Positions 1 through 64,000 of a DNA stretch of 64,000 nucleotides are shown piece after piece. The notes under the pieces were generated by a model. The model was not told the DNA's origin. It searched no databases and worked only from the letters and a program-made list of their open reading frames with translations. This DNA is from Pontiella desulfatans (GTDB lineage: Bacteria; Verrucomicrobiota; Kiritimatiellia; Kiritimatiellales; Pontiellaceae), in the NCBI RefSeq assembly GCF_900890425.1, contig NZ_CAAHFG010000003.1, forward strand, positions 372,001-436,000. The letters run 5' to 3'. Within the stretch, counting starts at the first letter, position 1. Each line of letters opens with the position of its first letter. A program made the translations under genes and the position numbers.

Positions 1-600
1 ACGGACAGGGGGTCGGTCAACTGGTGGTCGTGCGATCCGCGCATGGTGCTGTTTCCGGAAAAAATGAAATTTAACCGGCGCTTTCGCCAACAACTTCGGT
101 CCGACCGCTTTTCGGTCACGTTCGATACCGCATTCGAGCAGGTCGTGAATGCCTGCGCCGAACGGGAATCCACCTGGCTGAATCCCGAAAGGATTGCCAT
201 TTGCAACGCCCTGCATGAAAAGGGATATTCGCATTCCGTGGAGGTGTGGAGTCAGGAGGGGCTGCTGGTTGGCGGGGTTTTCGGCACCGACATGGGCAAA
301 ATCCTGATTGGCGAGTCCAGTTTCCACCGCGAACCCAGCGCCAGCAAAATCGCGATCGTGACGCTGGCCTGCCATCTCCAGCACTGGGGCTACCACGCTT
401 TCGATATCGGCGGCTACCAGGCCTACTGCGAAGCGATGGGTTTTGAGAATATTCCGCGCAAGGAATACCTCGCGTGGTTGAAAAAAGGCACGACCGATGG
501 AAGAAAAACCGGAAAATGGAGGGTTGATCCCGGGGTGGATGTTGCTGCATGGAAACCGGGGGAGCCGGGAAGCCAGGTGGCTCGTCGGGATGATATTTAG
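1..600 (+). CDS. aat: Leucyl/phenylalanyl-tRNA--protein transferase, 5'-truncated by window edge
   Basis: The reading frame is open from base 1, so the gene begins outside the window. Its first visible residues include NWWSCDPRMVLFPEKMKF, which matches the family core W(W/S)xPxPRxVL preceding the acyltransferase GNAT-like fold. Later segments (VEVW, GGVFG, MFxGES-like ILIGESSF, SKIA, GYHAFDIGGYQ) follow the order of bacterial Aat. The enzyme moves Leu or Phe from charged tRNA to N-terminal Arg/Lys of proteins in the cytosol, marking them for ClpS/ClpAP degradation (N-degron pathway). About 200 residues are visible of a family length near 230, so only the N-terminal tip is missing. The C-terminal 30 residues (after the Asn/Ile-rich end) look divergent. 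The internal ATG at 43 is not the start. Confidence 0.93.
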   Translation, partial: TDRGSVNWWSCDPRMVLFPEKMKFNRRFRQQLRSDRFSVTFDTAFEQVVNACAERESTWLNPERIAICNALHEKGYSHSVEVWSQEGLLVGGVFGTDMGKILIGESSFHREPSASKIAIVTLACHLQHWGYHAFDIGGYQAYCEAMGFENIPRKEYLAWLKKGTTDGRKTGKWRVDPGVDVAAWKPGEPGSQVARRDDI

Positions 601-751
601 ATTGTGTCTCTGCAAAAAATGCGCTAAAAATCCACCCAGTTTTATAGAAATGTCGGGTGTCGTAAGGGGTCGGCACGAAGATGGGAATTTAGCTGGCCAA
701 CAAATTGGGCACTTCCGCCGAACCGGTGGATATAAAGAATCTGGACTGAAA

Positions 752-1672
752 ATGAAATATCCTCTGATGTTCGGTGTCGTTGCGCTAGCAACGGCCTTTA
801 TGGTTGTTACATCCGACGCCGATGTGTTCGGGAGCGGGGCCAACCAATTCTCAATCGATTTCGTCGATATTGGCTATGCCGGAAACGTTGCCGATGCCAC
901 TACGGGGCTCGGGGCGGTGGGGTATGATTTCCGCATCGGTACATACGAGATTACCATCGATCAATTCACTAGGGCCGATGCCGCATCCAGTGGGGCCATT
1001 GGCAATGGCAATGAAAACTACTATATTGCCGCTGGTGGCGATGCCCCGGCCAGCGCCATGAGTTGGCAGGAGGCTGCGCGATTCGCCAACTGGCTTACGA
1101 GCGGCGATATCAATGTCGGGGTCTATCAGCTTTCGGGAGATACTTTGCAGGGGATCAATCGTTCCTATCGCAACTCAAGCGGCGTAGCCTATATGATGCC
1201 TTCCGAGGACGAATGGTTCAAGGCTGCCTACTACAAGCCGGCTGACGACGGTTCTTATTCCCTCTATTCCAGCGGACTCGACACGACTCCGTCCGTTATA
1301 ACCTCCGATGGGTGGAATTATTCCCCGACGGAGCACAATCCTCCTCTCGGAACGACCAATCCCATGTGGGCCACTGGCTCCGGAGCATTGGAACAGAACG
1401 GGACTTACGACATCATGGGTAACGTATGGGAGTGGACGGATACCTTGATTACCAATGGGACGGTTGGTGCGGTATACCGTGGAGGTTCCGCCTGGGCCAC
1501 GGCCGACTATCTAGCCTCCGATTCCTCCTACGATTCGAGTCAAGATCTCGCCCAAAGCGAGGGTTCGATTGTCGGTGTTCGCATCGTGGCCATTCCGGAA
1601 CCAAGCAGCATCGCCATGATTGCGCTCATGGGGGGTGGCATCTTCGCCATCCGCCGTATTTTCATGGTCTGA
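752..1672 (+). CDS. FGE-fold (SUMF1-like) PEP-CTERM exported protein
   Basis: 306 residues. The start at 752 is chosen because it begins a signal peptide (MKYPLMFGVVALATAFMVV); the longer frame upstream overlaps aat. The body has the formylglycine-generating-enzyme fold markers: an YEIT entry, SWQEAARFANWL, a PSEDEWFKAAYY segment, DIMGNVWEW and YRGGSAW, ending GVRIV. It contains no cysteine at all, so it cannot be an oxidising FGE and is probably a structural or binding member of the superfamily. The C-terminus is a PEP-CTERM sorting signal (IPEPSS, a hydrophobic stretch of about 15 residues, then RR), which in other bacteria is processed by an exosortase at the envelope. It stands alone between aat and the convergent phosphodiesterase. 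Confidence 0.85.
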   Translation: MKYPLMFGVVALATAFMVVTSDADVFGSGANQFSIDFVDIGYAGNVADATTGLGAVGYDFRIGTYEITIDQFTRADAASSGAIGNGNENYYIAAGGDAPASAMSWQEAARFANWLTSGDINVGVYQLSGDTLQGINRSYRNSSGVAYMMPSEDEWFKAAYYKPADDGSYSLYSSGLDTTPSVITSDGWNYSPTEHNPPLGTTNPMWATGSGALEQNGTYDIMGNVWEWTDTLITNGTVGAVYRGGSAWATADYLASDSSYDSSQDLAQSEGSIVGVRIVAIPEPSSIAMIALMGGGIFAIRRIFMV

Positions 1673-1710
1673 TTTATGGGGTGGGCATTCCTTCCAGCCC
1701 TCCCGCATGT

Positions 1711-2517
1711 TCAAGGATTCCCGGCAAGGGCTTGCTTCATTCTCCCCGGAACGTTGGTGGTGATGGATTTTGCGCCCCAGTCCAGGAAGTTCCGGGCGGC
1801 TTCGGGGTTGTCCACCGTCCAGACGTGGAATTCGTACCCTTCAGCCTGGATGCGCGAAACGAGGGGTTCCCCGAGATGGTCTTTTCCTGCGCTGAGGCCG
1901 TCCGCCCCGATCTGCTCCAGGGTGGCCAGCACGTGGTCGAACGATGGGGAGACGGAGCCGCTTTTACTTTGTTTGAAGCCGCATAGCCACGATGCCTTGA
2001 GCCGGGGTGCCGCGGTTTTGATGGCCTTGATCACGTTTTTATCGAAGGAAATAACAACCACTTGCTCTGGTTTGATGTTGGCGTGCTTGATGGCCTCCAC
2101 CAGCGCCGGGACAATGGCGGTGCCGCATTTGACCTCGATATAGATGGTTTTATTGGGGGGAACGGTGTCGAACACTTGTTCGATGGTGGGGATCGTGGTG
2201 CCGGCATAGGCCTTTCCCTTGTGGATGCCCACATCCAGTTGCTGAAGATCCGCGAGCCGGCTTTCGGCGATGATGAGCTGTTTGCCCGCAATTCGTTTGG
2301 TGTCTTTGTCGTGGATGCAGACAATATGGCCGTCCTGGGTGAGGTGGAAGTCGCCTTCGATGGCGTCGGCGCCTTGCTTCCAGGCCAGTTCAAAGGCCGG
2401 AATCGTGTTTTCAGGTGCCTCCCTGGACGCACCGCGGTGGGCAACAATCATGGGTTTCTCCGCAAAGATGGCGACAGACAGGGCGAAAAAGGCAAAGGCT
2501 GGTAGAGTCCGCATCAT
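1711..2517 (-). CDS. Glycerophosphodiester phosphodiesterase, exported
   Basis: 268 residues, with an N-terminal signal peptide (MMRTLPAFAFFALSVAIFAE). The GDPD TIM-barrel catalytic set is visible: AHRGASREAPENT with His27, EGDFHLTQDG with Glu54 and Asp56, and IHD with His69. IEVK and the C-terminal VWTVD/ITTNVP are the usual late-barrel motifs. It hydrolyses glycerophosphodiesters to glycerol-3-phosphate and an alcohol, probably in the periplasm. It is UgpQ/GlpQ-like, but with about 270 residues it is closer to the short form. It is convergent with the PEP-CTERM gene and transcribed alone. Confidence 0.9.
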   Translation of the reverse strand: MMRTLPAFAFFALSVAIFAEKPMIVAHRGASREAPENTIPAFELAWKQGADAIEGDFHLTQDGHIVCIHDKDTKRIAGKQLIIAESRLADLQQLDVGIHKGKAYAGTTIPTIEQVFDTVPPNKTIYIEVKCGTAIVPALVEAIKHANIKPEQVVVISFDKNVIKAIKTAAPRLKASWLCGFKQSKSGSVSPSFDHVLATLEQIGADGLSAGKDHLGEPLVSRIQAEGYEFHVWTVDNPEAARNFLDWGAKSITTNVPGRMKQALAGNP

Positions 2518-2775
2518 GAATAGTCCTGGTTTCGAAGATGATGCATGGTAGATCCGTTGGGTTCAAACGTCAATGTGAGGCTGGGTGTTCTTATGATATC
2601 TTATGATCCGGGCGGAAAATACGGGCTTGCGCAATGGAGGGGGTTGGGGTAGGTTGACCGACTTTAACCGCACGGAAACACACCGCCAACCGCAGCGAAC
2701 ACAGACGATGCATGCGGCAGGAACGACGGTGTATGTGCGTGGAAAACATGAAAAAACAACACAAAGGAACTAAAT
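2518..2775. other. Divergent intergenic region with a degenerate palindrome copy
   Basis: This spacer separates the divergent phosphodiesterase and PIN-like genes. At about 2669-2712 it holds a degenerate copy of the ACAGAGGC/CCGCAAAGACGC repeat family (CCGCACGGAAACACACCGCC followed by GCGAACACAGACG). An AAAGGAACTAAAT ribosome-binding stretch precedes 2776. No convincing further gene is seen. Confidence 0.45.
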
Positions 2776-3381
2776 ATGGGTTTATTCAACCTGTTCAAGC
2801 CAGCCCGTCCGGTGCTGGTGGTCGATGCTGTTTCCCTCAACGAATCCATGGGAATGAAGGGCAAGGTGCCCCCGCGCAACCAGTTGCAGACGCTCCGCCG
2901 CCTGTCGCGCTTTTCGCAACGTGAAAAAATCGAAGTCATTGCCATCCTGACCGGTTCTCCCCTGAACAAGGCGCCGGCCGGCAAAAAATTCGAAGGTGTG
3001 ATGGTGCTCTATAGCACGGCGCCCGAGCAGCATGCGAAATTCATCGCCAAGACCGCGGCATCCAAGGGCCCTGGAGCCATTATGGTTTCGGGCAATGCCG
3101 CGGCGGAGAAGATTGCGGGAGGCGGTGTCAAGGCGATGCGTGTCAGCACGTTCCGCAAGGCGTTCGATACCGGAGGCGAAGGCGAAGGCCAGGAGCGCAA
3201 TGGTGGCGAAAGCAACCGCCCGCGCACCAATCGCCCCCCCCGCCGTCGCCAGCAAAAGCAGTCGGGCGGTGGTGGCAATGGTGGTGGCAATGGCGGTGGC
3301 AACGAGCCGAAGCAGGAGCGTAAGCCGAAGGAAATGTCCGAGGCCGACGCCATCAACGAGCTGATCGACCTCGTCGATTAA
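2776..3381 (+). CDS. PIN/NYN-like domain protein with Arg/Gly-rich tail
   Basis: 201 residues in two parts. Residues 1-135 alternate short hydrophobic strands and helices: LVVDAVSL, IEVIAILTG, EGVMVLYS, HAKFIAKTA, AIMVSGNAAAEKIAGGG, VKAMRVSTF. This order resembles PIN-like NYN nucleases such as YacP, including the early Asp (D17) and the late VSxN step, although the full acidic triad is not certain. Residues about 136-190 are Arg/Gly/Asn-rich low complexity (RPPRRRQQK, GGGNGGGN), typical of RNA-binding tails, and the protein ends with a short acidic helix. Inference: an RNA-binding protein or ribonuclease. No gene neighbour explains it. Confidence 0.6.
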   Translation: MGLFNLFKPARPVLVVDAVSLNESMGMKGKVPPRNQLQTLRRLSRFSQREKIEVIAILTGSPLNKAPAGKKFEGVMVLYSTAPEQHAKFIAKTAASKGPGAIMVSGNAAAEKIAGGGVKAMRVSTFRKAFDTGGEGEGQERNGGESNRPRTNRPPRRRQQKQSGGGGNGGGNGGGNEPKQERKPKEMSEADAINELIDLVD

Positions 3382-3390
3382 CCTACCTTT

Positions 3391-3453
3391 TACCACGGAG
3401 GCACAGAGACACAGCGGTTGCAGCACTCCGACCCTCCGTGTCTCAGTGGTGAA
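3391..3453. repeat. Palindromic intergenic element, ACAGAGGC family
   Basis: TACCACGGAGGCACAGAGAC at the left and CTCCGTGTCTCAGTGGTGAA at the right are near reverse complements, forming a long imperfect hairpin between the PIN-like gene and the HAD gene. The right arm abuts the start of the HAD gene. Other copies of the family lie at 17300, 22881, 28321, 30555, 33741 and 33972. Confidence 0.7.
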
Positions 3454-3454
3454 G

Positions 3455-4120
3455 ATGACGCTTTCCGACCGCTATATATTCTGCGACATCGACGGTACGT
3501 TGCTGCATGCCAAAGGGGCCGGGCGCCTGGCGTTCGGTGCTGCCTTCGAGCAGGCCTACGGCGTACCCGTCGATCTGGCGCACATCAATTTTGCCGGAGC
3601 CACGGATATTCGCGTGGTCGAGCAGCTTATCCGCGAAAACGGACTTGAGCCCGACCCGGCCCGGATGGCCCGCTTTTTCGAGCTGCTGCCCGGGCATCTC
3701 GACCGCAACATGGCGGAGTTCCCGCCCACGGTTTTCCCGGGGGTGGTGCACTTCCTCGAGCGGGTTTCCGCGCACTGGAAGCTTGCCCTGGTGTCCGGGA
3801 ATATCCGGAAAACCGCCTACCTCAAGCTAAGGCATGGCGGACTGGAAGGCTTCTTCACCGATATCGGAGGTTTCGGCGACGACGACGGCGACCGCAACCG
3901 CATGGCGGCACTGGCGCTGGAGCGGGCCGGCAATCCGGAAGGATCCTTCCTGTTGGGCGACACCCCGTCCGATATCGAAGCCGCCCGGAGCAATGGTATG
4001 GTATCCGTTGCCGTTTGCAACGGCCAGTTCGACCGCGCCACGCTGGAGGCGGAACATCCCGACATGATCGTGGATTCGTTCGAGGATGCCGAACATTTGT
4101 TCCGGGCATTGGACGTATGA
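3455..4120 (+). CDS. HAD-superfamily phosphatase (phosphoglycolate phosphatase-like)
   Basis: 221 residues from the ATG at 3455; GTG codons at 3446 and 3449 lie inside the upstream palindrome and are less likely starts. HAD motif I is CDIDGTLL, motif II is LVSGN, the motif III lysine is in IRKTAYLK, and motif IV is LLGDTPSDIEAA. A C1-type cap lies between motifs I and II (about residues 20-95). This is the Gph/PGP-like branch, which removes phosphate from small phosphorylated metabolites in the cytosol; the substrate cannot be read from sequence. The stop overlaps the start of srkA (ATGA), so the two are translationally coupled. Confidence 0.85.
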   Translation: MTLSDRYIFCDIDGTLLHAKGAGRLAFGAAFEQAYGVPVDLAHINFAGATDIRVVEQLIRENGLEPDPARMARFFELLPGHLDRNMAEFPPTVFPGVVHFLERVSAHWKLALVSGNIRKTAYLKLRHGGLEGFFTDIGGFGDDDGDRNRMAALALERAGNPEGSFLLGDTPSDIEAARSNGMVSVAVCNGQFDRATLEAEHPDMIVDSFEDAEHLFRALDV

Positions 4121-5109
4121 ATGCGGGATTCGAGAACCTAACCCCCGACCGCATTCTCGATGCCATCGAGATGGGCATGGACTGCCAGCTCACCGGGCTG
4201 ACGGCCCCCTTGCCCAGCTACATCAACCGGGTGTACGAACTCCAGACGGTGGAAGGGGAGCGGTTGGTCGCAAAGTTTTACCGGCCCGGGCGCTGGGGGC
4301 GCGCCGCGTTGCAGGATGAGCACGACTTTGTGCTCGATTGCGCCGCGGATGAGATCCCCGTGGTTGCCCCGCTGGAGCTGGCGACCGGCACGACCATCGG
4401 GGAGTACGAAGGCATTCTCTATTCCGTCTTTCCCAAGAAGTCCGGACGAGAGATGGAACTCCACGAAGACGAGGGCTGGTTGCGGCTCGGGCGGCTCGTC
4501 GGGCGCATCCACCTCGCCGGGGCGCAACGCGATGCGGGAAACCGGCTCCGGATGCATCCCGAAACCACCACGTTGCCCGAAATCGACCTGTTGCTTTCCG
4601 GCGGTTTCATGTCGCCGCACCAGGCTGGCCGCTTCCGGGATGTCACGAACCGCATTGTCGAAATCGCCATCCGCGAGTTCGATGGCATCGAGCTCCAGCG
4701 GATCCATGGCGACTGCCACCGCGCCAACATTCTGGAACGGCCCGACGAGGGGCTGATGGTGATCGATTTCGACGACATGGTCATGGGCCCCGCCGTGCAG
4801 GATATCTGGCTCTTGCTGCCTGGCCATGCGAACACGACCCGCCATGAAATCAACCTGATTCTTGAAGGCTATGAGCAGTTCATGGAGTTCGACGACCGGC
4901 AACTCAGGCTGATCGAGCTCCTGCGGGCGATGCGTATTATCTACTTCTTGTCCTGGTGCAGCACGCAGGTGGACGATTTCAAGTTCCAGTCCAACTTCCC
5001 GGACTGGGGAAGCGAAATGTTCTGGCAGCGGGAGCTCGCCGACCTCGAGCACCAATACCACGCCATCCTCAACGACGAACGGTTGAAGAGCGGCGGCAAT
5101 TTTTGTTAG
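4117..5109 (+). CDS. srkA: Stress response serine/threonine protein kinase SrkA (YihE/RdoA)
   Basis: 330 residues, against 328 in E. coli. The ATG at 4117 overlaps the HAD stop codon and gives the expected N-terminus (LTPDRILDAIE). The aminoglycoside-phosphotransferase-like kinase fold is clear: SYINRVYEL and LVAKFYRPGRW (ATP lysine), EDEGWLRLGRLVGRIH, the catalytic loop RIHGDCHRANIL, the metal-binding VIDFDD, then GPAVQDIWLLL. The C-terminus keeps LIELLRAMRIIYFLSW and NFPDW, diagnostic of SrkA. The family protects cells from programmed death under envelope stress by antagonising MazF-type signals. It forms an operon with the HAD phosphatase. Confidence 0.93.
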   Translation: MNAGFENLTPDRILDAIEMGMDCQLTGLTAPLPSYINRVYELQTVEGERLVAKFYRPGRWGRAALQDEHDFVLDCAADEIPVVAPLELATGTTIGEYEGILYSVFPKKSGREMELHEDEGWLRLGRLVGRIHLAGAQRDAGNRLRMHPETTTLPEIDLLLSGGFMSPHQAGRFRDVTNRIVEIAIREFDGIELQRIHGDCHRANILERPDEGLMVIDFDDMVMGPAVQDIWLLLPGHANTTRHEINLILEGYEQFMEFDDRQLRLIELLRAMRIIYFLSWCSTQVDDFKFQSNFPDWGSEMFWQRELADLEHQYHAILNDERLKSGGNFC

Positions 5110-5116
5110 ACAGGAT

Positions 5117-5171
5117 CATTGAATGACAGGATGATTCTTTCACGAATCACGAATCACGACTCACGGATCAG
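5117..5171. repeat. Palindrome-derived element, CGTGATTCGTGA family
   Basis: TTTCACGAATCACGAATCAC followed by GACTCACGGATCAG is a half-site of the family seen in full at 16540, 20005, 21339, 37226 and 39200. It fills the spacer before the CpXC gene. An upstream in-frame ATG at 5119 would translate it, but that N-terminus has no protein character. Confidence 0.65.
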
Positions 5172-5175
5172 GAAA

Positions 5176-5862
5176 ATGAGTATTAGCAGAACGGTTAACA
5201 TCACTTGCCCCTCTTGTGGAACCCCCCAGGATGTGGTGCTATACGACGCGGTTAATGTGCAAACCGACCCCCAGCTGAAGGAGGCCTTGATGCAAAACCA
5301 GCTCAACCGGGTGGAATGCCCCGATTGCGACCTGGGTTTCCGCGTTGACCTGCCGGTGCTCTACAGCGATCCGAAAAACAACATCCTGATCCACTGGATC
5401 CCGGAAAGCGATGAAACCTCCCGTGAGCAGATTCTCGAGGAGTTCGACCGGTCGATGGAGCGGATGAACAGCATGATGCCTGCCGATGCGGACATCCCCG
5501 GCGTGCGTCTCGTATTGTCGCGCGTCGAATTGGTGGAGCTGGTTTTCCTGATCGAGGCGGGGTTGAACCAGCGCGTGGTGGAATACGTCAAATACAGCAT
5601 CTATACCCGCAACCTGGAAAAGATCGATCCGCATAAATACCGGTTGCTGCTCAACGTGCAGGATTCGACCGACGAAGAATTCTGTTTTGTGATGCAGGAT
5701 GCGGACAGCCAGGTGCTCGGGGAAATCCTGCGCTACGGTCGCGCGGCCTACGACTCGATGTGCGAGCTGTACGATGAGTGTCCGGACGAGTTCATGGATA
5801 TGTTCCCCGGCCCCTGCATCAGCGCCCGCAACCTCTTGCTGGAGGAAGAGCTGGAGGATTGA
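5176..5862 (+). CDS. CpXC domain protein
   Basis: 228 residues from the ATG at 5176, just after the repeat; GGAAA precedes it. Two zinc-knuckle-like pairs are visible near the N-terminus: CPSCG in residues 10-16 and ECPDCDLGF about 45 residues later. This is the CpXC layout (metal-binding CxxC...CxxC with FRVDLPVLYSDP). The rest is helical and acidic, with no recognisable catalytic motif. The role of the family is unknown. The gene is convergent with the TPR protein. Confidence 0.75.
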   Translation: MSISRTVNITCPSCGTPQDVVLYDAVNVQTDPQLKEALMQNQLNRVECPDCDLGFRVDLPVLYSDPKNNILIHWIPESDETSREQILEEFDRSMERMNSMMPADADIPGVRLVLSRVELVELVFLIEAGLNQRVVEYVKYSIYTRNLEKIDPHKYRLLLNVQDSTDEEFCFVMQDADSQVLGEILRYGRAAYDSMCELYDECPDEFMDMFPGPCISARNLLLEEELED

Positions 5863-5873
5863 TGCACGAAGAA

Positions 5874-5895
5874 GGGCAGGCCCGAAAGCCTGCCC
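5874..5895. terminator. Hairpin between convergent genes
   Basis: An eight-base-pair GC stem (GGGCAGGC, loop CCGAAA, GCCTGCCC) lies immediately after the CpXC stop and before the TPR gene stop. It lacks a U-tract on either strand, so it may be a weak or factor-assisted terminator rather than a classical one. Confidence 0.45.
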
Positions 5896-5922
5896 CGCAT
5901 CCAGGAAGTCCGGGTTCGGGCT

Positions 5923-6912
5923 CTATTTCAACTTGCTTTCAACCACGCCCAACTGCGCTTCGGCGATCTGCGCCCACGCGCTGTCCGGATAGAAGACCAT
6001 CACTTCTTCGAACACAATCTTGGCCTCGGCATGGTTGTCGAGCAACTCATAGCAACGTGCCTTGCCGAGCAGGGCAACCGGTGCGAGGTGCGAACCTTCG
6101 TGCTTGGTCTTGAAGTCGCCGTAGAGGATCGAGGCCTCGCCTAGCTCTCCCTTGGCTTCCTTGCAGGTGATCTGGTTGAACTCGGCCTGGGCGGCCATTT
6201 CGTGCTTGGGATAGTTCTTCGTGAATTTTCCATACAGGCTGGCGGCTTCGTCGAGCTGGCCGGCGTTGAATTTTTCCTGGGCGAGGCCCATCATCGCCAA
6301 CGGGGCGGAGGGGGTTTTGCCGTAGTCGTCCAGAATGGCCTGGTAGTCGGTGGCGCTTTTTGCGGCCAGCAGTGCCGCATCCGCAGCATATTCCTTCTTC
6401 ATGCGGCTGTTCTTCATGAAGCTGTTGAACAGGACAACGGCGCAAACGGCAACGATGGCCGTGGCGACGGGCTTTGCATATTTCTGGAACACCTTCAGGA
6501 CTTCCTGGACTTCGGCGTTCTTAAGGTTCTCGTGCTTTTGCTTCTTGGCCTCGGCGGGGGTGGCGGGCTCTTTTTTCTTCGGGGGGAGTTTGGCCGGCTT
6601 AACTTCAACCACTTCCGGTATGTCGTCGATCGGGTCCTGGACGACCACGGCCGGCTCTTCCCCAACGGGCTCGGGCTCTTCCTCAACGGGCTCGGGCTCT
6701 TCGATGGTTTCTTCAACCTCTTCCACAACGGGTTCCGGTTCGGGAGTCGTGGCTTCTTCCACCGGGGCAGGCTCTTCAACGACCGGTTCTTCGGCCACGG
6801 GTTCTACCGCAGGCGCTTCCACCGTTTCCGGTTCGGGCTTCTTTTTAATGGAGTTAAGCAGCTCTTCGTGCCCGCTCAGGAAATCGTTTTGTTCTTTTTT
6901 TTCTTCGCTCAT
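5923..6912 (-). CDS. Inner-membrane TPR protein with acidic Pro/Glu-rich N-terminus
   Basis: 329 residues. The start at 6912 follows GGGGAGAG with good spacing. Residues 1-105 are a disordered acidic Pro/Val/Glu region (repeats of EPEPV and PVEEEPEP). After a Lys-rich stretch, one membrane span near residue 150 (VATAIVAVCAVVLFNSF) anchors the protein. The rest is TPR-like: ADAALLAAKSATDYQAILDDYG, APLAMMGLAQEKFNAGQ, EAASLYGKFTKNYP, ASILYGDFKTKHEGS, KARCYELLDNHAEAKIVFEEV. This is the YfgM/BamD-like arrangement, which serves as an envelope protein-assembly scaffold or chaperone partner. Its stop lies close behind the convergent CpXC gene; aroK follows upstream on the same strand. Confidence 0.75.
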   Translation of the reverse strand: MSEEKKEQNDFLSGHEELLNSIKKKPEPETVEAPAVEPVAEEPVVEEPAPVEEATTPEPEPVVEEVEETIEEPEPVEEEPEPVGEEPAVVVQDPIDDIPEVVEVKPAKLPPKKKEPATPAEAKKQKHENLKNAEVQEVLKVFQKYAKPVATAIVAVCAVVLFNSFMKNSRMKKEYAADAALLAAKSATDYQAILDDYGKTPSAPLAMMGLAQEKFNAGQLDEAASLYGKFTKNYPKHEMAAQAEFNQITCKEAKGELGEASILYGDFKTKHEGSHLAPVALLGKARCYELLDNHAEAKIVFEEVMVFYPDSAWAQIAEAQLGVVESKLK

Positions 6913-6972
6913 GTTACTCTCCCCGGATATTCGATACACAGAAGGCGCATTGTGGCTGTTTATGCGCTGATT

Positions 6973-7485
6973 TCAAGATTTGTTTGTTTCGTACAGATCG
7001 ATTATTTCCTGCGCGGTGGGCGCGGGCGACGGCCGGCCGCTCGTATCGATGCGGTGCTTGATGGATTCGTAGAGCGGCTTGCGGGTTTCGAGGATCTGTA
7101 GAATCTTCGCTTCCTTGTCGCCGGCGAGCAAGGGGCGGGAGGTATCGTGCTTCACACGGTCGAGCACGGTTTCGGCATCGGCCAGCAGGCAAACCACCAG
7201 GCCGGTCTTCTCGAAATCGGCTATGTTTTCAGGATTCAGCACAATGCCGCCACCCGTGGAGATGATCTGCCCTTCCATCGCCGCGAGCTCCTTGGCCAGC
7301 TCCCGCTCATATTCGCGGAAACGCGCTTCGCCGTCGTCGGCGAAGATTTCGTTGATGCTCTTGCCGGCGCGTTCCTCGATCATCGAGTCCATGTCCAGCA
7401 GCGGCATGCCGGTCTTTTCGGCAATCAGTTTGCCGACCGTCGTCTTTCCGCTACCCATGAAACCAACCAAAACAATGTTTTTCAT
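6973..7485 (-). CDS. aroK: Shikimate kinase
   Basis: 170 residues, a normal family length. The Walker A is GFMGSGKTT (residues 8-16); DMD at 31-33 binds Mg and shikimate; FRxYE supplies the shikimate-binding Arg; STGGGIV is the diagnostic GGG loop; SRPLL lies in the lid. It phosphorylates shikimate at O3 with ATP in the chorismate pathway. It probably heads a two-gene unit with the TPR protein; the 60-base spacer contains a ribosome-binding site for the TPR gene. Confidence 0.95.
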   Translation of the reverse strand: MKNIVLVGFMGSGKTTVGKLIAEKTGMPLLDMDSMIEERAGKSINEIFADDGEARFREYERELAKELAAMEGQIISTGGGIVLNPENIADFEKTGLVVCLLADAETVLDRVKHDTSRPLLAGDKEAKILQILETRKPLYESIKHRIDTSGRPSPAPTAQEIIDLYETNKS

Positions 7486-7603
7486 ACAATCCCTGCCCGC
7501 GGTTTGCCTTCAGCGGCCGAAGGTCTTTGGATGTCGGGGTTCCCCTCCGACGTTGGACGTTCCGGCCTTCGGCGGGCGGCTGCGCCGCCTTGTCCAGATA
7601 CAG

Positions 7604-7631
7604 AAAAAACGCTCCCATTGGAGCGTTTTTT
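7604..7631 (-). terminator. Rho-independent terminator of the small basic-protein gene
   Basis: Six A, stem CGCTCC, loop CATT, stem GGAGCG, six T. It lies 22 bases past the stop of the 60-residue gene on the minus strand. Its symmetry would also allow termination on the plus strand. Confidence 0.85.
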
Positions 7632-7652
7632 CACGATTCGGAAAACCGTATC

Positions 7653-7835
7653 CTAAGCACCGGTCTTGCGGATCGCGGCGCGGATTTCCCTGGTGTTCAT
7701 GTGCTTCAGCTGTTCTTCGCTGATCCCGGCACCAACCAGGCGCTTCTTCTGCTGCATAATACGCTGGCGCTTCAGGCGCGGCTTCTTAACAGGACGACGC
7801 AGCGGCTTCTTGCGCATTGCTCTTCTAATTCTCAT
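7653..7835 (-). CDS. Very basic 60-residue protein, unknown
   Basis: 60 residues. The ribosome-binding site GAAGAGG lies six bases before the ATG and a strong terminator follows the gene, so it appears to be a monocistronic, expressed unit. The first half is almost entirely Arg/Lys/Pro (RRAMRKKPLRRPVKK, then RLKRQRIMQQKKR). The second half is a short helical motif (GISEEQLKHMNTREIRAAIRK). It is not S21, L34, L36 or bTHX by sequence. Size and charge suggest a nucleic-acid- or ribosome-associated factor, but this is inference. Confidence 0.7.
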   Translation of the reverse strand: MRIRRAMRKKPLRRPVKKPRLKRQRIMQQKKRLVGAGISEEQLKHMNTREIRAAIRKTGA

Positions 7836-8244
7836 GACAAACCTCTTCCAACTTCATTGGTGTAAAAATCAGGCGAGGAACCTACACGTAGCTCGCAACC
7901 CGCGCAACCCTTATCTGGTGAAAAAAATGAGATCCAAATCCGGTCTCGAAATCACGGGAAATCAGACATAACCGAATCTTGTGTAGCAAAATGCAGGGGT
8001 TGGGTTGCTAGCAAAATGCAAGAAACTATATTTTGTCTAAAATATGCCTGCTTCTTGTTGGATTTAAATATCCATGTTACCTTCCTCCCAAGTCGGGAGC
8101 TAGGGGGATGTTGCGCACGCGTCTGCGGTCGATGGTTCAGCGAGCACCAGGCGCAAAAAAGAATTGGATTTCCCAAAATGATGCGTCGGCCATGAAAGAT
8201 TATGCCAAGGAGCGCGTAGTATGTGTTGGAGGGGTGAGTGGAAC
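7836..8244. other. Intergenic region, 409 bases, no confident gene
   Basis: The region is more AT-rich than its neighbours. It includes a direct repeat of TAGCAAAATGCA at about 7986 and 8009 (related to the GCAAAATG hairpin at 31078), a small hairpin CTCCCAAGTCGGGAG near 8084, and the leader of the basic-protein gene. Short frames here have no protein character. Confidence 0.4.
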
Positions 8245-8403
8245 ATGTTGATCCTGACAGTCGTGTTGTTGCTGGTTTCCGGGTGTACGGCTCCATACTG
8301 GACTGCGAGGGGGGAGGATGCCAAGGATGTGATGACGTTGAGCATCCCGAAGGGAATCGGGGTTGGGGCTCAGGTGGCTCCGCTGACAAGTGGCCTGGGT
8401 TGA
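8245..8403 (+). CDS. Short lipoprotein, possibly a truncated remnant
   Basis: 52 residues with a clear lipobox: MLILTVVLLLVSGC, then TAPYWTARGEDA. Upstream GTTGGAGGGGTGAG gives a possible ribosome-binding site. The segment RGEDAKDVMTLSI followed by GVGAQVAPLTSGL resembles the N-terminal part of longer outer-membrane lipoproteins of the form RGRDAxDIFT...GAxVGPLxTGL. It stops just where those proteins continue. The +1 frame after the stop runs on with GLKSRFG for a few residues, so a frameshifted remnant is possible. Confidence 0.55.
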   Translation: MLILTVVLLLVSGCTAPYWTARGEDAKDVMTLSIPKGIGVGAQVAPLTSGLG

Positions 8404-8466
8404 AATCACGGTTTGGTGAAAAGTTTGAAATGGGGCGGGCGTAACCACGGAAAGGGAGTGAAGGTT

Positions 8467-10101
8467 ATGAGGGCATTTGGTTGGAAATTGTGCATATGCA
8501 TTTTGGGAGTCGGTTTGGTGCTGACGGCTGGATGTTTGGCCGGGAATGCCGGGCCTTCATTGGAGGAGTTGCAGTCGAAGGCTGCGGATGGTGATGCCGA
8601 AGCCCAGTATGAACTGGGCAAGAAATACATCTATGGAGAGGAGGTTCCGCAGGATGATGGGCAGGCGTTCCATTGGTTTATGAAGTCTGCGGAGCAAGGG
8701 GATGCCGATGCTCAATGCGCACTTGGGGAAATGTACTGGAAAGGCAACGGGGTGCCCAAAGATGAAAAGAAAGGATTTGAGTGGATTGAAAAAGCCGCCC
8801 GTCAAGGGGACGCGAATGCGCAATATGTGTTGGGGCATTTGTTCCGGATAGGAGACGGGGTTGCACAGGACTATACGCAAACGGTGCAGTGGTGGACAAA
8901 GGCGGCGGAGCAGGATCATGCCGCGGCCCAACGCTCTCTGGGTTGGATGTACTTTGAAGATAATGGCATCCCGCAAGACTATGCGCAGGCGGTCAAATGG
9001 GGAGAAATGGCGGCGGAGCAAGGTCTTGCAGACGCGCAGTGTTTTTTAGGTTTATTATATTTCGAAGGCAAAGGTGTGCCCCGGGATTATGAACAATCGC
9101 TCAGATTGTGGACACTGGCGGCGGAACAGGAGCATACGGTTGCCCAGCGCAATCTCTTCTTGATGTACTCCGAAGGCATTGGTATCGACCGGGACACTGA
9201 ACAAGCAGTCGCATGGCTTGCAAAAGCCGCCGGGAATGGGGATGCCCTGGCTCAATACGCGTTCGGTTCAATGTGCTGCGAGGGAAAAGACGTGCCCAAA
9301 GACCCCAAGAAGGGTTTGGAGTGGATTGAGAAAGCGGCCTGTCAGGGGAATGCGGAGGCGCAATATGGGTTGGGGGATTTGTTTCGGGAAGGTAACGACT
9401 GGATTGATCGTGACTATGCGAAGGCGCAGAAGTGGTATGCCAAGGCTGCGGAACAAGGCCATTCCCTGGCTCAGTGCAACCTTGGTCTGATGTTTGTCTA
9501 TGGTAGGGGAATTCCCAAGGATATCGGGCGGGGCATGAAGTTGCTTGAAACGTCGGCGGAGCAAGGAGATGCCAACGCGCAATATTACCTGGGTGAATTA
9601 TACAGAAAAGGTAAAGACATTCCACAAGACTACAAGTTGGCGGCCGAGTGGTATGCCAAAGCTGCGGAGCAAGGGTATGCGCATGCGCCATGCAAGCTGG
9701 GCTGGATGTACCGCGAGGGCGATGGTGTCCGCCAGAACTACAAGCAGGCGGTCAAGTGGTATACCCTGGGAGCGGGACAAGGGTGCACGTCATCTTTCAG
9801 CAACCTCGGCTGGTTACACCTTACAGGCAATGGTGTTCACCAGGACTACGGGCAGGCGGCCAAATGGTATGGCAAGGCTGCAGAGCAAGGTCATGCCTAT
9901 GCCCAGAGCCAACTCGGCACAATGTTCATGGCTGGAAAAGGCGTTCCCCAGAATTCCATTGAAGCGTATGCATGGGCTCTCCTTGCGGCACCGAATGGCT
10001 ACCCGGACTTAAAAGAGGCATTGGCTGAAAAACTAACCACCGACCAGATCACTGCAGGCGAGTTGCGAGCCCGGGAGTTGGCGAAGGAGCTGAAGAAATG
10101 A
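8467..10101 (+). CDS. Sel1-repeat lipoprotein, 13 repeats
   Basis: 544 residues. The start at 8467 follows GGAAAGGGAGTGAAGG and begins a lipoprotein signal (MRAFGWKLCICILGVGLVL, then TAGC). Thirteen Sel1-like repeats of 36-37 residues follow, each reading (A)xAQxxLGxxYxxGxGVPxDxxxAxxWxxKAAEQG. The first begins AEAQYELG and the last AYAQSQLG; repeats 6, 11 and 12 are the most degenerate. A charged helix closes the protein. Sel1 solenoids serve as protein-binding scaffolds; here it would be membrane-anchored in the periplasm or at the surface. Partner unknown; the downstream gene encodes another exported protein whose C-terminus has Sel1/TPR-like helices. Confidence 0.9.
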   Translation: MRAFGWKLCICILGVGLVLTAGCLAGNAGPSLEELQSKAADGDAEAQYELGKKYIYGEEVPQDDGQAFHWFMKSAEQGDADAQCALGEMYWKGNGVPKDEKKGFEWIEKAARQGDANAQYVLGHLFRIGDGVAQDYTQTVQWWTKAAEQDHAAAQRSLGWMYFEDNGIPQDYAQAVKWGEMAAEQGLADAQCFLGLLYFEGKGVPRDYEQSLRLWTLAAEQEHTVAQRNLFLMYSEGIGIDRDTEQAVAWLAKAAGNGDALAQYAFGSMCCEGKDVPKDPKKGLEWIEKAACQGNAEAQYGLGDLFREGNDWIDRDYAKAQKWYAKAAEQGHSLAQCNLGLMFVYGRGIPKDIGRGMKLLETSAEQGDANAQYYLGELYRKGKDIPQDYKLAAEWYAKAAEQGYAHAPCKLGWMYREGDGVRQNYKQAVKWYTLGAGQGCTSSFSNLGWLHLTGNGVHQDYGQAAKWYGKAAEQGHAYAQSQLGTMFMAGKGVPQNSIEAYAWALLAAPNGYPDLKEALAEKLTTDQITAGELRARELAKELKK

Positions 10102-10217
10102 ACGGGGTGGAAAGTGGGAGCAGGCATTGATCAATACAAAAAGAATGAGCTTTGAGTTTTTGATGGCGTGAAAGGTTTTCGGTGTCGGTTCGTATAGTAT
10201 TACCAAGGAGAATGATC

Positions 10218-12191
10218 ATGAAACTTCGATTGATATTGATTGTCGCACTTTCGCTGCCGGTGCTTCTGACTGCTTCCGATCAGGAGGATGAGACATTGTT
10301 TTTCACATCACCCTCCCGGGAACGGTTCGATGAGCTTCAGCAGACTGCTTTCGAAGATGAAGCAGAAATAGTCAAAACCAGTAACTACAAAGGCCTTTTA
10401 TACGCGGTGCAACTTGCAAGGATTGCCGGGAAACATGGATGGCCCCTTCGGACGGATGGGGAACTCGGGAAAATGGCGAAGGAAATCCTGGACGGTAAAT
10501 CGGTTCTGGCCCGGTATGTCAACGACGACAAACAAGTTGACGTTCGCAAGCTGGACATTTGGTGGACTGGTTATTTTGCCACGGGGGACATGAAATATCT
10601 GGAAAACCTGCTAGGGCAAACGAAGGGCGATGGAAAGGATAACATCCCCATCGAGGATCTCCACACTCTCTATGCCACATCAAAGGACGACTACATACAG
10701 CTCTGCATTGTCGATTTGGCTAGGTGGTCGTTCTCATCGAACTGCGACCAGCACGAACCGGTCAGGGCCTATGCTGCCAAGTGTTTGGAAGTGCCGGAAT
10801 ATGCTAGCCTGAGAGAGTTCCTTGAACGATGCGCCAAGGGCAAACGGCAGGAGCCGGAAATCGATCCGACGCTGTTCCCAATCAAAACGAGCATCGGTCA
10901 CTTTACCATTTCGCTTCCGCATGGATGGAGAAGCGCAAAAACCCCAGCACAATTGGATGAAAAGTGCCGACGCATCTTGGGCGACCTGCCTTTCGGTCTT
11001 GTCAATGGACAGGAGGCCGAGATGGGCGACATCGAATTCTACTACAATCCAGATATTGCGGATATGTATGCCTATTCCCTGCTCATCCCGAAACAGTCGG
11101 ACTTTCCCAAGGCCACTCTTAAGGCCCATGGCGGCGGGGAAAACGATCGCATCATGCTGCCGAGATGGAGGGTGAAGTCCAAGGATGCCAAACAAACCAA
11201 CTACAAGGGAGGAAAGTTAGTTGTTCAGGACAGTCTTGCCCATTCAAGCAAAATCGATATTGATGGGCATGACGTTGGCTGCCGGGAAATGGTGCTGAAC
11301 AACAGAACCCGGCACGTCACGCTGTTTTATTGGTCGCCAAGCAAGCCTGGAGTGGTGAGTGTCTTGGAGTTCTTCATGATCCCTGGAAAGACCGACCGGG
11401 AATTGCTCAACAGACGGTGTTTTGCATTGAAACGCGACGATGCACCGGTCGATTTGGATTATGCCACGACGCCGGGTTGCGGTGTGGCCGAACTTCAACA
11501 TGTCTTGAAGGCCATCGAGATCAACGAGCAACCGGTTGCCCGGAAACGACAGAAGCCCTCTGTGGCCAGAAACCGCAGTGAAATTGGGAACACGGAGATG
11601 AGTGCCCAAAAAGAATCCACTGCTCCCAAAACAACTTGGCCAGACCTAAGGCAATTCTCCGACGTTAGTGCAGAGACTATCGTGGAAATGATTGAGCAAG
11701 CGGAGGACGGTGCATTGGATTGCTGTCTAACGTTGTGTCTTTATTATGGTTTTGCCGACTGCAAGGAGGCGCTTAAATGGGGATCGGTGGCGCTGAAGCA
11801 AGCCGAGGCCATTTCGGCCGGCGATGATTGGGAGTCATTTTCCAGCAAGGAGGAGTGGGACAAGAACCTTGCCTACCACAAAAAGGATATATCTAGTCTT
11901 GAAGAAATGATGGTACGCATTGACCTGAGCAAGGAAGAACTCCAGGCGGATATCGAACTCGCCCAAGCTGGGGATGAAGAGAAAATTGGGCAGCTATATT
12001 ACTATTTCCTTAATGTCCATGACTTTGACAAGGCACGGCACTGGAATGAAAAAGCGCGGGAGGCGAGGCTGGAAGCCTGTCCATTTGAGGAAGCCAAGGT
12101 AACCGTCAACAAAATCTACGACTCGTTCGAGGAATACACTGCGAGTCTGGAACAAACCTACAAACTAGGCAAAGAGCAGAGGCAAGAATAA
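10218..12191 (+). CDS. Exported protein of unknown function
   Basis: 657 residues. The ATG at 10218 lies seven bases after AAGGAG; the ATG at 10212 is too close. A signal peptide is present (MKLRLILIVALSLPVLLTA). Residues about 20-220 are helical (TPR-like: YLENLLGQTKGDGKDN, YIQLCIVDLARWSF). A central beta-rich domain starts near SIGHFTISLPHGW, and a C-terminal helical part (residues about 470-657) resembles Sel1/TPR helices (CCLTLCLYYGFADCKEALKWG, then DEEKIGQLYYYFLNVHDFDKARHWNEKA). I do not recognise a family. It lies 116 bases after the Sel1 lipoprotein gene on the same strand, so they may work together. Confidence 0.65.
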   Translation: MKLRLILIVALSLPVLLTASDQEDETLFFTSPSRERFDELQQTAFEDEAEIVKTSNYKGLLYAVQLARIAGKHGWPLRTDGELGKMAKEILDGKSVLARYVNDDKQVDVRKLDIWWTGYFATGDMKYLENLLGQTKGDGKDNIPIEDLHTLYATSKDDYIQLCIVDLARWSFSSNCDQHEPVRAYAAKCLEVPEYASLREFLERCAKGKRQEPEIDPTLFPIKTSIGHFTISLPHGWRSAKTPAQLDEKCRRILGDLPFGLVNGQEAEMGDIEFYYNPDIADMYAYSLLIPKQSDFPKATLKAHGGGENDRIMLPRWRVKSKDAKQTNYKGGKLVVQDSLAHSSKIDIDGHDVGCREMVLNNRTRHVTLFYWSPSKPGVVSVLEFFMIPGKTDRELLNRRCFALKRDDAPVDLDYATTPGCGVAELQHVLKAIEINEQPVARKRQKPSVARNRSEIGNTEMSAQKESTAPKTTWPDLRQFSDVSAETIVEMIEQAEDGALDCCLTLCLYYGFADCKEALKWGSVALKQAEAISAGDDWESFSSKEEWDKNLAYHKKDISSLEEMMVRIDLSKEELQADIELAQAGDEEKIGQLYYYFLNVHDFDKARHWNEKAREARLEACPFEEAKVTVNKIYDSFEEYTASLEQTYKLGKEQRQE

Positions 12192-12339
12192 GAAGGAAAA
12201 CCCGATGACCCTCATGCAAAAGCATCTCGAAAAAGGATCGCACTCCGTCAAAGGCATGCCGTGGTTCGGCACACGGCTGGTGGTGCTGCAATAATGAGGA
12301 AAGGATGATGAAAAGCAAACACCCTACCTGCTGTTTTCT

Positions 12340-12560
12340 GTGCTGAAAGCACTAAATAATTTAGCCCATGGCATCGCCATGGGAATATCTATTGGAATAG
12401 GATTTTGCCCTGAAGGGGCAACACAAATTCACGGACGGATTGTGTTGCCCCTTCAGGGCAAGTCTTGTGGTTTCGAGGAACCTTGGGCGTTGCCCAAGGC
12501 TAAATTGTGTAGCGCTTTCAGCGCAGAGGGTGTTGAAAAGATACCCTGCCCCTTGGGGCG
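12340..12560. repeat. Long compound palindromic element, CCTGAAGGGGCAACACA family
   Basis: Nested inverted repeats: GCCCATGGC/GCCATGGG; TTGCCCTGAAGGGGCAACAC facing GTGTTGCCCCTTCAGGGCAA; CTTGGGCGTTGCCCAAGG; GCGCTTTCAGCGC. The copy at 28087-28320 shares the CTGAAGGGxCAACACA and TTAGCCTTGGGCAACGCCCA words. It fills the gap between the exported protein gene and the START-domain gene. A 29-codon frame at 12205-12294 upstream is not supported as a gene. Confidence 0.75.
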
Positions 12561-12589
12561 GAGGGCGTGAGTCGCTGGATTCCGATTGG

Positions 12590-13249
12590 TCATGAATCGC
12601 CGGGTTCCCTTATGAAACCGAGTTTGACGTTCTTGAATCGTTTCTCCTGGGCAGTTATCCAGATGCCTTTGAGGGAGGTGTAGGGTTGCGAGACAGACAC
12701 GGCATTGACGAGCGTGGCCGGCACGCGACCGCCCGGATCGGATAGCGATTGGTATACAACTTCCACGGAGCCGTCATTCTGCGGGGTGAGGGTCCACAGG
12801 CTCTCGATGCGTTCGACCCGGATCGCTTTTGTGAGGCGGGGGATTTTGTCGGGTGCGGCGGTTTGGGTGATCGTTACGATGTAGTTGGTCGGATTTTGCA
12901 TAATCACATTGTGCAGCACGGCGTCGCGGTCTTTAACAGGCCAAGGGGCGGGATTGTACGCATAGGTGTAGGTTTCCGCCGGGCTTACCTGTTCGATCAG
13001 TTCGATGCGGTCGCAGGTCTTTACCCATTTTGCAGCGGAATCCAAATCGTTGAAAACCGCGATTAGGGTGGAGAGGCGCGCGGGAATCCGGGCAACGCCT
13101 TTGAATTGTTTGAATCCTGTGCCTTCCACTCCCCGCGTATAGACTTTTATACCGTCTTCGTCTTTCGCAAGTTTCCAGTCGCCGGCGAGTGCCGTAACGG
13201 TTGAAAGAAGTAGGATGATGATGGGCAGTTTTATCATTTGAAGGTGCAT
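12590..13249 (-). CDS. START-domain lipid-binding-like protein, exported
   Basis: 219 residues with a signal peptide (MIKLPIIILLLSTVTALAG after a short lead-in). The START/polyketide-cyclase-like fold is seen in WKLAKDEDGIKVYTR, ARIPARLSTLIAVFNDLD, WVKTCDRIELIEQ, the NPAPWPVKDRDAVLH signature and the late helix with SQPYTSLKGIW. This is the bacterial START group with PWPxxDRD, thought to bind lipids or other hydrophobic ligands in the periplasm. Start 13249 or 13237 (MIKLP) cannot be separated. sixA ends eight bases upstream on the same strand, so they form a pair. Confidence 0.85.
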   Translation of the reverse strand: MHLQMIKLPIIILLLSTVTALAGDWKLAKDEDGIKVYTRGVEGTGFKQFKGVARIPARLSTLIAVFNDLDSAAKWVKTCDRIELIEQVSPAETYTYAYNPAPWPVKDRDAVLHNVIMQNPTNYIVTITQTAAPDKIPRLTKAIRVERIESLWTLTPQNDGSVEVVYQSLSDPGGRVPATLVNAVSVSQPYTSLKGIWITAQEKRFKNVKLGFIREPGDS

Positions 13250-13257
13250 GTCGTAAT

Positions 13258-13737
13258 TTAGGATGGTTTGTTCGGATAATCCAGGTCGAGGAGTTTCGCG
13301 GGGCAGGTTCCGGCCTGGTTCCAGTGGGTGGAATCCAGATGGATCGTGGCGATGGCGCAGGTGGGCATGCCCTCGATCCGGACGCCTGTAAGTTGGCTGG
13401 CCAGCCAGGTCATCGCCGGATTGTGGCCAATCAGCATGGCCGAGTCCAGCCGGTCATCGAGGTCCTGCACGATCTCCATCAGCATTCCGGCTGAGGCTTC
13501 ATAAATGTTTTCGTTGTCGGTGGTGTCGATCCCCAGATCCAGCAACTCGAGGGTCTCGCGCGCCCGTTTGGCGGGGCTGCAGACGATGGCGCCGGGCAGG
13601 GCGTTGCGTTCCTTCAGCCGCCGGCCCATTTCGGGGGCGTCTCGCCGACCACGCTTGTTGAGCGGGCGGTCGAAGTCGGCCTTGCCGGTATTCCAGTCGG
13701 ATTTCGCGTGGCGCACTAGATAGAGGGTTTTGGGCAT
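13258..13737 (-). CDS. sixA: Phosphohistidine phosphatase SixA-like
   Basis: 159 residues, typical for SixA. Histidine-phosphatase-branch features: LYLVRHAKSDW (RHA with the catalytic His10), FDRPLNKRG, the SPAKRARET segment and the second catalytic His in LIGHNPAM. It removes phosphate from histidine phosphotransfer proteins in the cytosol; in this organism the target is unknown. It precedes the START-domain gene in the same direction. Confidence 0.9.
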   Translation of the reverse strand: MPKTLYLVRHAKSDWNTGKADFDRPLNKRGRRDAPEMGRRLKERNALPGAIVCSPAKRARETLELLDLGIDTTDNENIYEASAGMLMEIVQDLDDRLDSAMLIGHNPAMTWLASQLTGVRIEGMPTCAIATIHLDSTHWNQAGTCPAKLLDLDYPNKPS

Positions 13738-13764
13738 ACGGCTCCTTTGGGTAGAGGTCGAAGC

Positions 13765-13941
13765 ATGCGTTTTCCGGAGCCGTCAGGAAACAATTTATTG
13801 CAGTTCATTGCGCCCTTCGAGTATGTCGGCAACCTTGTTTGGGTCACCATGCCCAGTGGGCTGGTCATCAAGATCGAGTCCGATGTCAAGTTGCTCAAGG
13901 TCGGCGACCTCTTCGGAACCGACATGAAGTTGCTTGAGTAG
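13765..13941 (+). CDS. Small hypothetical protein
   Basis: 58 residues from the ATG at 13765, with GTAGAGG about eight bases upstream. The sequence has strand-like hydrophobic alternation (LLQFIAPFEYVGNLVWVTM, GLVIKIES, LLKVGDLFG) resembling a small beta domain. It is divergent from sixA and ends at the palindrome before purB. No family recognised; the frame looks protein-like rather than random. Confidence 0.5.
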   Translation: MRFPEPSGNNLLQFIAPFEYVGNLVWVTMPSGLVIKIESDVKLLKVGDLFGTDMKLLE

Positions 13942-15435
<1,494 letters not shown>

Positions 15436-15442
15436 ATGCCCC

Positions 15443-16531
15443 CTAGATCCGTTCGATGGAGAGGCCCTTGAACAGCACCCAGGTGGCCGATCCCTCGCAA
15501 AGGCCGAGCTCCTGCTCCGTACCCGGAGTGATCTCCGCGAACAGGATGCCGGCCGGGGTTTCGATATGGCAGATGGAGCGGTCGTCGGTATGGATGATTT
15601 TCAGGACACTGCCCGGCAGCTGGTTCCGTATCGAGATGGAGCCCATCCGCTGCGTCGCCAGCACAATCTGGTTGGCGGCGATGCCCAGGCTGATCTCCCG
15701 CCCGGGCTCCAGGCCGGAGTCGCGTTTCATCTCGATGGTGTAGTCCGGATTGCGCGGAACTTCGAGCAGGGTGATGCCCTTGGTCTCGTCGTGTTTCCGG
15801 ACGCGCACGCGAATCATGTTGGTCAGGTCGGCGCCCTTGAGTTCGGAGAGGGTGGCCGGATTGCGAACCAGCTGGTCGAGCGTATTGTTTCCAACCACCG
15901 AACCTTCGCGCATCAGCAACAGCTGGTCGGTCAGTTGCAGGATCTCCCCGAGATCGTGGCTGATGAGCACCGTCGGGATTTTTAGCGATTGGTGCACCTG
16001 GGCCAGGAAGGGCAGGATTTGCGACTTGAGGGAAACATCGAGCCCGCTGACCGGCTCGTCCATGAGCATGAGGCGCGGATTCGAGAGCAGGGTGCGCCCA
16101 ATGGCGATGCGCTGCTTCTCCCCGCCCGAAAGATCGTCCACGGCCCGGTGGATCAGATGGCCGATGTTCAGAAGCTCGACGATGTCGTCGAAGGAATAGG
16201 GCCGATCCAGCGTTCGCCCCTTAACGCATTCCCCCGCGCGCAGGTTTTGCTCGACCGACCAATGGGGGAAGAGGCGGGCATCCTGGAACACCAGCCCGAT
16301 ATGGCGCCTGTGCGGCGGAACGAAAACCCGGCGGCTGGCATCGAACAGCGTTTGGCCTCCGAGAATGATGTGGCCGCCATCGGGCCGCACCAAACCGGCC
16401 AGCGCCCGGAACAGGGTGCTCTTGCCGCAGCCCGACGGTCCGAAGATGCCCAGCGCCGATTCAAAGCATTTGAACTGCGCATCCAGCAGGAACCGGCCCT
16501 GCTTCAAATAGATATCGACGTCGAGTTTCAT
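15443..16531 (-). CDS. modC: Molybdate ABC transporter ATP-binding protein
   Basis: 362 residues. Walker A GPSGCGKST is at residues 31-39, the Q-loop is VFQDARLF, the signature is LSGGEKQR, Walker B is LMLMDEP and the switch His is LISHDLGE. A C-terminal molybdate-binding (Mop/TOBE) domain follows from about residue 285 (ISIRNQLPGSVLKI, PAGILFAEITPG). Length and Mop domain are typical of ModC. It couples ATP hydrolysis to molybdate import through ModB. It is the last gene of the nif-mod strand, separated from modB by a palindrome. Confidence 0.95.
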   Translation of the reverse strand: MKLDVDIYLKQGRFLLDAQFKCFESALGIFGPSGCGKSTLFRALAGLVRPDGGHIILGGQTLFDASRRVFVPPHRRHIGLVFQDARLFPHWSVEQNLRAGECVKGRTLDRPYSFDDIVELLNIGHLIHRAVDDLSGGEKQRIAIGRTLLSNPRLMLMDEPVSGLDVSLKSQILPFLAQVHQSLKIPTVLISHDLGEILQLTDQLLLMREGSVVGNNTLDQLVRNPATLSELKGADLTNMIRVRVRKHDETKGITLLEVPRNPDYTIEMKRDSGLEPGREISLGIAANQIVLATQRMGSISIRNQLPGSVLKIIHTDDRSICHIETPAGILFAEITPGTEQELGLCEGSATWVLFKGLSIERI

Positions 16532-16539
16532 GGTTAAAG

Positions 16540-16611
16540 TGATGATTGAGCCGTGAGGCGTGATTCGGTTGAAAGGGAATAATCACGTTTTCACGAATCA
16601 CGTCTCACGCC
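16540..16611. repeat. Palindromic element, GTGACGATTGAGTCGTGA family
   Basis: GTGATGATTGAGCCGTGAGG, CGTGATTCGG, then TCACGTTTTCACGAATCACG and TCTCACGCC form a long imperfect hairpin in the modB-modC spacer. The modB stop codon and its last residues (GVRRDS) are encoded by the element's right arm read on the minus strand. Confidence 0.8.
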
Positions 16612-17295
16612 TAGTTTATATTTGGCCCTTCGCGTTAAAACTTCTGAAAGCAACAAGCTGGCGAAGCACAACACCAGCGATGCCACCACGAGGCGCATCG
16701 CCACGTTTTCCTCGCCGGGAACCTGCAGGGCGGAATAGATGGCCAACGGCAACGTTTGGGTGGAGCCTTCCACGTTGCCGGCAAAGGTGATGGTGGCGCC
16801 GAACTCGCCCAGGCTGCGGGAAAAGGCCAGCAGGATGCCGCCGAGAATGCCCGGCCACGCGAGCGGGAGCGTGACCTTCATGAAGGTACGGAACGGCGAA
16901 TAGCCCAGCGTCAGCGCGGCCTCTTCGAGCCGCCGGTCAACCAGCGAAACGGCCAGCCGCACCGAGCGCACCGCCAGCGGGAGCGCCACGATGGCGGAGG
17001 CCAGCACCGCCCCCTGCCAAGTGAAGACCAGGCGGATATCAAACACCTCCGCCAGCCATTTCCCGATGGCGCCATGCCGGCCGAACACGATCAGCAGCAG
17101 GTAGCCGGTGACCACCGGCGGAATCACCAGCGGCGCGTGGATCAGGCTTTCAACCAGGATCTTGCCGCGGAACTCGCGCCGCGCCATCAGCCAGCCCAGC
17201 AGCACCGCAGGGACGGTGGTGGCCAGCGCCACGCCCATCGCGACTTTCAGCGAAAGCCAGATGGCGCTAACTTCGGTTGGGCTGAGGGCAATCAT
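16591..17295 (-). CDS. modB: Molybdate ABC transporter permease
   Basis: 234 residues, about five membrane spans (IWLSLKVAMGVALATTVPAV, PLVIPPVVTGYLLLIVFG, VFTWQGAVLASAIVALPLAV and later). The coupling helix carries the EAA-type segment EEAALTLGYSPFRTF...LPLAWPGI, followed by AFSRSLGEFGATITFAGN, which is diagnostic of ModB/CysT permeases. It forms the membrane channel of the molybdate importer. Its start overlaps the modA stop by ATGA. The last six residues come from the palindromic element. Confidence 0.95.
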   Translation of the reverse strand: MIALSPTEVSAIWLSLKVAMGVALATTVPAVLLGWLMARREFRGKILVESLIHAPLVIPPVVTGYLLLIVFGRHGAIGKWLAEVFDIRLVFTWQGAVLASAIVALPLAVRSVRLAVSLVDRRLEEAALTLGYSPFRTFMKVTLPLAWPGILGGILLAFSRSLGEFGATITFAGNVEGSTQTLPLAIYSALQVPGEENVAMRLVVASLVLCFASLLLSEVLTRRAKYKLGVRRDS

Positions 17296-18092
17296 TTTCT
17301 TTCACCACTAAGGCACGAAGTACACGAAGGCTTTGTGCCGCTTTTCTTGGTGGACTTGGAGTCTTTGTGGTTTGTTTTTTCAGGATCTGCGAAGCCGTGC
17401 TTTTTCAGGATGGCCTTGGCCTTGGCGGTTTTCAGGAAGTCCAGGAATTGAAGGGCCGCCTTGTTTCCCGAGATCGCCGCAACGGGATAGACAATGGGGC
17501 TGTGCGCTTCGGCGGGGAAGGTTCCAACCACCTCAAGGTGGCCAGCGGCCTGCGCATCGGTGGCGTATACGATACCTGCGGCAACCTCTCCGCGCTGGAC
17601 ATAGAGCAACGCCGTCCGCACCGAGGAGGTCGGCACCAGGTTGGGGCGCCATGTCTCCAGCCAGCCCAGGTGCTCAAGCGCTTCCTTCGCATACATGCCG
17701 GCGGGCACGCTCTTGAAATCGCCGACCGCAACCCGGCCGCTTATCGTGCCGTCGAACGCCAGCGATGACCCGGGCGGGGCCACCATCACCAGGCTGTTGG
17801 CCGCGAGGTCGAACCGGGTTTCCTTCCGGCAGGCGGACTGGGTTTCGAGCCAGTCCATCCATTTGGCGTTGGCCGAAACAAACAGGTCGGCCGGCGCCCC
17901 CGCATCGATCTGCCGGGCCAGCGCGCCGGACGAGGCAAAGTTGAACCGTACGGGTTCCCCCCCTTGTTCCTTATGGGAGGCCGCCAGCTCTTTCAAAACA
18001 TCCGTGGTGCTCGCCGCGGCGAACACCGTGAAGTCCGCCCGGACCTGCAGGGCGATGCATAAAGCGGACAAAATTGTCGGTAGTGTTTTCAT
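17292..18092 (-). CDS. modA: Molybdate-binding periplasmic protein, with repeat-encoded tail
   Basis: 266 residues. Signal peptide MKTLPTILSALCIALQVRA, then the type-2 periplasmic-binding fold: FTVFAAASTTDVLKELA, NFASSGALARQIDAGAPADLFVSAN (the oxyanion-binding Ser and Ala region), GIVYATDAQ and YPVAAI. It captures molybdate or tungstate for ModBC. The natural family end is near KKHGFADP. About 25 residues after it (Lys/Ser-rich, ending SCLSGERK) are encoded by a palindromic repeat copy. A sigma-54-type promoter lies about 90 bases upstream. Confidence 0.93.
   Translation of the reverse strand: MKTLPTILSALCIALQVRADFTVFAAASTTDVLKELAASHKEQGGEPVRFNFASSGALARQIDAGAPADLFVSANAKWMDWLETQSACRKETRFDLAANSLVMVAPPGSSLAFDGTISGRVAVGDFKSVPAGMYAKEALEHLGWLETWRPNLVPTSSVRTALLYVQRGEVAAGIVYATDAQAAGHLEVVGTFPAEAHSPIVYPVAAISGNKAALQFLDFLKTAKAKAILKKHGFADPEKTNHKDSKSTKKSGTKPSCTSCLSGERK
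17300..17373. repeat. Palindromic element, ACAGAGGC/CCAAAGACTCC family, inside the modA 3' end
   Basis: TTTCACCACTAAGGCACGAA at one side and GGAGTCTTTGTGGTTT at the other are family arms. The element forms the last 25 codons of modA and the region just before the modB start. Confidence 0.65.
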
Positions 18093-18182
18093 GTTTGTAC
18101 TCCTGAAATCGAGGTTTTACTCAAACATTCCTTTATTCCAGGTGTCGCCGTTCCGTAGGGAGGAATCGGTTGCACCTATCAC

Positions 18183-18198
18183 TGCATGGAGCGTGCCA
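18183..18198 (-). promoter_or_regulatory. Sigma-54 promoter for modABC
   Basis: Read on the minus strand, the site is TGGCACGCTCCATGCA: GG, exactly ten bases, GC, in the TGGCAC...TGCA consensus. It lies just past the DUF2490 stop and gives a leader of about 80 bases before the modA ATG. It allows nitrogen- or NtrC/NifA-type control of molybdate uptake separate from the upstream nif genes. Confidence 0.8.
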
Positions 18199-18210
18199 TC
18201 GCCTCTTCGG

Positions 18211-18873
18211 TCAAAAGCCCATGCAGGCAACCATGCCATAGTTGTAGCGCTCGTTCCAACCGCTCTGCGCGCTGTTTTCGACAAGATCCTGCCCGATGAA
18301 CGCGCAGAGGGCGAGGTGCTTCGCCGGCGCGCACTTGATCCCGGCGGTCAGGCGGTTGAGATAGAAACGTCCATCGTCGAGGTTGATCATCATTTCATTC
18401 TCGGCGTAGGGCTTGAGCTTCAAGGCAGTCCAGCCTTTGGCCGGGATCAGCGCGAGCTTCGGGCGGAAATCGGTCCGGTCGTCCGCGCCGTCGAGATCCG
18501 CAAAAAAGATCCGCAACCGGCTTATCAGATCCAGCCCGGACAACGCGGAGGTGTTGCACAGGTTCAGGTGTCCGCTTGGCATGGAGGTGGAGCTTCCGTT
18601 TTTGGTGATGGTCACGTAGCGGTAGGCCGGGGCCAGACTCCAGCCCCGGGCAAACTTCCACGGCAGGCAGACCTCGGAATGGCGGTAGTAAAAGTCGAAA
18701 TCGGTCTCCTGGTAGCGGACCTGCTCGATCACCTTCACATCCAGGGTTTCCCCGAGGGCTCCCTTGATGCCGCCCTCCAACCAGACGGCGTTTTCTCGCC
18801 CGTCCCAGGCGTTGGCTATTGTGATGCCGCATGCCGCAGCGATCGCGATGGACCGCAGGATGATGACTTTCAT
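18211..18873 (-). CDS. DUF2490-like outer-membrane beta-barrel protein
   Basis: 220 residues from the ATG at 18873, which begins a signal peptide (MKVIILRSIAIAAACGITIANA) after GGAGACTGGAACA. The body is alternating beta strands with aromatic residues: VWLEGGIKGAL, LDVKVIEQVRYQETDFDFYY, WSLAPAYRYVTI, LISRLRIFFADL, LKLKPYAENEM, FYLNRLTAGIKC, closing with YNYGMVACMGF, whose final Phe is typical of outer-membrane barrels. This matches the DUF2490 pattern. It sits between the nif genes and modA, on their strand, so a role in nutrient entry is possible but not shown. Confidence 0.7.
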   Translation of the reverse strand: MKVIILRSIAIAAACGITIANAWDGRENAVWLEGGIKGALGETLDVKVIEQVRYQETDFDFYYRHSEVCLPWKFARGWSLAPAYRYVTITKNGSSTSMPSGHLNLCNTSALSGLDLISRLRIFFADLDGADDRTDFRPKLALIPAKGWTALKLKPYAENEMMINLDDGRFYLNRLTAGIKCAPAKHLALCAFIGQDLVENSAQSGWNERYNYGMVACMGF

Positions 18874-18979
18874 TGTTCCAGTCTCCGGTTGCGTCATCCG
18901 TTGCCGGGAAGCATAAACCAATTTGCTTTTCATGACGCCGCCGGTGGTCCGGTAGGCAGAACGGGGTGTTGCGGATGTG

Positions 18980-19474
18980 TCAGATGAAACGGGCGTCGGA
19001 GCGGTGGTGCTCGGCGATGTCCGGTGCTTTGTCTTCGAGCCAGCCGCTGACGGCATCGGGCTGGTTGTCGACGTGCCTGAAAAACGGTTTGATGTCGATC
19101 AGCGGGGAGCCGTCGAGCATGTCGGCCCCTTCGAAGTGGAGGCAGTGGCCCTCCACGCGTTTAATGCGAACGGTGGAAAGGCCGATGGCCGCCGGGCGGC
19201 GCGGCGAGCGGGTGGCAAACACGCCGTGCGGCCGGTCATCCATGAAAGGGGTGGGCGTCAGCTCGTAGCCCGGCTTCATTTCGTGCAGGTGGAACAATAG
19301 GATCGCGTGCGAAAAACCGTCGAGGTCCGTCAGACCCGCCGCCAGCTCGGGGTAGAGTTCGGCAACGCCTTCAACCTGCTTTCCGCCTACGGGCTGCACC
19401 GGGATGTTGTCGAGCGTGGTGTGCGGTGTCCGGAGGGTGCCGATCAGGTTGAGCGTGACGTTTCTTGCGGGCAT
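18980..19474 (-). CDS. trmO: tRNA m6t6A37 methyltransferase TrmO-like (TsaA family)
   Basis: 164 residues. TsaA/VirR fold: IGTLRTPHTT, VEGVAELYPELAAGL, DLDGFSHAILLFHLHEM, RPHGVFATRSPRRPAAIGLS and GSPLIDIKPF. The RxPxRPxxIG(L)S core binds S-adenosylmethionine in TrmO. Short TsaA proteins of this sort often lie beside molybdenum or nitrogenase genes in anaerobes, and it is not certain that they all act on tRNA. Start spacing to the upstream DUF2292 gene is two bases. Confidence 0.85.
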   Translation of the reverse strand: MPARNVTLNLIGTLRTPHTTLDNIPVQPVGGKQVEGVAELYPELAAGLTDLDGFSHAILLFHLHEMKPGYELTPTPFMDDRPHGVFATRSPRRPAAIGLSTVRIKRVEGHCLHFEGADMLDGSPLIDIKPFFRHVDNQPDAVSGWLEDKAPDIAEHHRSDARFI

Positions 19475-19476
19475 GT

Positions 19477-19662
19477 TCAGAACCGGACCTTTTCGGTTTT
19501 TTGAACCTGGACCACGTGGCCGTTGTGCACGACCACCGTGACCTCGCCGTAGTCCAGGCTCTTGACATAGTCCTTGACGGATTTAACCCACCGGCCATCC
19601 TGCGTTCCGCAGTATGCGCCGGGGGGTTGGTTGTGCCGGCAGCTATTCAAGTTCGAATTCAC
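19477..19662 (-). CDS. DUF2292 (YezD-like) small protein
   Basis: 61 residues. The C-terminal half carries the YezD/DUF2292 signature LDYGEVTVVVHNGHVVQVQK, then TEKVRF. The N-terminal 25 residues are poorly conserved. The gene overlaps the ferredoxin end by 20 bases and precedes trmO by two, so the three are translated together. The family is found beside sulfur, molybdenum and nitrogenase genes; biochemical role unknown. Confidence 0.8.
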   Translation of the reverse strand: MNSNLNSCRHNQPPGAYCGTQDGRWVKSVKDYVKSLDYGEVTVVVHNGHVVQVQKTEKVRF

Positions 19663-19951
19663 TGGTGTCCTCGCCGTCCTCGATCGCGTCGAGAATGGCT
19701 TCGAGCTTTTCTTCCGTCAGCTGGCCGAACCATTTTCCGGCGGGATACATCACCATCACCGGCCCTTCGGTGCAGACCTTCAGGCATCCGCAGCCGGAGA
19801 CCTGGGCATCGAGGCCGCGGTCGAGGATTTCGGAGTCAAGCTGGGCGAGCAGGTCGCCGGCGCCCTTGGTGTTGCAGACGCCCTTGGCTTCGCCCGCCAC
19901 GCGGTATGAGTTGCAGATGAAGAAGTGCATTTCCGGTTTTGCTATTGGCAT
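19643..19951 (-). CDS. Thioredoxin-like [2Fe-2S] ferredoxin, nif-associated
   Basis: 102 residues; the start at 19951 follows AGGGGG with eight-base spacing (longer frames read the palindrome). Cysteines C13 and C26 (MHFFICNSYR...GVC) and C54/C56/C60 (SGCGCLKVC) give the C-x12-C...C-x3-C pattern of thioredoxin-like ferredoxins, as in the Clostridium pasteurianum [2Fe-2S] protein, which interacts with nitrogenase. EGPVMVMYPAGKWFGQLT is also typical. A small electron carrier in the cytosol, placed directly after nifB. Confidence 0.88.
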   Translation of the reverse strand: MPIAKPEMHFFICNSYRVAGEAKGVCNTKGAGDLLAQLDSEILDRGLDAQVSGCGCLKVCTEGPVMVMYPAGKWFGQLTEEKLEAILDAIEDGEDTSEFELE

Positions 19952-20004
19952 GGTTGTTACCCCCTGTGGTTTATGTTTAGTTAACTTTGATGGTTCCAAA
20001 TGGT

Positions 20005-20066
20005 TCGTGACGATTGAACCGTGATGCGTGAACAGAAAATCACGACTCAATCGTCACGTTTCACGT
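20005..20066. repeat. Palindromic element, GTGACGATTGAGTCGTGA family
   Basis: CGTGACGATTGAACCGTGAT and GCGTGA face TCACGACTCAATCGTCACG and TTTCACG. It fills the nifB-ferredoxin spacer right up to the nifB stop, so the nif transcript carries a strong hairpin there. Confidence 0.85.
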
Positions 20067-21325
20067 TATCCGCATCCCCCGCCGTCGCCGGCGCATTTCT
20101 CGCCGCACTTGGTGGGGCGGATGGGGGCGCGGATTTCTTCGCCGGCATAGATGCGTTCGAGGGCTTCCTCGATCAACCCTTCCATCACAACCACCTTGAT
20201 GCCGGAGTCGCGCAGGATGCGGGTGGGCTTGGGGCCGATGCCCGAGACGAGGATGGCGCGGCAGTCTTGCAGGATGGAGCCGACCTCCGCCCAGCGTTCA
20301 TCGCCTCCGCCTTTGGTGGGCAGGGTGCGGATTTCCACCGGCTGGGTCTGGCCGTTGATTTGTTCGTAGACGTGCACGTTGCCGGCTTCGCCCAGATGCT
20401 GGCTCACCAGCACGCCTTCGCGGGTGGCGATGGCGACATAGGGCCGTTCCTCGTCCGGGTTGATCGGGGCATTGGCGGCTTTCTCGATCAAGTTGAGGGT
20501 TTCCTGCGTGGTGCCCTCGGCCAGCAGGCCGCAGGCATCGGCCCGGCAACGCTGGCAGTGCGTCATCTGTGGCATGTATTGGCCGGCAATGTCGCGCGCG
20601 GCGTGGATCTGCGCCGGGGTGGGTTCCTCGAAATCCTCGAACTTGGTACCCTCGACCGGGCAGAGCGGGATGATGTTGTGCAGGTCGGCCCCTTCGGATT
20701 TGGCGAAGGAGGCAACGGCGTCGAGATGCTCGTCGTTCACGCCGGGGATCAGGATGGTGTTGATCTTGAGCGTGATGCCGTGCGCCTTGATCGCTTTCAT
20801 CGCCTGGATCTGGCGCTGCAGCAGCAGCTCGGCGGCTTCCAGCCCCCGCAGCGGTTTTTTATCCTCGCGCACCCAGCTATAGACCTTGGCGCCAATCTCC
20901 GGATCAATCGCGTTCATGGTGATGGTGATGTGGCTCACTTCCAGTGCGGCCAGCTCCGCGATGTAGGGGCCGACGCCCAGGCCGTTGGTGGAAACGCACA
21001 GCAGCATGTCGGGATGGCGCTTGCGGATCAGGCGCAGGGTTTCCATCGTCTGCTCCGGATTGGCGAACGGGTCGCCGGGGCCGGCAATGCCAACCACGGA
21101 GATCGGCTTGCCGGACTCGACGAGGTCGTTGACGTAGTAGAGCGCCTGGCCGGGCGAGAGCACGTTGGAGGTAACACCCGGGCGGCTTTCGTTCACGCAG
21201 TCGTATTTGCGGTTGCAGTAGCCGCACTGGATGTTGCACTTCGGTGCCACCGGCAGGTGCACGCGGCCGAACTTGCCTTTTACGTCCGGGTTGAAGCAGG
21301 GGTGTTTTGAAAAATCGAGGGCCAT
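20066..21325 (-). CDS. nifB: FeMo-cofactor biosynthesis radical SAM protein NifB
   Basis: 419 residues; AAGGAG lies seven bases before the ATG. HPCFN, then the radical SAM cluster CNIQCGYC (C30, C34, C37), DCVNESRPGVTS, GIAGPGDPFANPEQTM, STNGLG and ITMNAIDP are the NifB core. The CxRCRADACG segment holds late cluster-binding cysteines. The C-terminal third (from about residue 315, VAIATREGVLVSQHLGEA) is a NifX/NafY-type cofactor-binding domain, as in long NifB. It makes the carbide-containing NifB-co precursor (8Fe) from S-adenosylmethionine and Fe-S clusters, passing it to NifEN. Confidence 0.97.
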   Translation of the reverse strand: MALDFSKHPCFNPDVKGKFGRVHLPVAPKCNIQCGYCNRKYDCVNESRPGVTSNVLSPGQALYYVNDLVESGKPISVVGIAGPGDPFANPEQTMETLRLIRKRHPDMLLCVSTNGLGVGPYIAELAALEVSHITITMNAIDPEIGAKVYSWVREDKKPLRGLEAAELLLQRQIQAMKAIKAHGITLKINTILIPGVNDEHLDAVASFAKSEGADLHNIIPLCPVEGTKFEDFEEPTPAQIHAARDIAGQYMPQMTHCQRCRADACGLLAEGTTQETLNLIEKAANAPINPDEERPYVAIATREGVLVSQHLGEAGNVHVYEQINGQTQPVEIRTLPTKGGGDERWAEVGSILQDCRAILVSGIGPKPTRILRDSGIKVVVMEGLIEEALERIYAGEEIRAPIRPTKCGEKCAGDGGGCG

Positions 21326-21338
21326 GGTTTTTCTCCTT

Positions 21339-21394
21339 GTCGTGAAGAGCGACGATTGAGTCGTGAAGGAAAATCACGGCTCACGTTTCACTCA
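21339..21394. repeat. Palindromic element, GTGACGATTGAGTCGTGA family
   Basis: GTCGTGAAGAGCGACGATTG, AGTCGTGAAGG, then AAATCACGGCTCACGTTTCA. It occupies the nifN-nifB spacer; the nifN stop is immediately beside it. Confidence 0.8.
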
Positions 21395-22858
21395 TCAAAT
21401 ATATGTGTATCCGATGTCGTTGCTGTCTTGTTTGATTTCCATAAGCTTGTCGACGATCGTGTCGAAGAGCCGCTGCGCGCCGCGGTATCCCAGATGGAGG
21501 GAACGAGGCCCGCTGATCCGGTCGTGGATAGGAAACCCAGTACGGATCAGCGGGACGCCGGCTTTGCGGCTGAGGGAGAAGCCCTTGCTGTTGCCGAGCA
21601 GCAGGTCGGGCTTGAGCGTGTGCGTGGCGGCTTCGATTTCGGCGAAGTCGACGCCTTCGAGAATGGGGGTTTCGGGATCGATTTCCGGGGCAACCTCCAG
21701 AACGCATTCGCGCAGCTTGCCGCTTTTGCCGCCGGAGGCGCAAAGCACCGGCTTGAGCCCGATCTCGGCGCAGAAGGCGGCCATGCCGACGACGAAATCC
21801 TCCTCGCCGAAAATCACGACCTTCTTGCCGAAGGTGTATTTGTGCCCATCGACGTAGCAGTCGATCAGCCGCCCGCGTTCCGCCTCGTGCTGCGAGGGGG
21901 TCGGGCAGCCGGTGATCTGTTCGAGCACCTTGAAAAACTTGTCGGACTGGCGGATGCCGATCGGCAGGCCAACCCGGAACACGGCGGTCGAAAACTTTTT
22001 GTCGAGCAGCGATGCGGCGGACTGCTTGTCGGAGATGGTCGAGGCCAGTTCGATCACCGCCGAGGCCCGGCCGAGCTTGGTGATTTCGCGCACCGGGGTG
22101 CCGCCGGCCGGAATCTTGTGGTAGTCGCCCCACACCGGGCCATCGAGCGGGTCGGAATAATCCGGAACGATGGAAAAATTCATGCCGAAGTCGGTCAGGA
22201 TTTCGCGCAGGTGGCGCAGGTCGGCCGGCGATACCATGCCGGGGAAGACGCCAATGAATTTTTCGTTGGGCCCGTCGATCGCGAGCTGGTCGACGATCGC
22301 CCGCACCGCCCACTGGTAGCCGTCGGCATGGCTGCCCGCATAGCTCGGGGTCGAGGCGCGCAGGATGAAGGGCAGGTTCATCTGCTTGCGTTCCTTGGCA
22401 ATGAACTCCTTCACATACATGTCCACGTCGTCGCCGATGGTTTCGGCCAGGCAGGTGGTGGCGATGCCGATCACCTGCGGGTGGTAGCCCTCGATCACGT
22501 GCTTGAGGCCGTCGAATAGATTCTGCCGGCCGCCGAACACGACGCTCTCTTCGCCGAAGCTCGAAGAGGCAATGTCCATCGGCTCGCGGAAATGGCTGAT
22601 CATGTAGCGGCGGATGTAGGTGGCGCAGCCTTGCGATCCGTGGAGGAAGGGGAGGCAACCTTCGATTCCACGAAACGCAAGGCTGGCGCCGAGCGGAGCG
22701 CAAAGCTTGCAGGCATTCCGTGTTGCGGTGAAATTCTTGCCGGTCAACGGCTTGTCCGCCGGGGCGGGGCCGCAGCCGCATTTGGCTTTATCCGCTGCTG
22801 TGCAGGCGTTGGCCGGGCTATCGACCGGTGCACAGGTTTTTCCGCATTCGCAACTCAT
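21395..22858 (-). CDS. nifN: Nitrogenase cofactor scaffold subunit NifN, Cys-rich N-terminus
   Basis: 487 residues; the start at 22858 has GAGG six bases upstream (the longer frame reads a repeat). The NifN core starts with RNACKLCAPLGASLAFRGI, LPFLHGSQGCATYIRRYMIS, HFREPMDIASSSFGEES and VFGGRQNL, and carries the TTCLAETIGDDV segment. With NifE it forms the NifEN tetramer on which NifB-co is matured into FeMo-co. Unusual: a 40-residue N-terminal extension with six cysteines (3, 5, 9, 19, 27, 29; CECGKTC and CGCG) ahead of the conserved C50/C53 pair. Confidence 0.95.
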   Translation of the reverse strand: MSCECGKTCAPVDSPANACTAADKAKCGCGPAPADKPLTGKNFTATRNACKLCAPLGASLAFRGIEGCLPFLHGSQGCATYIRRYMISHFREPMDIASSSFGEESVVFGGRQNLFDGLKHVIEGYHPQVIGIATTCLAETIGDDVDMYVKEFIAKERKQMNLPFILRASTPSYAGSHADGYQWAVRAIVDQLAIDGPNEKFIGVFPGMVSPADLRHLREILTDFGMNFSIVPDYSDPLDGPVWGDYHKIPAGGTPVREITKLGRASAVIELASTISDKQSAASLLDKKFSTAVFRVGLPIGIRQSDKFFKVLEQITGCPTPSQHEAERGRLIDCYVDGHKYTFGKKVVIFGEEDFVVGMAAFCAEIGLKPVLCASGGKSGKLRECVLEVAPEIDPETPILEGVDFAEIEAATHTLKPDLLLGNSKGFSLSRKAGVPLIRTGFPIHDRISGPRSLHLGYRGAQRLFDTIVDKLMEIKQDSNDIGYTYI

Positions 22859-22880
22859 CTTCGGCCTCTTCCGTTGTTGA

Positions 22881-22974
22881 TTCCTCGCAGAGGCGCTGAG
22901 TTCGCTGAGGAAATACATTTTACTTTGCCCCTCTGCTGCTCTGCGTCTCGAGCGACGCAAGGAGCGGGCGAGGA
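22881..22974. repeat. Palindromic element, GCAGAGGCGCTGAG family, in the nifE-nifN spacer
   Basis: TCCTCGCAGAGGCGCTGAG and the right arm CTCTGCGTCTCGAGCGACGC, AAGGAGCGGGCGAGGA form an imperfect inverted repeat. Related words occur in the ACAGAGGC family. Confidence 0.65.
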
Positions 22975-22991
22975 ATATATGCGTGAATGGG

Positions 22992-24341
22992 TCATCGGTT
23001 TGCCCTCCGGGGTGCGAACTGCCAGACGGGGCTCATCACCGACGAATGGACTTCCTTGGCAAAGTTCAGCATGCCGACGAAGCCGGCCAGCGCTTCCTTG
23101 CGCTCATGGTTGTGGTCGCAGAAGCCAACGCCGAGCTTGTAGGCGATCGGGCGCTCCTTGACGCCGCCGATGAAGAGGTCGACATCCTTCTCCTTGACGA
23201 ACTTGGCCAATTCGAGCGGGTTGGTGTCGTCGAGGATAATGGTGCCCGGATCGCAGAGTTCGGTGAGTAGCTTGTAGTCGTCCACCGATCCGGTCTGGGA
23301 CCCGGCCACCACCACGTCCATGCCGAGTGTTCGCAGCGAGCGCACCAGCGAAAAGACCTTGAAGGCTCCGCCGGTATACACCGCGGCCTTTTTCCCTTGG
23401 AGGTCCTTCCGGTAGGGCGCCAGCTGGGGCAACAGCTTGGCAATTTCTTCCTGAATGACGCGTTGCGCACCTTGCCGCATCTCGTCGTCATCAAAAAAAT
23501 CGGCCACGTCGTAGAGCGCCTTCGACATGTCTTCGATCCCGAAGTAGGAGGCGCGCTTCATCGGCGTTCCGTATTCCGTCTCCAGCATCTTGGCCAGGTT
23601 GCTGACCGAGCCGGAGCACTGCACGATGTTGAGGTGGGCGCGGCCGGCCTTGCGGATGTCGTCGATCCGGCCATCGCCCGAAACCGAGCAGACCACGTTC
23701 ACGCCCATGCGCTCGTAGTAGTCCTTGATAATCCAGATTTCGCCGGCCAGGTTGAAGTCGCCCAGGATGTTGATCGAGTTCGGAACCTTCGTCGGGTTGT
23801 CGTCGGTGCCGACAAGCTTGAAGAGGGCGTCGCAGGCGGCCTTGTAGCCTTCTTTCTTCGAGCCCTTGAAGCCTTCGGAATCGACCGGGATGACCGGGAT
23901 GCCTTTTTTCGCCTGCACCTTCTTGCAGATGGCGTTCACGTCGTCGCCGATCACGCCGATGATGCAGGTGGAATAGATGAAGGCGGCGCTGGGCTTGTAT
24001 TCGTCGATCAGTTCGCTGATGGCGTTGTAGAGTTTATTCTCGCCGCCGTAGATGACATCCTTTTCCTGCATGTCGGTCGAAAAGCTCAGCCGGTGCAGCT
24101 CGGGGCCGGAGGAGAGGGCGCCGCGGATATCCCAGGTGTAGGAGGCGCAGCCGATCGGGCCGTGCACGATGTGGATGGCATCGGCGATCGGGTAGAGCAC
24201 CACCCGCGAACCACAGAAGCTGCAGGAGCGCTGGCTGACCGAGCCCGCCAGACTCTGCTTTTCGGCTTCCATCGCGAATTCGCCGCCGACGTGCACCTGG
24301 CTTTTTCGTTTCTCGAGTAGGTTGATTGATTCGTTTGCCAT
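22992..24341 (-). CDS. nifE: Nitrogenase cofactor scaffold subunit NifE
   Basis: 449 residues from the ATG at 24341; a TTG 15 bases upstream is less likely. P-cluster-like cysteines are in SQRSCSFCGSRVVLYPIADA (C40, C43) and HGPIGCASYTWDIRGA (C65). YSTCIIGVIGDDVNAICK (third-ligand region), VIPVDSEGFKGSKKEGYKAAC, INILGDFNLAGE and the C-terminal GVKERPIAYKLGVGFCDHNH are NifE signatures. NifE pairs with NifN as the FeMo-co assembly scaffold. It is the first gene of the minus-strand cluster and lies 33 bases behind a sigma-54 promoter. No nifHDK precede it. Confidence 0.96.
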   Translation of the reverse strand: MANESINLLEKRKSQVHVGGEFAMEAEKQSLAGSVSQRSCSFCGSRVVLYPIADAIHIVHGPIGCASYTWDIRGALSSGPELHRLSFSTDMQEKDVIYGGENKLYNAISELIDEYKPSAAFIYSTCIIGVIGDDVNAICKKVQAKKGIPVIPVDSEGFKGSKKEGYKAACDALFKLVGTDDNPTKVPNSINILGDFNLAGEIWIIKDYYERMGVNVVCSVSGDGRIDDIRKAGRAHLNIVQCSGSVSNLAKMLETEYGTPMKRASYFGIEDMSKALYDVADFFDDDEMRQGAQRVIQEEIAKLLPQLAPYRKDLQGKKAAVYTGGAFKVFSLVRSLRTLGMDVVVAGSQTGSVDDYKLLTELCDPGTIILDDTNPLELAKFVKEKDVDLFIGGVKERPIAYKLGVGFCDHNHERKEALAGFVGMLNFAKEVHSSVMSPVWQFAPRRANR

Positions 24342-24373
24342 TTTTGTGGTTTCCAAATTGTTGAGGCTCCTAT

Positions 24374-24389
24374 TGCATCAGGTGTGCCA
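24374..24389 (-). promoter_or_regulatory. Sigma-54 promoter for nifE
   Basis: Read on the minus strand: TGGCACACCTGATGCA, with the -24 GG and -12 GC exactly ten bases apart. The predicted start, about 12 bases on, gives a leader near 20 bases before the nifE ATG. No TGT-N10-ACA NifA upstream site is seen in 24390-24560, so the activator may bind a different operator. Confidence 0.85.
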
Positions 24390-24746
24390 GCGGGGCGCCA
24401 TGCCGTCGCGGTGAAGTTGTAAGTGGTTGGTTGCTAGTTGATAGAAAAATGCGATGGCCGGGAGGCCGGGCCCATTGCGCACGGCGCATTCCGGAAAAAT
24501 ATTTCCGGTGGTTCCGCCCCTCGGGGGCGTCGATGTTCCAACCTGTGGCGAACCAATGGTTTAAGAGGAGTTTCGACATTTTTTTCCAGCGCCTAAAATC
24601 AGGCACGGTATTTGTCGCGATCTGCGGGCACCACCCAACCTGATAGTGCGGAGGGCGCCGCTCAACCTTTCACGGGCAAAAGATTTGATGGGTTGGGTTG
24701 GAATGGGAGGTGTGATGAAGTAACCTGCCACAATATTGGAGTGGAC
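24390..24746. other. Divergent control region between nifE and the MoxR operon
   Basis: Apart from the nifE promoter this region has no gene. It carries the inverted repeat CCGGAAA-AATA-TTTCCGG at 24491-24508, which could be an operator, and the hairpin CGCCCC-TCG-GGGGCG at 24515-24529. TTGGAGTGGAC before 24747 is the ribosome-binding site of the next gene. Confidence 0.5.
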
Positions 24747-26249
24747 ATGGATATAAAGCATAGGATCAAGGCGTTCGCCGAAGCGGGGCGCGAGCAGCTC
24801 AACGCGGGCGAGCGCATGCGCGCCGGACTCTGGGCGCTGCTCGCCTTCGGCGCGGTCGCGCTGGTGGTCGAATTGGTTTTTGTGCTGCGCGGCTATCGGG
24901 TTGCCCGCCTGATCCTGCTGCTTCCGCTCTTTCTTTCGATGGCGGTGGCGTTTTCCACCTATCTGCGCTTCCGTTTTTCCTCTCGCCGCGCCGTCGGGCA
25001 CATCGACCGGTTTTTCGATTTGAAGGAAGGTCTCGTGACGGCGGACGAGCATATCCGCGAAGGGCGCGCCGACGAAATCCATGCGCTGCAGCTGGAGCAC
25101 ACCGGGCGCGCCATCGAACCGCACGACCCTGTTTCGCTGCGCCCCGCGCTGCCCCGCCGCCTGCTGACGCTTGCCGTGGCGCTGGTGATCGCTTCGCTCG
25201 GACTGCTGTTTGTGGACGACTCGCTGGCGGTCCGGCAGGCCCGCGCCGAGGAGGAGGCCGTGCTGGCCCTCTCCGAAGAGCTGGCCGAGGAGGTTGCCGA
25301 GGCGCTGGAAGAAATGATGGACGAGGCCGACGAAGAGGTCGCCGAGCTGCTGAAGGATAAGGAGCTCAAGGAACTGGTCGAACAGTTCCAGGCCGACACC
25401 GACCGCCGCGCCGTCATGCGCAAGCTTTCCGAGATCGACCGCCGCCTCGCGCAGAAGCAGGGCGAGCTCGATACGCGCGCCGACGAAAACTATCTAATGG
25501 CCCTCGCCGAAAACCTCCGCCAAAGCAAGGAGACCGCCGCCCTCGGCAATGCGCTTTCGCAGCGTAACTATCGCAAGGCCGCCAGCGAACTCGAAAAGAT
25601 GCAGCTTTCCGATAATCCTTCTGCGCAGGAGCGCAAGACGCTTGAACAGCTCTCCGCCCGCATCGGCGAAACCGAAAAGAGCATGTCGTCGAACCAAAGC
25701 GGCGCGCGGCGCGATGCCAAAGGCATGAGCGAGCAGATTAACAAGATGTCGCAGGAGCAAAAGAAGAACGGCCAGTGCTCCAGCGAATGCAAAAGCTGCA
25801 CCAACGATTCCATCTGTAAAAACTGCAACTCGATGAACAAACTCGGCGCGCGCAAGGATGCGCAGGCCGCTCTCGAAAAATTGCGCAAGCAACTGCAGGG
25901 CTGCCAGAGCTGCATGGGGCAGGGCAAAAAGCCGGGCGGCCAGGGCGCGGGCGAGGGCGTCGACCGCTCCAGCCGTCCGCCGGGCTATGTCAGCCCCGCC
26001 ATCGGCACCCCCGAGCATCTCTCCGGCCAGCTCGGCGAAGGTGAATCCGAAAAGCAGATCGAAGAAGCCGCCTCCGGCAGCGGAACGGCATCGGGCATCG
26101 GGGCCGATGCCGCCGAGGTCGACTACGATCGCCAGGTCGAGGCGTTTGTGCGCCGCGAAGATATTCCCGAAGAGATGAAGCACGGTGTGAAAACCTATTT
26201 TGAAAACATCCAGAAGCTGGAAAACGAGCAACGCGAAGGAGCGAAATAA
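24747..26249 (+). CDS. Membrane protein with coiled coil and Cys cluster, MoxR-operon type
   Basis: 500 residues; GGAG lies five bases before the ATG at 24747. Two spans occur near residues 27-70 (LWALLAFGAVALVVELVFVL and LILLLPLFLSMAVAFSTYL), and a third near 145 (LLTLAVALVIASLGLLFV). Then comes a long, acidic coiled coil (EEEAVLALSEELAEEVAEAL and following). A Cys cluster at residues 344-360 reads CSSECKSCTNDSICKNC (C-x3-C-x2-C-x5-C-x2-C), with a further CQSC near 390. The C-terminus is Gly-rich and ends in a VDYDRQVEAFVRREDIPEE region found in MoxR-linked proteins. It overlaps moxR by one base. Probable membrane sensor or assembly partner; function not assigned. Confidence 0.7.
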   Translation: MDIKHRIKAFAEAGREQLNAGERMRAGLWALLAFGAVALVVELVFVLRGYRVARLILLLPLFLSMAVAFSTYLRFRFSSRRAVGHIDRFFDLKEGLVTADEHIREGRADEIHALQLEHTGRAIEPHDPVSLRPALPRRLLTLAVALVIASLGLLFVDDSLAVRQARAEEEAVLALSEELAEEVAEALEEMMDEADEEVAELLKDKELKELVEQFQADTDRRAVMRKLSEIDRRLAQKQGELDTRADENYLMALAENLRQSKETAALGNALSQRNYRKAASELEKMQLSDNPSAQERKTLEQLSARIGETEKSMSSNQSGARRDAKGMSEQINKMSQEQKKNGQCSSECKSCTNDSICKNCNSMNKLGARKDAQAALEKLRKQLQGCQSCMGQGKKPGGQGAGEGVDRSSRPPGYVSPAIGTPEHLSGQLGEGESEKQIEEAASGSGTASGIGADAAEVDYDRQVEAFVRREDIPEEMKHGVKTYFENIQKLENEQREGAK

Positions 26250-27226
26250 TGGACGAAACGAATTCGATGGCGGCGGAGGTGGAACGCTTCGCCGAACGGT
26301 TTCAAAAGATGCGCGAGGAAGTCGGCCGCTTTATCGTCGGCCAGGAACAGATTGTCGAGCAGGTGCTCACCTCGGTCATTGCGGGTGGCCATGTGCTGCT
26401 CGAAGGGGTTCCCGGGCTCGGCAAGACCGCGCTTGTGCATACGCTCTCGCAGGTGATGGATCTCAAGTTCAAGCGCATCCAGTTTACGCCCGATCTGCTG
26501 CCCGCCGACATCCTCGGCACCAACATCATGGTCGACAAGGACGGCTCCAAGGTCTTCGAATTCCAGAAGGGCCCCATCTTTACCAACATTTTGCTGGCCG
26601 ACGAAATCAACCGCGCCACGCCCAAGACGCAGTCGGCCCTACTCGAAACCATGCAGGAAAAAACCGTCACCGTCGGCGGCATCTGCCATCAGCTCTCCAG
26701 GCCCTACTTCGTGCTCGCCACCCAAAATCCGATCGAGATGGACGGTACCTATCCGTTGCCCGAGGCGCAGCTCGACCGCTTCTTCTTCAAGCTCTCCGTC
26801 GAACTGCCCAACCACGAGGAGATGGGGCTCATCCTCGATCGCACCACCGGGATCGACCGCCCCGAAATCAACAAGGTGATCTCCGGCGAAGAGCTGATTG
26901 AGATGGCCAGGACCGCCGCGCAGGTGCCCGTCGCCCAGGAGGTGCGCGACTATCTCGTCCGCATGGTGCTCGCAACCCATCCCGACAACGAAAACGCGCC
27001 GCACGATGTCGCCCGTTTCGTACGCTACGGCGCCTCGCCGCGCGCCGCGCAGACGCTCATCTCCGCCGCGCGCATCCGCGCCCTCGTCCAGGGTCGCTAC
27101 CACGTCGCCAAGGACGACATCAACGCCGTCGCCGTTCCCGCCCTCTGCCACCGCGTCCTCCTCAATTTCGAAGGCGAGGCCGAAGGCATCGACACCGCCG
27201 ACATTATTCGGAGCCTTGCGGACTGA
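26249..27226 (+). CDS. MoxR-family AAA+ ATPase
   Basis: 325 residues. Walker A GVPGLGKT is at residues 53-60; Walker B is ILLADEINRATPKTQSALLE, with sensor I ATQNPIEMDGTYPLPEAQLDRF and the winged C-terminal lid GASPRAAQTL. MoxR ATPases act as chaperones for VWA-domain proteins and metal-cofactor enzymes. The ATG overlaps the previous stop (TAATG). A DUF58 gene and two VWA genes follow, which is the standard MoxR-DUF58-Bat arrangement, here interrupted by one extra gene. Confidence 0.95.
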   Translation: MDETNSMAAEVERFAERFQKMREEVGRFIVGQEQIVEQVLTSVIAGGHVLLEGVPGLGKTALVHTLSQVMDLKFKRIQFTPDLLPADILGTNIMVDKDGSKVFEFQKGPIFTNILLADEINRATPKTQSALLETMQEKTVTVGGICHQLSRPYFVLATQNPIEMDGTYPLPEAQLDRFFFKLSVELPNHEEMGLILDRTTGIDRPEINKVISGEELIEMARTAAQVPVAQEVRDYLVRMVLATHPDNENAPHDVARFVRYGASPRAAQTLISAARIRALVQGRYHVAKDDINAVAVPALCHRVLLNFEGEAEGIDTADIIRSLAD

Positions 27227-27231
27227 GTGGA

Positions 27232-28401
27232 TTGGTAGTGAATATCTGTAAGCCCATAGGCATCATTACATTTTCGTTAGCTTCGCTTTCATTGTTGGCT
27301 TGGCCGATCTTGGGATATTTGTCGATCTTCCTTTTTGACGCTCCCCTGGCGGATGATCTCGATGGGCATCTCAGATATTTATCTGTTCTGTTGGTGCTAA
27401 GTTATCCTGTTGGTTATGTGGTAGCTCTCCCTTGGTTTATCACCAAATGGAGGCGTGGACAGTTGAAACTCCGGCATTCGCTGTCGGGGCTGATCCCGCT
27501 GGTTCATCTGGTGGTAGCTTTCTGGGTGTCTGGTTTAATCATGAAATATCAGCACGAGCGGCAGAATCCTAACATTGCGCTGTCAGAACGCGTCATCATC
27601 GAGGATCGAGGCCGGGATAGATACGTTGCGAGTAATACAGGGGATATTTTAGTAGATAGGCATATCTGCGCTTACCATATGCTCGCTGATAAAAGCATGT
27701 TGATTGTTGCCCAAAATGAAGTCAGGGAGGAATTAATTGGCGGAACTGTTTTTGAGGTGAATTCAGCTGATGATCGAATCACCTATTTCGCAGTAAATAT
27801 AGTTGATGGTTCGGTATCTGGCGGATATTCAATCAATGAAATTAAAGAAACTTTTAGGTTGCCGGATGAGCTTGAACTTTTTGAGCCAGAAGCACGGAGA
27901 GACGAGTTCATAAAGAACAATCCTGATATCCACGGAATTCATGATCGTAAGAGAATGGAGAATCGTTCTGGAGGAGCGGAGCCTACAGTAAAAAAGTCTG
28001 AAGAGCAGTCGATGGGAGCGGGTATGGAAGCCAAGAGAGTGCAACCCATCGCATTGCGCTTTGCGACAAGATCCCCGCCGGGCGGTGCGCTGAAGGCGCA
28101 ACACAATTTAGCCTTGGGCAACGCCCAAGGGATCGCGGCGGAAAAGAAAATTTGTCCTGAAGGGACAACACATACAGCGGAAGTTGTGTTGCCCGTTGCC
28201 ACTCCTTCCAGTCGTTGCTTTCGTTCCTCAAGCCTCGCTTCGCGTCAGGGCAAGTCCGGTGGTTGCTCTCAAGATCATAGGACTACGTCCCATGCTAAAT
28301 TGTCTAGTGCCGTTGGCACATTTTTCCATCAAACCTCCCTTGGCGCCTTCGCGTCTTTGCGGTCATTCAAACCATTGCGTTTAGGAGACCGTGCGTGCTA
28401 A
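27232..28401 (+). CDS. Membrane protein inserted after moxR, with repeat-encoded C-terminus
   Basis: Up to 389 residues; the start is uncertain (TTG at 27232 or GTG at 27238, no clear ribosome-binding site). The first 110 residues hold three membrane spans (IITFSLASLSLLAWPILGYL, YLSVLLVLSYPVGYVVALP, LSGLIPLVHLVVAFWVSGL). A soluble part follows to about residue 240 (SERVIIEDRGRDRYV, then FAVNIVDGSVSGGYSINEI). From about residue 285 the frame reads palindromic repeats and has no protein character; it ends inside the next gene's start. The base composition is visibly more AT-rich than its neighbours. No family recognised; the real protein may end near residue 250. Confidence 0.55.
   Translation: MVVNICKPIGIITFSLASLSLLAWPILGYLSIFLFDAPLADDLDGHLRYLSVLLVLSYPVGYVVALPWFITKWRRGQLKLRHSLSGLIPLVHLVVAFWVSGLIMKYQHERQNPNIALSERVIIEDRGRDRYVASNTGDILVDRHICAYHMLADKSMLIVAQNEVREELIGGTVFEVNSADDRITYFAVNIVDGSVSGGYSINEIKETFRLPDELELFEPEARRDEFIKNNPDIHGIHDRKRMENRSGGAEPTVKKSEEQSMGAGMEAKRVQPIALRFATRSPPGGALKAQHNLALGNAQGIAAEKKICPEGTTHTAEVVLPVATPSSRCFRSSSLASRQGKSGGCSQDHRTTSHAKLSSAVGTFFHQTSLGAFASLRSFKPLRLGDRAC
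28087..28320. repeat. Long compound palindromic element, CCTGAAGGGGCAACACA family
   Basis: GCGCTGAAGGCGCAACACAA, TTAGCCTTGGGCAACGCCCA and CTGAAGGGACAACACA reproduce the words of 12340-12560. Matching arms appear later as GTTGTGTTGCCC and GGACTACGTCCCATGCTAAA. It lies in the reading frame of the upstream gene's tail. Confidence 0.75.
28321..28370. repeat. Half palindrome, CCGCAAAGACGC family
   Basis: The stretch TTGGCGCCTTCGCGTCTTTG, CGGTCA is the reverse complement of the TGACCGCAAAGACGC...GCCAAGG words at 33746 and 33974. It directly precedes the DUF58 ribosome-binding site. Confidence 0.65.
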
Positions 28402-29258
28402 CCGATCCCGAATTTTTAAAACGGCTTGAGACCCTGTTCCTGCTGACCCGCAAGGTGCTCGGCGGCTCGATGCGGGCCGACCGCCGCTCTACGCGCAAGG
28501 GCAGCGGGATCAACTTTGCCGACTATGCCGAATACCACTATGGCGACGACTACCGCCATGTGGACTGGAATATCTATGGTCGGCTCGAAGCGCTGGTGGT
28601 CAAGCTCTACGAACTCGAGGAGGACGTCTGCGTCCACTTCCTGCTCGACTGCAGTCCGTCGATGGATTCGAAATCGATCTTTGCCAAGCAGGTGACGGCG
28701 GCGCTGGCCTACATTGCGCTGTCGTGCCACGACCGGGTCTGCATCCATTCGGTGTCGGATCAGCTCGGCACGCTACTGCGTCCGGCGCATGGGCGCGGCA
28801 AGGTGTTCCCGATGCTGCGCGCGCTCGAAGATGCGCCGTTGGTTGGAACCACGACCGATCTATCCATTTGTGCGCGTGCCTTTCAGCAACGGGTCAAACG
28901 TCCCGGCGTCTGCGTGCTCGTTTCCGATTTCCTCGTGCCGGATGGTTATGCCGAGGCGATCAAGCTGTTGCAGTGGGGGCGGCACGATGTCTTCTGCATC
29001 CAGACGCTCGACCCCGCCGAAATGAAGTGCGACATGAAGGGCGACGTCGACCTCGAATGTTGCGAAAGTCACGAGCGCCGTAAGGTAACGATCACCGCCA
29101 CCGAGGCCGCGCGCTATGAACAGGCGATCCGCGACTGGAATGCCGACCTCAAGCAGGAGTGCGCCCGCCGTGGTGTTGGCTTCGTGCAGGCCTTTTCCGA
29201 TGTTCCGTTCGACCGCGTTGTCGAAGTCATTCTTAGAAAAGGCGGGTTGGTCGCGTGA
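28395..29258 (+). CDS. DUF58 domain protein
   Basis: 287 residues; GTG start with AGGAG seven bases upstream. The DUF58 core GDDYRHVDWNIYGR follows RADRRSTRKGSGINFADYAEY. A degenerate VWA-like region continues (VHFLLDCSPSMDSKS, then GVCVLVSDFLVPDGYAEAIKLL). DUF58 proteins always accompany MoxR ATPases and are thought to be their substrates or partners. The start overlaps the tail of the preceding frame and the stop overlaps the next start by four bases. Confidence 0.92.
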   Translation: MLTDPEFLKRLETLFLLTRKVLGGSMRADRRSTRKGSGINFADYAEYHYGDDYRHVDWNIYGRLEALVVKLYELEEDVCVHFLLDCSPSMDSKSIFAKQVTAALAYIALSCHDRVCIHSVSDQLGTLLRPAHGRGKVFPMLRALEDAPLVGTTTDLSICARAFQQRVKRPGVCVLVSDFLVPDGYAEAIKLLQWGRHDVFCIQTLDPAEMKCDMKGDVDLECCESHERRKVTITATEAARYEQAIRDWNADLKQECARRGVGFVQAFSDVPFDRVVEVILRKGGLVA

Positions 29259-31060
29259 GTTTTCTGTTGCCGCAATTTTTATGGGGCCTGCTCGGCCTGA
29301 TTCCGCTGGCGGTGGTCTACCTCATCAAGGTGCACCCCGTCCGTAAGAAGACCAGCGCATGGTTCCTGTGGCAAGGCATCTTCCAGGAACACCGCGCTGC
29401 CTCATTCCTGCAAAAGCTGCGCGACTGGCTGAGCCTGTTGCTGATGGCGCTGGCGTTCATCTTCATGGTGCTGTCGCTCGCGCAACCCGTCCTGCGCGAC
29501 GGTGCATCGGCCAGCCGCTTGGTGCTGATTGTTGACAACAGCCTGAGCATGCAGGCCGACGGGCGGCTCGACGCCGCCCAACGCGCCGCCCGCGAATGGG
29601 TGCGCTCGCTCCCGGCTGGCGGACGCGCCGCTATCTTTACGCTCTCCGGCGAACTCATTTCCGAAACGGGCTTCACCGCCAGCCGCCGCGAGCTGATGCA
29701 CGGACTCGACCGCGTCGCTGCCAACGATGTTACCTTCAATCCTTCCGCGCTCAGCCACTTTGGCCGCGACGGAGCGATGGCGGAGCAGCAACGCATTTTA
29801 CTCTTTTCCGATGGCTGTTTTGCGGGCGAGCTGCCGGAGAGCATCGAGCTGGTCAAGGTGGGCGAACCGAAGGACAACGTCGGCCTCTCGGCCTTTGACG
29901 TCCGCCGTATTCCCGGCGAAAGCAATCCGCTCGGCGTCTTCTTCCGCGTCTTTTCCGGTGCGGCCGATTCGGTCGAGGTCGATGCGGTGCTGGCGCACGG
30001 TAACGCCGACAACATTCAGCGGGTCATTCCGCTGACGCTCCAACCGGGACTCAACGATCCGGTAACTCTCACGTTGATCGACGGCGCGCCCGGCAAATGG
30101 TTCCTCGAACTGGAAATCGACGATGCGCTGTCGGCCGACAACCATGCCTTTGCATTCGTGCCGGAACCCGACCCCGTCCGCGTCGCGGTGCGCGCGCCCG
30201 AAACCCACATCTTTTGGCAACTCTGCGTCGAGTCGTTCGGCGAAGGTTTGAACGGCCTGCTGATGAGCAACGACGATCCGCACCTCGAACTCTATCGCGG
30301 CCAGGTCGCCGCAGGCTCGGCGGAGCGCCTGGCGGTCTTTGCGCCGGAGGGCGAGTCGCCGTTTTGGAAGGGCGTCTCCGGCGAAACGGAAGAGGCCGCC
30401 ATCCGCGTCGTGTTGCCAACGCATCCGCTGATGCGCTTCGCCAACCTCGACGGACTGGTCGTCAATGGCGTTCGCCAGATCGAACCGCCGGAGCAAGCCG
30501 TCGTCCTCGCCGAAACCGATTCCGGTATCCCGCTCATCTATAAAACTACAAAAACTTTCACCACAGAGGACACAGAGGCACAGAGGAATGATTCTGGAGG
30601 AACGGCCTCTGTGAACTCTGTGCCCTCTAGCGAAGCGGGTGGTGAAAAACTCCCGTCGAGCAGGACGGCATATGTGTTGAACTTCGATCCGGCGCTGAAT
30701 CACTTTTTCCTGCATCCGCAGTTTCCGGTGTTGGTCTGGTCGCTGGCATCGGAGCTGATGGAACTCGAAGGTGAACCCCCGGCTTCGTACCGCGCGGGCG
30801 GGGCCATTTTCACGCACACCGATGGCCGCGTCGGGCCGCTGACCGAATTCGGTTTCCACGAAATCGTTTCGGGCGCCGCCACGCAGACGGTGGCGTGCAG
30901 CACCGCGCCCGAGACGGAGATTGGTTTGGATAATTCAGCCCTGACAGTCGGCGATCATGTGCGTTCGACCGGATTCCCGCTTTCGGAATGGTTCCTCGCT
31001 GCCGCGCTACTATTGTTGACGCTCGAGTTTGTGCTCTATCACCGGAGGAAGGTCGGATGA
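29255..31060 (+). CDS. BatA-like VWA membrane protein with in-frame repeat insertion
   Basis: 601 residues. N-terminal Bat-type double span (FLWGLLGLIPLAVVYLIKV and LSLLLMALAFIFMVLSLAQ), then a VWA domain with the MIDAS motif DNSLSM near residue 94 and FSDGCF. A long periplasmic beta-rich part follows, and a C-terminal span (EWFLAAALLLLTLEFVLYH). Residues about 434-465 (FTTEDTEAQRNDSGG and onward) are encoded by a palindromic repeat that keeps the frame open. Probably part of a cell-envelope complex controlled by MoxR. Confidence 0.85.
   Translation: MSFLLPQFLWGLLGLIPLAVVYLIKVHPVRKKTSAWFLWQGIFQEHRAASFLQKLRDWLSLLLMALAFIFMVLSLAQPVLRDGASASRLVLIVDNSLSMQADGRLDAAQRAAREWVRSLPAGGRAAIFTLSGELISETGFTASRRELMHGLDRVAANDVTFNPSALSHFGRDGAMAEQQRILLFSDGCFAGELPESIELVKVGEPKDNVGLSAFDVRRIPGESNPLGVFFRVFSGAADSVEVDAVLAHGNADNIQRVIPLTLQPGLNDPVTLTLIDGAPGKWFLELEIDDALSADNHAFAFVPEPDPVRVAVRAPETHIFWQLCVESFGEGLNGLLMSNDDPHLELYRGQVAAGSAERLAVFAPEGESPFWKGVSGETEEAAIRVVLPTHPLMRFANLDGLVVNGVRQIEPPEQAVVLAETDSGIPLIYKTTKTFTTEDTEAQRNDSGGTASVNSVPSSEAGGEKLPSSRTAYVLNFDPALNHFFLHPQFPVLVWSLASELMELEGEPPASYRAGGAIFTHTDGRVGPLTEFGFHEIVSGAATQTVACSTAPETEIGLDNSALTVGDHVRSTGFPLSEWFLAAALLLLTLEFVLYHRRKVG
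30555..30648. repeat. Palindromic element, ACAGAGG family, inside a coding region
   Basis: TTTCACCACAGAGGACACAG, AGGCACAGAGG on the left and CCTCTGTGAACTCTGTGCCC, TCT...GGTGGTGAAAA on the right pair along most of their length. It lies wholly within the VWA gene reading frame. Confidence 0.85.
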
Positions 31061-31077
31061 TGCAACTTGGCGGCAGA

Positions 31078-31176
31078 GAAGGTAGGCAAAATGATTTAAT
31101 GCAAAATGAGGATCAATCAACACATTGGGTCGAAGCCAACATTTTGCATGAAATGATTTTGCTCCAATATTTTTGC
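31078..31176. repeat. Palindromic element GCAAAATGATTT...AAATGATTTTGC
   Basis: GGCAAAATGATTTAATGCAA, AATG on the left and CATTTTGCATGAAATGATTT, TGC on the right pair with few mismatches, between the two VWA genes. A 46-codon frame from 31057 overlaps it and is not supported as a gene. Confidence 0.8.
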
Positions 31177-31222
31177 TCGAGGAGTGATGGGGAATGACAA
31201 GTAGTGAGATTATGAGGAACCA

Positions 31223-33733
31223 ATGGAACTAATCTCTCTCCAGCCTCTTTGGTGGTTGCTGCTGCTCGTGGTGTTGGGCGTCGCGTATCGCTTTAGTTTG
31301 TCGGATCGTCCGGCGCGGTTCCGCCGTTTAGCGGTGGGCTTCCGCGCGGCGGCGATTGTGCTGGTGGTGCTGGCGCTCTGCCGTCCGTATCTGCACCGCC
31401 CATCGCGCGCCGTGCATGTGGTGCATCTGGTCGATGTCTCGGAGTCGGTCGATCTCGACGCGGGCATCGGCGCGCTCGAGCGCGTGATGGAGCTCGACGA
31501 AAAACTAAAGTCGTCCGATTCGTCGGAAACGGTGCTCTTTGGCGACGCCGTCCGCCCGATGGAACCGGAGGCCGCCAAGCTCATGCTGGAAAAGTGGCGC
31601 GACACGGTGGCGGACGACGTCTTCCGCCGCAACACGCGCATGGCCGAGGCGCTTCGCGCCGCCCGGCTCGGGTTCCCGTCAGGCAAGCTGCGCCGTCTGG
31701 TACTCTATTCCGACGGCATCCCGACGTCCGGCACGGTGGCCAACGAACTGCGCCGCATGGAAAAGGAAGGTATCGAACTTTCGTTCGAACGGCTCCAGCG
31801 CGTGCAGCATCCGGAGGCATCGGTGGTCGAGGTCGAGCCATCATCACCCGTGGTCTATGCGGGGGAGTCGCTGCGTATCAAGACGCGCGTCTCGGCCAAC
31901 CAGCCGATGAAGGCGCGGCTGCGGTTGATCAACCGCGGCGTCGTTTGCGGCGAACAGGCGGTTGATCTGGAGGAGGGCGAAAACCGCTTCGCGTTCGATA
32001 ACATTGTCATCAAGGCGGAGGATCAACCGCTCTGGCAGGTGGAACTGATTCCGGAGGAGGATCGTTTCCCGGCCAACAATATTGCGGGGTGCCGCATTGA
32101 AGTGGCCGGGCAGGTACGCGTGCTGGTGCTGCATAAGACGCCGCGCAAGATGCGTCACTTTAAGCGGGCGGTCGAAAGCCAGGGCTTCAGCGTCGAGGTG
32201 CGTACGCCGCTCGGCCTGCCGTCGTCGCTCGACAACCTGCTGGAGTTCGATGCCGTCGTGCTGGCCGATATTCCCGCCACCGACATTCCCGACCGCTCGA
32301 TGCAAAACCTACGGCGCTATGTGAACGACTTTGGCGGCGGCCTGCTGATGCTCGGCTCGGAAAACAGTTTTGGTTTGGGCGGCTACTATAAAACGCCCGT
32401 CGAAGAGGTGCTGCCGATCACCTCGCGCTTCGAGAAGGAAAAGGAGACGCCGTCGATGGCGATGGTGCTGGTGATCGATAAGTCGGGCAGCATGCAGGGC
32501 GCGCCGATCGAGCTGGCGCGCCGCGCCGCCAAGGCGACCGTCGAGCTGCTCAGCCCGCGCGACAAGATTGCCGTGATCGGTTTCGACTCGCAGCCGTTCA
32601 TTGCCTGCGACATGACGTCGGCCGCCGACATTGGCCGCATCCAGGATTCGATCGATTCGATCCATGCCAGCGGCGGCACCAGCATGTATCCGGCAATGGC
32701 CGAGGGCGACCGCATGCTGCGCTCGGCGGGCACGCGCATCCGTCATATGATATTGCTGACCGACGGCCAAAGCACCGGGGGCGACTTCGAGGGCATTGCC
32801 GAAGACATGGCGGTGTCGGGCATCACCGTTTCGTCGGTCGCGCTCGGCGGCGGCGCAGCGCGCGAGCTGCTCCAACGCATTGCGCGCATCGGCCGCGGGC
32901 GCTACTACGAAACGATGGACGCCTCCAGCGTGCCGCAGATTTTTACGAAGGAGACGATGGAGGTGTCGCGCTCCGCCATCAAGGAGGAGCCGTTTGTTCC
33001 CGTTTCGGTCGATACGATGGGCTTCCTCGATGGCATCGATTTTGACGAAGCGCCGTTCCTGCTGGGTTATGTGATGACGCGGCTGAAGTCGGCCGCGCGG
33101 CTGCACCTCGTGACCGAAAGCGGCGAGCCGCTGCTGGCCTCGAACCAAGCCGGGCTCGGCACGGGCATGGCCTTCACGTCCGACGCCACCGAGCTGTGGG
33201 CGGGCGAGTGGGTCGAGTGGGACGGCTTCGGCCCGTTCTGGGCGCAGGTGCTGCGCCGCTGTGTTCGGAAAGATCGAGGGCAGGGCATCGCCGTGCAGAC
33301 GGTCGAGGAACCCGGCGGCATCCGCCTGCTGATCGACCGCCGCGATGCCGCGCTCAAACCGCTCAGCGGAATTGGCTGGGACGGCACGGGTGCGTTCGAA
33401 ATGGGCGGAACCTCTTCGGTCGAAATCCGCGAGACGGGCTTCGGGCGCTACGAGGCGTTCCTGCCGATGAGCGAAAAGCGCAACTGCTCGCTGCATCTGG
33501 TCGACAAGGATTCCGGCGCGGCCCGCACCGTCGGCTGGCGCCGCGACTATCCCGATGAATACCGCCTGTCGAGCGACGTGCCCGAAAGCCTCGCCAACAT
33601 TCCGGCCTTTGATTCGGAAACCATTCTCGACCGCGACGGCGTGGCCTTCACCTACCGCCCGGCCTACCCGCTCTTCATCTTCCTCGCCATGGGCGCCTCC
33701 ATCCTCGGCATCCTCTTCCGCCGGGTGGGGTAG
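31223..33733 (+). CDS. VWA-domain membrane protein with GATase1-like segment
   Basis: 836 residues. Two N-terminal spans (LWWLLLLVVLGVAYRF and AVGFRAAAIVLVVLALC), then a first, MIDAS-like region (HLVDVSESVDLD) with LVLYSDGIPTSG. A GATase1-like domain sits near residues 290-390 (VRVLVLHK, FDAVVLADIPATDIP, FGGGLLMLGSENSFGLGGY). A full VWA domain follows with MIDAS VIDKSGSMQ near 418, GGTSMYPA and LLTDGQSTGGD. It ends with a C-terminal span (PLFIFLAMGASILGILF). This tandem arrangement is known from MoxR-operon Bat-like proteins. It is the last gene before the terminator at 33901. Confidence 0.85.
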   Translation: MELISLQPLWWLLLLVVLGVAYRFSLSDRPARFRRLAVGFRAAAIVLVVLALCRPYLHRPSRAVHVVHLVDVSESVDLDAGIGALERVMELDEKLKSSDSSETVLFGDAVRPMEPEAAKLMLEKWRDTVADDVFRRNTRMAEALRAARLGFPSGKLRRLVLYSDGIPTSGTVANELRRMEKEGIELSFERLQRVQHPEASVVEVEPSSPVVYAGESLRIKTRVSANQPMKARLRLINRGVVCGEQAVDLEEGENRFAFDNIVIKAEDQPLWQVELIPEEDRFPANNIAGCRIEVAGQVRVLVLHKTPRKMRHFKRAVESQGFSVEVRTPLGLPSSLDNLLEFDAVVLADIPATDIPDRSMQNLRRYVNDFGGGLLMLGSENSFGLGGYYKTPVEEVLPITSRFEKEKETPSMAMVLVIDKSGSMQGAPIELARRAAKATVELLSPRDKIAVIGFDSQPFIACDMTSAADIGRIQDSIDSIHASGGTSMYPAMAEGDRMLRSAGTRIRHMILLTDGQSTGGDFEGIAEDMAVSGITVSSVALGGGAARELLQRIARIGRGRYYETMDASSVPQIFTKETMEVSRSAIKEEPFVPVSVDTMGFLDGIDFDEAPFLLGYVMTRLKSAARLHLVTESGEPLLASNQAGLGTGMAFTSDATELWAGEWVEWDGFGPFWAQVLRRCVRKDRGQGIAVQTVEEPGGIRLLIDRRDAALKPLSGIGWDGTGAFEMGGTSSVEIRETGFGRYEAFLPMSEKRNCSLHLVDKDSGAARTVGWRRDYPDEYRLSSDVPESLANIPAFDSETILDRDGVAFTYRPAYPLFIFLAMGASILGILFRRVG

Positions 33734-33739
33734 TCTCAT

Positions 33740-34081
33740 TTTATGACCGCAAAGACGCCAAGGCACGAAGGGAAGGCGGGAAAGTAGGGCCTGCGCTACG
33801 CGCTGGCTCCCGGAGGATCGGCCTGGCGGGACGCGAAGCCAGCGCATAGCGCAGGCTTTACTGTTCGAGGTGCTCGAGGATGCGTTTGTAGAGGGTGATT
33901 TTATCACACCTTAGAAGGTGTGATAATTTTTAGAAGGCTCAGGGAGTGGGGCAGGCCGAGTTGCGGTGTGTTTTGACCGCAAAGACGCCAAGAAGAGGGG
34001 AAGTAGAGCCTGCGCTATGCGCTGGCTACCGGAGAATCGGCCCGGCGGACGCGAAGCCAGCGCGTAGCACAGGCTTTACTG
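33740..34081. repeat. Duplicated composite palindromic element
   Basis: Two copies in direct order. Each starts with TGACCGCAAAGACGCCAAG (33746, 33974), followed by an inverted pair AGCCTGCGCTATGCGCTGGC ... GCCAGCGCATAGCGCAGGCT (33784-33861 and 34002-34080). The copies differ by scattered substitutions, so they are old or selected. They flank the terminator at 33901; together they fill the 436-base gap before lysA, which has no gene. Confidence 0.8.
33901..33931 (+). terminator. Rho-independent terminator after the VWA operon
   Basis: Stem TTATCACACCTT / AAGGTGTGATAA with a very short loop, followed by five T. It sits about 170 bases past the last VWA gene, between two repeat copies. Confidence 0.75.
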
Positions 34082-34169
34082 CTTGCGGCGGTGGAAACGG
34101 TTGTTCCCAAGGCTTGGAAACAGGGGGCTTTCGTGTATAGTCCCGCGCAATATTTTCAGGAGAATGACC

Positions 34170-35435
34170 ATGGCAGAAAAAAACATCCCGATGAGCAAGG
34201 AGCAGCTGGAGGCGCTGACGGAGCGCTTTCCGACGCCGTTCCATATCTATGACGAACAGGGCATCCGCGAGAATGCGCGGCGGCTGAAGGCGGCGTTTGC
34301 GTGGAATCCGGGTTTTAAGGAATATTTTGCGGTGAAAGCCGCACCGAACCCGTATCTGATGAAAATCCTGAAGGCGGAGGGCTTTGGCTCGGACTGCTCG
34401 TCCTATCCTGAGCTGTTGCTATCGGAGCGCGTCGGCGTGGTTGGCGAGGAGATTATTTTTACGTCGAACGACACCCCGGCCTACGAATACCAAAAGGCGG
34501 CCGAGCTGGGCGCGATCATCAATCTCGACGACATTACGCACATTGACTATCTGGAAGAGAACGTGGGGCTTCCGGAGCTGGTCTGCTGCCGCTACAACCC
34601 GGGGCCACTGAAGGGCGGCAACGCGATTATCGGCCATCCGGAAGAGGCGAAATATGGCTTTACCCGCGAGCAGCTGTTCGAGGGCTACCGCATGCTGCGC
34701 GACAAGGGCGTGAAGCGTTTTGGCCTGCATACGATGGTGGCGTCGAACGAACTCGACCGCAACTATTTTGTCGAGACCGCGCATTTGCTGTTTGAGCTGG
34801 TGGCCGAGTTGTCCGCGGAGTTGGACATTGCATTCGAGTTTGTCAACCTGGGCGGCGGTATTGGGATTCCCTACCGGCCGGAAGAGGAGGCGATCGATCT
34901 CGCGGCGCTGGGGCAGGAAGTGAAGGCGCTCTATGACGAGCTGATTGTCGGCAAGGGACTGAAGCCGCTGGATATCCGCATGGAGTGCGGACGGATGGTG
35001 ACGGGGCCGTATGGCTATCTGGTCAGCCGCGTGCTGCACAAGAAAAACACCTACAAGCAGTTTGTCGGACTTGATGCCTGCATGGTGAACCTGATGCGTC
35101 CGGCCATGTATGGCGCCTACCACCACATTTCGGTGGTCGGCAAGGAAGACGCGCCGTGCGACTTTGTCTGCGACGTGACCGGCTCGCTCTGCGAAAACAA
35201 CGATAAGTTTTCGATCGACCGCGCCATCCCGCAGGTGGAGATTGGCGACCTGGTGGTCATCCACGATGCCGGGGCGCATGGCCATTCGATGGGCTTCAAC
35301 TACAACGCCAAGCTGCGTTCGGCGGAGCTTTTGCTCCGCGAGCATGGCGAGGTGGTTCAGATTCGGCGTGCTGAAACGGTTGAGGATCATTTCGCTACAC
35401 TTGACTTGGAGGGGCTTGGCGCCTTTGATGTATAA
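34170..35435 (+). CDS. lysA: Diaminopimelate decarboxylase
   Basis: 421 residues; the start at 34170 lies seven bases past AGGAG (the ATG at 34164 is too near). Fold-type III PLP enzyme: the PLP lysine in EYFAVKAAPNP, FGSDCSSYPELLLS, the Gly-rich NLGGGIGIPY phosphate loop, ECGRMVTGPYG, the substrate region VNLMRPAMYGAYHH, TGSLCENNDKF and the late HGHSMGFNYNAKLR. It makes lysine from meso-diaminopimelate. It heads the lysA-dapA-dapB run, joined to dapA through a hairpin spacer. Confidence 0.93.
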   Translation: MAEKNIPMSKEQLEALTERFPTPFHIYDEQGIRENARRLKAAFAWNPGFKEYFAVKAAPNPYLMKILKAEGFGSDCSSYPELLLSERVGVVGEEIIFTSNDTPAYEYQKAAELGAIINLDDITHIDYLEENVGLPELVCCRYNPGPLKGGNAIIGHPEEAKYGFTREQLFEGYRMLRDKGVKRFGLHTMVASNELDRNYFVETAHLLFELVAELSAELDIAFEFVNLGGGIGIPYRPEEEAIDLAALGQEVKALYDELIVGKGLKPLDIRMECGRMVTGPYGYLVSRVLHKKNTYKQFVGLDACMVNLMRPAMYGAYHHISVVGKEDAPCDFVCDVTGSLCENNDKFSIDRAIPQVEIGDLVVIHDAGAHGHSMGFNYNAKLRSAELLLREHGEVVQIRRAETVEDHFATLDLEGLGAFDV

Positions 35436-35440
35436 AGGTG

Positions 35441-35515
35441 TAGACGGAGCTTCCAGCTCCGTTAGTGTATGCAACACGCATAGGTGATTCAAACGGAGCA
35501 GGATGCTCCGTCTAC
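35441..35515. repeat. Palindromic element TAGACGGAGC...GCTCCGTCTA in the lysA-dapA spacer
   Basis: TAGACGGAGCTTCCAGCTCC, GTT pairs with AACGGAGCAGGATGCTCCGT, CTA. Both arms also fold on themselves (GGAGC...GCTCC), so a cruciform or branched hairpin is possible. It is not followed by T-rich sequence and so is not a classical terminator. Confidence 0.75.
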
Positions 35516-35532
35516 GAATATGGAGAAAGACA

Positions 35533-36402
35533 ATGTTTTTTACAGGGGTATACACAGCGCTTGTGACGCCGTTCGCGGCGGACGGATCGGTGGACTTCGA
35601 AAAGCTGGCCGAGCTGGTTGAATTCAATATTGCCGGTGGCGTGGCCGGGCTTGTTCCGGTCGGGACGACGGGCGAGTCGCCGACGTTGCGTACGGATGAG
35701 CACCTGCAGGTTATCAAGGCGGTCACCGATGCCGCAGCGGGCCGCTGCAAGATTGTGGCGGGTACGGGGGCCAATTCGACGGCCGAGGCGGTCGAGCTGA
35801 CCGAAGCGGTCAAGGCATTCGGTGTGGACGGCACCTTGCAGGTGACGCCCTACTACAACAAGCCCAACAATTCCGGTCTGATCCAGCATTTCAGCGCCGT
35901 GGCCGATCTCGGCGTTCCGGTGGTGCTCTACAACGTGCCGGGCCGCTCCGCGAAGGAGATCCCGCTGGACGTGGTTGCCGAGCTGGCGCAACATGAACAC
36001 ATTGTTTCCGTCAAGGAGGCGGCGGGCTCCGTCCAGCGCGTAACCGATATCAAGAACCTGTGCGACATCGAAGTGCTCTCCGGCGACGATTCGCTGGCGC
36101 TGCCGATGATCAAGGCAGGAGCCCTCGGCGTGATTTCCGTGGCCTCGAATATCATGCCGTCGGAAGTCGTTGCCTTGGTTGCCGCCGCGCTTGCTGGAAA
36201 CTACGACGAAGCGCAGGCGCTGCACGACACGTATGCGAAGACGTTCGACGACCTGTTCATCGACACCAATCCGATTCCGATCAAGGCGGCCATGGCGATG
36301 AAGGGCATGATCCAAGAGGTCTACCGCCTTCCGATGTGCTCGACCACCGATGAAAACAAAGCCGCGCTGCGCGCGACGCTCGAACGTGCGGGGATACTGT
36401 AA
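35533..36402 (+). CDS. dapA: 4-hydroxy-tetrahydrodipicolinate synthase
   Basis: 289 residues, start after GGAGAAAGACA. DHDPS landmarks: GLVPVGTTGESPTL, the active-site Tyr in VVLYNVPGR and the Schiff-base Lys in IVSVKEAAG, then the late SGDDSLALPMIKAGALGVISV. It condenses pyruvate with aspartate semialdehyde in the diaminopimelate pathway. The dapB start overlaps its stop. Confidence 0.97.
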   Translation: MFFTGVYTALVTPFAADGSVDFEKLAELVEFNIAGGVAGLVPVGTTGESPTLRTDEHLQVIKAVTDAAAGRCKIVAGTGANSTAEAVELTEAVKAFGVDGTLQVTPYYNKPNNSGLIQHFSAVADLGVPVVLYNVPGRSAKEIPLDVVAELAQHEHIVSVKEAAGSVQRVTDIKNLCDIEVLSGDDSLALPMIKAGALGVISVASNIMPSEVVALVAAALAGNYDEAQALHDTYAKTFDDLFIDTNPIPIKAAMAMKGMIQEVYRLPMCSTTDENKAALRATLERAGIL

Positions 36403-37226
36403 TGGCGGTTAAAGTTGTCGTTCTCGGAGCGGCGGGTCGCATGGGCAAAACCCTGATCCGGTGCATCATGGAGGAAAAGGTGCCGGGGCTGGAACTGCAC
36501 GGCGCGGTCGACCTGTGGGATGCGCCGGGCCTGAATGCCGACGCCGGGGTACTGGCCGGAACCAAGGCGGCCGGAGTCAACCTGATCAGCAACCTGGAAG
36601 AGGTTGGGCCGAGTGCCGACGTGATCGTCGATTTTTCGGGTCACTTCGGCGTTGCGGGCAACGCGCCGCGCATTGCGGAGTGGGGCACCGCCTGGGTGAT
36701 TGGTACGACGGGATTGAACGACGAAGAAATTGCGGCCGTTGAAGCGGCGGCCGAAAAGACCGCCGTGGTGCTTTCCGGCAATATGAGCTTGGGCATCAAC
36801 CTGCTCTGCCATCTGGTCGAACTCGGCGCCCGGTCGCTGAAGGACAAGGGCTACGATGTGGAAATCATCGAACGCCATCATGGCCTGAAGAAGGATTCGC
36901 CCAGCGGCACCGCGCTGATGCTCGGGCAGGCGGCGGCCGATGGATACGACTGGGATTTGAAAGAGGTTCAGGTGGATGGCCGCACCGGCCTGCCGGGCGA
37001 GCGCCCGGAAAAGGAGATCGGGTTCCATGCCGTCCGCGGCGGCGACATTGTCGGCGACCACACGGTCATGATGGCCGGCGTGGGCGAGCTGCTGGAGTTG
37101 TCGCACCGCGCGACCAGCCGCGACGTCTTTGCCATCGGGGCCTTGCAGGCTGCCGTATGGGTCGCCGGAAAGGAAGCCCGGCTCTACACCATGAAAGATG
37201 CGATGAAGCATGTTTTAGGGCTTTGA
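36402..37226 (+). CDS. dapB: 4-hydroxy-tetrahydrodipicolinate reductase
   Basis: 274 residues. NAD(P) loop GAAGRMG at residues 9-15, DFSGHFG, IGTTGL, SGNMSLGINLL, then IIERHHGLKKDSPSGTALML with the catalytic EIxExHHxxKxDxPSGTA signature, and FHAVRGGDIVGDHTV. It reduces the dapA product. Its last base overlaps the start of the palindromic element at 37226. Confidence 0.97.
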   Translation: MAVKVVVLGAAGRMGKTLIRCIMEEKVPGLELHGAVDLWDAPGLNADAGVLAGTKAAGVNLISNLEEVGPSADVIVDFSGHFGVAGNAPRIAEWGTAWVIGTTGLNDEEIAAVEAAAEKTAVVLSGNMSLGINLLCHLVELGARSLKDKGYDVEIIERHHGLKKDSPSGTALMLGQAAADGYDWDLKEVQVDGRTGLPGERPEKEIGFHAVRGGDIVGDHTVMMAGVGELLELSHRATSRDVFAIGALQAAVWVAGKEARLYTMKDAMKHVLGL

Positions 37227-37310
37227 CGAGTGACGATTGAGTCGTGATGCGGTGGTTGGCTTCGGTCAGTCGCCGTTTTTTTATTCACGCTTCAATCGTC
37301 ACTTTTCACG
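37226..37310. repeat. Palindromic element, GTGACGATTGAGTCGTGA family, between convergent genes
   Basis: GTGACGATTGAGTCGTGAT and, further on, TTCACGCTTCAATCGTCAC, TTTTCACG. The right arm encodes the last residues of the FGE gene on the minus strand, which takes its stop from GACGATTGA. An eight-T run in the loop could also stop dapB transcripts. Confidence 0.85.
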
Positions 37311-38269
37311 TCCCTCACACACCGAAAGCCCAAATTGCCCGTCGATGAGTCGGGCGTGTTGGAGGTGCGGGCGGCGACGCGGTAGCGGTTGCAGTAGGAG
37401 TCGTGGCAAAGGTAGGAGCCGCCGCGGTTGACGCGCCGTTCGCCGGAGTCGGGGCCGATCGGATTATTGCGAGGGCCGGTGATGTGGAAGTCCGGGCTCC
37501 ACCAATCGAACACCCATTCCCAGACGTTTCCGGCCATGTTGTATAGGCCATAGTTGTTCGGTTCGTACGCATCCACGGGCGCGGTGCCAACGAAACCGTC
37601 TTCGCCGGAGTTGTATTCCGGAAACTTGCCCTGGAAAATGTTGCACATGTGCTTGCCGCCGGGCATCAGCTCATCGCCCCACGCATGGCGCTTGCCCACC
37701 AGACCGCCACGCGCCGCATATTCCACCTCCGCCTCGGTCGGAAGCCGCTTGCCTGCCCAGGCGCAATAGGCAAGGGCGTCGCGGTAGGAAACATGGGTGG
37801 CCGGATGGTTTTCCAGTCCAGTGATATCCGACTCCGGCCCGAACGGATGTGCCCAGTCGGCACCTTCGACATGATACCACCATTCCAGCCCCATCACGGT
37901 GCGGCCGAGCATGTCAAGCGTCCGCTTCTGGCTGGGGGAGAGCAGGAGATGGAACACATAGGAATAACCAAATTTTTGCGCGTCGGTTTGATGGCCCGTG
38001 GCTTCAATGAACGTCGCGAAGTCGGCGTTGGAAACGGCATATTGATCCATGAGGAACGGGTCTAGGGTCACCTCGCGGATCGGCCCTTCTCCATCGTCCG
38101 GATAGCCGATGCCGTCCTCGGTACCCATCAGGAAGGCGCCGCCTTCCAGGCGAACCATATGGTCGGTCGATCCGGTGGAGATGCGTGCGAACGGTTGGCC
38201 CTGGTGGCCGTCTTCGCATCCGCACCGTTTTTCGCCTGGTGTGCAGCAGCTTCCTTGTCCCATCTCCAT
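37292..38269 (-). CDS. Formylglycine-generating enzyme (sulfatase maturation)
   Basis: 325 residues. The catalytic pair is intact in RGGSYLCHDSYCNRYR (C288 and C293, the spacing of human C336/C341), followed by AARTSNTPDSSTGNLGFRC. VRLEGGAFLMGTEDG, PTEAEVEYAARGG and MAGNVWEW complete the FGE fold. It oxidises the sulfatase active-site Cys to formylglycine, so the genome should encode Cys-type sulfatases, none of which are in the window. The N-terminus has four extra cysteines (CCTPGEKRCGCEDG). The last five residues come from a repeat element. Confidence 0.95.
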   Translation of the reverse strand: MEMGQGSCCTPGEKRCGCEDGHQGQPFARISTGSTDHMVRLEGGAFLMGTEDGIGYPDDGEGPIREVTLDPFLMDQYAVSNADFATFIEATGHQTDAQKFGYSYVFHLLLSPSQKRTLDMLGRTVMGLEWWYHVEGADWAHPFGPESDITGLENHPATHVSYRDALAYCAWAGKRLPTEAEVEYAARGGLVGKRHAWGDELMPGGKHMCNIFQGKFPEYNSGEDGFVGTAPVDAYEPNNYGLYNMAGNVWEWVFDWWSPDFHITGPRNNPIGPDSGERRVNRGGSYLCHDSYCNRYRVAARTSNTPDSSTGNLGFRCVRDVKSDD

Positions 38270-38346
38270 GCCCTTTCAAATCGGTATTCGGATGCCTGTA
38301 TAAGTCGCCTTCGGGAAATCTTCCAGTAAAAACGGGGGATCTCTCG

Positions 38347-38398
38347 CCAAGGCGTCTAATTAGAATTTACGGCCGTGAATTCTAATTAGACGCCTTGG
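38347..38398. repeat. 52-base near-perfect palindrome in a divergent spacer
   Basis: CCAAGGCGTCTAATTAG and onward form 21-base perfect arms (38347-38367 and 38378-38398), and the centre ACGGCCGT is itself self-complementary. Only the T-G pair flanking the centre mismatches. It lies between the divergent FGE and NERD genes with no T-tract. Confidence 0.9.
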
Positions 38399-38455
38399 GT
38401 GGGATTGGGTGGTGTTTGCGGCAAGCGGTTGTTGTGCATAGGGGAACTTTTACCT

Positions 38456-39202
38456 ATGGTTCCTCCCATGGAAAATTCGAAGGAATCGTTGAGCAGTCGT
38501 TTTGCGAAAGTCTATGGGAGTCCGGGGGAGGCGCCGCGGGTTTTGGGGCTGTTGCGGGCGTTCTGGCCGTTGCTGGTCATTTGTTTTGTGACGGGCTATT
38601 TGCTACGGGCGTGGTTTCCGCATCCCTATCTGGGCGTATCGCAGGTGGGCATCCTGTTTTTCCTGGTTGCGGTGGCGGCGGCGATCTTGCTGGCGTGGGG
38701 CGACAAGCGGCTGGGAAATTTTTTGAAGGGGGCCAAGGGCGAGGAGTGGGTGGCGCACGAGCTGGCATTCCTGAATGCTGAATACACCGTGTTCAATGGG
38801 CTTCGGTTTGGCGGGGGGAAACAAAACTTCGACCATATCATTGTGGGGCCGGCCGGGGTGTTCGTGGTGGAAACCAAGAACTGGAAGGGCTCCGTGGAGT
38901 TCCACGATGGCAAGCTGTATGCGGGAGGCAGGGAACCTTCGCGTCCGCCGCTGAGGCAGGTGAAGGCTGCCGCGGCCGAGCTGGTCTCGTTCATCGACGA
39001 TGCCGGATGCGGCGACCTGCCGATCCATTCGGTGCTCTGTTTCCTGGGTACCAAGCTGCCGCAGGAGGTCATGAACGTGAACGGCGTGGTGGTCTGTACG
39101 GGCAAAAAACTGGTCGAGGTGTTGCAGGAAACGTTTGATGAACCCATTGCTGAATCAATGCGTGAAAAAGTGGTTGGCGAGTTGAGAAAAGTCATCGAGT
39201 GA
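38456..39202 (+). CDS. NERD-domain membrane protein
   Basis: 248 residues; the start at 38456 (MVPPMENS) lies downstream of AGGGGA; 38468 is an alternative. Two spans follow (VLGLLRAFWPLLVICFVTGY and VGILFFLVAVAAAILLAW). The NERD domain starts at GAKGEEWVAHELAFLN and has FDHIIVGPAGVFVVETKNW (the D...ExK nuclease core). NERD is a restriction-endonuclease-like fold of unsettled role, usually membrane-tethered. It is divergent from the FGE gene and its stop lies at a repeat element. Confidence 0.85.
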   Translation: MVPPMENSKESLSSRFAKVYGSPGEAPRVLGLLRAFWPLLVICFVTGYLLRAWFPHPYLGVSQVGILFFLVAVAAAILLAWGDKRLGNFLKGAKGEEWVAHELAFLNAEYTVFNGLRFGGGKQNFDHIIVGPAGVFVVETKNWKGSVEFHDGKLYAGGREPSRPPLRQVKAAAAELVSFIDDAGCGDLPIHSVLCFLGTKLPQEVMNVNGVVVCTGKKLVEVLQETFDEPIAESMREKVVGELRKVIE

Positions 39203-39254
39203 TAAGTGAAGCGTGAGCCGTGAATATTCACGTTTCAATCGTCATTCATCACGA
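39200..39254. repeat. Palindromic element, GTGACGATTGAGTCGTGA family
   Basis: GAAGCGTGAGCCGTGAATAT and TTCACGTTTCAATCGTCATT, CATCACG. It fills the NERD to DJ-1 spacer, with the DJ-1 ribosome-binding site (CGGAGG) just after it. Confidence 0.8.
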
Positions 39255-39269
39255 AACGGAGGTTGAGTC

Positions 39270-39812
39270 ATGAAAACATTGGTACCGATTGCGAACGGCT
39301 CCGAGGAAATGGAAGCCGTCATCATTATCGACACGTTGCGGCGCGCCGAATTCGACGTGACCGTCGCAAGCCTTACACCGGGAGCCATCGAGGCTTCGCG
39401 CGGCGTCAAGCTGGTGGGCGACACGACATGGGATCAAATCAACCCCGACGAGTTCGATATCCTGCTGCTGCCGGGAGGCTTCGGGGGAACGGTTGCCTTT
39501 TGCGGGCATGCAGGTGTCCAGCAGGCGATCAAGGATTTCAACGAAAAGAAAAAGTGGATGGGCTGCATCTGTGCGGCGGCGCTGGCGTTGAACGAAGCCG
39601 GGGTTCTGGCGGGCAAAAGGTTCACCTGCTATCCCGGCGTGGAGGAGAAGTTGCCGGCCGACATCCAACCGGTCGATGAGATCGTCGTGGTCGATGGCCA
39701 TCTCATCACCAGCAAAGGTCCGGGAACCGCCTTCGAGTTTGCGCTCAAGGTGATCGCCGAATGTGGTAGCCCCAACACCGCCGCAGACGTTCGCGCCGGT
39801 CTCTTGCTTTAG
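39270..39812 (+). CDS. DJ-1/PfpI family protein
   Basis: 180 residues. NGSEEMEAVIIIDTLRRA carries the conserved Glu15 (DJ-1 E18), LLLPGGFGG is the DJ-1 loop, and GCICAAALAL holds the nucleophile-elbow Cys101. GKRFTCYPGVEEKL and ITSKGPGTAFEFAL complete the YajL/DJ-1 pattern. The family covers chaperone, deglycase and redox-sensing roles. The stop overlaps that of the convergent gene by four bases. Confidence 0.92.
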   Translation: MKTLVPIANGSEEMEAVIIIDTLRRAEFDVTVASLTPGAIEASRGVKLVGDTTWDQINPDEFDILLLPGGFGGTVAFCGHAGVQQAIKDFNEKKKWMGCICAAALALNEAGVLAGKRFTCYPGVEEKLPADIQPVDEIVVVDGHLITSKGPGTAFEFALKVIAECGSPNTAADVRAGLLL

Positions 39813-40783
39813 CGAACTCCTCCGGGGGAGTATTCAATCATCAGCGAGGCCGGAACATATCCTTCGGTGCTGAGCTGGATGGGAATCCGACGCTCGGCTT
39901 TGAGCCGTTGTATAAAGGCGTCTGTAAAATCCAGCTCAACCGTACTGTTTCCCGTGGCCCCGAGCTCCTCCTTGATTCCAATGTCGGGTAGGTTGCATTG
40001 CAAGGGGGTGGGGGCAGGGGGCAAGGGTTCTGGGTGTTTCCTATGTAGGGCAAAGGTTGCCTTCCGGGCGTTTTCGGCAAGAGCCAGCTTTCGGGGCTGG
40101 GGATGCAGGCGGCCTCCCATGCAACCTTCGAGGTGGATCGCAACAGGCGGCAACTGCGGCTGGCCTTCGATCCGAAGCTGAACCAGACCCTGCCAACGCA
40201 TGGGTTCCCGTTGCGCAGGAATTGAAAGTTGAAGCATTGCTTTCCCATCGGTGTTGGCGCTCAAGCCAATGTTGGACTGGGTGGTTGCGGTCAATTTTCC
40301 TGGCAAGTTGCTGCGAACCGCGACGGCCAGGTTGGTCGTCCACAGCTGCCCCAGCGGCAGGTGCCCGCAATGGATGTGGGTAGAGGGGATGGCGATGGCT
40401 GGCTTGGCTTCCCCTTCAATCCACACCGTATGGCTTTGGCCGTTGGCCTCGAAGCTTATGTTTTTTTTGAACGGGCCGTTCAAGGAGTGGGCATCGATGA
40501 GGACATCCAGCGGAGTGCTGGCGCCCGGAACGATAGTTTTTTCATAGATAACCGGCTCAAGAAAGGCGCAGCAGGATTCAAGCTTTCCAATGCGCAGCGC
40601 ATTGCTCGTCGCGTTGAAGAGGGTGAAGGTTGCAACCTGGTTCGATTCCGCCGGAAATGCCCCCATAACACAAACCTCTTTCGGTTCGATACGTAGCCCG
40701 TTTGCGGCGGTTGAACACAGCGCCGATATCATAACCATGGCCGAATATGCCGTAATTTTTGCTCTATATTTTAAAAACAACAT
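39809..40783 (-). CDS. DUF1573-like exported protein
   Basis: 324 residues; signal peptide around MVMISALCSTAANG. Then an Ig-like domain: VCVMGAFPAESNQVATFTLF, NALRIGKLESCCAFLEP (in place of the usual SCGC), KTIVPGASTPLDVLI, FKKNISFEANGQSHTVWIEG. This is the DUF1573 layout; a second Ig-like copy may follow (residues about 130-240), and the C-terminus is unassigned. DUF1573 proteins occur in many copies in PVC-group and Bacteroidetes genomes, with unknown function. Divergent from the giant gene. Confidence 0.75.
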   Translation of the reverse strand: MLFLKYRAKITAYSAMVMISALCSTAANGLRIEPKEVCVMGAFPAESNQVATFTLFNATSNALRIGKLESCCAFLEPVIYEKTIVPGASTPLDVLIDAHSLNGPFKKNISFEANGQSHTVWIEGEAKPAIAIPSTHIHCGHLPLGQLWTTNLAVAVRSNLPGKLTATTQSNIGLSANTDGKAMLQLSIPAQREPMRWQGLVQLRIEGQPQLPPVAIHLEGCMGGRLHPQPRKLALAENARKATFALHRKHPEPLPPAPTPLQCNLPDIGIKEELGATGNSTVELDFTDAFIQRLKAERRIPIQLSTEGYVPASLMIEYSPGGVR

Positions 40784-40845
40784 CTCGCTTTTTCTATGTT
40801 TTTTGGTCGTTCGACGAGAAATGTAATATATCCCAAATTAAGAAC

Positions 40846-40873
40846 TTGTGAATTGAAATTTTTCTTCTATAAC
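40846..40873 (+). promoter_or_regulatory. Possible sigma-70 promoter of the giant gene
   Basis: TTGTGA, sixteen bases, TATAAC, in an AT-rich patch about 90 bases before the giant gene. The fit to -35 is only moderate. GGGAGG six bases before the ATG at 40963 is a strong ribosome-binding site. Confidence 0.35.
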
Positions 40874-40962
40874 CAACTCTGTTGACCGGCTCCGCAGGGT
40901 GAAAGCGTGGGCGGTTGACTCATGATTTCCGTAGGCATGGCCTTATTTTTGGGAGGTTGGTT

Positions 40963-43900
40963 ATGAACTTGCGTGTCAGTAAACCGTCGTGCGTGGCGTA
41001 CTTGGGCATATGCCTTTTCTTTTCAGGAGGCAGGGTTGCCGGAGACACCCTCTATACCAACGATTTTGAATCGGGCATCGGGCCCGGGTGGTCTTTGGCC
41101 ACGCTCGAAAGTTCGGTTCCGAACCCCTTCACCACCTTCAGTGGCCGGTTCAGCACCCACAATCAAACGCTCATGGTTAGCAATCTTGTTCAAGGCACTG
41201 CATACAGTGCCTTTTTTGATCTCTACATCATGGACTCATGGGACGGGGGCGCCGACCGGTTCAATGTGGACGTGGCAAGCTCCAACTATTTCAACCATTC
41301 CTTCCACTACAACGCCAGTAGCCAAACCTATCCCGATCCGCCGGATCTTGGGCCGGCCAGCTATGGCTTCTCCGGTTGGAACGATTCGGTCTACCGCAAT
41401 GTGGAAGTCGTGTTTTTGGCACCATCCAACATAGTGCCGATTTCGTTCTATGGAACCGGATTGTCGGGGATAGGCGACGAGTCGTGGGGCATCGACAACA
41501 TTTCGATCGAAACCTTGTCGCCTTCGTATATCGACACCACCTCGCTGCCAGATGGAACCGTCACCGAGTCGATCGACTGGTTCTCGGTTACGGCCATTCG
41601 CAACCTTTCCGAAGCCTCCGCCACCACCCCCGCCAACTATGATTTGCGCGGGGCTGGGCTGGATGGCTCCTTCGACACGCCCGACGACGCGCTCTACTCC
41701 CTTGCGCCTTCCTTCAGCGGAGGCAAGACTGTCACGCTTTCGATTGGGAACAACGCGCCGCTACAACCTGGCAACTACCGCTTCGTCACCACCACCAACC
41801 TGCAGGACAGCGCCACCGGCCCGGTGGTTGCCTATACGAACTTTTTCGAGCTCGTCGAAACCGCCAACCGCCTGGTCGAGGATCTCGACAACGGTAGCCT
41901 GGGTACTGCCGACAGCCTTAACCCGCTCCTGGAAACCCCTGCCGGAAGTGGCTTCCACTCCGCCGTGGCGCTGGGCAGTTTTTCGGGCGGGAGCGACTAC
42001 GACTATTGGACATTCGATGCCGAGGCCGGCGATGTAATCACCGCCTGGACCGTGATGGACCGCGCCGGCACCTCTCCCTACCTCCGGCTGCTCAACGCCT
42101 CCGGAGCCGTTGTGTTGTACGAACAGTCCAGGACGACCTCCACCACCTATTTCCAAACCTACACCGTTTCAACGCCCGGCACCTACTACCTGCAGGTGTT
42201 CCCCCAGTATGACGTCCAACCACCGGTGGGCTACCAACTGCGCCTCGATGTCGGCCGCGGCCGGCGCCTCGAAACCGAGAACAACAACAGCCAAGGGGAG
42301 GCCGACACGTTTGTGTGGACGGTGGATGGCAGCTCGCTCAAGGATGCCTCGGCGGGCGCGCTGTTCGGGAACGACGACTATCTCAACCTTGGCCACCTTT
42401 CCGGCGGCAACGCGATGTCGGTCAACCTGCGCTTCCCCGAAAGTAGCCAGCTCAATTCCGGCAATGTCAACATCGAGGTGCAGGCCTCCGGCGGCGGCGT
42501 ACTCCATTCCACCAACACACCGCTTTTCGTCTACGATGTTGTCTCGAACACCACGCACTACCTCAAGATCAACACGCCCGACACCGACCTGCTTTCGCAA
42601 TACGTGCTCGACTTGACAGTGCTCGACTCCGGCGAACCCGAAATCACTGCCGACACCCTCCCGCTGGAGGGTTCCACCAACACGGTCATCGTCGATCGCT
42701 TCACCGTTAACTTTTCCGAATACATGGACGTCTCCACCGTCACCGATTCCGCTTCGTGGATTTTAGTCTCCGACGGCGGCGACGATATCTTCGGCAATGG
42801 CAACGACGAGGTCTACACGGTTTCGCCGACCTATTCCGCCAGCACCCTCTCCGCCTCCCTCTACATCACCGACGGGCCGCTGCAGCCCGACCGGAACATC
42901 CGCCTCACCGCCACCACCAACCTGACCGACCGCGTCGGCAATCCCATGGCAGCACCCTATGTCCACGAGTTCCGCCTTGAAAACATCGACCTCTACATCC
43001 ACGAAAACCGCAACAACGGCTCGATCGCCACGGCCACGCCGCTGGCGGCGGCCACTAATCTGGCCGATGGTTCGGTTGCGCACGTGCAAACCATAGCCGT
43101 TGGCGACAACCCGGTCGACGTCATCTCGGCCGACCTCGACGGCGACCTGAACCCCGATTTGATCACCTGCAACTACAATTCCCACACCGTCACCATTCTC
43201 GGCGGCAACGGTGACGGAACCTTCGGCGCGGCCACCAACATGGCCTCCGGCAGCAATCCGCGCCAGGCCGTGCTCGGCCACTTCAACGCCGACGCCTTCT
43301 TGGACCTCGCCGTGGCCAACGAATATTCCCACAATATTGGGGTATACCTCGGCCAGCCCGGCGGCACCTTTGCGGCGCCCGTGACCATTCCAACGCCCAA
43401 CCGCCCCTTCGACGTCAAGGCCGGCGACATCAATGGAGACACCCATGTCGATTTGGCGGTGGTCAGCCACGATACCCACCAGCTTACCATTCATTTTGGC
43501 GACGGAACCGGCGCATTTGCAACGTCCACCAACCTTGCCACCGGCACCAATCCGCATGAGCTTTCGCTCGCCCACCTCAATGGCGACACCGACCTCGATG
43601 TGGTTGTCGCCAACTTCCCCGTCGACAACCTTTCGGTCTTCCTCAATAACGGCGATGGCACCCTCGCCGCCGCCGCCACCTATCCGGTCGGCGACGGCCC
43701 GCGCTGCCTTGTGGTGGGCGACACCGACAACGATAGCAAGCTGGATCTGGTTGTGGGCAACTATTATTCCGACAACGTGAGCGTACTGAAGGGCAACGGC
43801 GACGGCACCTTCGCCGCCGCCACGAACTATCCCGGTTGCAACGGCCCGGTGGACATCGAACTGATCGATCTCGATTCCGATGGCTTCAAGGATATCGCCA

Positions 43901-46900
43901 CGGCCTCGTACGACGGATATCGACTCAACTTCTTCATCAACCAGGGCGACGGCACATTCGCGTTCTCCAGCTACCAGCACACCATCAACTACTATCCGCA
44001 CTCGATCGCGGTCAACGATCTCAACGGCGACGGGCTGGACGATTTGGCCGTGCTCAACCCCTACTATGACCAGGTCTACAGCTATGTTGCCAACCCGCTC
44101 ATCCTCCTGCCCGAGGATCCCGCCGGCGGCGGGCTGCGCACCGGCTTCGGGCGCGGCAACCGCTACAACTCCGCCGACTACGACTATTGGGCCTTCAGCG
44201 GCGAGGCCGGCGACAAGGTGCGCATGGCGGTCGAGGTCCCCGGCAACCCGGGCAGCAGCGGGCACTACTACGAGCTGGTGTCGCCCGAAGGCACGGTGCT
44301 CGCTGGATACTATACCGCCAGCAGCGGCTACGGGCAATCGCCTCCCATTACGCTCCCGTCGTCCGGGCGCTACACCATGCTCGTGCGGCATTGGTACAAC
44401 TATTGGAGCGAATACCGCATCCGCGTGGCCATGGTGCCCGCATCGATGCAGATGGAAAGCGAAGGCAACAACAGCATCGGCGCGGCCGACCTCCTGACCT
44501 TCGATCCGGTGGGCGGCGGCCAGCTCGACGCGACCGTGGCCGGCTGCATCGACACCGTGGATACCGCCGGCGACTACTACAGCCTCGGCAACCTCACCTC
44601 CGGCACCGTCGTCAACGTATCGCTCTCCCAGCCGTCCCACAGTCCGTTGCAACCGGAGCTCGGCATGTTTGATGCCGACAGCGATCTCGTGGCCTTCACC
44701 TCCAACCTCGTACTGCACCTTGGCGGAACAGCGGCCGACTATGGCATCGTCAATCCCGCCACCAACTTCCCGACCTCCGCCTTCACCACCGAATTCTGGA
44801 TGAAGACCTCCGATACTTCAAAGGATGGAACTCCCGTTTCCTACGCCCGCAGCGGGCAATACAACGAAATCCTGATGATCAACTACCGCAACTTCCGCCT
44901 GGCGGTTGGTGGCACGGAGACCACCTCCGGCATCGGCTCCAACAACGACCGTTGGAATCATATTGCCTGGACGTGGGATAGCGTCACAGGAACCAGCCTG
45001 CTTTATAAAAACGGCGAAATGGTCTTCTCCAACGGAAACCATCGTCTGGCCTACAATATGATTCAGAACGGTGCCTTCGTTGTGGGGCAGGATCAAGATA
45101 ACTTGGGCGGCGGTTTTGCGACCAGCCAGTCGTTCCTCGGCGAACTCGATGAGCTAAGGATGTGGAACATCGTCCGCAGCCAGGCCGAAATCCAGGCCAC
45201 CATGGATTCGGTCTTGGCCGGCAACGAATCCGGCCTGGTCAGCTATTGGAATTTCGAGGGGAACACCGCCGACGACCTGACGGCCAACGCAAACGACCTC
45301 GCGCTTTTCGGCAACGTCGATATCGTCGAATCCGACCGCACCGAATCCACGGCATGGCCCACCAACTTCCAATACACCACCACCACCAGCGGCGTCTACC
45401 ACATCCGCGTGCGCGATGCGCTTGCGCAGGGCGACCTGAGCCACCAGTACATCCTCGATATTTCCCTGCTGGACGACGTTGCGCCGTTCATTGCCATGAA
45501 CTCCCTCCCGGGCGAGGGCGCCGACTCTCCCGCCGTAACCGACCGCTTCACCCTCACCTTCTCCGAGGAGATGGATGCGGATTCCGTCAACAACACGGCC
45601 AACTATGAACTACGCTCCGCCGGCCCCGATGGCACGCTCGATACGGGCGACGACGAAATCTACACGCTCGTGCCCACCTATTCCACCGGTCTGGAGGCCT
45701 TCTTCATTATTTCCGACGGCCCGTTGCAATCCGGCGCCGTGCGCTTCACTGCCACCACCGGGCTGCTCGACCGCGCCGGCGCGCCGATGGCCGCCGACCA
45801 CGTACGCACCTTCTCTGTAGCCGAGCCGGTTGGCTTCCATCTGGAAAGCCGCGATAACGGTTCGATCGCCGCTGCAACCTCGCTTGGAACCACGGTTTCC
45901 GGCGACCACGACGGCTCGTTCGTCGGCGCCGGTACGGTGGCTGTGGGCGCCTATCCCTATGCGCTTGTGTTGACCAACCTCAACTCCGACGCCCATCTCG
46001 ACATCGCCACCGCCGACCATTCCGCAGGCGGCATCAGCGTGCTGCTGGGCAACGGCGACGGCACCTTCAACTTTTCCACCAATATGGCAACCGGAAGCGG
46101 CCCGGTGGGCATCGAAGCCGGCCTGCTCAATGGCGACGCCCACATGGATTTGGTCGTGCTCAATTACTATTCTGGCAATGCCTCCATCCTGCTGGGTGAT
46201 GGCGCAGGTGGTTTTGCCGTCTTTACCAACCATAATACCGGCACCTATCCCCGCGATCTCTCGATTGCGGACATGGACAACGACGGCACCCTCGACCTGG
46301 TCGTCTGCAACGAATATTCCGACAACGTCGGCATCCTGCTCGGCAACGGCGACGGCAGTTTTGCTCCCATCGTCCTGCAACCCTGCGGCGACGCCCCGTT
46401 CGGTGTGGCCGTGGACGACCTCGATGGCGACGGCACCAACGATGTGGTGGTGGCCAACAACAACTCCGACACGATGGCCATACTCCTCGGCAACGGCGAC
46501 GGCACCTTGCAGGCGGCGGTCAGCCAATATTCCGGCGACGCCCCGCGCAGCCCGTTGATTGCCGATGTGGATGGCGATGCCGTCAAGGACATCCTGATGG
46601 CCAACCTGAGCAGCGACAACACCGTCTTCTTCCGCGGACTTGGCGGCGGAACCTTCACCAACATGGGCGGTTGGTATACCGGCGATGCCCCGTGGGGCGA
46701 TATGCCTGCGGCCGACCTCACCGGCGACGGCCTCCTCGATTTTGCCATTGCCCTGTATTATGGAAACCAGCTGGCCGTCATGGAGCAGCTGGACGATGGC
46801 TCGTTCGTCTCTGCCCGATACGGGGCTGGAAGCAATCCGATCGATGCTGCCATGGGCGATATCAACGAAGACGGCATGCCCGACTTTGCGGTCGTAAACT

Positions 46901-49900
46901 ACGGCAGCCACAATGTCAGCATCCTGTTGGGCAACGAACGCGAAACGATTCCCGAAAACCCGCCGGGCTCCGGCCTCTACGGCAGCTTTGGCCAAGGCAA
47001 CATCCGCGACGATGCCGACGTGGACTTCTGGAGCTTCAGCGCCGAGGCCGGCGACATGGCCACCGTTGCCCTGAGCCTGCCCGACCACCCGGATTCCAGC
47101 CGCCTGCGGTTCACGCTTTACCGCCCCGACGGCATTGAGCTCGGAACCTGGTATGGACTCGAAGACGGTGGTACGGGGCAGTCCTTGCCGCTCACGCTGC
47201 CGGTTTCCGGGCGCTACACCGTCAAGGTGTGGGAATACCATTCCTACCGCGGCGAATACCACATTGCCGTGCAGATCGCCAAGCCGCCGCTGCAGGCGGA
47301 ATCGGAAGCCAACGACGGCACAGGTTCCGCCAATGTGCCCGTGTTCGCGCTCAGCGCCGGGCGGCAGGAGGCCAGTCTTGCGGGCTTCGGTTTGCGCAGC
47401 ACCGGCTACGACTACTACAACCTCGGCAACCTCGCCTCCGGCACCGTTGTCCAGGCCGTGTTGGAGTTCCCTTCGTTCCACAACATGGAACCCGAATTGG
47501 AGATCGTCAATTCAGGCGGCACCCTCATCCCGCTCACGACCACCGGCACCACCCAGGTGCTCAACCTCGACGGCGCGTCCGACTATGTCCGCCATGCCAC
47601 CACCAACTTCAATCCGCGCAGCGGAACGGTTGAAGGATGGGTCTACCCGCGCGAATCCTACGACTGGGGTTTCTGGCAAACCCACGACTCCGCCAGCGAA
47701 AACTGGGTGGACTGGATCGCCCTGTTTTCATGGACGAGCGATTCCTTCTACTACCGCATGGGCAATGGATCGTCGGGAACCGCCCAGGATCTCACCTTCA
47801 GCTCTTCCGCCAACATTCCGCCCTACCAGTGGACGCACATCGCGGCCACTTGGGAAGGCACCTCGATGAAGCTTTATCTCAACGGCACGCTGCGCGTCTC
47901 CCGCAGCAATGCCACGTTGCAGGACGTCATGGATCCGTTCGCCCGCATGGGCATCGGCCACGGACGCTGGCTCAATGGCTGGCTCGAAGACATGAGCGTT
48001 TGGAACCGCGCGCTTCCGCAGGCCGAAATCGAATCCGTACGCGACAATCCGCTCGTCGGCAACGAGTCCGGTCTGGTCGGCTATTGGGACTTCAACGGCG
48101 ACGTGCTCGACGCCTCTTCGAGCGGCAACCACGGCGAACTCTTCGGCGATGCCTCGCTAGTGGCGGATGCCCCCAGTCCGCACGATGTGCAGACCAACCT
48201 CTACTACGTGACCGAAGGCAGCGGAACCTACTATATCCGCGTCCGCGCCGCCTACGGGCCGAAGGATGTCAAAACCCAGTACATCGTCCATCTCTCCACG
48301 TTCGATTCCACCATGCCGGTCGTCACCGATGAATCCCTGCCGGATGCCGGCAGCCCCAACGAAACGATCATCGACGATTTCACCGTCACCTTCTCCGAAG
48401 AGATGGAAGCCTCGACCGTTACGGAAGCCGCCAACTTTGAGCTGCTCTCGGCCGGTGCGGACGAACTGTTCGGTACCGGCGACGATGAACCCTATGCGCT
48501 CTCCATTGCCTACACCGCCGGGCTGACCGCCTCGTTCACGGTCGCCGACGGCCCGCTGCAACCCGGCTGGATCCGCTTCGTGGCAGGCACCAGTGTGACC
48601 GACCGCAGCGGAACCGCCTTGCAGGCCTACACCAATATCTTCCGCATCGTCGGGGTCGAAGGCTATCTCTACGAATCGCGCAGCAACGACTCTGGCGCCG
48701 AGGCCGACAGCCTGAACCTTTTCGCCACCAACCTGCTCGACGGCACCTTCTCCGTTGCGCAGACCTATGCCACCGGCACCGAGCCGCTCGACATGGTCTC
48801 CGGATTCTTCGATGCGGATGCAAATCTCGATCTCGCCGTGGCCAACTATGCATCCGACTCCGTTTCCGTCTTCCTCGGCAACGGCGACGCCTCCTTCGCC
48901 ACCGCCACCACCCTCGCCGTCGGCGACGGCCCGCACGCCATCCTGTCCGCCGATCTGGATGCGGACGGTAATCCCGATCTCGTCGTGGGCAATCAGCTGG
49001 CCGACACCGTTTCCGTCCTGCTGGGCGACGGTTCCGGAAACTTCTCCAATTCCGCCTCCTTCTACTGCGGCAACGGGGCGACCCACCTGGCGCTCGGCGA
49101 CCTCGACGGCGACGGCTTCACCAACGATCTCGTGGTGGCCAACCACGATGGCGACACCGTGGGCGTCATGCTCGACAACGGCGACGGCACCTTCGGCGCC
49201 GTAACGACAACCTATGCCGGAAACCAAGTCTATGGAGTGGCCATTGCCGACTTGAACCAGGACGGCACCAACGATGTTGCCGCGGCGATCCGCTACACCG
49301 ATGTGGTTGCGATCCTTTGGGGCCAGGGCGGGGGAGTCCTGGGGGCAATCACCAACCTTCCCGCAGGCGACGAGCCGCGCCGGGTGCTGGCCGAGGATTT
49401 CAACCTCGACGGCAAGATCGATCTGGCGGTCGGCAACTGGAATGCCGACACCGTCAGCGTGCTGATGGGGGCAGGCGGCGGGGTGTTCGAACCTGCGCAA
49501 AACAGCTGGGTGGGCGATGCCCCGTGGCTCAGCGGCCAGGATGTCGATGGCGACACCGTGCTCGACCTGCTGGTGGCCTACGAAAACTCCGACTCGGTCG
49601 GCATCCTCTTCGGCGACGGCTTCGGCGGATTCGCCGCCCCGCAGGTCTCGGCCTGCGGCGACCGCCCCGTCAAGGTGCTCGCCGGGCAGTTCGATTCGCA
49701 ACCCGGCCTCGAGCTGGCGGTCATCAACTATGATGGCGACTCGCTGCAGATCCTTTCGCCGGACTTCACCGATCGGCTGGCCGCCGACACGCCCGACGGT
49801 GCCGTACGCACCCAGCGCGCGCGCGGCAACATGCACGATTCTTCCGACTACGACTACTGGACGTTCGAGGGAGAGGCCGGCCACCAGTTGTGCATTGCAA

Positions 49901-52900
49901 CCGACATTCCTCCGTACGGGAGCTACCAGCGCCTGCGCTGGCGCGTGTATCGTCCGGACAACGAAGAGCTGCTGTCCTATGTCTCCCCGCACTATGGCCG
50001 CGGCCAGACCGCGCCGGTTACGCTGCCGATGGGCGGGCGCTACCTGGTGCGTGTCGAAACCTACGACAACTTTTACGGCGAATACCGTTTCCGCATCACC
50101 ACCGTGGCACCGCCGCGCCTGCTTGAATCGGAAAGCAACAACAACACCGGCGAAGCCGACGCGCCCAGCTATGTGCTCCAGCTGGGCAGCCGCTCCGCGC
50201 ATATGGCCGGCTTCGTCCACGCCGACGACACTTCCGGCGACTACTTCCAGCTCGGCAACCTCGGCGTTGGCACCACCATCAACCTGGGGCTGGATTGGCC
50301 CGTGAGCAGCACGCTTTCGGCTTCGCTCGAAATTTACGGGCCGCAAGGGCTTGTGGCGCAGCTTTCGCCCGCCACCAACCTGGTGCATGCAACGACGACC
50401 AACGGCAACTTCTACGCCCGCGTCTCCGATGCCGCCTCCACGCGTGGCCTCGATGCGCAATACCTGCTCGACCTCACGCTGTCGGATGCCACCCCGCCGG
50501 AAATCACCAGCGTTTCGCTGCCGGACGATGGCTCGGAAACCACCGAGATCATCTCGTCGTTCACCATCGGATTCTCCGAGGCGATGGATGTTTTCTCGGT
50601 AACCAACCCGGCTCACTACGAGCTGCGCGGTGCGGGTACCGACGGTGTGCTTGGCAACGGCGACGATGAATTCTACACGCTTGTGCCCGGTTCCTATTCC
50701 GGCGGCTCAAGCATTGCCATGGGCATCTCCGGCGCGCCGCTGCAACCCGGCGACATCCGGCTCACGATCAGCACCGCGCTTTCGGACATCCTGGCCAACA
50801 ATCTTGCGGCCGCGCATGTGCGCTCCTTCACTGTCGAGCCCGTCGATGGCTATGGCCTGGAAGACCGCGACAACGGAACCACCGCAACGGCGACGCCCAT
50901 CGCGATGACGAACGAGCTTGTCAACCTGCGCGGGGGCGGCGCACGGGGTGCCCTGCAGAGTTCCTCCGATGTAGATCTCTTTGGGTTCTTTGCATCTTCC
51001 AACGATACCGTCGTCGTCGGAGCCGACCTGATGCTCGGCGGCACCTATACCCGCCTGCGCTTCCGTTTGGTTGACACCAACAACACGGTGCTGGCCGAAT
51101 TCATCAGCCCGCACTACGACAACCGCGGCCAGACCGCGCCGTATACCATTCCGGCGGACGGCACCTACTATGTGCGCGTCAGCACATACGACAACTATTA
51201 CGGCGAATACCGCATCCATGTGCTGGCCGCCCGCGACCCGCTGCTGCTCGAAACCGAGAACAACGGAACGGTCGGAACGGCGAATGCGATACCGTTGGAC
51301 ACCAGTCCGAGCAACACCGTTGGCAGCATCGGCGGCTATGTCAGCAACGTGGCCGACAACGACTACTTCGGCATCGGCACCGTTACCAACGACCAGACCA
51401 TCCTCGTTGGCGTCCGCGTCCCGAACGATTCGGGGCTCGTACCGGTCGTCAGCGTCTACAATTCGGCTGGTGCCTACCAGGCCGAGGAAGGCGCAACCGG
51501 CGACGGCTCGGCCGAAGTACGCGTGACGGCGAACGATACCTACTTCGTGGTGGTGCGCTCCGGCGAAAACACCGGCGGCCTGGGCAAGGACTACATCCTG
51601 GATGTCGAAGTCCTGCCAACGGCATCCGTGGTGATCCCCAATCTCAGCATCACGGCTGTCAGCCCGCCTTCCGGCAGCATCGAGAGCGGCGACTCCGTCC
51701 TGATCGGCTACAGCGTCGAGAACATCGGTTCCGCATCGACCGTGGAAGGCAACTGGTTCGACCGCGTCGTGCTCTCCGGCAACAAGGTGATGGGCGACTC
51801 CGACGACTATCCGCTCGGCACCTTCGGCCATATCGGTAACCTGGACGTGGGCGAGGCCTACACCAACCAGCAGATGGTCGCGCTGCCCGACGGCATCAGC
51901 GGCAACTTCTACATTGTGGTCTACACCGACTTCGGCGACTTGGTCGACGAACGCCTGTTCGAGGGCGACAACATCGTGGCCTCGGATTCCACCTTCCCGG
52001 TGGCCTTGGCCGACTATCCCGACCTGACGGTCGAAGGGCTCTCCGTGAGCGGCAGCAACGAAGTGGGGCAGGTACTGACCATTGAATGGAACACCGCCAA
52101 CCGCGGCTCCATCGCGGTGCCCGGTTCCGTCTCCGAACGCCTGCGCATCCTGCGGGCGGACAACAGCGCCGAACTTTACAGCCAGACCTACATGGTTTCC
52201 GGGCCGCTGGCCATCGATGCCGTCGTGCCGCATTCGGTCATGTACACCACATCGGTTGCGGTCGCCCACAACGTGGTGGTTGAAACCGACCATGGCGACG
52301 TCTACTACGAGTTCGATGCCACCAGCCACGCCTCGGCCGAACAAAACAGCGAATCGGTTCTCGCGCCGGTCTACAACTACTACGACGTTTCCGTGGCGGC
52401 CAGTCCGGTGGCGGGCGGTTCGGCTTCCGGTGCCGGCCATTTCCGCTCCGGCACCATTGTCACCGTCACCGCCGCCGTCAACACCAACGTGCTGCCATAC
52501 GCCTTCTTCAACTGGACGGAATACGGCGCGTTCCGTAGCGTTTCAACGAACTATTCGTTCCTGCTCTCGCGCAACTTCAACCTCGTGGCCAACTTCGGCT
52601 TGCCGCAGTTTACCATCACTGCGCTGCGCATACCCCAGGCCGGGGGGGCGGTCACGGGCGCGGGTTCGTATGATTATGCCACCACCAACATCCTGCGGGC
52701 CTACCCGAATCCGGGCTATGGGTTCGACCACTGGCAGGAGGGGGCGGTGCACCGCGGCACGTCGCTCACCGTCACCAACGTGCTCTACGGCGACCGCGAA
52801 ATGAGTGCCTACTTCTACGAACTGAATCCGTACCACACGGTCACCACCGCCTCCGATCCTGCCGGCGTGGCTTCCGTCTCCGGCGCGGGCTTCTACACCA

Positions 52901-55900
52901 ACGGCACCACCGCCACCTTCGCCGCACCGCAGATGACGACCAACGGGCCGAACCGCTACATCTTCCAGCGATTCGAACTCAACGGTTCGTTCCTCGCGTG
53001 GACGAACGAATACGAAAACACCTTCAGCACCTTGCAGCATTCGAACATGCACGTGGTGGCCGAATATACCGGCCAGCCGCTGGATCCGCAGGTGAAGTCG
53101 GTCAGCCGCAGCAAGGCCGATCCGGTTCCGGCCACCACCAACTTCCTGGTAGACGTCGTGTTCGACCGCTCGATGGAACCCGGTGTTGATCCGCTGGTGG
53201 TCTTCACCAACGAAGCCGCGCCCGGCCTAACCTTCATCGCTTCGAGCAATGGCGTATGGCAAACCACCTACACCGAAAACGATACCTTCAGCCTGGAGCC
53301 GATCTCGTTCAGTGCCGGCGACGACGGCGACTATGGCGTGCTGGTCTCGCTGGCGACCGACCTCTACGGCGCGGTGATTGTTGAAACCAATGCCGCGATG
53401 GTCGAGGTCAATGCCACGCCGCCGGATAACCCGGACTTCATCGTAGCATCTTCCAATGCCACCTCCTTTACCCTTTCGTGGGCTGGCTACGCACCGCCAT
53501 CCGATTTGGCTGGCTTCCGCCTCTACCGCTCGACGAGCACCTTCAATAGTGTGGTCGGCCTACCGCCGGTCAACTATGTCGGCGCCGGCGCCAGCAGCGG
53601 CCTCATCGGCGGCATCCAGCTCGACACCGACTACTACCTCGGCGTTGCGGCGGTTGATGTGGCAGGTAACCGCGACCCGGCGGTGACCGGCCTCTATGCA
53701 CGGGTGGACAGCGTGCTGCCGCCGCCGGTGGCGGTCGTGGCCACACCGGTGGGTGCGGACAGTGTTGACCTTTCATGGACGGGCTACGACACCACCGGCC
53801 TGTTCGGCCTCGAAGGCTACGATGTCTTCTGGCAGCAGACCGACTTCTCCGACGTTTCGGCGCTGATGGCCCACACCTCGCTGGGGCCCGACCAAAAGTC
53901 GATCCGCATCGAAGGTCTCGATCGCAGTGTCGACCACTATTTCGCGGTCGTCGGCTATAACCGTTTGGGCCAATACAATCCCGCCGTCTCGACCGTGCTC
54001 TGGAAAGACCCGTTCGGCGGCTTTATTGCGGCGCCGCTCGTAATCGGCACCGGCGGGGCACAGGCCGCCGCCTACGATATCTATCGCGACATGGTCGTGG
54101 TCAGCAACGCCACGCTCACCATCGAGCCCGGCGTAACGCTGCGCTTCCAGGCCGGCACCGGCCTGCGGGTGGAAGAGGGGACGTTGAGCGCCCTTGGCAC
54201 CGTCTTCGATCCGATAGTCCTGACTTCCGCGGAAGCATCGCCGGCTCCGGGCGACTGGTCGGGCCTCTACCTGGGCCCGGATGCGGGCGCTTCCGAACTG
54301 ACGCATGTCTGGACGATGTATGGCGAAGGATTGCAGATCGATGGCTGCGAGCCGGCGGCCGACGCCCTCTCCGTGCTGTTCAATGCACCCACCGGTTTGT
54401 CGCTCGATGGCGCTGCGCTTCTGGCCACCTCGAACCTGTTGGCGCAGTTCAATGCGGTTGGTCTGCAAATGTCCGGCAACAGCGAATTGGCGCTCGGCAA
54501 CTCCATCGTGGTCAACAACGACACCAACGCATTTGCCAACGGCGTGAACACCATGTCCGCACCCGGCATCTGGTGGGGCTCCACCAACAATGCCGAAGTG
54601 CTTGCCGGGATTGCCGGCAGTGTGGACTATGCCCCGTTCCTGACCACCGAGCCGCTGCTGACACCCGCCGCCGATACCTACGACGGTAATCCCGATGTCG
54701 GCTCGCGCGAGGTGTCGATGAAATATGCCTGCCGCGTTGCCGAGTCGATGCGCGTCAGCGAGGATTCCACCTTCAGTGGCGTCTTCTTCGAGGACTTTGT
54801 TTCGAGCAACACCGTGATGCTCTCCGAAGGCGGCGGCAGCAAGACGCTTTATGTCCAATACCGCAACGTCAACGGCGAAACCAATGCGCCGATCGTACTA
54901 CCGCTTACCTATGTGACCGATGGCCCGTCGATCGCGCAGTTCAACCTCGCCGAAGGCCAGGTGGTCGGGCGCCCGATGATCGTCCATTGCGCGGCCAGCT
55001 CGGCGCTGGGCGTTGCATCGGTCGAGTTCTATGTCGACGGTATCCTCGTGGCCTCCAGCAACGCGGCCGCGATGAACGTGCTGTGGGATATCCGCGAAGA
55101 CGCGGTCGGCATCCATCGCGTCAAGTTCCTGGCGCGCGACACACACGGCGCGTTCACCGTGAGCGAAGCCAATGTGACGATCGCGCACGAACCGCCGCCG
55201 GTTCCTTCGCTCACCTCGCCCGCACCGGGCTTCGTGACGGCTGACCCGACCGTGGCGGTCAGCGGCACGGCCGAGCCCTTCATCGGCGTCCGCCTCATGC
55301 GCAACGCCGCGTTTGCCGGCGAAACGACCGCCGACATCAACGGCGACTTTGCGCTGACTGTCGATCTGCTCGAGGGCAACAACAACCTGGTTGCCGATGC
55401 ATTCGATGCCCTGGGTTCTGCGATTTCGGCAGCGCGTCGGGTGGTGCGCGATACCGGCTCGCCGGCAACACTCGAAATGCAGCCGGCCTCCTTTAGCGTG
55501 ACCGATGGCATTAGCCTGGAGTGGAACTATCCAGCAACGGGCGAAAAGGCCACGAGCTTCCAGGTGTTCTGGCACGACGCGCCGTTCGCAAGTGTTGCGG
55601 AGGCCTCGGCCACCGGTACGGTCGTCTATGGCATGAACTATCCGGTGGATGGCCTGGCGGATGGCACCTACTATTTCGGCGTCGTTGGCTACGACGGAGC
55701 GGGCAATGCCGGCGATCTCTCCAACGTGGTTTCGGTCGAGTACGATACGACGCCCCCGTCGTTCACCATTGGCTACGACCAGTCGTCGCCGGTCGGCCCT
55801 GGCGCGTTGGGCATCGTGCTCTCGTCCGACGAGCCGCTCTCGGGCGCGCCCGACCTGCTGATCCTTCCCTACGGTGCCAGCGGCCCGACGATGCTGGTGG

Positions 55901-58900
55901 TCTCGAACACCGCAGCGAACACGTTCGAGGGCGACTTCAACATAACCGCGCTGACGCCCTCCGGCCTGGCGCAGGTGCGCGTTTCGGCCTCCGATATCCA
56001 TGGCAACGAATTCAGCGCGGCTCCCATCGGCGTAGATCTGGTGATCGACACCACCCCGCCCTCGGGTTCCATCGAAACGCTACCGGTTGCGCCGGTGCAG
56101 CTGCTAAGCAACACCACTGTGGTGGTGAACCTGGAACTCTCCGAACCGCCGAAACCCGGTACGGTTCCGCAGGTCGAGCTTGATCCGCCCGCCGGGGCAA
56201 CCATTAACGTGGCCATGACCGGGAGCGGAACCAACTGGAGCGGTATTGCAACGCTCTCGCCTGGGAATGTGAGCGGGACGGTCTTCTGCGACTTCAATCT
56301 CCTCGTTTCCGACGCGCTCGACAATGTCGGCATGGCGATCACCTCCGGCGAAAAACTGGAAATCTACGACACGGCATACCCGACCCCGCCGGCCGCGCCG
56401 AACCTGCTCAACCCGGTTCCGGTGAAGGGTGGCTATGTGAACCTGGTTTGGTATCCGGTCTCCAACGCCGAAACCTACAGCCTCTACCGCATTCCGGGCG
56501 ACACCGGTGTTCCGACGGTCGAGGTGGCCTCCGGCATCGTCAGCAACGGCATTGCGGATCTTCCGCCGGCCGACGGGCAGTACCGCTATGCGGTCACGGC
56601 CAGCCGCCGCGGCGCGGAAAGCTCCTTTAGCCAGGTCTACACGGAAGTTTCCGACCGCACCCCGCCGAACGCGCCGAGCAACACCGTGGTGCAATTGCAG
56701 GCCTCGGGCGTGCAGCTGACCTGGGATGCCCCGGCCGAGGGCGAGTCGCCGGTGCGCTACAACGCCTACCGCAACGGCACGCTCATCGGAAGCCCCTACG
56801 TGCCGACACCGATCAACGACTATCCGCCGCGCGGCACCTCCGACTATGTTGTGGCCTCGGCCGACTGGCTCGGCAATGAAGCTTTCGGCGATAGCCATGA
56901 GTTCGTGATGCTCGTGCCCGCGGTAGCCAGCTTCGAAGTGCTGATGTACGAAGACCAGCCGCCGGCGCTCGGCTGGACGACCGGCGATGCCTCCATCGTG
57001 GGCGTCAACCTCTACCGCAACGGCGTGAAGCTCAACACCAATGTCCTGGCGGCAACGAGCTATGTGGACAGTAGCTATTCGGGCAGTTCGCTGGTGAGCT
57101 ACGAAGTCCGTAGCGTCGATAGCGTCGGGCAGGAGGGGCCGGGCCGCTTGGCGGATGTCTACCGCCTTGATATGGACTTGGCCGTGAACGAGGCCGGCGC
57201 CGACCTTCCGCTGCTGCACTATTTCGATGCCTACGAAGTGTCGGTGGACAACCAAACGCTGGCCGAGGCCTTCCCGCTCGAAACCGTCGAGCTGCGCCGC
57301 ACCTATGGCGCCGCGCCGGCCACGACGATTTCCGCCACCGTAACCAGCTCCGTGCCGGCGGGCAGCTCGCTGGCGGCACAGGTTACAATGGCCGCGATGG
57401 ACGACGCGGCGGCGCAGAGCGTCCGCGTGCGCCTGGTGCAGACGCCGGATGCTTCCGGTGCGGAAGTGCTTTATCAGCGGCTGTTCTCCTTCGACGATGC
57501 GTTGGCCGATGGCCCCGAAGTCAGCGTCACGGTCACCAACACGCCGATTGCCGGCGCGCTTCAAAACTTCAAGGTCCGCATATTCAACCTCGGCTTCGCC
57601 GACATGGATGTGGTGCTGATGAAGGCCAACGGCGCTCAGCCGGGCGATGTGTATATCTCGCTCCAGAACGATCTGGGCGTGGAGGTTTCGCGCGGCGAAT
57701 ACCGCGGTTCGGCCCCGGGCATGGTGCTGGCCCCCGACGGGCGCGGCTATGTGACCGTTGCCCCGGGTGCGCATGTGGATGCCTGGATCGAGGACGTGCT
57801 GGTTCCGGTCGGGCTTGCGGATGGCGGCACGCTGACGGTCGAGGGCGGCGTGGAGACCATCTTCCACCGGATTGCGACGGCGGACGAGCAAACCTCCGGG
57901 CCGATCAGCGGCACGGATACGTTTAGCCTAACCCTTTCCGAATACTACGGCACGTCGATGACCGACAAGGCCAACTATGCCAACGACGACCAGATCTTCA
58001 TCACCGGCCAGGCGCTGCGCCGTTCCGACGACGCGCCGCTGCCGGACACCGACCTGCACCTTGGCTTCGCGATCGGCGACTACCGTTGGTTCGAGGATGT
58101 GACGACCGACGGGGCGGGGGACTATGGTTTCACATACGACGTGCCCGATGGCATTAGCGGCGAGCTGGCCATTTGGGCGGCCCACCCGGACGTGGTCGAC
58201 CGCCTCGACCAGACCACCATCGGAATCTTCCGCATGTATGTGCTGCCGCGCTACGGCGATATCCGCATGTCGAAGAACGATACCTACCAGTTCAGCCTGA
58301 CCCTGCTCAATCCGGGCGCGGTGCCGCTCGAAGGCATGGACGCGACGGTGGACGCCTACCGCATGGACGGCACCAACCAGATTCCGATCGCCACCGTGAC
58401 GGCCACGCCGAACATGACTAAAACAACGGTTGACGCCAATTCGCGCCTGGTGGTGCCGGTCGAACTGCAGACGGCCCTCGATGCACCGGACGAAGCCGTG
58501 GTGGAAATCCGCTTCGCCTCGGCGGTGCAGGGCGCGGCGGACACCTTTACGGGTTATCTGACGTTGCTCGAAGCCGTGCCGATCGTGGATGTGGTTGAAC
58601 CGGCATCCGGCTATGTGGATGTGACCGTCGACCGCAACAACCTGGTTACGCGTACCGTGACGCTGGTCAACCGCGGCGTGCGCGACTACACCGGCGTGAA
58701 GATGGCGCCGCCCGCAACGATTGATTGGATGTATCCCTCGCTGGTGCTCGATGACGACGGCACATACCATCTGCCGGATATGCCGGTGGGTGCCTCGAAT
58801 ACGTTCGATGTGGTCTTTGCGCCGCCGGAAGGCATCGTCATGCAGCGCTACAGCGACGTGATGGTGGTGAGCGGAACCAACCACACTGCCGAGTTCAACG

Positions 58901-60333
58901 TACCGTTGTATGCGACGGTCAGCTCGGCCGACAAGGGCGACGTGCAGATGTTCGTGCAGAACACGCTGAGCATTCCGGTGCCGGGCGCCACGATGCGCCT
59001 GCGCAATAGCCTGCTCGGCACGGAGCTGGATCCGGTGAAGACCGGCACCAACGGCATCGTGATCGTGGAGGATCTGCAGGAGGGCCTGTGGTTCTGGCAG
59101 GTTTCCGCACCCGGGCACACCACGCAGGCCGGTTCCGTCGAGGTGGTTCCCGACCAGACGGTGGAGGCTTCGACCCGCCTCACGAAGAATGTCGTGACGG
59201 TCAACTTCTCGGTGGTTCCGGTACCGTTCACCGATCGCTACGAGATTGTGATCGAACAGACGTTCGAGACCCACGTGCCGCAGCCGGTGCTGATTTTGAC
59301 GCCGTCGCTCATGCGGTTCAAGGATGTCGAGCCGGGCTTCACCGCGCGCTATACGATGACGGCCAAGAACCATGGCCTGATCCAGTTGAACGATGTTGAA
59401 ATTACAGGGCAGTCGTTCGACTGGGGCGCGGTTACGCCGCTGATCGAATACCTGCCGCGGCTCACCCCGTTCCAGGAAGTGCAGATTCCGGTTGTGGTCA
59501 ACTACTATGGCGACGGTACCGACGGGCCGGTGCAGCAGAACGCCTATTGGGATTGTGTCGGATTCATGTTCGGTGCGATCGATAACTTTGGCCAGAACCT
59601 GATGAATCTGATCAACCGGCTGAATGGCGACTCCATCTGCCCTAACTCGCTGTCGCCCTTGATCTCCAGGGCCAACAACATGAACTCGCTCGAGCGGGAG
59701 ATCGCTGAAAGGATCTGGGACGAGATCTCCGAACACATGACGCCGACCTGGGTCATGAAGGCGGCCGCGCTGATTGGCTGCGCCTTTGCTGGAGGCGATA
59801 GCGGCCCTGGTGGCGGCAGTCTCCCCGGCGGAAACAGCGGTGGTACGGCCTTCAGCGGCGGCGGCCCGCCGTGTCTTGCCCCGGATGCTGCGGTGCTGCT
59901 GGCGAACGGCGAGACAATCGCCGCAGCGAAACTCGCCGAGGGCGACCGCGTGAAGAGCGGCGTGGCCGAAGAAGCCGTCGCCGAGGTGGCCGAAGTCCTG
60001 CGCGGCGTTGCCCACAACTGGGTCGTCCTGAGCTTTGCCGATGATCCGGAGCAGACCTTGAGTGTTACCGACGAGCACCTCGTTTGGGTGGACGCCGCGA
60101 CCAAGGGCTGGACGGCGGCGCGCAACGTGGTTCCGGGCGACTGGGTCTCCACCTCCGCCGGAACGCGGGTCGAGGTGGTTGGCGTTGAACGGATCGCCGA
60201 AGAGCGGCCGTTTGTCTCCGTGCGGTTGCGCGGCGATGTGGCGATGTATGCCGAGGGAATTATGGTGCACGACCAGTGCGGGTGGTGGACGCCGCCAAAA
60301 GACGAGGCCCAGGGTAAGGAGGTGGCGCCATGA
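40963..60333 (+). CDS. Giant exported multidomain protein with three beta-propellers and C-terminal Hint domain
   Basis: About 6456 residues. The start at 40963 has GGGAGG six bases upstream and begins a signal peptide; the frame from 40915 is longer but unsupported. Rough residue layout: 1-25 signal; SbsA-type Ig modules (DGPLQPG motif) near 186, 563, 1510, 2450 and 3176; seven-bladed FG-GAP propellers at 710-1043, 1656-1996 and 2598-2936; PPC-like beta domains after each propeller and elsewhere; LamG-like domains at 1246-1456 and 2200-2403; CARDB 3556-3800; InlB-type repeats 3806-4040; FN3 and Ig-like 4153-5403; a right-handed beta-helix-like stretch 4356-4566; mixed Ig-like 5403-6179. A Gly-rich linker (about 6277-6303) leads to a Hint domain. 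Probable surface or secreted adhesin or matrix protein. The stop overlaps the next start (ATGA). Confidence 0.9.
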   Translation: MNLRVSKPSCVAYLGICLFFSGGRVAGDTLYTNDFESGIGPGWSLATLESSVPNPFTTFSGRFSTHNQTLMVSNLVQGTAYSAFFDLYIMDSWDGGADRFNVDVASSNYFNHSFHYNASSQTYPDPPDLGPASYGFSGWNDSVYRNVEVVFLAPSNIVPISFYGTGLSGIGDESWGIDNISIETLSPSYIDTTSLPDGTVTESIDWFSVTAIRNLSEASATTPANYDLRGAGLDGSFDTPDDALYSLAPSFSGGKTVTLSIGNNAPLQPGNYRFVTTTNLQDSATGPVVAYTNFFELVETANRLVEDLDNGSLGTADSLNPLLETPAGSGFHSAVALGSFSGGSDYDYWTFDAEAGDVITAWTVMDRAGTSPYLRLLNASGAVVLYEQSRTTSTTYFQTYTVSTPGTYYLQVFPQYDVQPPVGYQLRLDVGRGRRLETENNNSQGEADTFVWTVDGSSLKDASAGALFGNDDYLNLGHLSGGNAMSVNLRFPESSQLNSGNVNIEVQASGGGVLHSTNTPLFVYDVVSNTTHYLKINTPDTDLLSQYVLDLTVLDSGEPEITADTLPLEGSTNTVIVDRFTVNFSEYMDVSTVTDSASWILVSDGGDDIFGNGNDEVYTVSPTYSASTLSASLYITDGPLQPDRNIRLTATTNLTDRVGNPMAAPYVHEFRLENIDLYIHENRNNGSIATATPLAAATNLADGSVAHVQTIAVGDNPVDVISADLDGDLNPDLITCNYNSHTVTILGGNGDGTFGAATNMASGSNPRQAVLGHFNADAFLDLAVANEYSHNIGVYLGQPGGTFAAPVTIPTPNRPFDVKAGDINGDTHVDLAVVSHDTHQLTIHFGDGTGAFATSTNLATGTNPHELSLAHLNGDTDLDVVVANFPVDNLSVFLNNGDGTLAAAATYPVGDGPRCLVVGDTDNDSKLDLVVGNYYSDNVSVLKGNGDGTFAAATNYPGCNGPVDIELIDLDSDGFKDIATASYDGYRLNFFINQGDGTFAFSSYQHTINYYPHSIAVNDLNGDGLDDLAVLNPYYDQVYSYVANPLILLPEDPAGGGLRTGFGRGNRYNSADYDYWAFSGEAGDKVRMAVEVPGNPGSSGHYYELVSPEGTVLAGYYTASSGYGQSPPITLPSSGRYTMLVRHWYNYWSEYRIRVAMVPASMQMESEGNNSIGAADLLTFDPVGGGQLDATVAGCIDTVDTAGDYYSLGNLTSGTVVNVSLSQPSHSPLQPELGMFDADSDLVAFTSNLVLHLGGTAADYGIVNPATNFPTSAFTTEFWMKTSDTSKDGTPVSYARSGQYNEILMINYRNFRLAVGGTETTSGIGSNNDRWNHIAWTWDSVTGTSLLYKNGEMVFSNGNHRLAYNMIQNGAFVVGQDQDNLGGGFATSQSFLGELDELRMWNIVRSQAEIQATMDSVLAGNESGLVSYWNFEGNTADDLTANANDLALFGNVDIVESDRTESTAWPTNFQYTTTTSGVYHIRVRDALAQGDLSHQYILDISLLDDVAPFIAMNSLPGEGADSPAVTDRFTLTFSEEMDADSVNNTANYELRSAGPDGTLDTGDDEIYTLVPTYSTGLEAFFIISDGPLQSGAVRFTATTGLLDRAGAPMAADHVRTFSVAEPVGFHLESRDNGSIAAATSLGTTVSGDHDGSFVGAGTVAVGAYPYALVLTNLNSDAHLDIATADHSAGGISVLLGNGDGTFNFSTNMATGSGPVGIEAGLLNGDAHMDLVVLNYYSGNASILLGDGAGGFAVFTNHNTGTYPRDLSIADMDNDGTLDLVVCNEYSDNVGILLGNGDGSFAPIVLQPCGDAPFGVAVDDLDGDGTNDVVVANNNSDTMAILLGNGDGTLQAAVSQYSGDAPRSPLIADVDGDAVKDILMANLSSDNTVFFRGLGGGTFTNMGGWYTGDAPWGDMPAADLTGDGLLDFAIALYYGNQLAVMEQLDDGSFVSARYGAGSNPIDAAMGDINEDGMPDFAVVNYGSHNVSILLGNERETIPENPPGSGLYGSFGQGNIRDDADVDFWSFSAEAGDMATVALSLPDHPDSSRLRFTLYRPDGIELGTWYGLEDGGTGQSLPLTLPVSGRYTVKVWEYHSYRGEYHIAVQIAKPPLQAESEANDGTGSANVPVFALSAGRQEASLAGFGLRSTGYDYYNLGNLASGTVVQAVLEFPSFHNMEPELEIVNSGGTLIPLTTTGTTQVLNLDGASDYVRHATTNFNPRSGTVEGWVYPRESYDWGFWQTHDSASENWVDWIALFSWTSDSFYYRMGNGSSGTAQDLTFSSSANIPPYQWTHIAATWEGTSMKLYLNGTLRVSRSNATLQDVMDPFARMGIGHGRWLNGWLEDMSVWNRALPQAEIESVRDNPLVGNESGLVGYWDFNGDVLDASSSGNHGELFGDASLVADAPSPHDVQTNLYYVTEGSGTYYIRVRAAYGPKDVKTQYIVHLSTFDSTMPVVTDESLPDAGSPNETIIDDFTVTFSEEMEASTVTEAANFELLSAGADELFGTGDDEPYALSIAYTAGLTASFTVADGPLQPGWIRFVAGTSVTDRSGTALQAYTNIFRIVGVEGYLYESRSNDSGAEADSLNLFATNLLDGTFSVAQTYATGTEPLDMVSGFFDADANLDLAVANYASDSVSVFLGNGDASFATATTLAVGDGPHAILSADLDADGNPDLVVGNQLADTVSVLLGDGSGNFSNSASFYCGNGATHLALGDLDGDGFTNDLVVANHDGDTVGVMLDNGDGTFGAVTTTYAGNQVYGVAIADLNQDGTNDVAAAIRYTDVVAILWGQGGGVLGAITNLPAGDEPRRVLAEDFNLDGKIDLAVGNWNADTVSVLMGAGGGVFEPAQNSWVGDAPWLSGQDVDGDTVLDLLVAYENSDSVGILFGDGFGGFAAPQVSACGDRPVKVLAGQFDSQPGLELAVINYDGDSLQILSPDFTDRLAADTPDGAVRTQRARGNMHDSSDYDYWTFEGEAGHQLCIATDIPPYGSYQRLRWRVYRPDNEELLSYVSPHYGRGQTAPVTLPMGGRYLVRVETYDNFYGEYRFRITTVAPPRLLESESNNNTGEADAPSYVLQLGSRSAHMAGFVHADDTSGDYFQLGNLGVGTTINLGLDWPVSSTLSASLEIYGPQGLVAQLSPATNLVHATTTNGNFYARVSDAASTRGLDAQYLLDLTLSDATPPEITSVSLPDDGSETTEIISSFTIGFSEAMDVFSVTNPAHYELRGAGTDGVLGNGDDEFYTLVPGSYSGGSSIAMGISGAPLQPGDIRLTISTALSDILANNLAAAHVRSFTVEPVDGYGLEDRDNGTTATATPIAMTNELVNLRGGGARGALQSSSDVDLFGFFASSNDTVVVGADLMLGGTYTRLRFRLVDTNNTVLAEFISPHYDNRGQTAPYTIPADGTYYVRVSTYDNYYGEYRIHVLAARDPLLLETENNGTVGTANAIPLDTSPSNTVGSIGGYVSNVADNDYFGIGTVTNDQTILVGVRVPNDSGLVPVVSVYNSAGAYQAEEGATGDGSAEVRVTANDTYFVVVRSGENTGGLGKDYILDVEVLPTASVVIPNLSITAVSPPSGSIESGDSVLIGYSVENIGSASTVEGNWFDRVVLSGNKVMGDSDDYPLGTFGHIGNLDVGEAYTNQQMVALPDGISGNFYIVVYTDFGDLVDERLFEGDNIVASDSTFPVALADYPDLTVEGLSVSGSNEVGQVLTIEWNTANRGSIAVPGSVSERLRILRADNSAELYSQTYMVSGPLAIDAVVPHSVMYTTSVAVAHNVVVETDHGDVYYEFDATSHASAEQNSESVLAPVYNYYDVSVAASPVAGGSASGAGHFRSGTIVTVTAAVNTNVLPYAFFNWTEYGAFRSVSTNYSFLLSRNFNLVANFGLPQFTITALRIPQAGGAVTGAGSYDYATTNILRAYPNPGYGFDHWQEGAVHRGTSLTVTNVLYGDREMSAYFYELNPYHTVTTASDPAGVASVSGAGFYTNGTTATFAAPQMTTNGPNRYIFQRFELNGSFLAWTNEYENTFSTLQHSNMHVVAEYTGQPLDPQVKSVSRSKADPVPATTNFLVDVVFDRSMEPGVDPLVVFTNEAAPGLTFIASSNGVWQTTYTENDTFSLEPISFSAGDDGDYGVLVSLATDLYGAVIVETNAAMVEVNATPPDNPDFIVASSNATSFTLSWAGYAPPSDLAGFRLYRSTSTFNSVVGLPPVNYVGAGASSGLIGGIQLDTDYYLGVAAVDVAGNRDPAVTGLYARVDSVLPPPVAVVATPVGADSVDLSWTGYDTTGLFGLEGYDVFWQQTDFSDVSALMAHTSLGPDQKSIRIEGLDRSVDHYFAVVGYNRLGQYNPAVSTVLWKDPFGGFIAAPLVIGTGGAQAAAYDIYRDMVVVSNATLTIEPGVTLRFQAGTGLRVEEGTLSALGTVFDPIVLTSAEASPAPGDWSGLYLGPDAGASELTHVWTMYGEGLQIDGCEPAADALSVLFNAPTGLSLDGAALLATSNLLAQFNAVGLQMSGNSELALGNSIVVNNDTNAFANGVNTMSAPGIWWGSTNNAEVLAGIAGSVDYAPFLTTEPLLTPAADTYDGNPDVGSREVSMKYACRVAESMRVSEDSTFSGVFFEDFVSSNTVMLSEGGGSKTLYVQYRNVNGETNAPIVLPLTYVTDGPSIAQFNLAEGQVVGRPMIVHCAASSALGVASVEFYVDGILVASSNAAAMNVLWDIREDAVGIHRVKFLARDTHGAFTVSEANVTIAHEPPPVPSLTSPAPGFVTADPTVAVSGTAEPFIGVRLMRNAAFAGETTADINGDFALTVDLLEGNNNLVADAFDALGSAISAARRVVRDTGSPATLEMQPASFSVTDGISLEWNYPATGEKATSFQVFWHDAPFASVAEASATGTVVYGMNYPVDGLADGTYYFGVVGYDGAGNAGDLSNVVSVEYDTTPPSFTIGYDQSSPVGPGALGIVLSSDEPLSGAPDLLILPYGASGPTMLVVSNTAANTFEGDFNITALTPSGLAQVRVSASDIHGNEFSAAPIGVDLVIDTTPPSGSIETLPVAPVQLLSNTTVVVNLELSEPPKPGTVPQVELDPPAGATINVAMTGSGTNWSGIATLSPGNVSGTVFCDFNLLVSDALDNVGMAITSGEKLEIYDTAYPTPPAAPNLLNPVPVKGGYVNLVWYPVSNAETYSLYRIPGDTGVPTVEVASGIVSNGIADLPPADGQYRYAVTASRRGAESSFSQVYTEVSDRTPPNAPSNTVVQLQASGVQLTWDAPAEGESPVRYNAYRNGTLIGSPYVPTPINDYPPRGTSDYVVASADWLGNEAFGDSHEFVMLVPAVASFEVLMYEDQPPALGWTTGDASIVGVNLYRNGVKLNTNVLAATSYVDSSYSGSSLVSYEVRSVDSVGQEGPGRLADVYRLDMDLAVNEAGADLPLLHYFDAYEVSVDNQTLAEAFPLETVELRRTYGAAPATTISATVTSSVPAGSSLAAQVTMAAMDDAAAQSVRVRLVQTPDASGAEVLYQRLFSFDDALADGPEVSVTVTNTPIAGALQNFKVRIFNLGFADMDVVLMKANGAQPGDVYISLQNDLGVEVSRGEYRGSAPGMVLAPDGRGYVTVAPGAHVDAWIEDVLVPVGLADGGTLTVEGGVETIFHRIATADEQTSGPISGTDTFSLTLSEYYGTSMTDKANYANDDQIFITGQALRRSDDAPLPDTDLHLGFAIGDYRWFEDVTTDGAGDYGFTYDVPDGISGELAIWAAHPDVVDRLDQTTIGIFRMYVLPRYGDIRMSKNDTYQFSLTLLNPGAVPLEGMDATVDAYRMDGTNQIPIATVTATPNMTKTTVDANSRLVVPVELQTALDAPDEAVVEIRFASAVQGAADTFTGYLTLLEAVPIVDVVEPASGYVDVTVDRNNLVTRTVTLVNRGVRDYTGVKMAPPATIDWMYPSLVLDDDGTYHLPDMPVGASNTFDVVFAPPEGIVMQRYSDVMVVSGTNHTAEFNVPLYATVSSADKGDVQMFVQNTLSIPVPGATMRLRNSLLGTELDPVKTGTNGIVIVEDLQEGLWFWQVSAPGHTTQAGSVEVVPDQTVEASTRLTKNVVTVNFSVVPVPFTDRYEIVIEQTFETHVPQPVLILTPSLMRFKDVEPGFTARYTMTAKNHGLIQLNDVEITGQSFDWGAVTPLIEYLPRLTPFQEVQIPVVVNYYGDGTDGPVQQNAYWDCVGFMFGAIDNFGQNLMNLINRLNGDSICPNSLSPLISRANNMNSLEREIAERIWDEISEHMTPTWVMKAAALIGCAFAGGDSGPGGGSLPGGNSGGTAFSGGGPPCLAPDAAVLLANGETIAAAKLAEGDRVKSGVAEEAVAEVAEVLRGVAHNWVVLSFADDPEQTLSVTDEHLVWVDAATKGWTAARNVVPGDWVSTSAGTRVEVVGVERIAEERPFVSVRLRGDVAMYAEGIMVHDQCGWWTPPKDEAQGKEVAP
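43090..44090 (+). other. Propeller 1 of the giant protein: seven FG-GAP/VCBS blades
   Basis: Seven repeats of about 48 residues, each with a GDxxPxxxxxxDxxxDxxxDLxVxN...VxxxxGNGDGTF pattern (for example VGDGPRCLVVGDTDNDSKLD, LVVGNYYSDNVSVLKG). The DxDxDG-like loops would bind Ca2+. Seven blades make one closed beta-propeller. Confidence 0.85.
45930..46950 (+). other. Propeller 2 of the giant protein: seven FG-GAP/VCBS blades
   Basis: Seven blades from VAVGAYPYALVLTNLNSDAH to HNVSILLGN. Blade 5 is the least regular (FFRGLGGGTF) and blade 6 lacks the GNGDG turn (MEQLDDGSF). Confidence 0.85.
48755..49770 (+). other. Propeller 3 of the giant protein: seven FG-GAP/VCBS blades
   Basis: Seven blades from YATGTEPLDMVSGFFDADAN to VINYDGDSLQILSPDF. 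Blade 3 has a one-residue insertion (DLDGDGFTNDLVV). It starts about 2.83 kb after propeller 2, the same step as between propellers 1 and 2. Confidence 0.85.
59872..60279 (+). other. Hint (hedgehog/intein-type) domain at the giant protein C-terminus
   Basis: It begins after GGGPP with the splice-junction-like Cys (C6304, CLAPDAAVLLANGETI), then AKLAEGDRVKS. The block B TxxH motif is TDEH (T6369, H6372), then GWTAARNVVPGDWVS. The closing strand VSVRLRGDVAMYAEGIMVHD ends in His6436-Asp6437, where inteins have His-Asn. The next residues are QCGWW and the protein ends 17 residues later. The layout is that of pretoxin/BIL-type Hint domains, so N-terminal thioester chemistry at C6304 is expected. 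Cleavage at the C-terminal side is less certain because of the Asp. Confidence 0.82.
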
Positions 60334-63300
60334 AAAGGTATTCAACAGTCAAGAGGATGGCCGGTTCAATGAGGTCATATGCAACCAGGAGTCTGGTCGT
60401 GCTCGGTGTTCTTGCCTTGTTGAACACGGCGCTGGCGCAACAGCAGTTCCAGGGCGTGTGCTCGCGGGTGAAGATCGAGATTCTCCAGGAGCTTTCGTTG
60501 GAGCGCATCGGCTTTTTGGCCACGCTCGAGGTGACGAACAACGACGGCGTTGATTCGATCACCGATTTTTCGGCGCAGCTCACCTTCACCGATCCGTCCG
60601 ATCCGGACGGGGATGTGGAAAACAACGCCTCGGACTGGTTCTTCGTGCGCGCCCCGGAGATGGAAAACATCAACAACATCACGGGGCAGGGCATCATTGC
60701 CCCGACGCAGAAGGCGGTGGTGCGCTGGTTCATCGTTCCGAAGCCCGGCGCGGGCGGCGAGGATCCGGCGGGCAAGCGCTACCGCGTGGGTTGCTCGCTC
60801 TCGGCCAAGTTCCAGGGGGAATATTTCCCGGACGACGTGCTCTTCGCCGTGCCGGACATGATTACGGTGCAGCCGCAACCGCTGCTGGACATCGCCTATT
60901 TCCAGCCGCGCGACGTGCAGGGCGACGATCCCTTCACCGAAACCGTCGAGGCGCCCATTCCGTTCATCCTTGGCGTACTGGTGCGCAACGTCGGCTACGG
61001 CCAGGCGAAAAACGTGATGATCCGTTCGGAGCAGCCGCGGATCGTGGAAAACGAGCAGAGCCTGCTGCTGGTGCCGCGCCTGCTGGGGGTGCGCGTGATG
61101 GACTCGCCGCTCGACCGCACGAGCCTGACGGTGAACATTGGCAACCTCGCGCCGGGCACCGCGCGCAAGGCGGCGTGGGATATGATTACGACGCTCTCCG
61201 GCGAGTTTGTCGAGTTCAAGGCCACCTACACGCACGCGCCGGAGTTCGGTGGCGAGGAGACCTCGCTGATCACCAACCTGGTGGCGCACTTTATTGCCAA
61301 GGAGGTGCTCAACGATGCCGCCGGTCGCGACGACGTGCTCGACTTCCTGGCCGACACCGACCGCGACGACAATATGATTCCCGACGCGCTCTATGAGAGC
61401 GAGGGGCAGATCCTGCCGGTCAACCACATTGTCAACGCGGCGCTCGGCTCCCCCCCGGGGCCGGGGCAGGCCTTGGTGGAGGTCGATTCCGACCGCACCG
61501 ACTGGTGCTACATGCGCCTCGACGATCCGCGGCAGGCCAAGCTGCCGATCGACTCGGTGGTGCGCGGCGACGGCAAGGTGGTCAACACAAACAACTATTG
61601 GACGAACGTGCGCTACCGCAAGACCGACAACGCGCGGCTGGCCTACCTCAATATTTTCGACCTGTGCAACTTGGGGTCGAACACCTATACCGTGACCTAT
61701 GGCGCGGTTCCGGCCGACACCAACCCGCCGGTCACGACCATCGAGTTTGCCGGCGAAATGGTCAACTCGGGGACGAACTACTACATTACCGACGAAACCC
61801 AGATGTTCTTCCTTTCGACGGACGACAGTCCGGTGAGCATTGAATACTCCATCACCAACGCGCCGTTCCAACCGGCCTATCCGTTCTGGATCCGCGAGGC
61901 GGGCGAATACAACGTGCGCTTCTTCGCGACCGATTCGGCCAACAATGTGGAGGATACCAACGAAGTGCGCCTGATCGTGAACGGCGCCCCGGCCGACGTG
62001 CAGCAGTTCGACAAGGATGAGGAGAGCGTGCTGCTCACCGGCGATGCGCTTTCGATCCGCCCGGGCTCCACCCGCATCTCCTTCGCAGCCTCCGACAGCC
62101 CACTCGTAACCGATGCCCAGGTCGATGTTTTCCGCGGCATCATCGCCTGGACCACGGTCAGCAATGTGCCGTGTTCGCCCAATGCGCTGGATTCGGCCAC
62201 GCTTTACGTGGGCGGCGAATATGTCGATTACTACAAGTATCGGCTCGATGGCGGTGGCTGGTCTTCGCAGCGAATGGTTGCGGAACCGATTAGTCTGTCC
62301 GGGCTGGGCGATGGCGTTCATACGGTCGATGTGCTTGGCCGACCAAGATACGGAAGCTATCCTCCGGAATCCGAGGCCGTCGGTGTGTCGTGGGAGGTGG
62401 ACTCCTCGGCCAATCCGGTGCAGGTGTTCGGTGCGCCGGCCACCCCGACGCGGCTCGACCATGCAACCCTGATGGCCGGAGGCACCGGCGTGACCGACTA
62501 TCGCTGGCGCATCGACGAGGACTATTTCCATGCCATCGAGCCGGTCGCCACTCCGTTCTCGGTGGAAAAACTGGTGCCCGGGTTGCATGCCGTGGATGTG
62601 CGCGGCCAGATTGGCGGCGTGCTGGAGGAGACCAATGTGTTCCATTCGGTAAGCTGGCTGGTCGATCCGTTGCTGGGCCATGGCTACGATGCCGCCGACC
62701 TGGTGCGGTCGGTTACCTTCAGCAATGTGGGGTCGAGCGTCACGGATTGGATCTGGGACGGCAAGAACGGAAGCGGTTCGGACGTGCTGCCGGGCTGGTA
62801 CACGGTTCGGTTGACGCTGGTGAACGAACTCTCGCAGACCAATTTTGCCACCATGCTGGTTCAGGTGGAAGACCTCTATGCCGAGGGCGAGGTGCTCGCC
62901 GCCGCCGACCGCGGGCCGGCCACGCCCTATGCCCGCGGACGCTGGATGGTCTGGCAGGATCAGAGCGATGGCTCGCCGGAAATCTTTGCGCGCGACCTGC
63001 TGGCCACCAACGGCGTTCCGCGCCAGCTGACGGTCGGCGACTTCACGCAGAAGAACCCGAAGACGGATGGCCACTACGCCGTCTGGCAGGGCCGCCGCAG
63101 CGACAGCAGCTGGGATCTCTACATGGCCGACCTCGATAACACCGGCGCGGTGGTGCAGGTGACCTCCTCGCTCGGAAGGGATGAAATCAATCCCGACATC
63201 GAATGGCCGTGGATCGTCTTCCAATCGAAATCGACCAGCAGTCCGGACGATCCCTGGCAACTGCATGCGATCAACCTGGCCGAGGGCGGAACGAATGTGG

Positions 63301-64000
63301 TGTTGCTGCCGGGCATCGAAGACCAGCTCTATCCGGACATCGACGACGGGCGCGTGGTCTGGGCCGACTGGCGCGACTCCGGGCCGGGCGAGATCTATTA
63401 CATGGATCTGGAGCGGGGCGACTGGTTCCGCGTGACCGACAACATCTATGGCCAATACAATCCCGTGCTGATGAACCAGTGGATCGTCTGGCAGGACAAC
63501 CGCCACTCGCAGGTTGAACTCTATGGCTACGACCTGTTGCGGCAGGCCGAGATCCGCCTTACCGACACGGCGGAAAACGAAGCCTTCCCGTTCCTTGACG
63601 GCGGGTGGGTTTGCTGCCAGGAGGATTCGCTCGGGGTGGGGCAAGTCAACCTCCGCCTGATCCACCTTTCGAATCTGGCGGCGATTCCGCTGACGCGTTC
63701 GGAAGGGGCGAAGCGTTTCCACTCGGTCAACGGACGCAAGTTGACGTGGTTGGAGGGCGGCGCGGTGCAGAGCGCGGAACTCCCGGCCATCCAGGCGGTC
63801 TTCCGCAACATGAACGCCGTGCCGGTCACGCAGTCGGTCGCCGATCAGGCCGCCGATGCGTACACCTTGCTTGAACGGTGGAACAGCGCGGTCGGCGTAA
63901 CGGAAATCAGTCGCTTCACCTCGATCGTGCCGACCCTGGTGCAGGAAACGGCAATGTGGAGCAGCGGTGCCACCGGCGACAACTTTGCTTTGGTGGAAGG
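60330..64000 (+). CDS. Large exported protein with TolB-like propeller, 3' end outside window
   Basis: Open for more than 1220 codons and cut by the window edge. The ATG overlaps the giant gene stop (ATGA); GTAAGGAGG precedes it. Residues about 1-36 form a signal peptide (SLVVLGVLALLNTALA). Next is an N-terminal beta-rich part with VRNVGYGQAKNVMIRSEQP and IGNLAPGTARKAAWDMITTL, resembling conserved-repeat/CARDB-like domains. Several Ig-like segments follow (VSIEYSITNAPF; VTDYRWRIDEDYFHAIEP). From about residue 855 a run of TolB/YWTD-like blades appears (GRWMVWQDQSDGSPEIFARD, GHYAVWQGRRSDSSWDLYMA, DGRVVWADWRDSGPGEIYYM, NQWIVWQDNRHSQVELYGYD). It is probably a secreted or surface partner of the giant protein. 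Confidence 0.85.
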   Translation, partial: MKRYSTVKRMAGSMRSYATRSLVVLGVLALLNTALAQQQFQGVCSRVKIEILQELSLERIGFLATLEVTNNDGVDSITDFSAQLTFTDPSDPDGDVENNASDWFFVRAPEMENINNITGQGIIAPTQKAVVRWFIVPKPGAGGEDPAGKRYRVGCSLSAKFQGEYFPDDVLFAVPDMITVQPQPLLDIAYFQPRDVQGDDPFTETVEAPIPFILGVLVRNVGYGQAKNVMIRSEQPRIVENEQSLLLVPRLLGVRVMDSPLDRTSLTVNIGNLAPGTARKAAWDMITTLSGEFVEFKATYTHAPEFGGEETSLITNLVAHFIAKEVLNDAAGRDDVLDFLADTDRDDNMIPDALYESEGQILPVNHIVNAALGSPPGPGQALVEVDSDRTDWCYMRLDDPRQAKLPIDSVVRGDGKVVNTNNYWTNVRYRKTDNARLAYLNIFDLCNLGSNTYTVTYGAVPADTNPPVTTIEFAGEMVNSGTNYYITDETQMFFLSTDDSPVSIEYSITNAPFQPAYPFWIREAGEYNVRFFATDSANNVEDTNEVRLIVNGAPADVQQFDKDEESVLLTGDALSIRPGSTRISFAASDSPLVTDAQVDVFRGIIAWTTVSNVPCSPNALDSATLYVGGEYVDYYKYRLDGGGWSSQRMVAEPISLSGLGDGVHTVDVLGRPRYGSYPPESEAVGVSWEVDSSANPVQVFGAPATPTRLDHATLMAGGTGVTDYRWRIDEDYFHAIEPVATPFSVEKLVPGLHAVDVRGQIGGVLEETNVFHSVSWLVDPLLGHGYDAADLVRSVTFSNVGSSVTDWIWDGKNGSGSDVLPGWYTVRLTLVNELSQTNFATMLVQVEDLYAEGEVLAAADRGPATPYARGRWMVWQDQSDGSPEIFARDLLATNGVPRQLTVGDFTQKNPKTDGHYAVWQGRRSDSSWDLYMADLDNTGAVVQVTSSLGRDEINPDIEWPWIVFQSKSTSSPDDPWQLHAINLAEGGTNVVLLPGIEDQLYPDIDDGRVVWADWRDSGPGEIYYMDLERGDWFRVTDNIYGQYNPVLMNQWIVWQDNRHSQVELYGYDLLRQAEIRLTDTAENEAFPFLDGGWVCCQEDSLGVGQVNLRLIHLSNLAAIPLTRSEGAKRFHSVNGRKLTWLEGGAVQSAELPAIQAVFRNMNAVPVTQSVADQAADAYTLLERWNSAVGVTEISRFTSIVPTLVQETAMWSSGATGDNFALVE

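Follow-up and report, generated by a model that had tools for sequence, protein, structure and literature searches.

A 34-residue segment of a BatA/VWA protein of Pontiella desulfatans is very probably a copy of a non-autonomous, hairpin-forming mobile repeat (MITE- or REP-like), which is dispersed across the Pontiella group and persists here in-frame as an extra protein loop. The segment lies in the 64,000-nucleotide stretch of DNA that was analysed, referred to below as the window. Sequence comparison supports the view that this dispersed repeat moved into the coding region, and similar in-frame copies were found in genes of related genomes (Table 1).

Table 1 Features of the window and in-frame copies of the element in genes of relatives. 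Window positions are counted from its first letter; loci and genomes are given for relatives.
Feature	Position or locus	Strand	Evidence
Intergenic family copy	3386..3456	+	R1 31.9 bits, E = 2e-6
NifK/N-like gene of home genome, empty form (CGCGPAPAD-KPLTGKN, site near 22753/22754)	21395..22858	-	Protein + DNA alignment
Divergent copy just upstream of NifK/N-like gene	22878..22978	+	R1 28.8 bits, E = 1.6e-5
Host gene, BatA N-terminal domain + VWA_2 domain protein, 601 aa	29255..31060	+	ORF; Pfam; orthologues
Element copy (family model R1)	30554..30649	+	cmsearch 86 bits, E = 1e-21; alignment; DNA fold
Net insertion, 102 nt = 34 codons, residues 434-467	30554..30655	+	Absent from orthologues L010, L011/L020, L012/L019 (protein + DNA comparison)
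Element core ACC..GGT	30560-30643	+	Within R1 copy
Left inverted-repeat arm	30562..30579	+	Arm search
Right inverted-repeat arm	30605..30622	+	Arm search
In-frame copy, a/b hydrolase	L138, G013		Open frame + flanking domains
In-frame copy, NifK/N-like protein	L147, G027; L165, G024		Empty orthologue aligned
In-frame copy, PglX-like adenine methylase	L149, G007		Empty orthologue aligned
In-frame copy, ComEC	L154, G006		Open frame + flanking domains
In-frame copy, PabB (antisense orientation)	L158, G027		Empty orthologues aligned
In-frame copy, radical SAM protein	L163, G014		Open frame + flanking domains
In-frame copy, CusA	L166, G013		Empty orthologues aligned
In-frame copy, unnamed protein	L212, G005		Open frame + flanking domains
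In-frame copy, SNF2-type helicase	L214, G027; also L324, G024		Empty orthologues aligned
In-frame copy, TolC-like protein, just after apparent signal peptide	L227, G006		Open frame + flanking domains

A palindromic element inside a conserved gene

The host gene is flanked by a DUF58 gene and a VWA/GATase1-like gene, and its BatA and VWA domains score above their Pfam cut-offs. An earlier note on this DNA had described a palindromic element inserted in frame within a conserved VWA gene, and several lines of evidence bear this out. The arms of the palindrome, which is imperfect, are 18 nt long and 89% complementary. Folded as single-stranded DNA, the focal copy reaches -27.4 kcal/mol, compared with -13.0 +/- 2.6 in shuffled sequences (z = -5.56), and none of 200 shuffles was equally stable. 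The covariance model of the family (R1, built from 14 copies) matches the element with 86 bits, and the 601-residue reading frame is open across the insert. The note had labelled the family by the 7-mer ACAGAGG and estimated an insert of about 31 residues free of stops. By itself, the 7-mer shows no significant excess in the window (5 occurrences against 4.6 expected, four of them within the focal element), but the element itself is well recognised by the model. Likewise, the open frame holds, but comparison with orthologues gives a slightly longer insert of 34 codons.

Among the genomes of the genus compared, three congeneric ones hold orthologues of the host gene (G001, Pontiellaceae bacterium B1224; G014; G017), 57-66% identical to the focal gene. 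A search of homologues for an empty site had been proposed, with presence of the segment in all orthologues as the contrary outcome; in both protein and DNA comparison, all three orthologues lack the insert. At the site they have a constant 9-codon linker (IYKTTK-EEQSA, IYKTSQ-EDRTV and VYKTSS-DGSTA), and the focal protein reads IYKTTK-[TFTTEDTEAQRNDSGGTASVNSVPSSEAGGEKLP]-SSRTA. Most of the 102 nt consists of the palindrome core and its flanking T/A runs, with some 6-15 nt beside them unaccounted for, and because the closest orthologues are just 57-66% identical, the exact junction is only approximate at the nucleotide level. The AlphaFold model of the focal protein, made with four sequences, has a mean pLDDT of 45, and we therefore claim no structural placement of the insert.

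Two further features of this locus are worth recording. After residue 517, the focal protein lacks ~18 residues (…GEVSTPDGEVIAF…) present in two full-length orthologues, an in-frame deletion unrelated to the palindrome. The gap between the host gene and the next gene (31060-31222) contains AT-rich, inverted-repeat-like sequence (AAAATGATTTAATGCAAAATGAGG ... CATTTTGCATGAAATGATTTTG), perhaps another repeat family.

A repeat family dispersed across the genus

In the 8.66-Mb home genome, R1 gave 145 matches at E <= 0.1 with 150 of 1788 candidates scored, so that copy numbers are approximate. These matches represent only about 85 distinct places, because the near-symmetric element often matches both strands. 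Within the genus, 21 of 28 genomes gave at least one R1 match at E <= 0.01, among them every one of the 14 good-quality genomes, and a phylum-wide sample contained matches at E <= 1e-4 in 30 of 194 genomes. Across 85 independent insertions, counted after the flanks had been de-duplicated at a simple similarity cut-off, the copies share TTTT[C/T]ACCAC...GTGGT[A/G]AAAA, and conservation stops within ~6 nt on each side. The family has the general features of MITEs: its members are short, non-coding and non-autonomous, carry terminal inverted repeats, occur in many copies and differ in presence or absence between relatives. An Rfam search of positions 29000-32000 returned no match, and a literature search with the repeat sequence returned no relevant report.

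Gene bodies are strongly depleted of copies overall, and the focal copy is the only one of about 85 in the home genome that lies mid-gene in a conserved gene. Other home-genome ORFs spanning copies were rejected by eye as gene insertions, since they look antisense or resemble leaders that precede the true start.

In-frame copies in genes of relatives

We screened about 100 further loci in relatives on both strands, discarding antisense or leader ORFs by eye, and found about ten further in-frame copies in unrelated genes. These cases support the earlier proposal that protein segments can be born from the element. Insert-free orthologues were aligned for five of these genes, and the other five (a/b hydrolase, ComEC, radical SAM protein, unnamed protein and TolC-like protein) rest on an open frame and flanking domains. 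Host genes were named from domain matches, with the SNF2-type helicase and the TolC-like protein named by eye. When shared cases are counted once and the focal case is included, there are 11 in-frame events; this count leaves aside N-terminal cases in ThiH-like genes (L239, L211) and the G001 helicase (L250), which has a divergent AACACGAAGG-type palindrome.

Presence and absence at several of these genes support the family-wide mobility that the earlier note had claimed. The NifK/N-like gene in the window is an empty form, 85% identical to its G027 orthologue apart from a clean 25-codon gap, and both G027 and G024 carry the element at this site. The inserts of these two genomes differ (ESTEEHR vs AGTAEHR), with the rest of the protein 96% identical. 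CusA of eight other genomes, including the home genome, reads like KHLDSADPDEPRLEVVHRAA, and that of G013 has KHLN[NLTTEDTEEHRGISSVNSVTSSEAGGKK]ENQKLETVHRAA. PabB of G001, G024, G025 and G005 lacks the 29-residue insert that G027 carries directly before FPCASITGAPK. The insert is also absent from the methylase of G016 and from four helicases (L323, the home genome's own, L326, L327 and L329). For CusA, PabB and the methylase, empty and filled forms differ in the short native loop as well, and insertion there may therefore have come with loop turnover. The same loop of the SNF2-type helicase carries palindrome-derived segments in three species, in two sequence variants (L214 in G027, L324 in G024 and L250 in G001); judging from these sequences, the loop may be either a hot spot or the site of one old insertion that has strongly diverged.

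Several side observations concern these genes. The divergent palindrome at 22878-22978 adjoins, on the upstream side, the same NifK/N-like gene whose orthologues in two relatives hold an internal copy. Besides the palindrome, the radical SAM protein and the methylase contain further repeat-like segments (KLETGNLKLETGNLK... and SSASICGSDL...SLASIRGSNL, respectively), and these genes may therefore tolerate several kinds of repeat-derived peptide. An ABC-transporter ORF in G011 (L233) may begin inside an element copy (MRIPSMTSSEAGGEKLLVVHDLNVVYG), and the element could therefore supply a start codon.

Ends of the element and possible mobilisation

The target duplication that the earlier note expected did not appear as a family-wide feature: direct repeats of 5-9 nt flanking the 85 independent copies show no excess over mismatched flank pairs, which leaves room for a 2-nt duplication. 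The focal palindrome is flanked by a 7-nt direct repeat, AAAAACT, the spacing of which does not equal the 102-nt net insertion. AAAAACT was set aside as a target-site duplication, as the 85 copies give no family-wide duplication.

REP/REPIN and IS200/IS605-like elements move as single-stranded hairpins, mobilised in trans by a Y1 enzyme. In the home genome there are 19 Y1_Tnp matches, and no R1 copy was found within ~1.5 kb of these genes; in relatives, one weak R1 match was found around 27 Y1 genes. Three genomes (G002, G003 and G020) have Y1 genes and no detected copies. Apart from that weak match, the arrangement that marks REP/RAYT systems, with copies flanking a Y1 transposase gene, was seen in neither the home genome nor the relatives. 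The hairpin form, the defined ends and the absent target duplications resemble REP/REPIN or IS200/IS605-like movement, and we infer a link by this analogy. A related movement can be seen in the home genome, where a composite unit of ~190 nt (CTAGCGCGGCATAGCCGC...GGATAGTAGT) contains one palindrome of the focal family. Five copies of another palindromic repeat carry this unit at one identical nucleotide position, GAGGAC^ACGGAGG (L075, L078, L064, L070 and L073, the last with a partial second unit in tandem), and empty copies of the target palindrome coexist in the genome (L071, L074 and L080). The composite resembles a REP-like unit with palindromes as its target.

Instead of transposing by defined ends, the element might spread at hairpins through recombination or through copying templated by repair, with short stretches of loop sequence being replaced. 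Such a process would fit some coding cases (CusA, PabB and the methylase) in which native loops are replaced or have diverged, as well as the absence of a target duplication and of a linked transposase gene. However, conservation stops near the same positions in the 85 independent copies, which suggests defined ends, and the related composite unit recurs at one position of another palindrome. We consider spread by recombination unlikely.

Reading frame of the in-frame copies

Nine of the 11 in-frame copies read the TTC-ACC-ACA-GAG frame (FTTEDTEEHR...SSEAGG). In the non-coding comparison, the same frame (+0) accounts for 45 of 260 open frames (17%) in 73 independent copies. This bias has a binomial probability of 5e-6 (0.004 with plus-strand frames only); these values serve as a guide, because copies were treated as independent and classified by eye. 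The core length is divisible by three in 8 of the 11 in-frame copies vs 27 of the 73 non-coding ones.

The simplest reading of this bias is survivorship: most gene hits would have been lost, and the remaining ones encode a tolerated loop peptide. Alternatively, the element itself may have been shaped for translation, with one orientation and frame encoding a tolerated hydrophilic peptide that has repeatedly given loops to unrelated proteins genus-wide, including one helicase loop with two palindromic variants in different species. The frame is not preserved in non-coding copies; this speaks against the element having adapted in this way, and we regard this idea as quite doubtful. Still less probable, in our view, is that the inserts were selected for a function beyond mere tolerance, such as a new binding loop or regulation by an mRNA hairpin. 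The strong preference for one frame and the palindromic segments in the same helicase loop of three genomes, in two variants, would agree with selection; however, the bias is equally explained by survivorship, the host genes are functionally unrelated, and the shared NifK/N-like insert differs between G027 and G024 despite the similarity of the remaining protein.

Discussion

We propose that the repeat inserts without detectable target-site duplication and mostly between genes, possibly with a transposase supplied in trans that moves it as single-stranded hairpin DNA. Only rarely would it enter a gene, at a position in a loop able to accommodate it. Copies would persist in genes where their length and frame leave the host ORF uninterrupted, and most of these share one orientation and a single hydrophilic frame (FTTE-DTEEHR...SSEAGG). 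The insert is predicted to become an extra loop of about 25-34 residues, comparable to Rickettsia palindromic elements; it is presumably translated, and its survival in loops may be near-neutral.

The focal gene could also be a decaying pseudogene, in which the in-frame insertion is accidental and no protein is produced. The ~18 residues missing further on are compatible with decay. However, the 601-residue frame is intact, the scores of both domains exceed their cut-offs, the genes on either side are intact and neither of the two length changes shifts the frame, and we find decay as improbable as selection of the inserts for function. We strongly disfavour the idea that the segment is old and conserved in this protein, palindromic by chance and lost in some relatives: the orthologues number only three and presence or absence by itself gives no direction, but the repeat to which the segment belongs has about 85 copies in the genome, all three orthologues share the 9-codon linker, and other genes carry the element as insertions.

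Insertion of a mobile repeat into a coding region has precedents. According to the summary in PMC10969869, Rickettsia palindromic elements (RPEs; Ogata et al. 2000, 2002) form many short palindromic copies, quoted there as about 150 bp long, that lie in-frame in unrelated genes and add an extra peptide, with orthologues lacking the segment. The Pontiella element is similarly a palindromic repeat found in-frame in conserved genes, the focal one and others, and missing from orthologues. Unlike RPEs, it belongs to another phylum and to free-living marine anaerobes with an 8.7-Mb home genome, its core is shorter (mostly 63-84 nt in gene copies), and just 1 of about 85 home-genome copies is mid-gene. 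The RPE1 profile (NCBIfam TIGR01045) does not match at the element, its best home-genome match being 16 bits elsewhere (G000:C4:903727) against a cut-off of 30 bits, and no RPE model is among the matches of five host proteins.

Intragenic GTAG/CGTC REP super-families occur in several bacteria, including the verrucomicrobium Opitutus terrae, as hairpins mostly between genes with few in ORFs (PMC3733652). The Pontiella hairpins share this distribution and also form inserts without evident function, and O. terrae is of the same phylum. However, the Pontiella element is a longer single hairpin, and no linked REP-associated tyrosine transposase was found. The GTAG/CGTC tag is absent from the ends of the 85 independent copies (TTTT..AAAA), and the one GTAG-containing sequence seen belongs to the larger composite unit.

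Bacterial MITEs (RUP, Correia/NEMIS, ERIC and others) are short, non-autonomous inverted-repeat elements with high copy number and sometimes in-frame fusions (PMC10969869). All of these properties are shared by the Pontiella element. Target duplications are a common feature of MITEs that descend from DDE insertion sequences; the Pontiella element differs from these in having no family-wide duplication, and no parent insertion sequence was identified. Because it shows no RPE1 match, no tag and no linked Y1 transposase, we place it in neither RPE1 nor the GTAG/CGTC REPs and class it as a new family within an already known kind.

Cultured Pontiella strains exist (PMC7356697, PMC10880615). Together with empty and filled orthologues, they make the origin of protein segments from selfish DNA testable, and the same material could separate survivorship from adaptation of the element as the source of the frame bias. 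Rickettsia, which are obligate intracellular bacteria, provide the best-known in-frame palindromic insertions; here, insertions of this kind occur in free-living anaerobes with genomes of up to 8.7 Mb.
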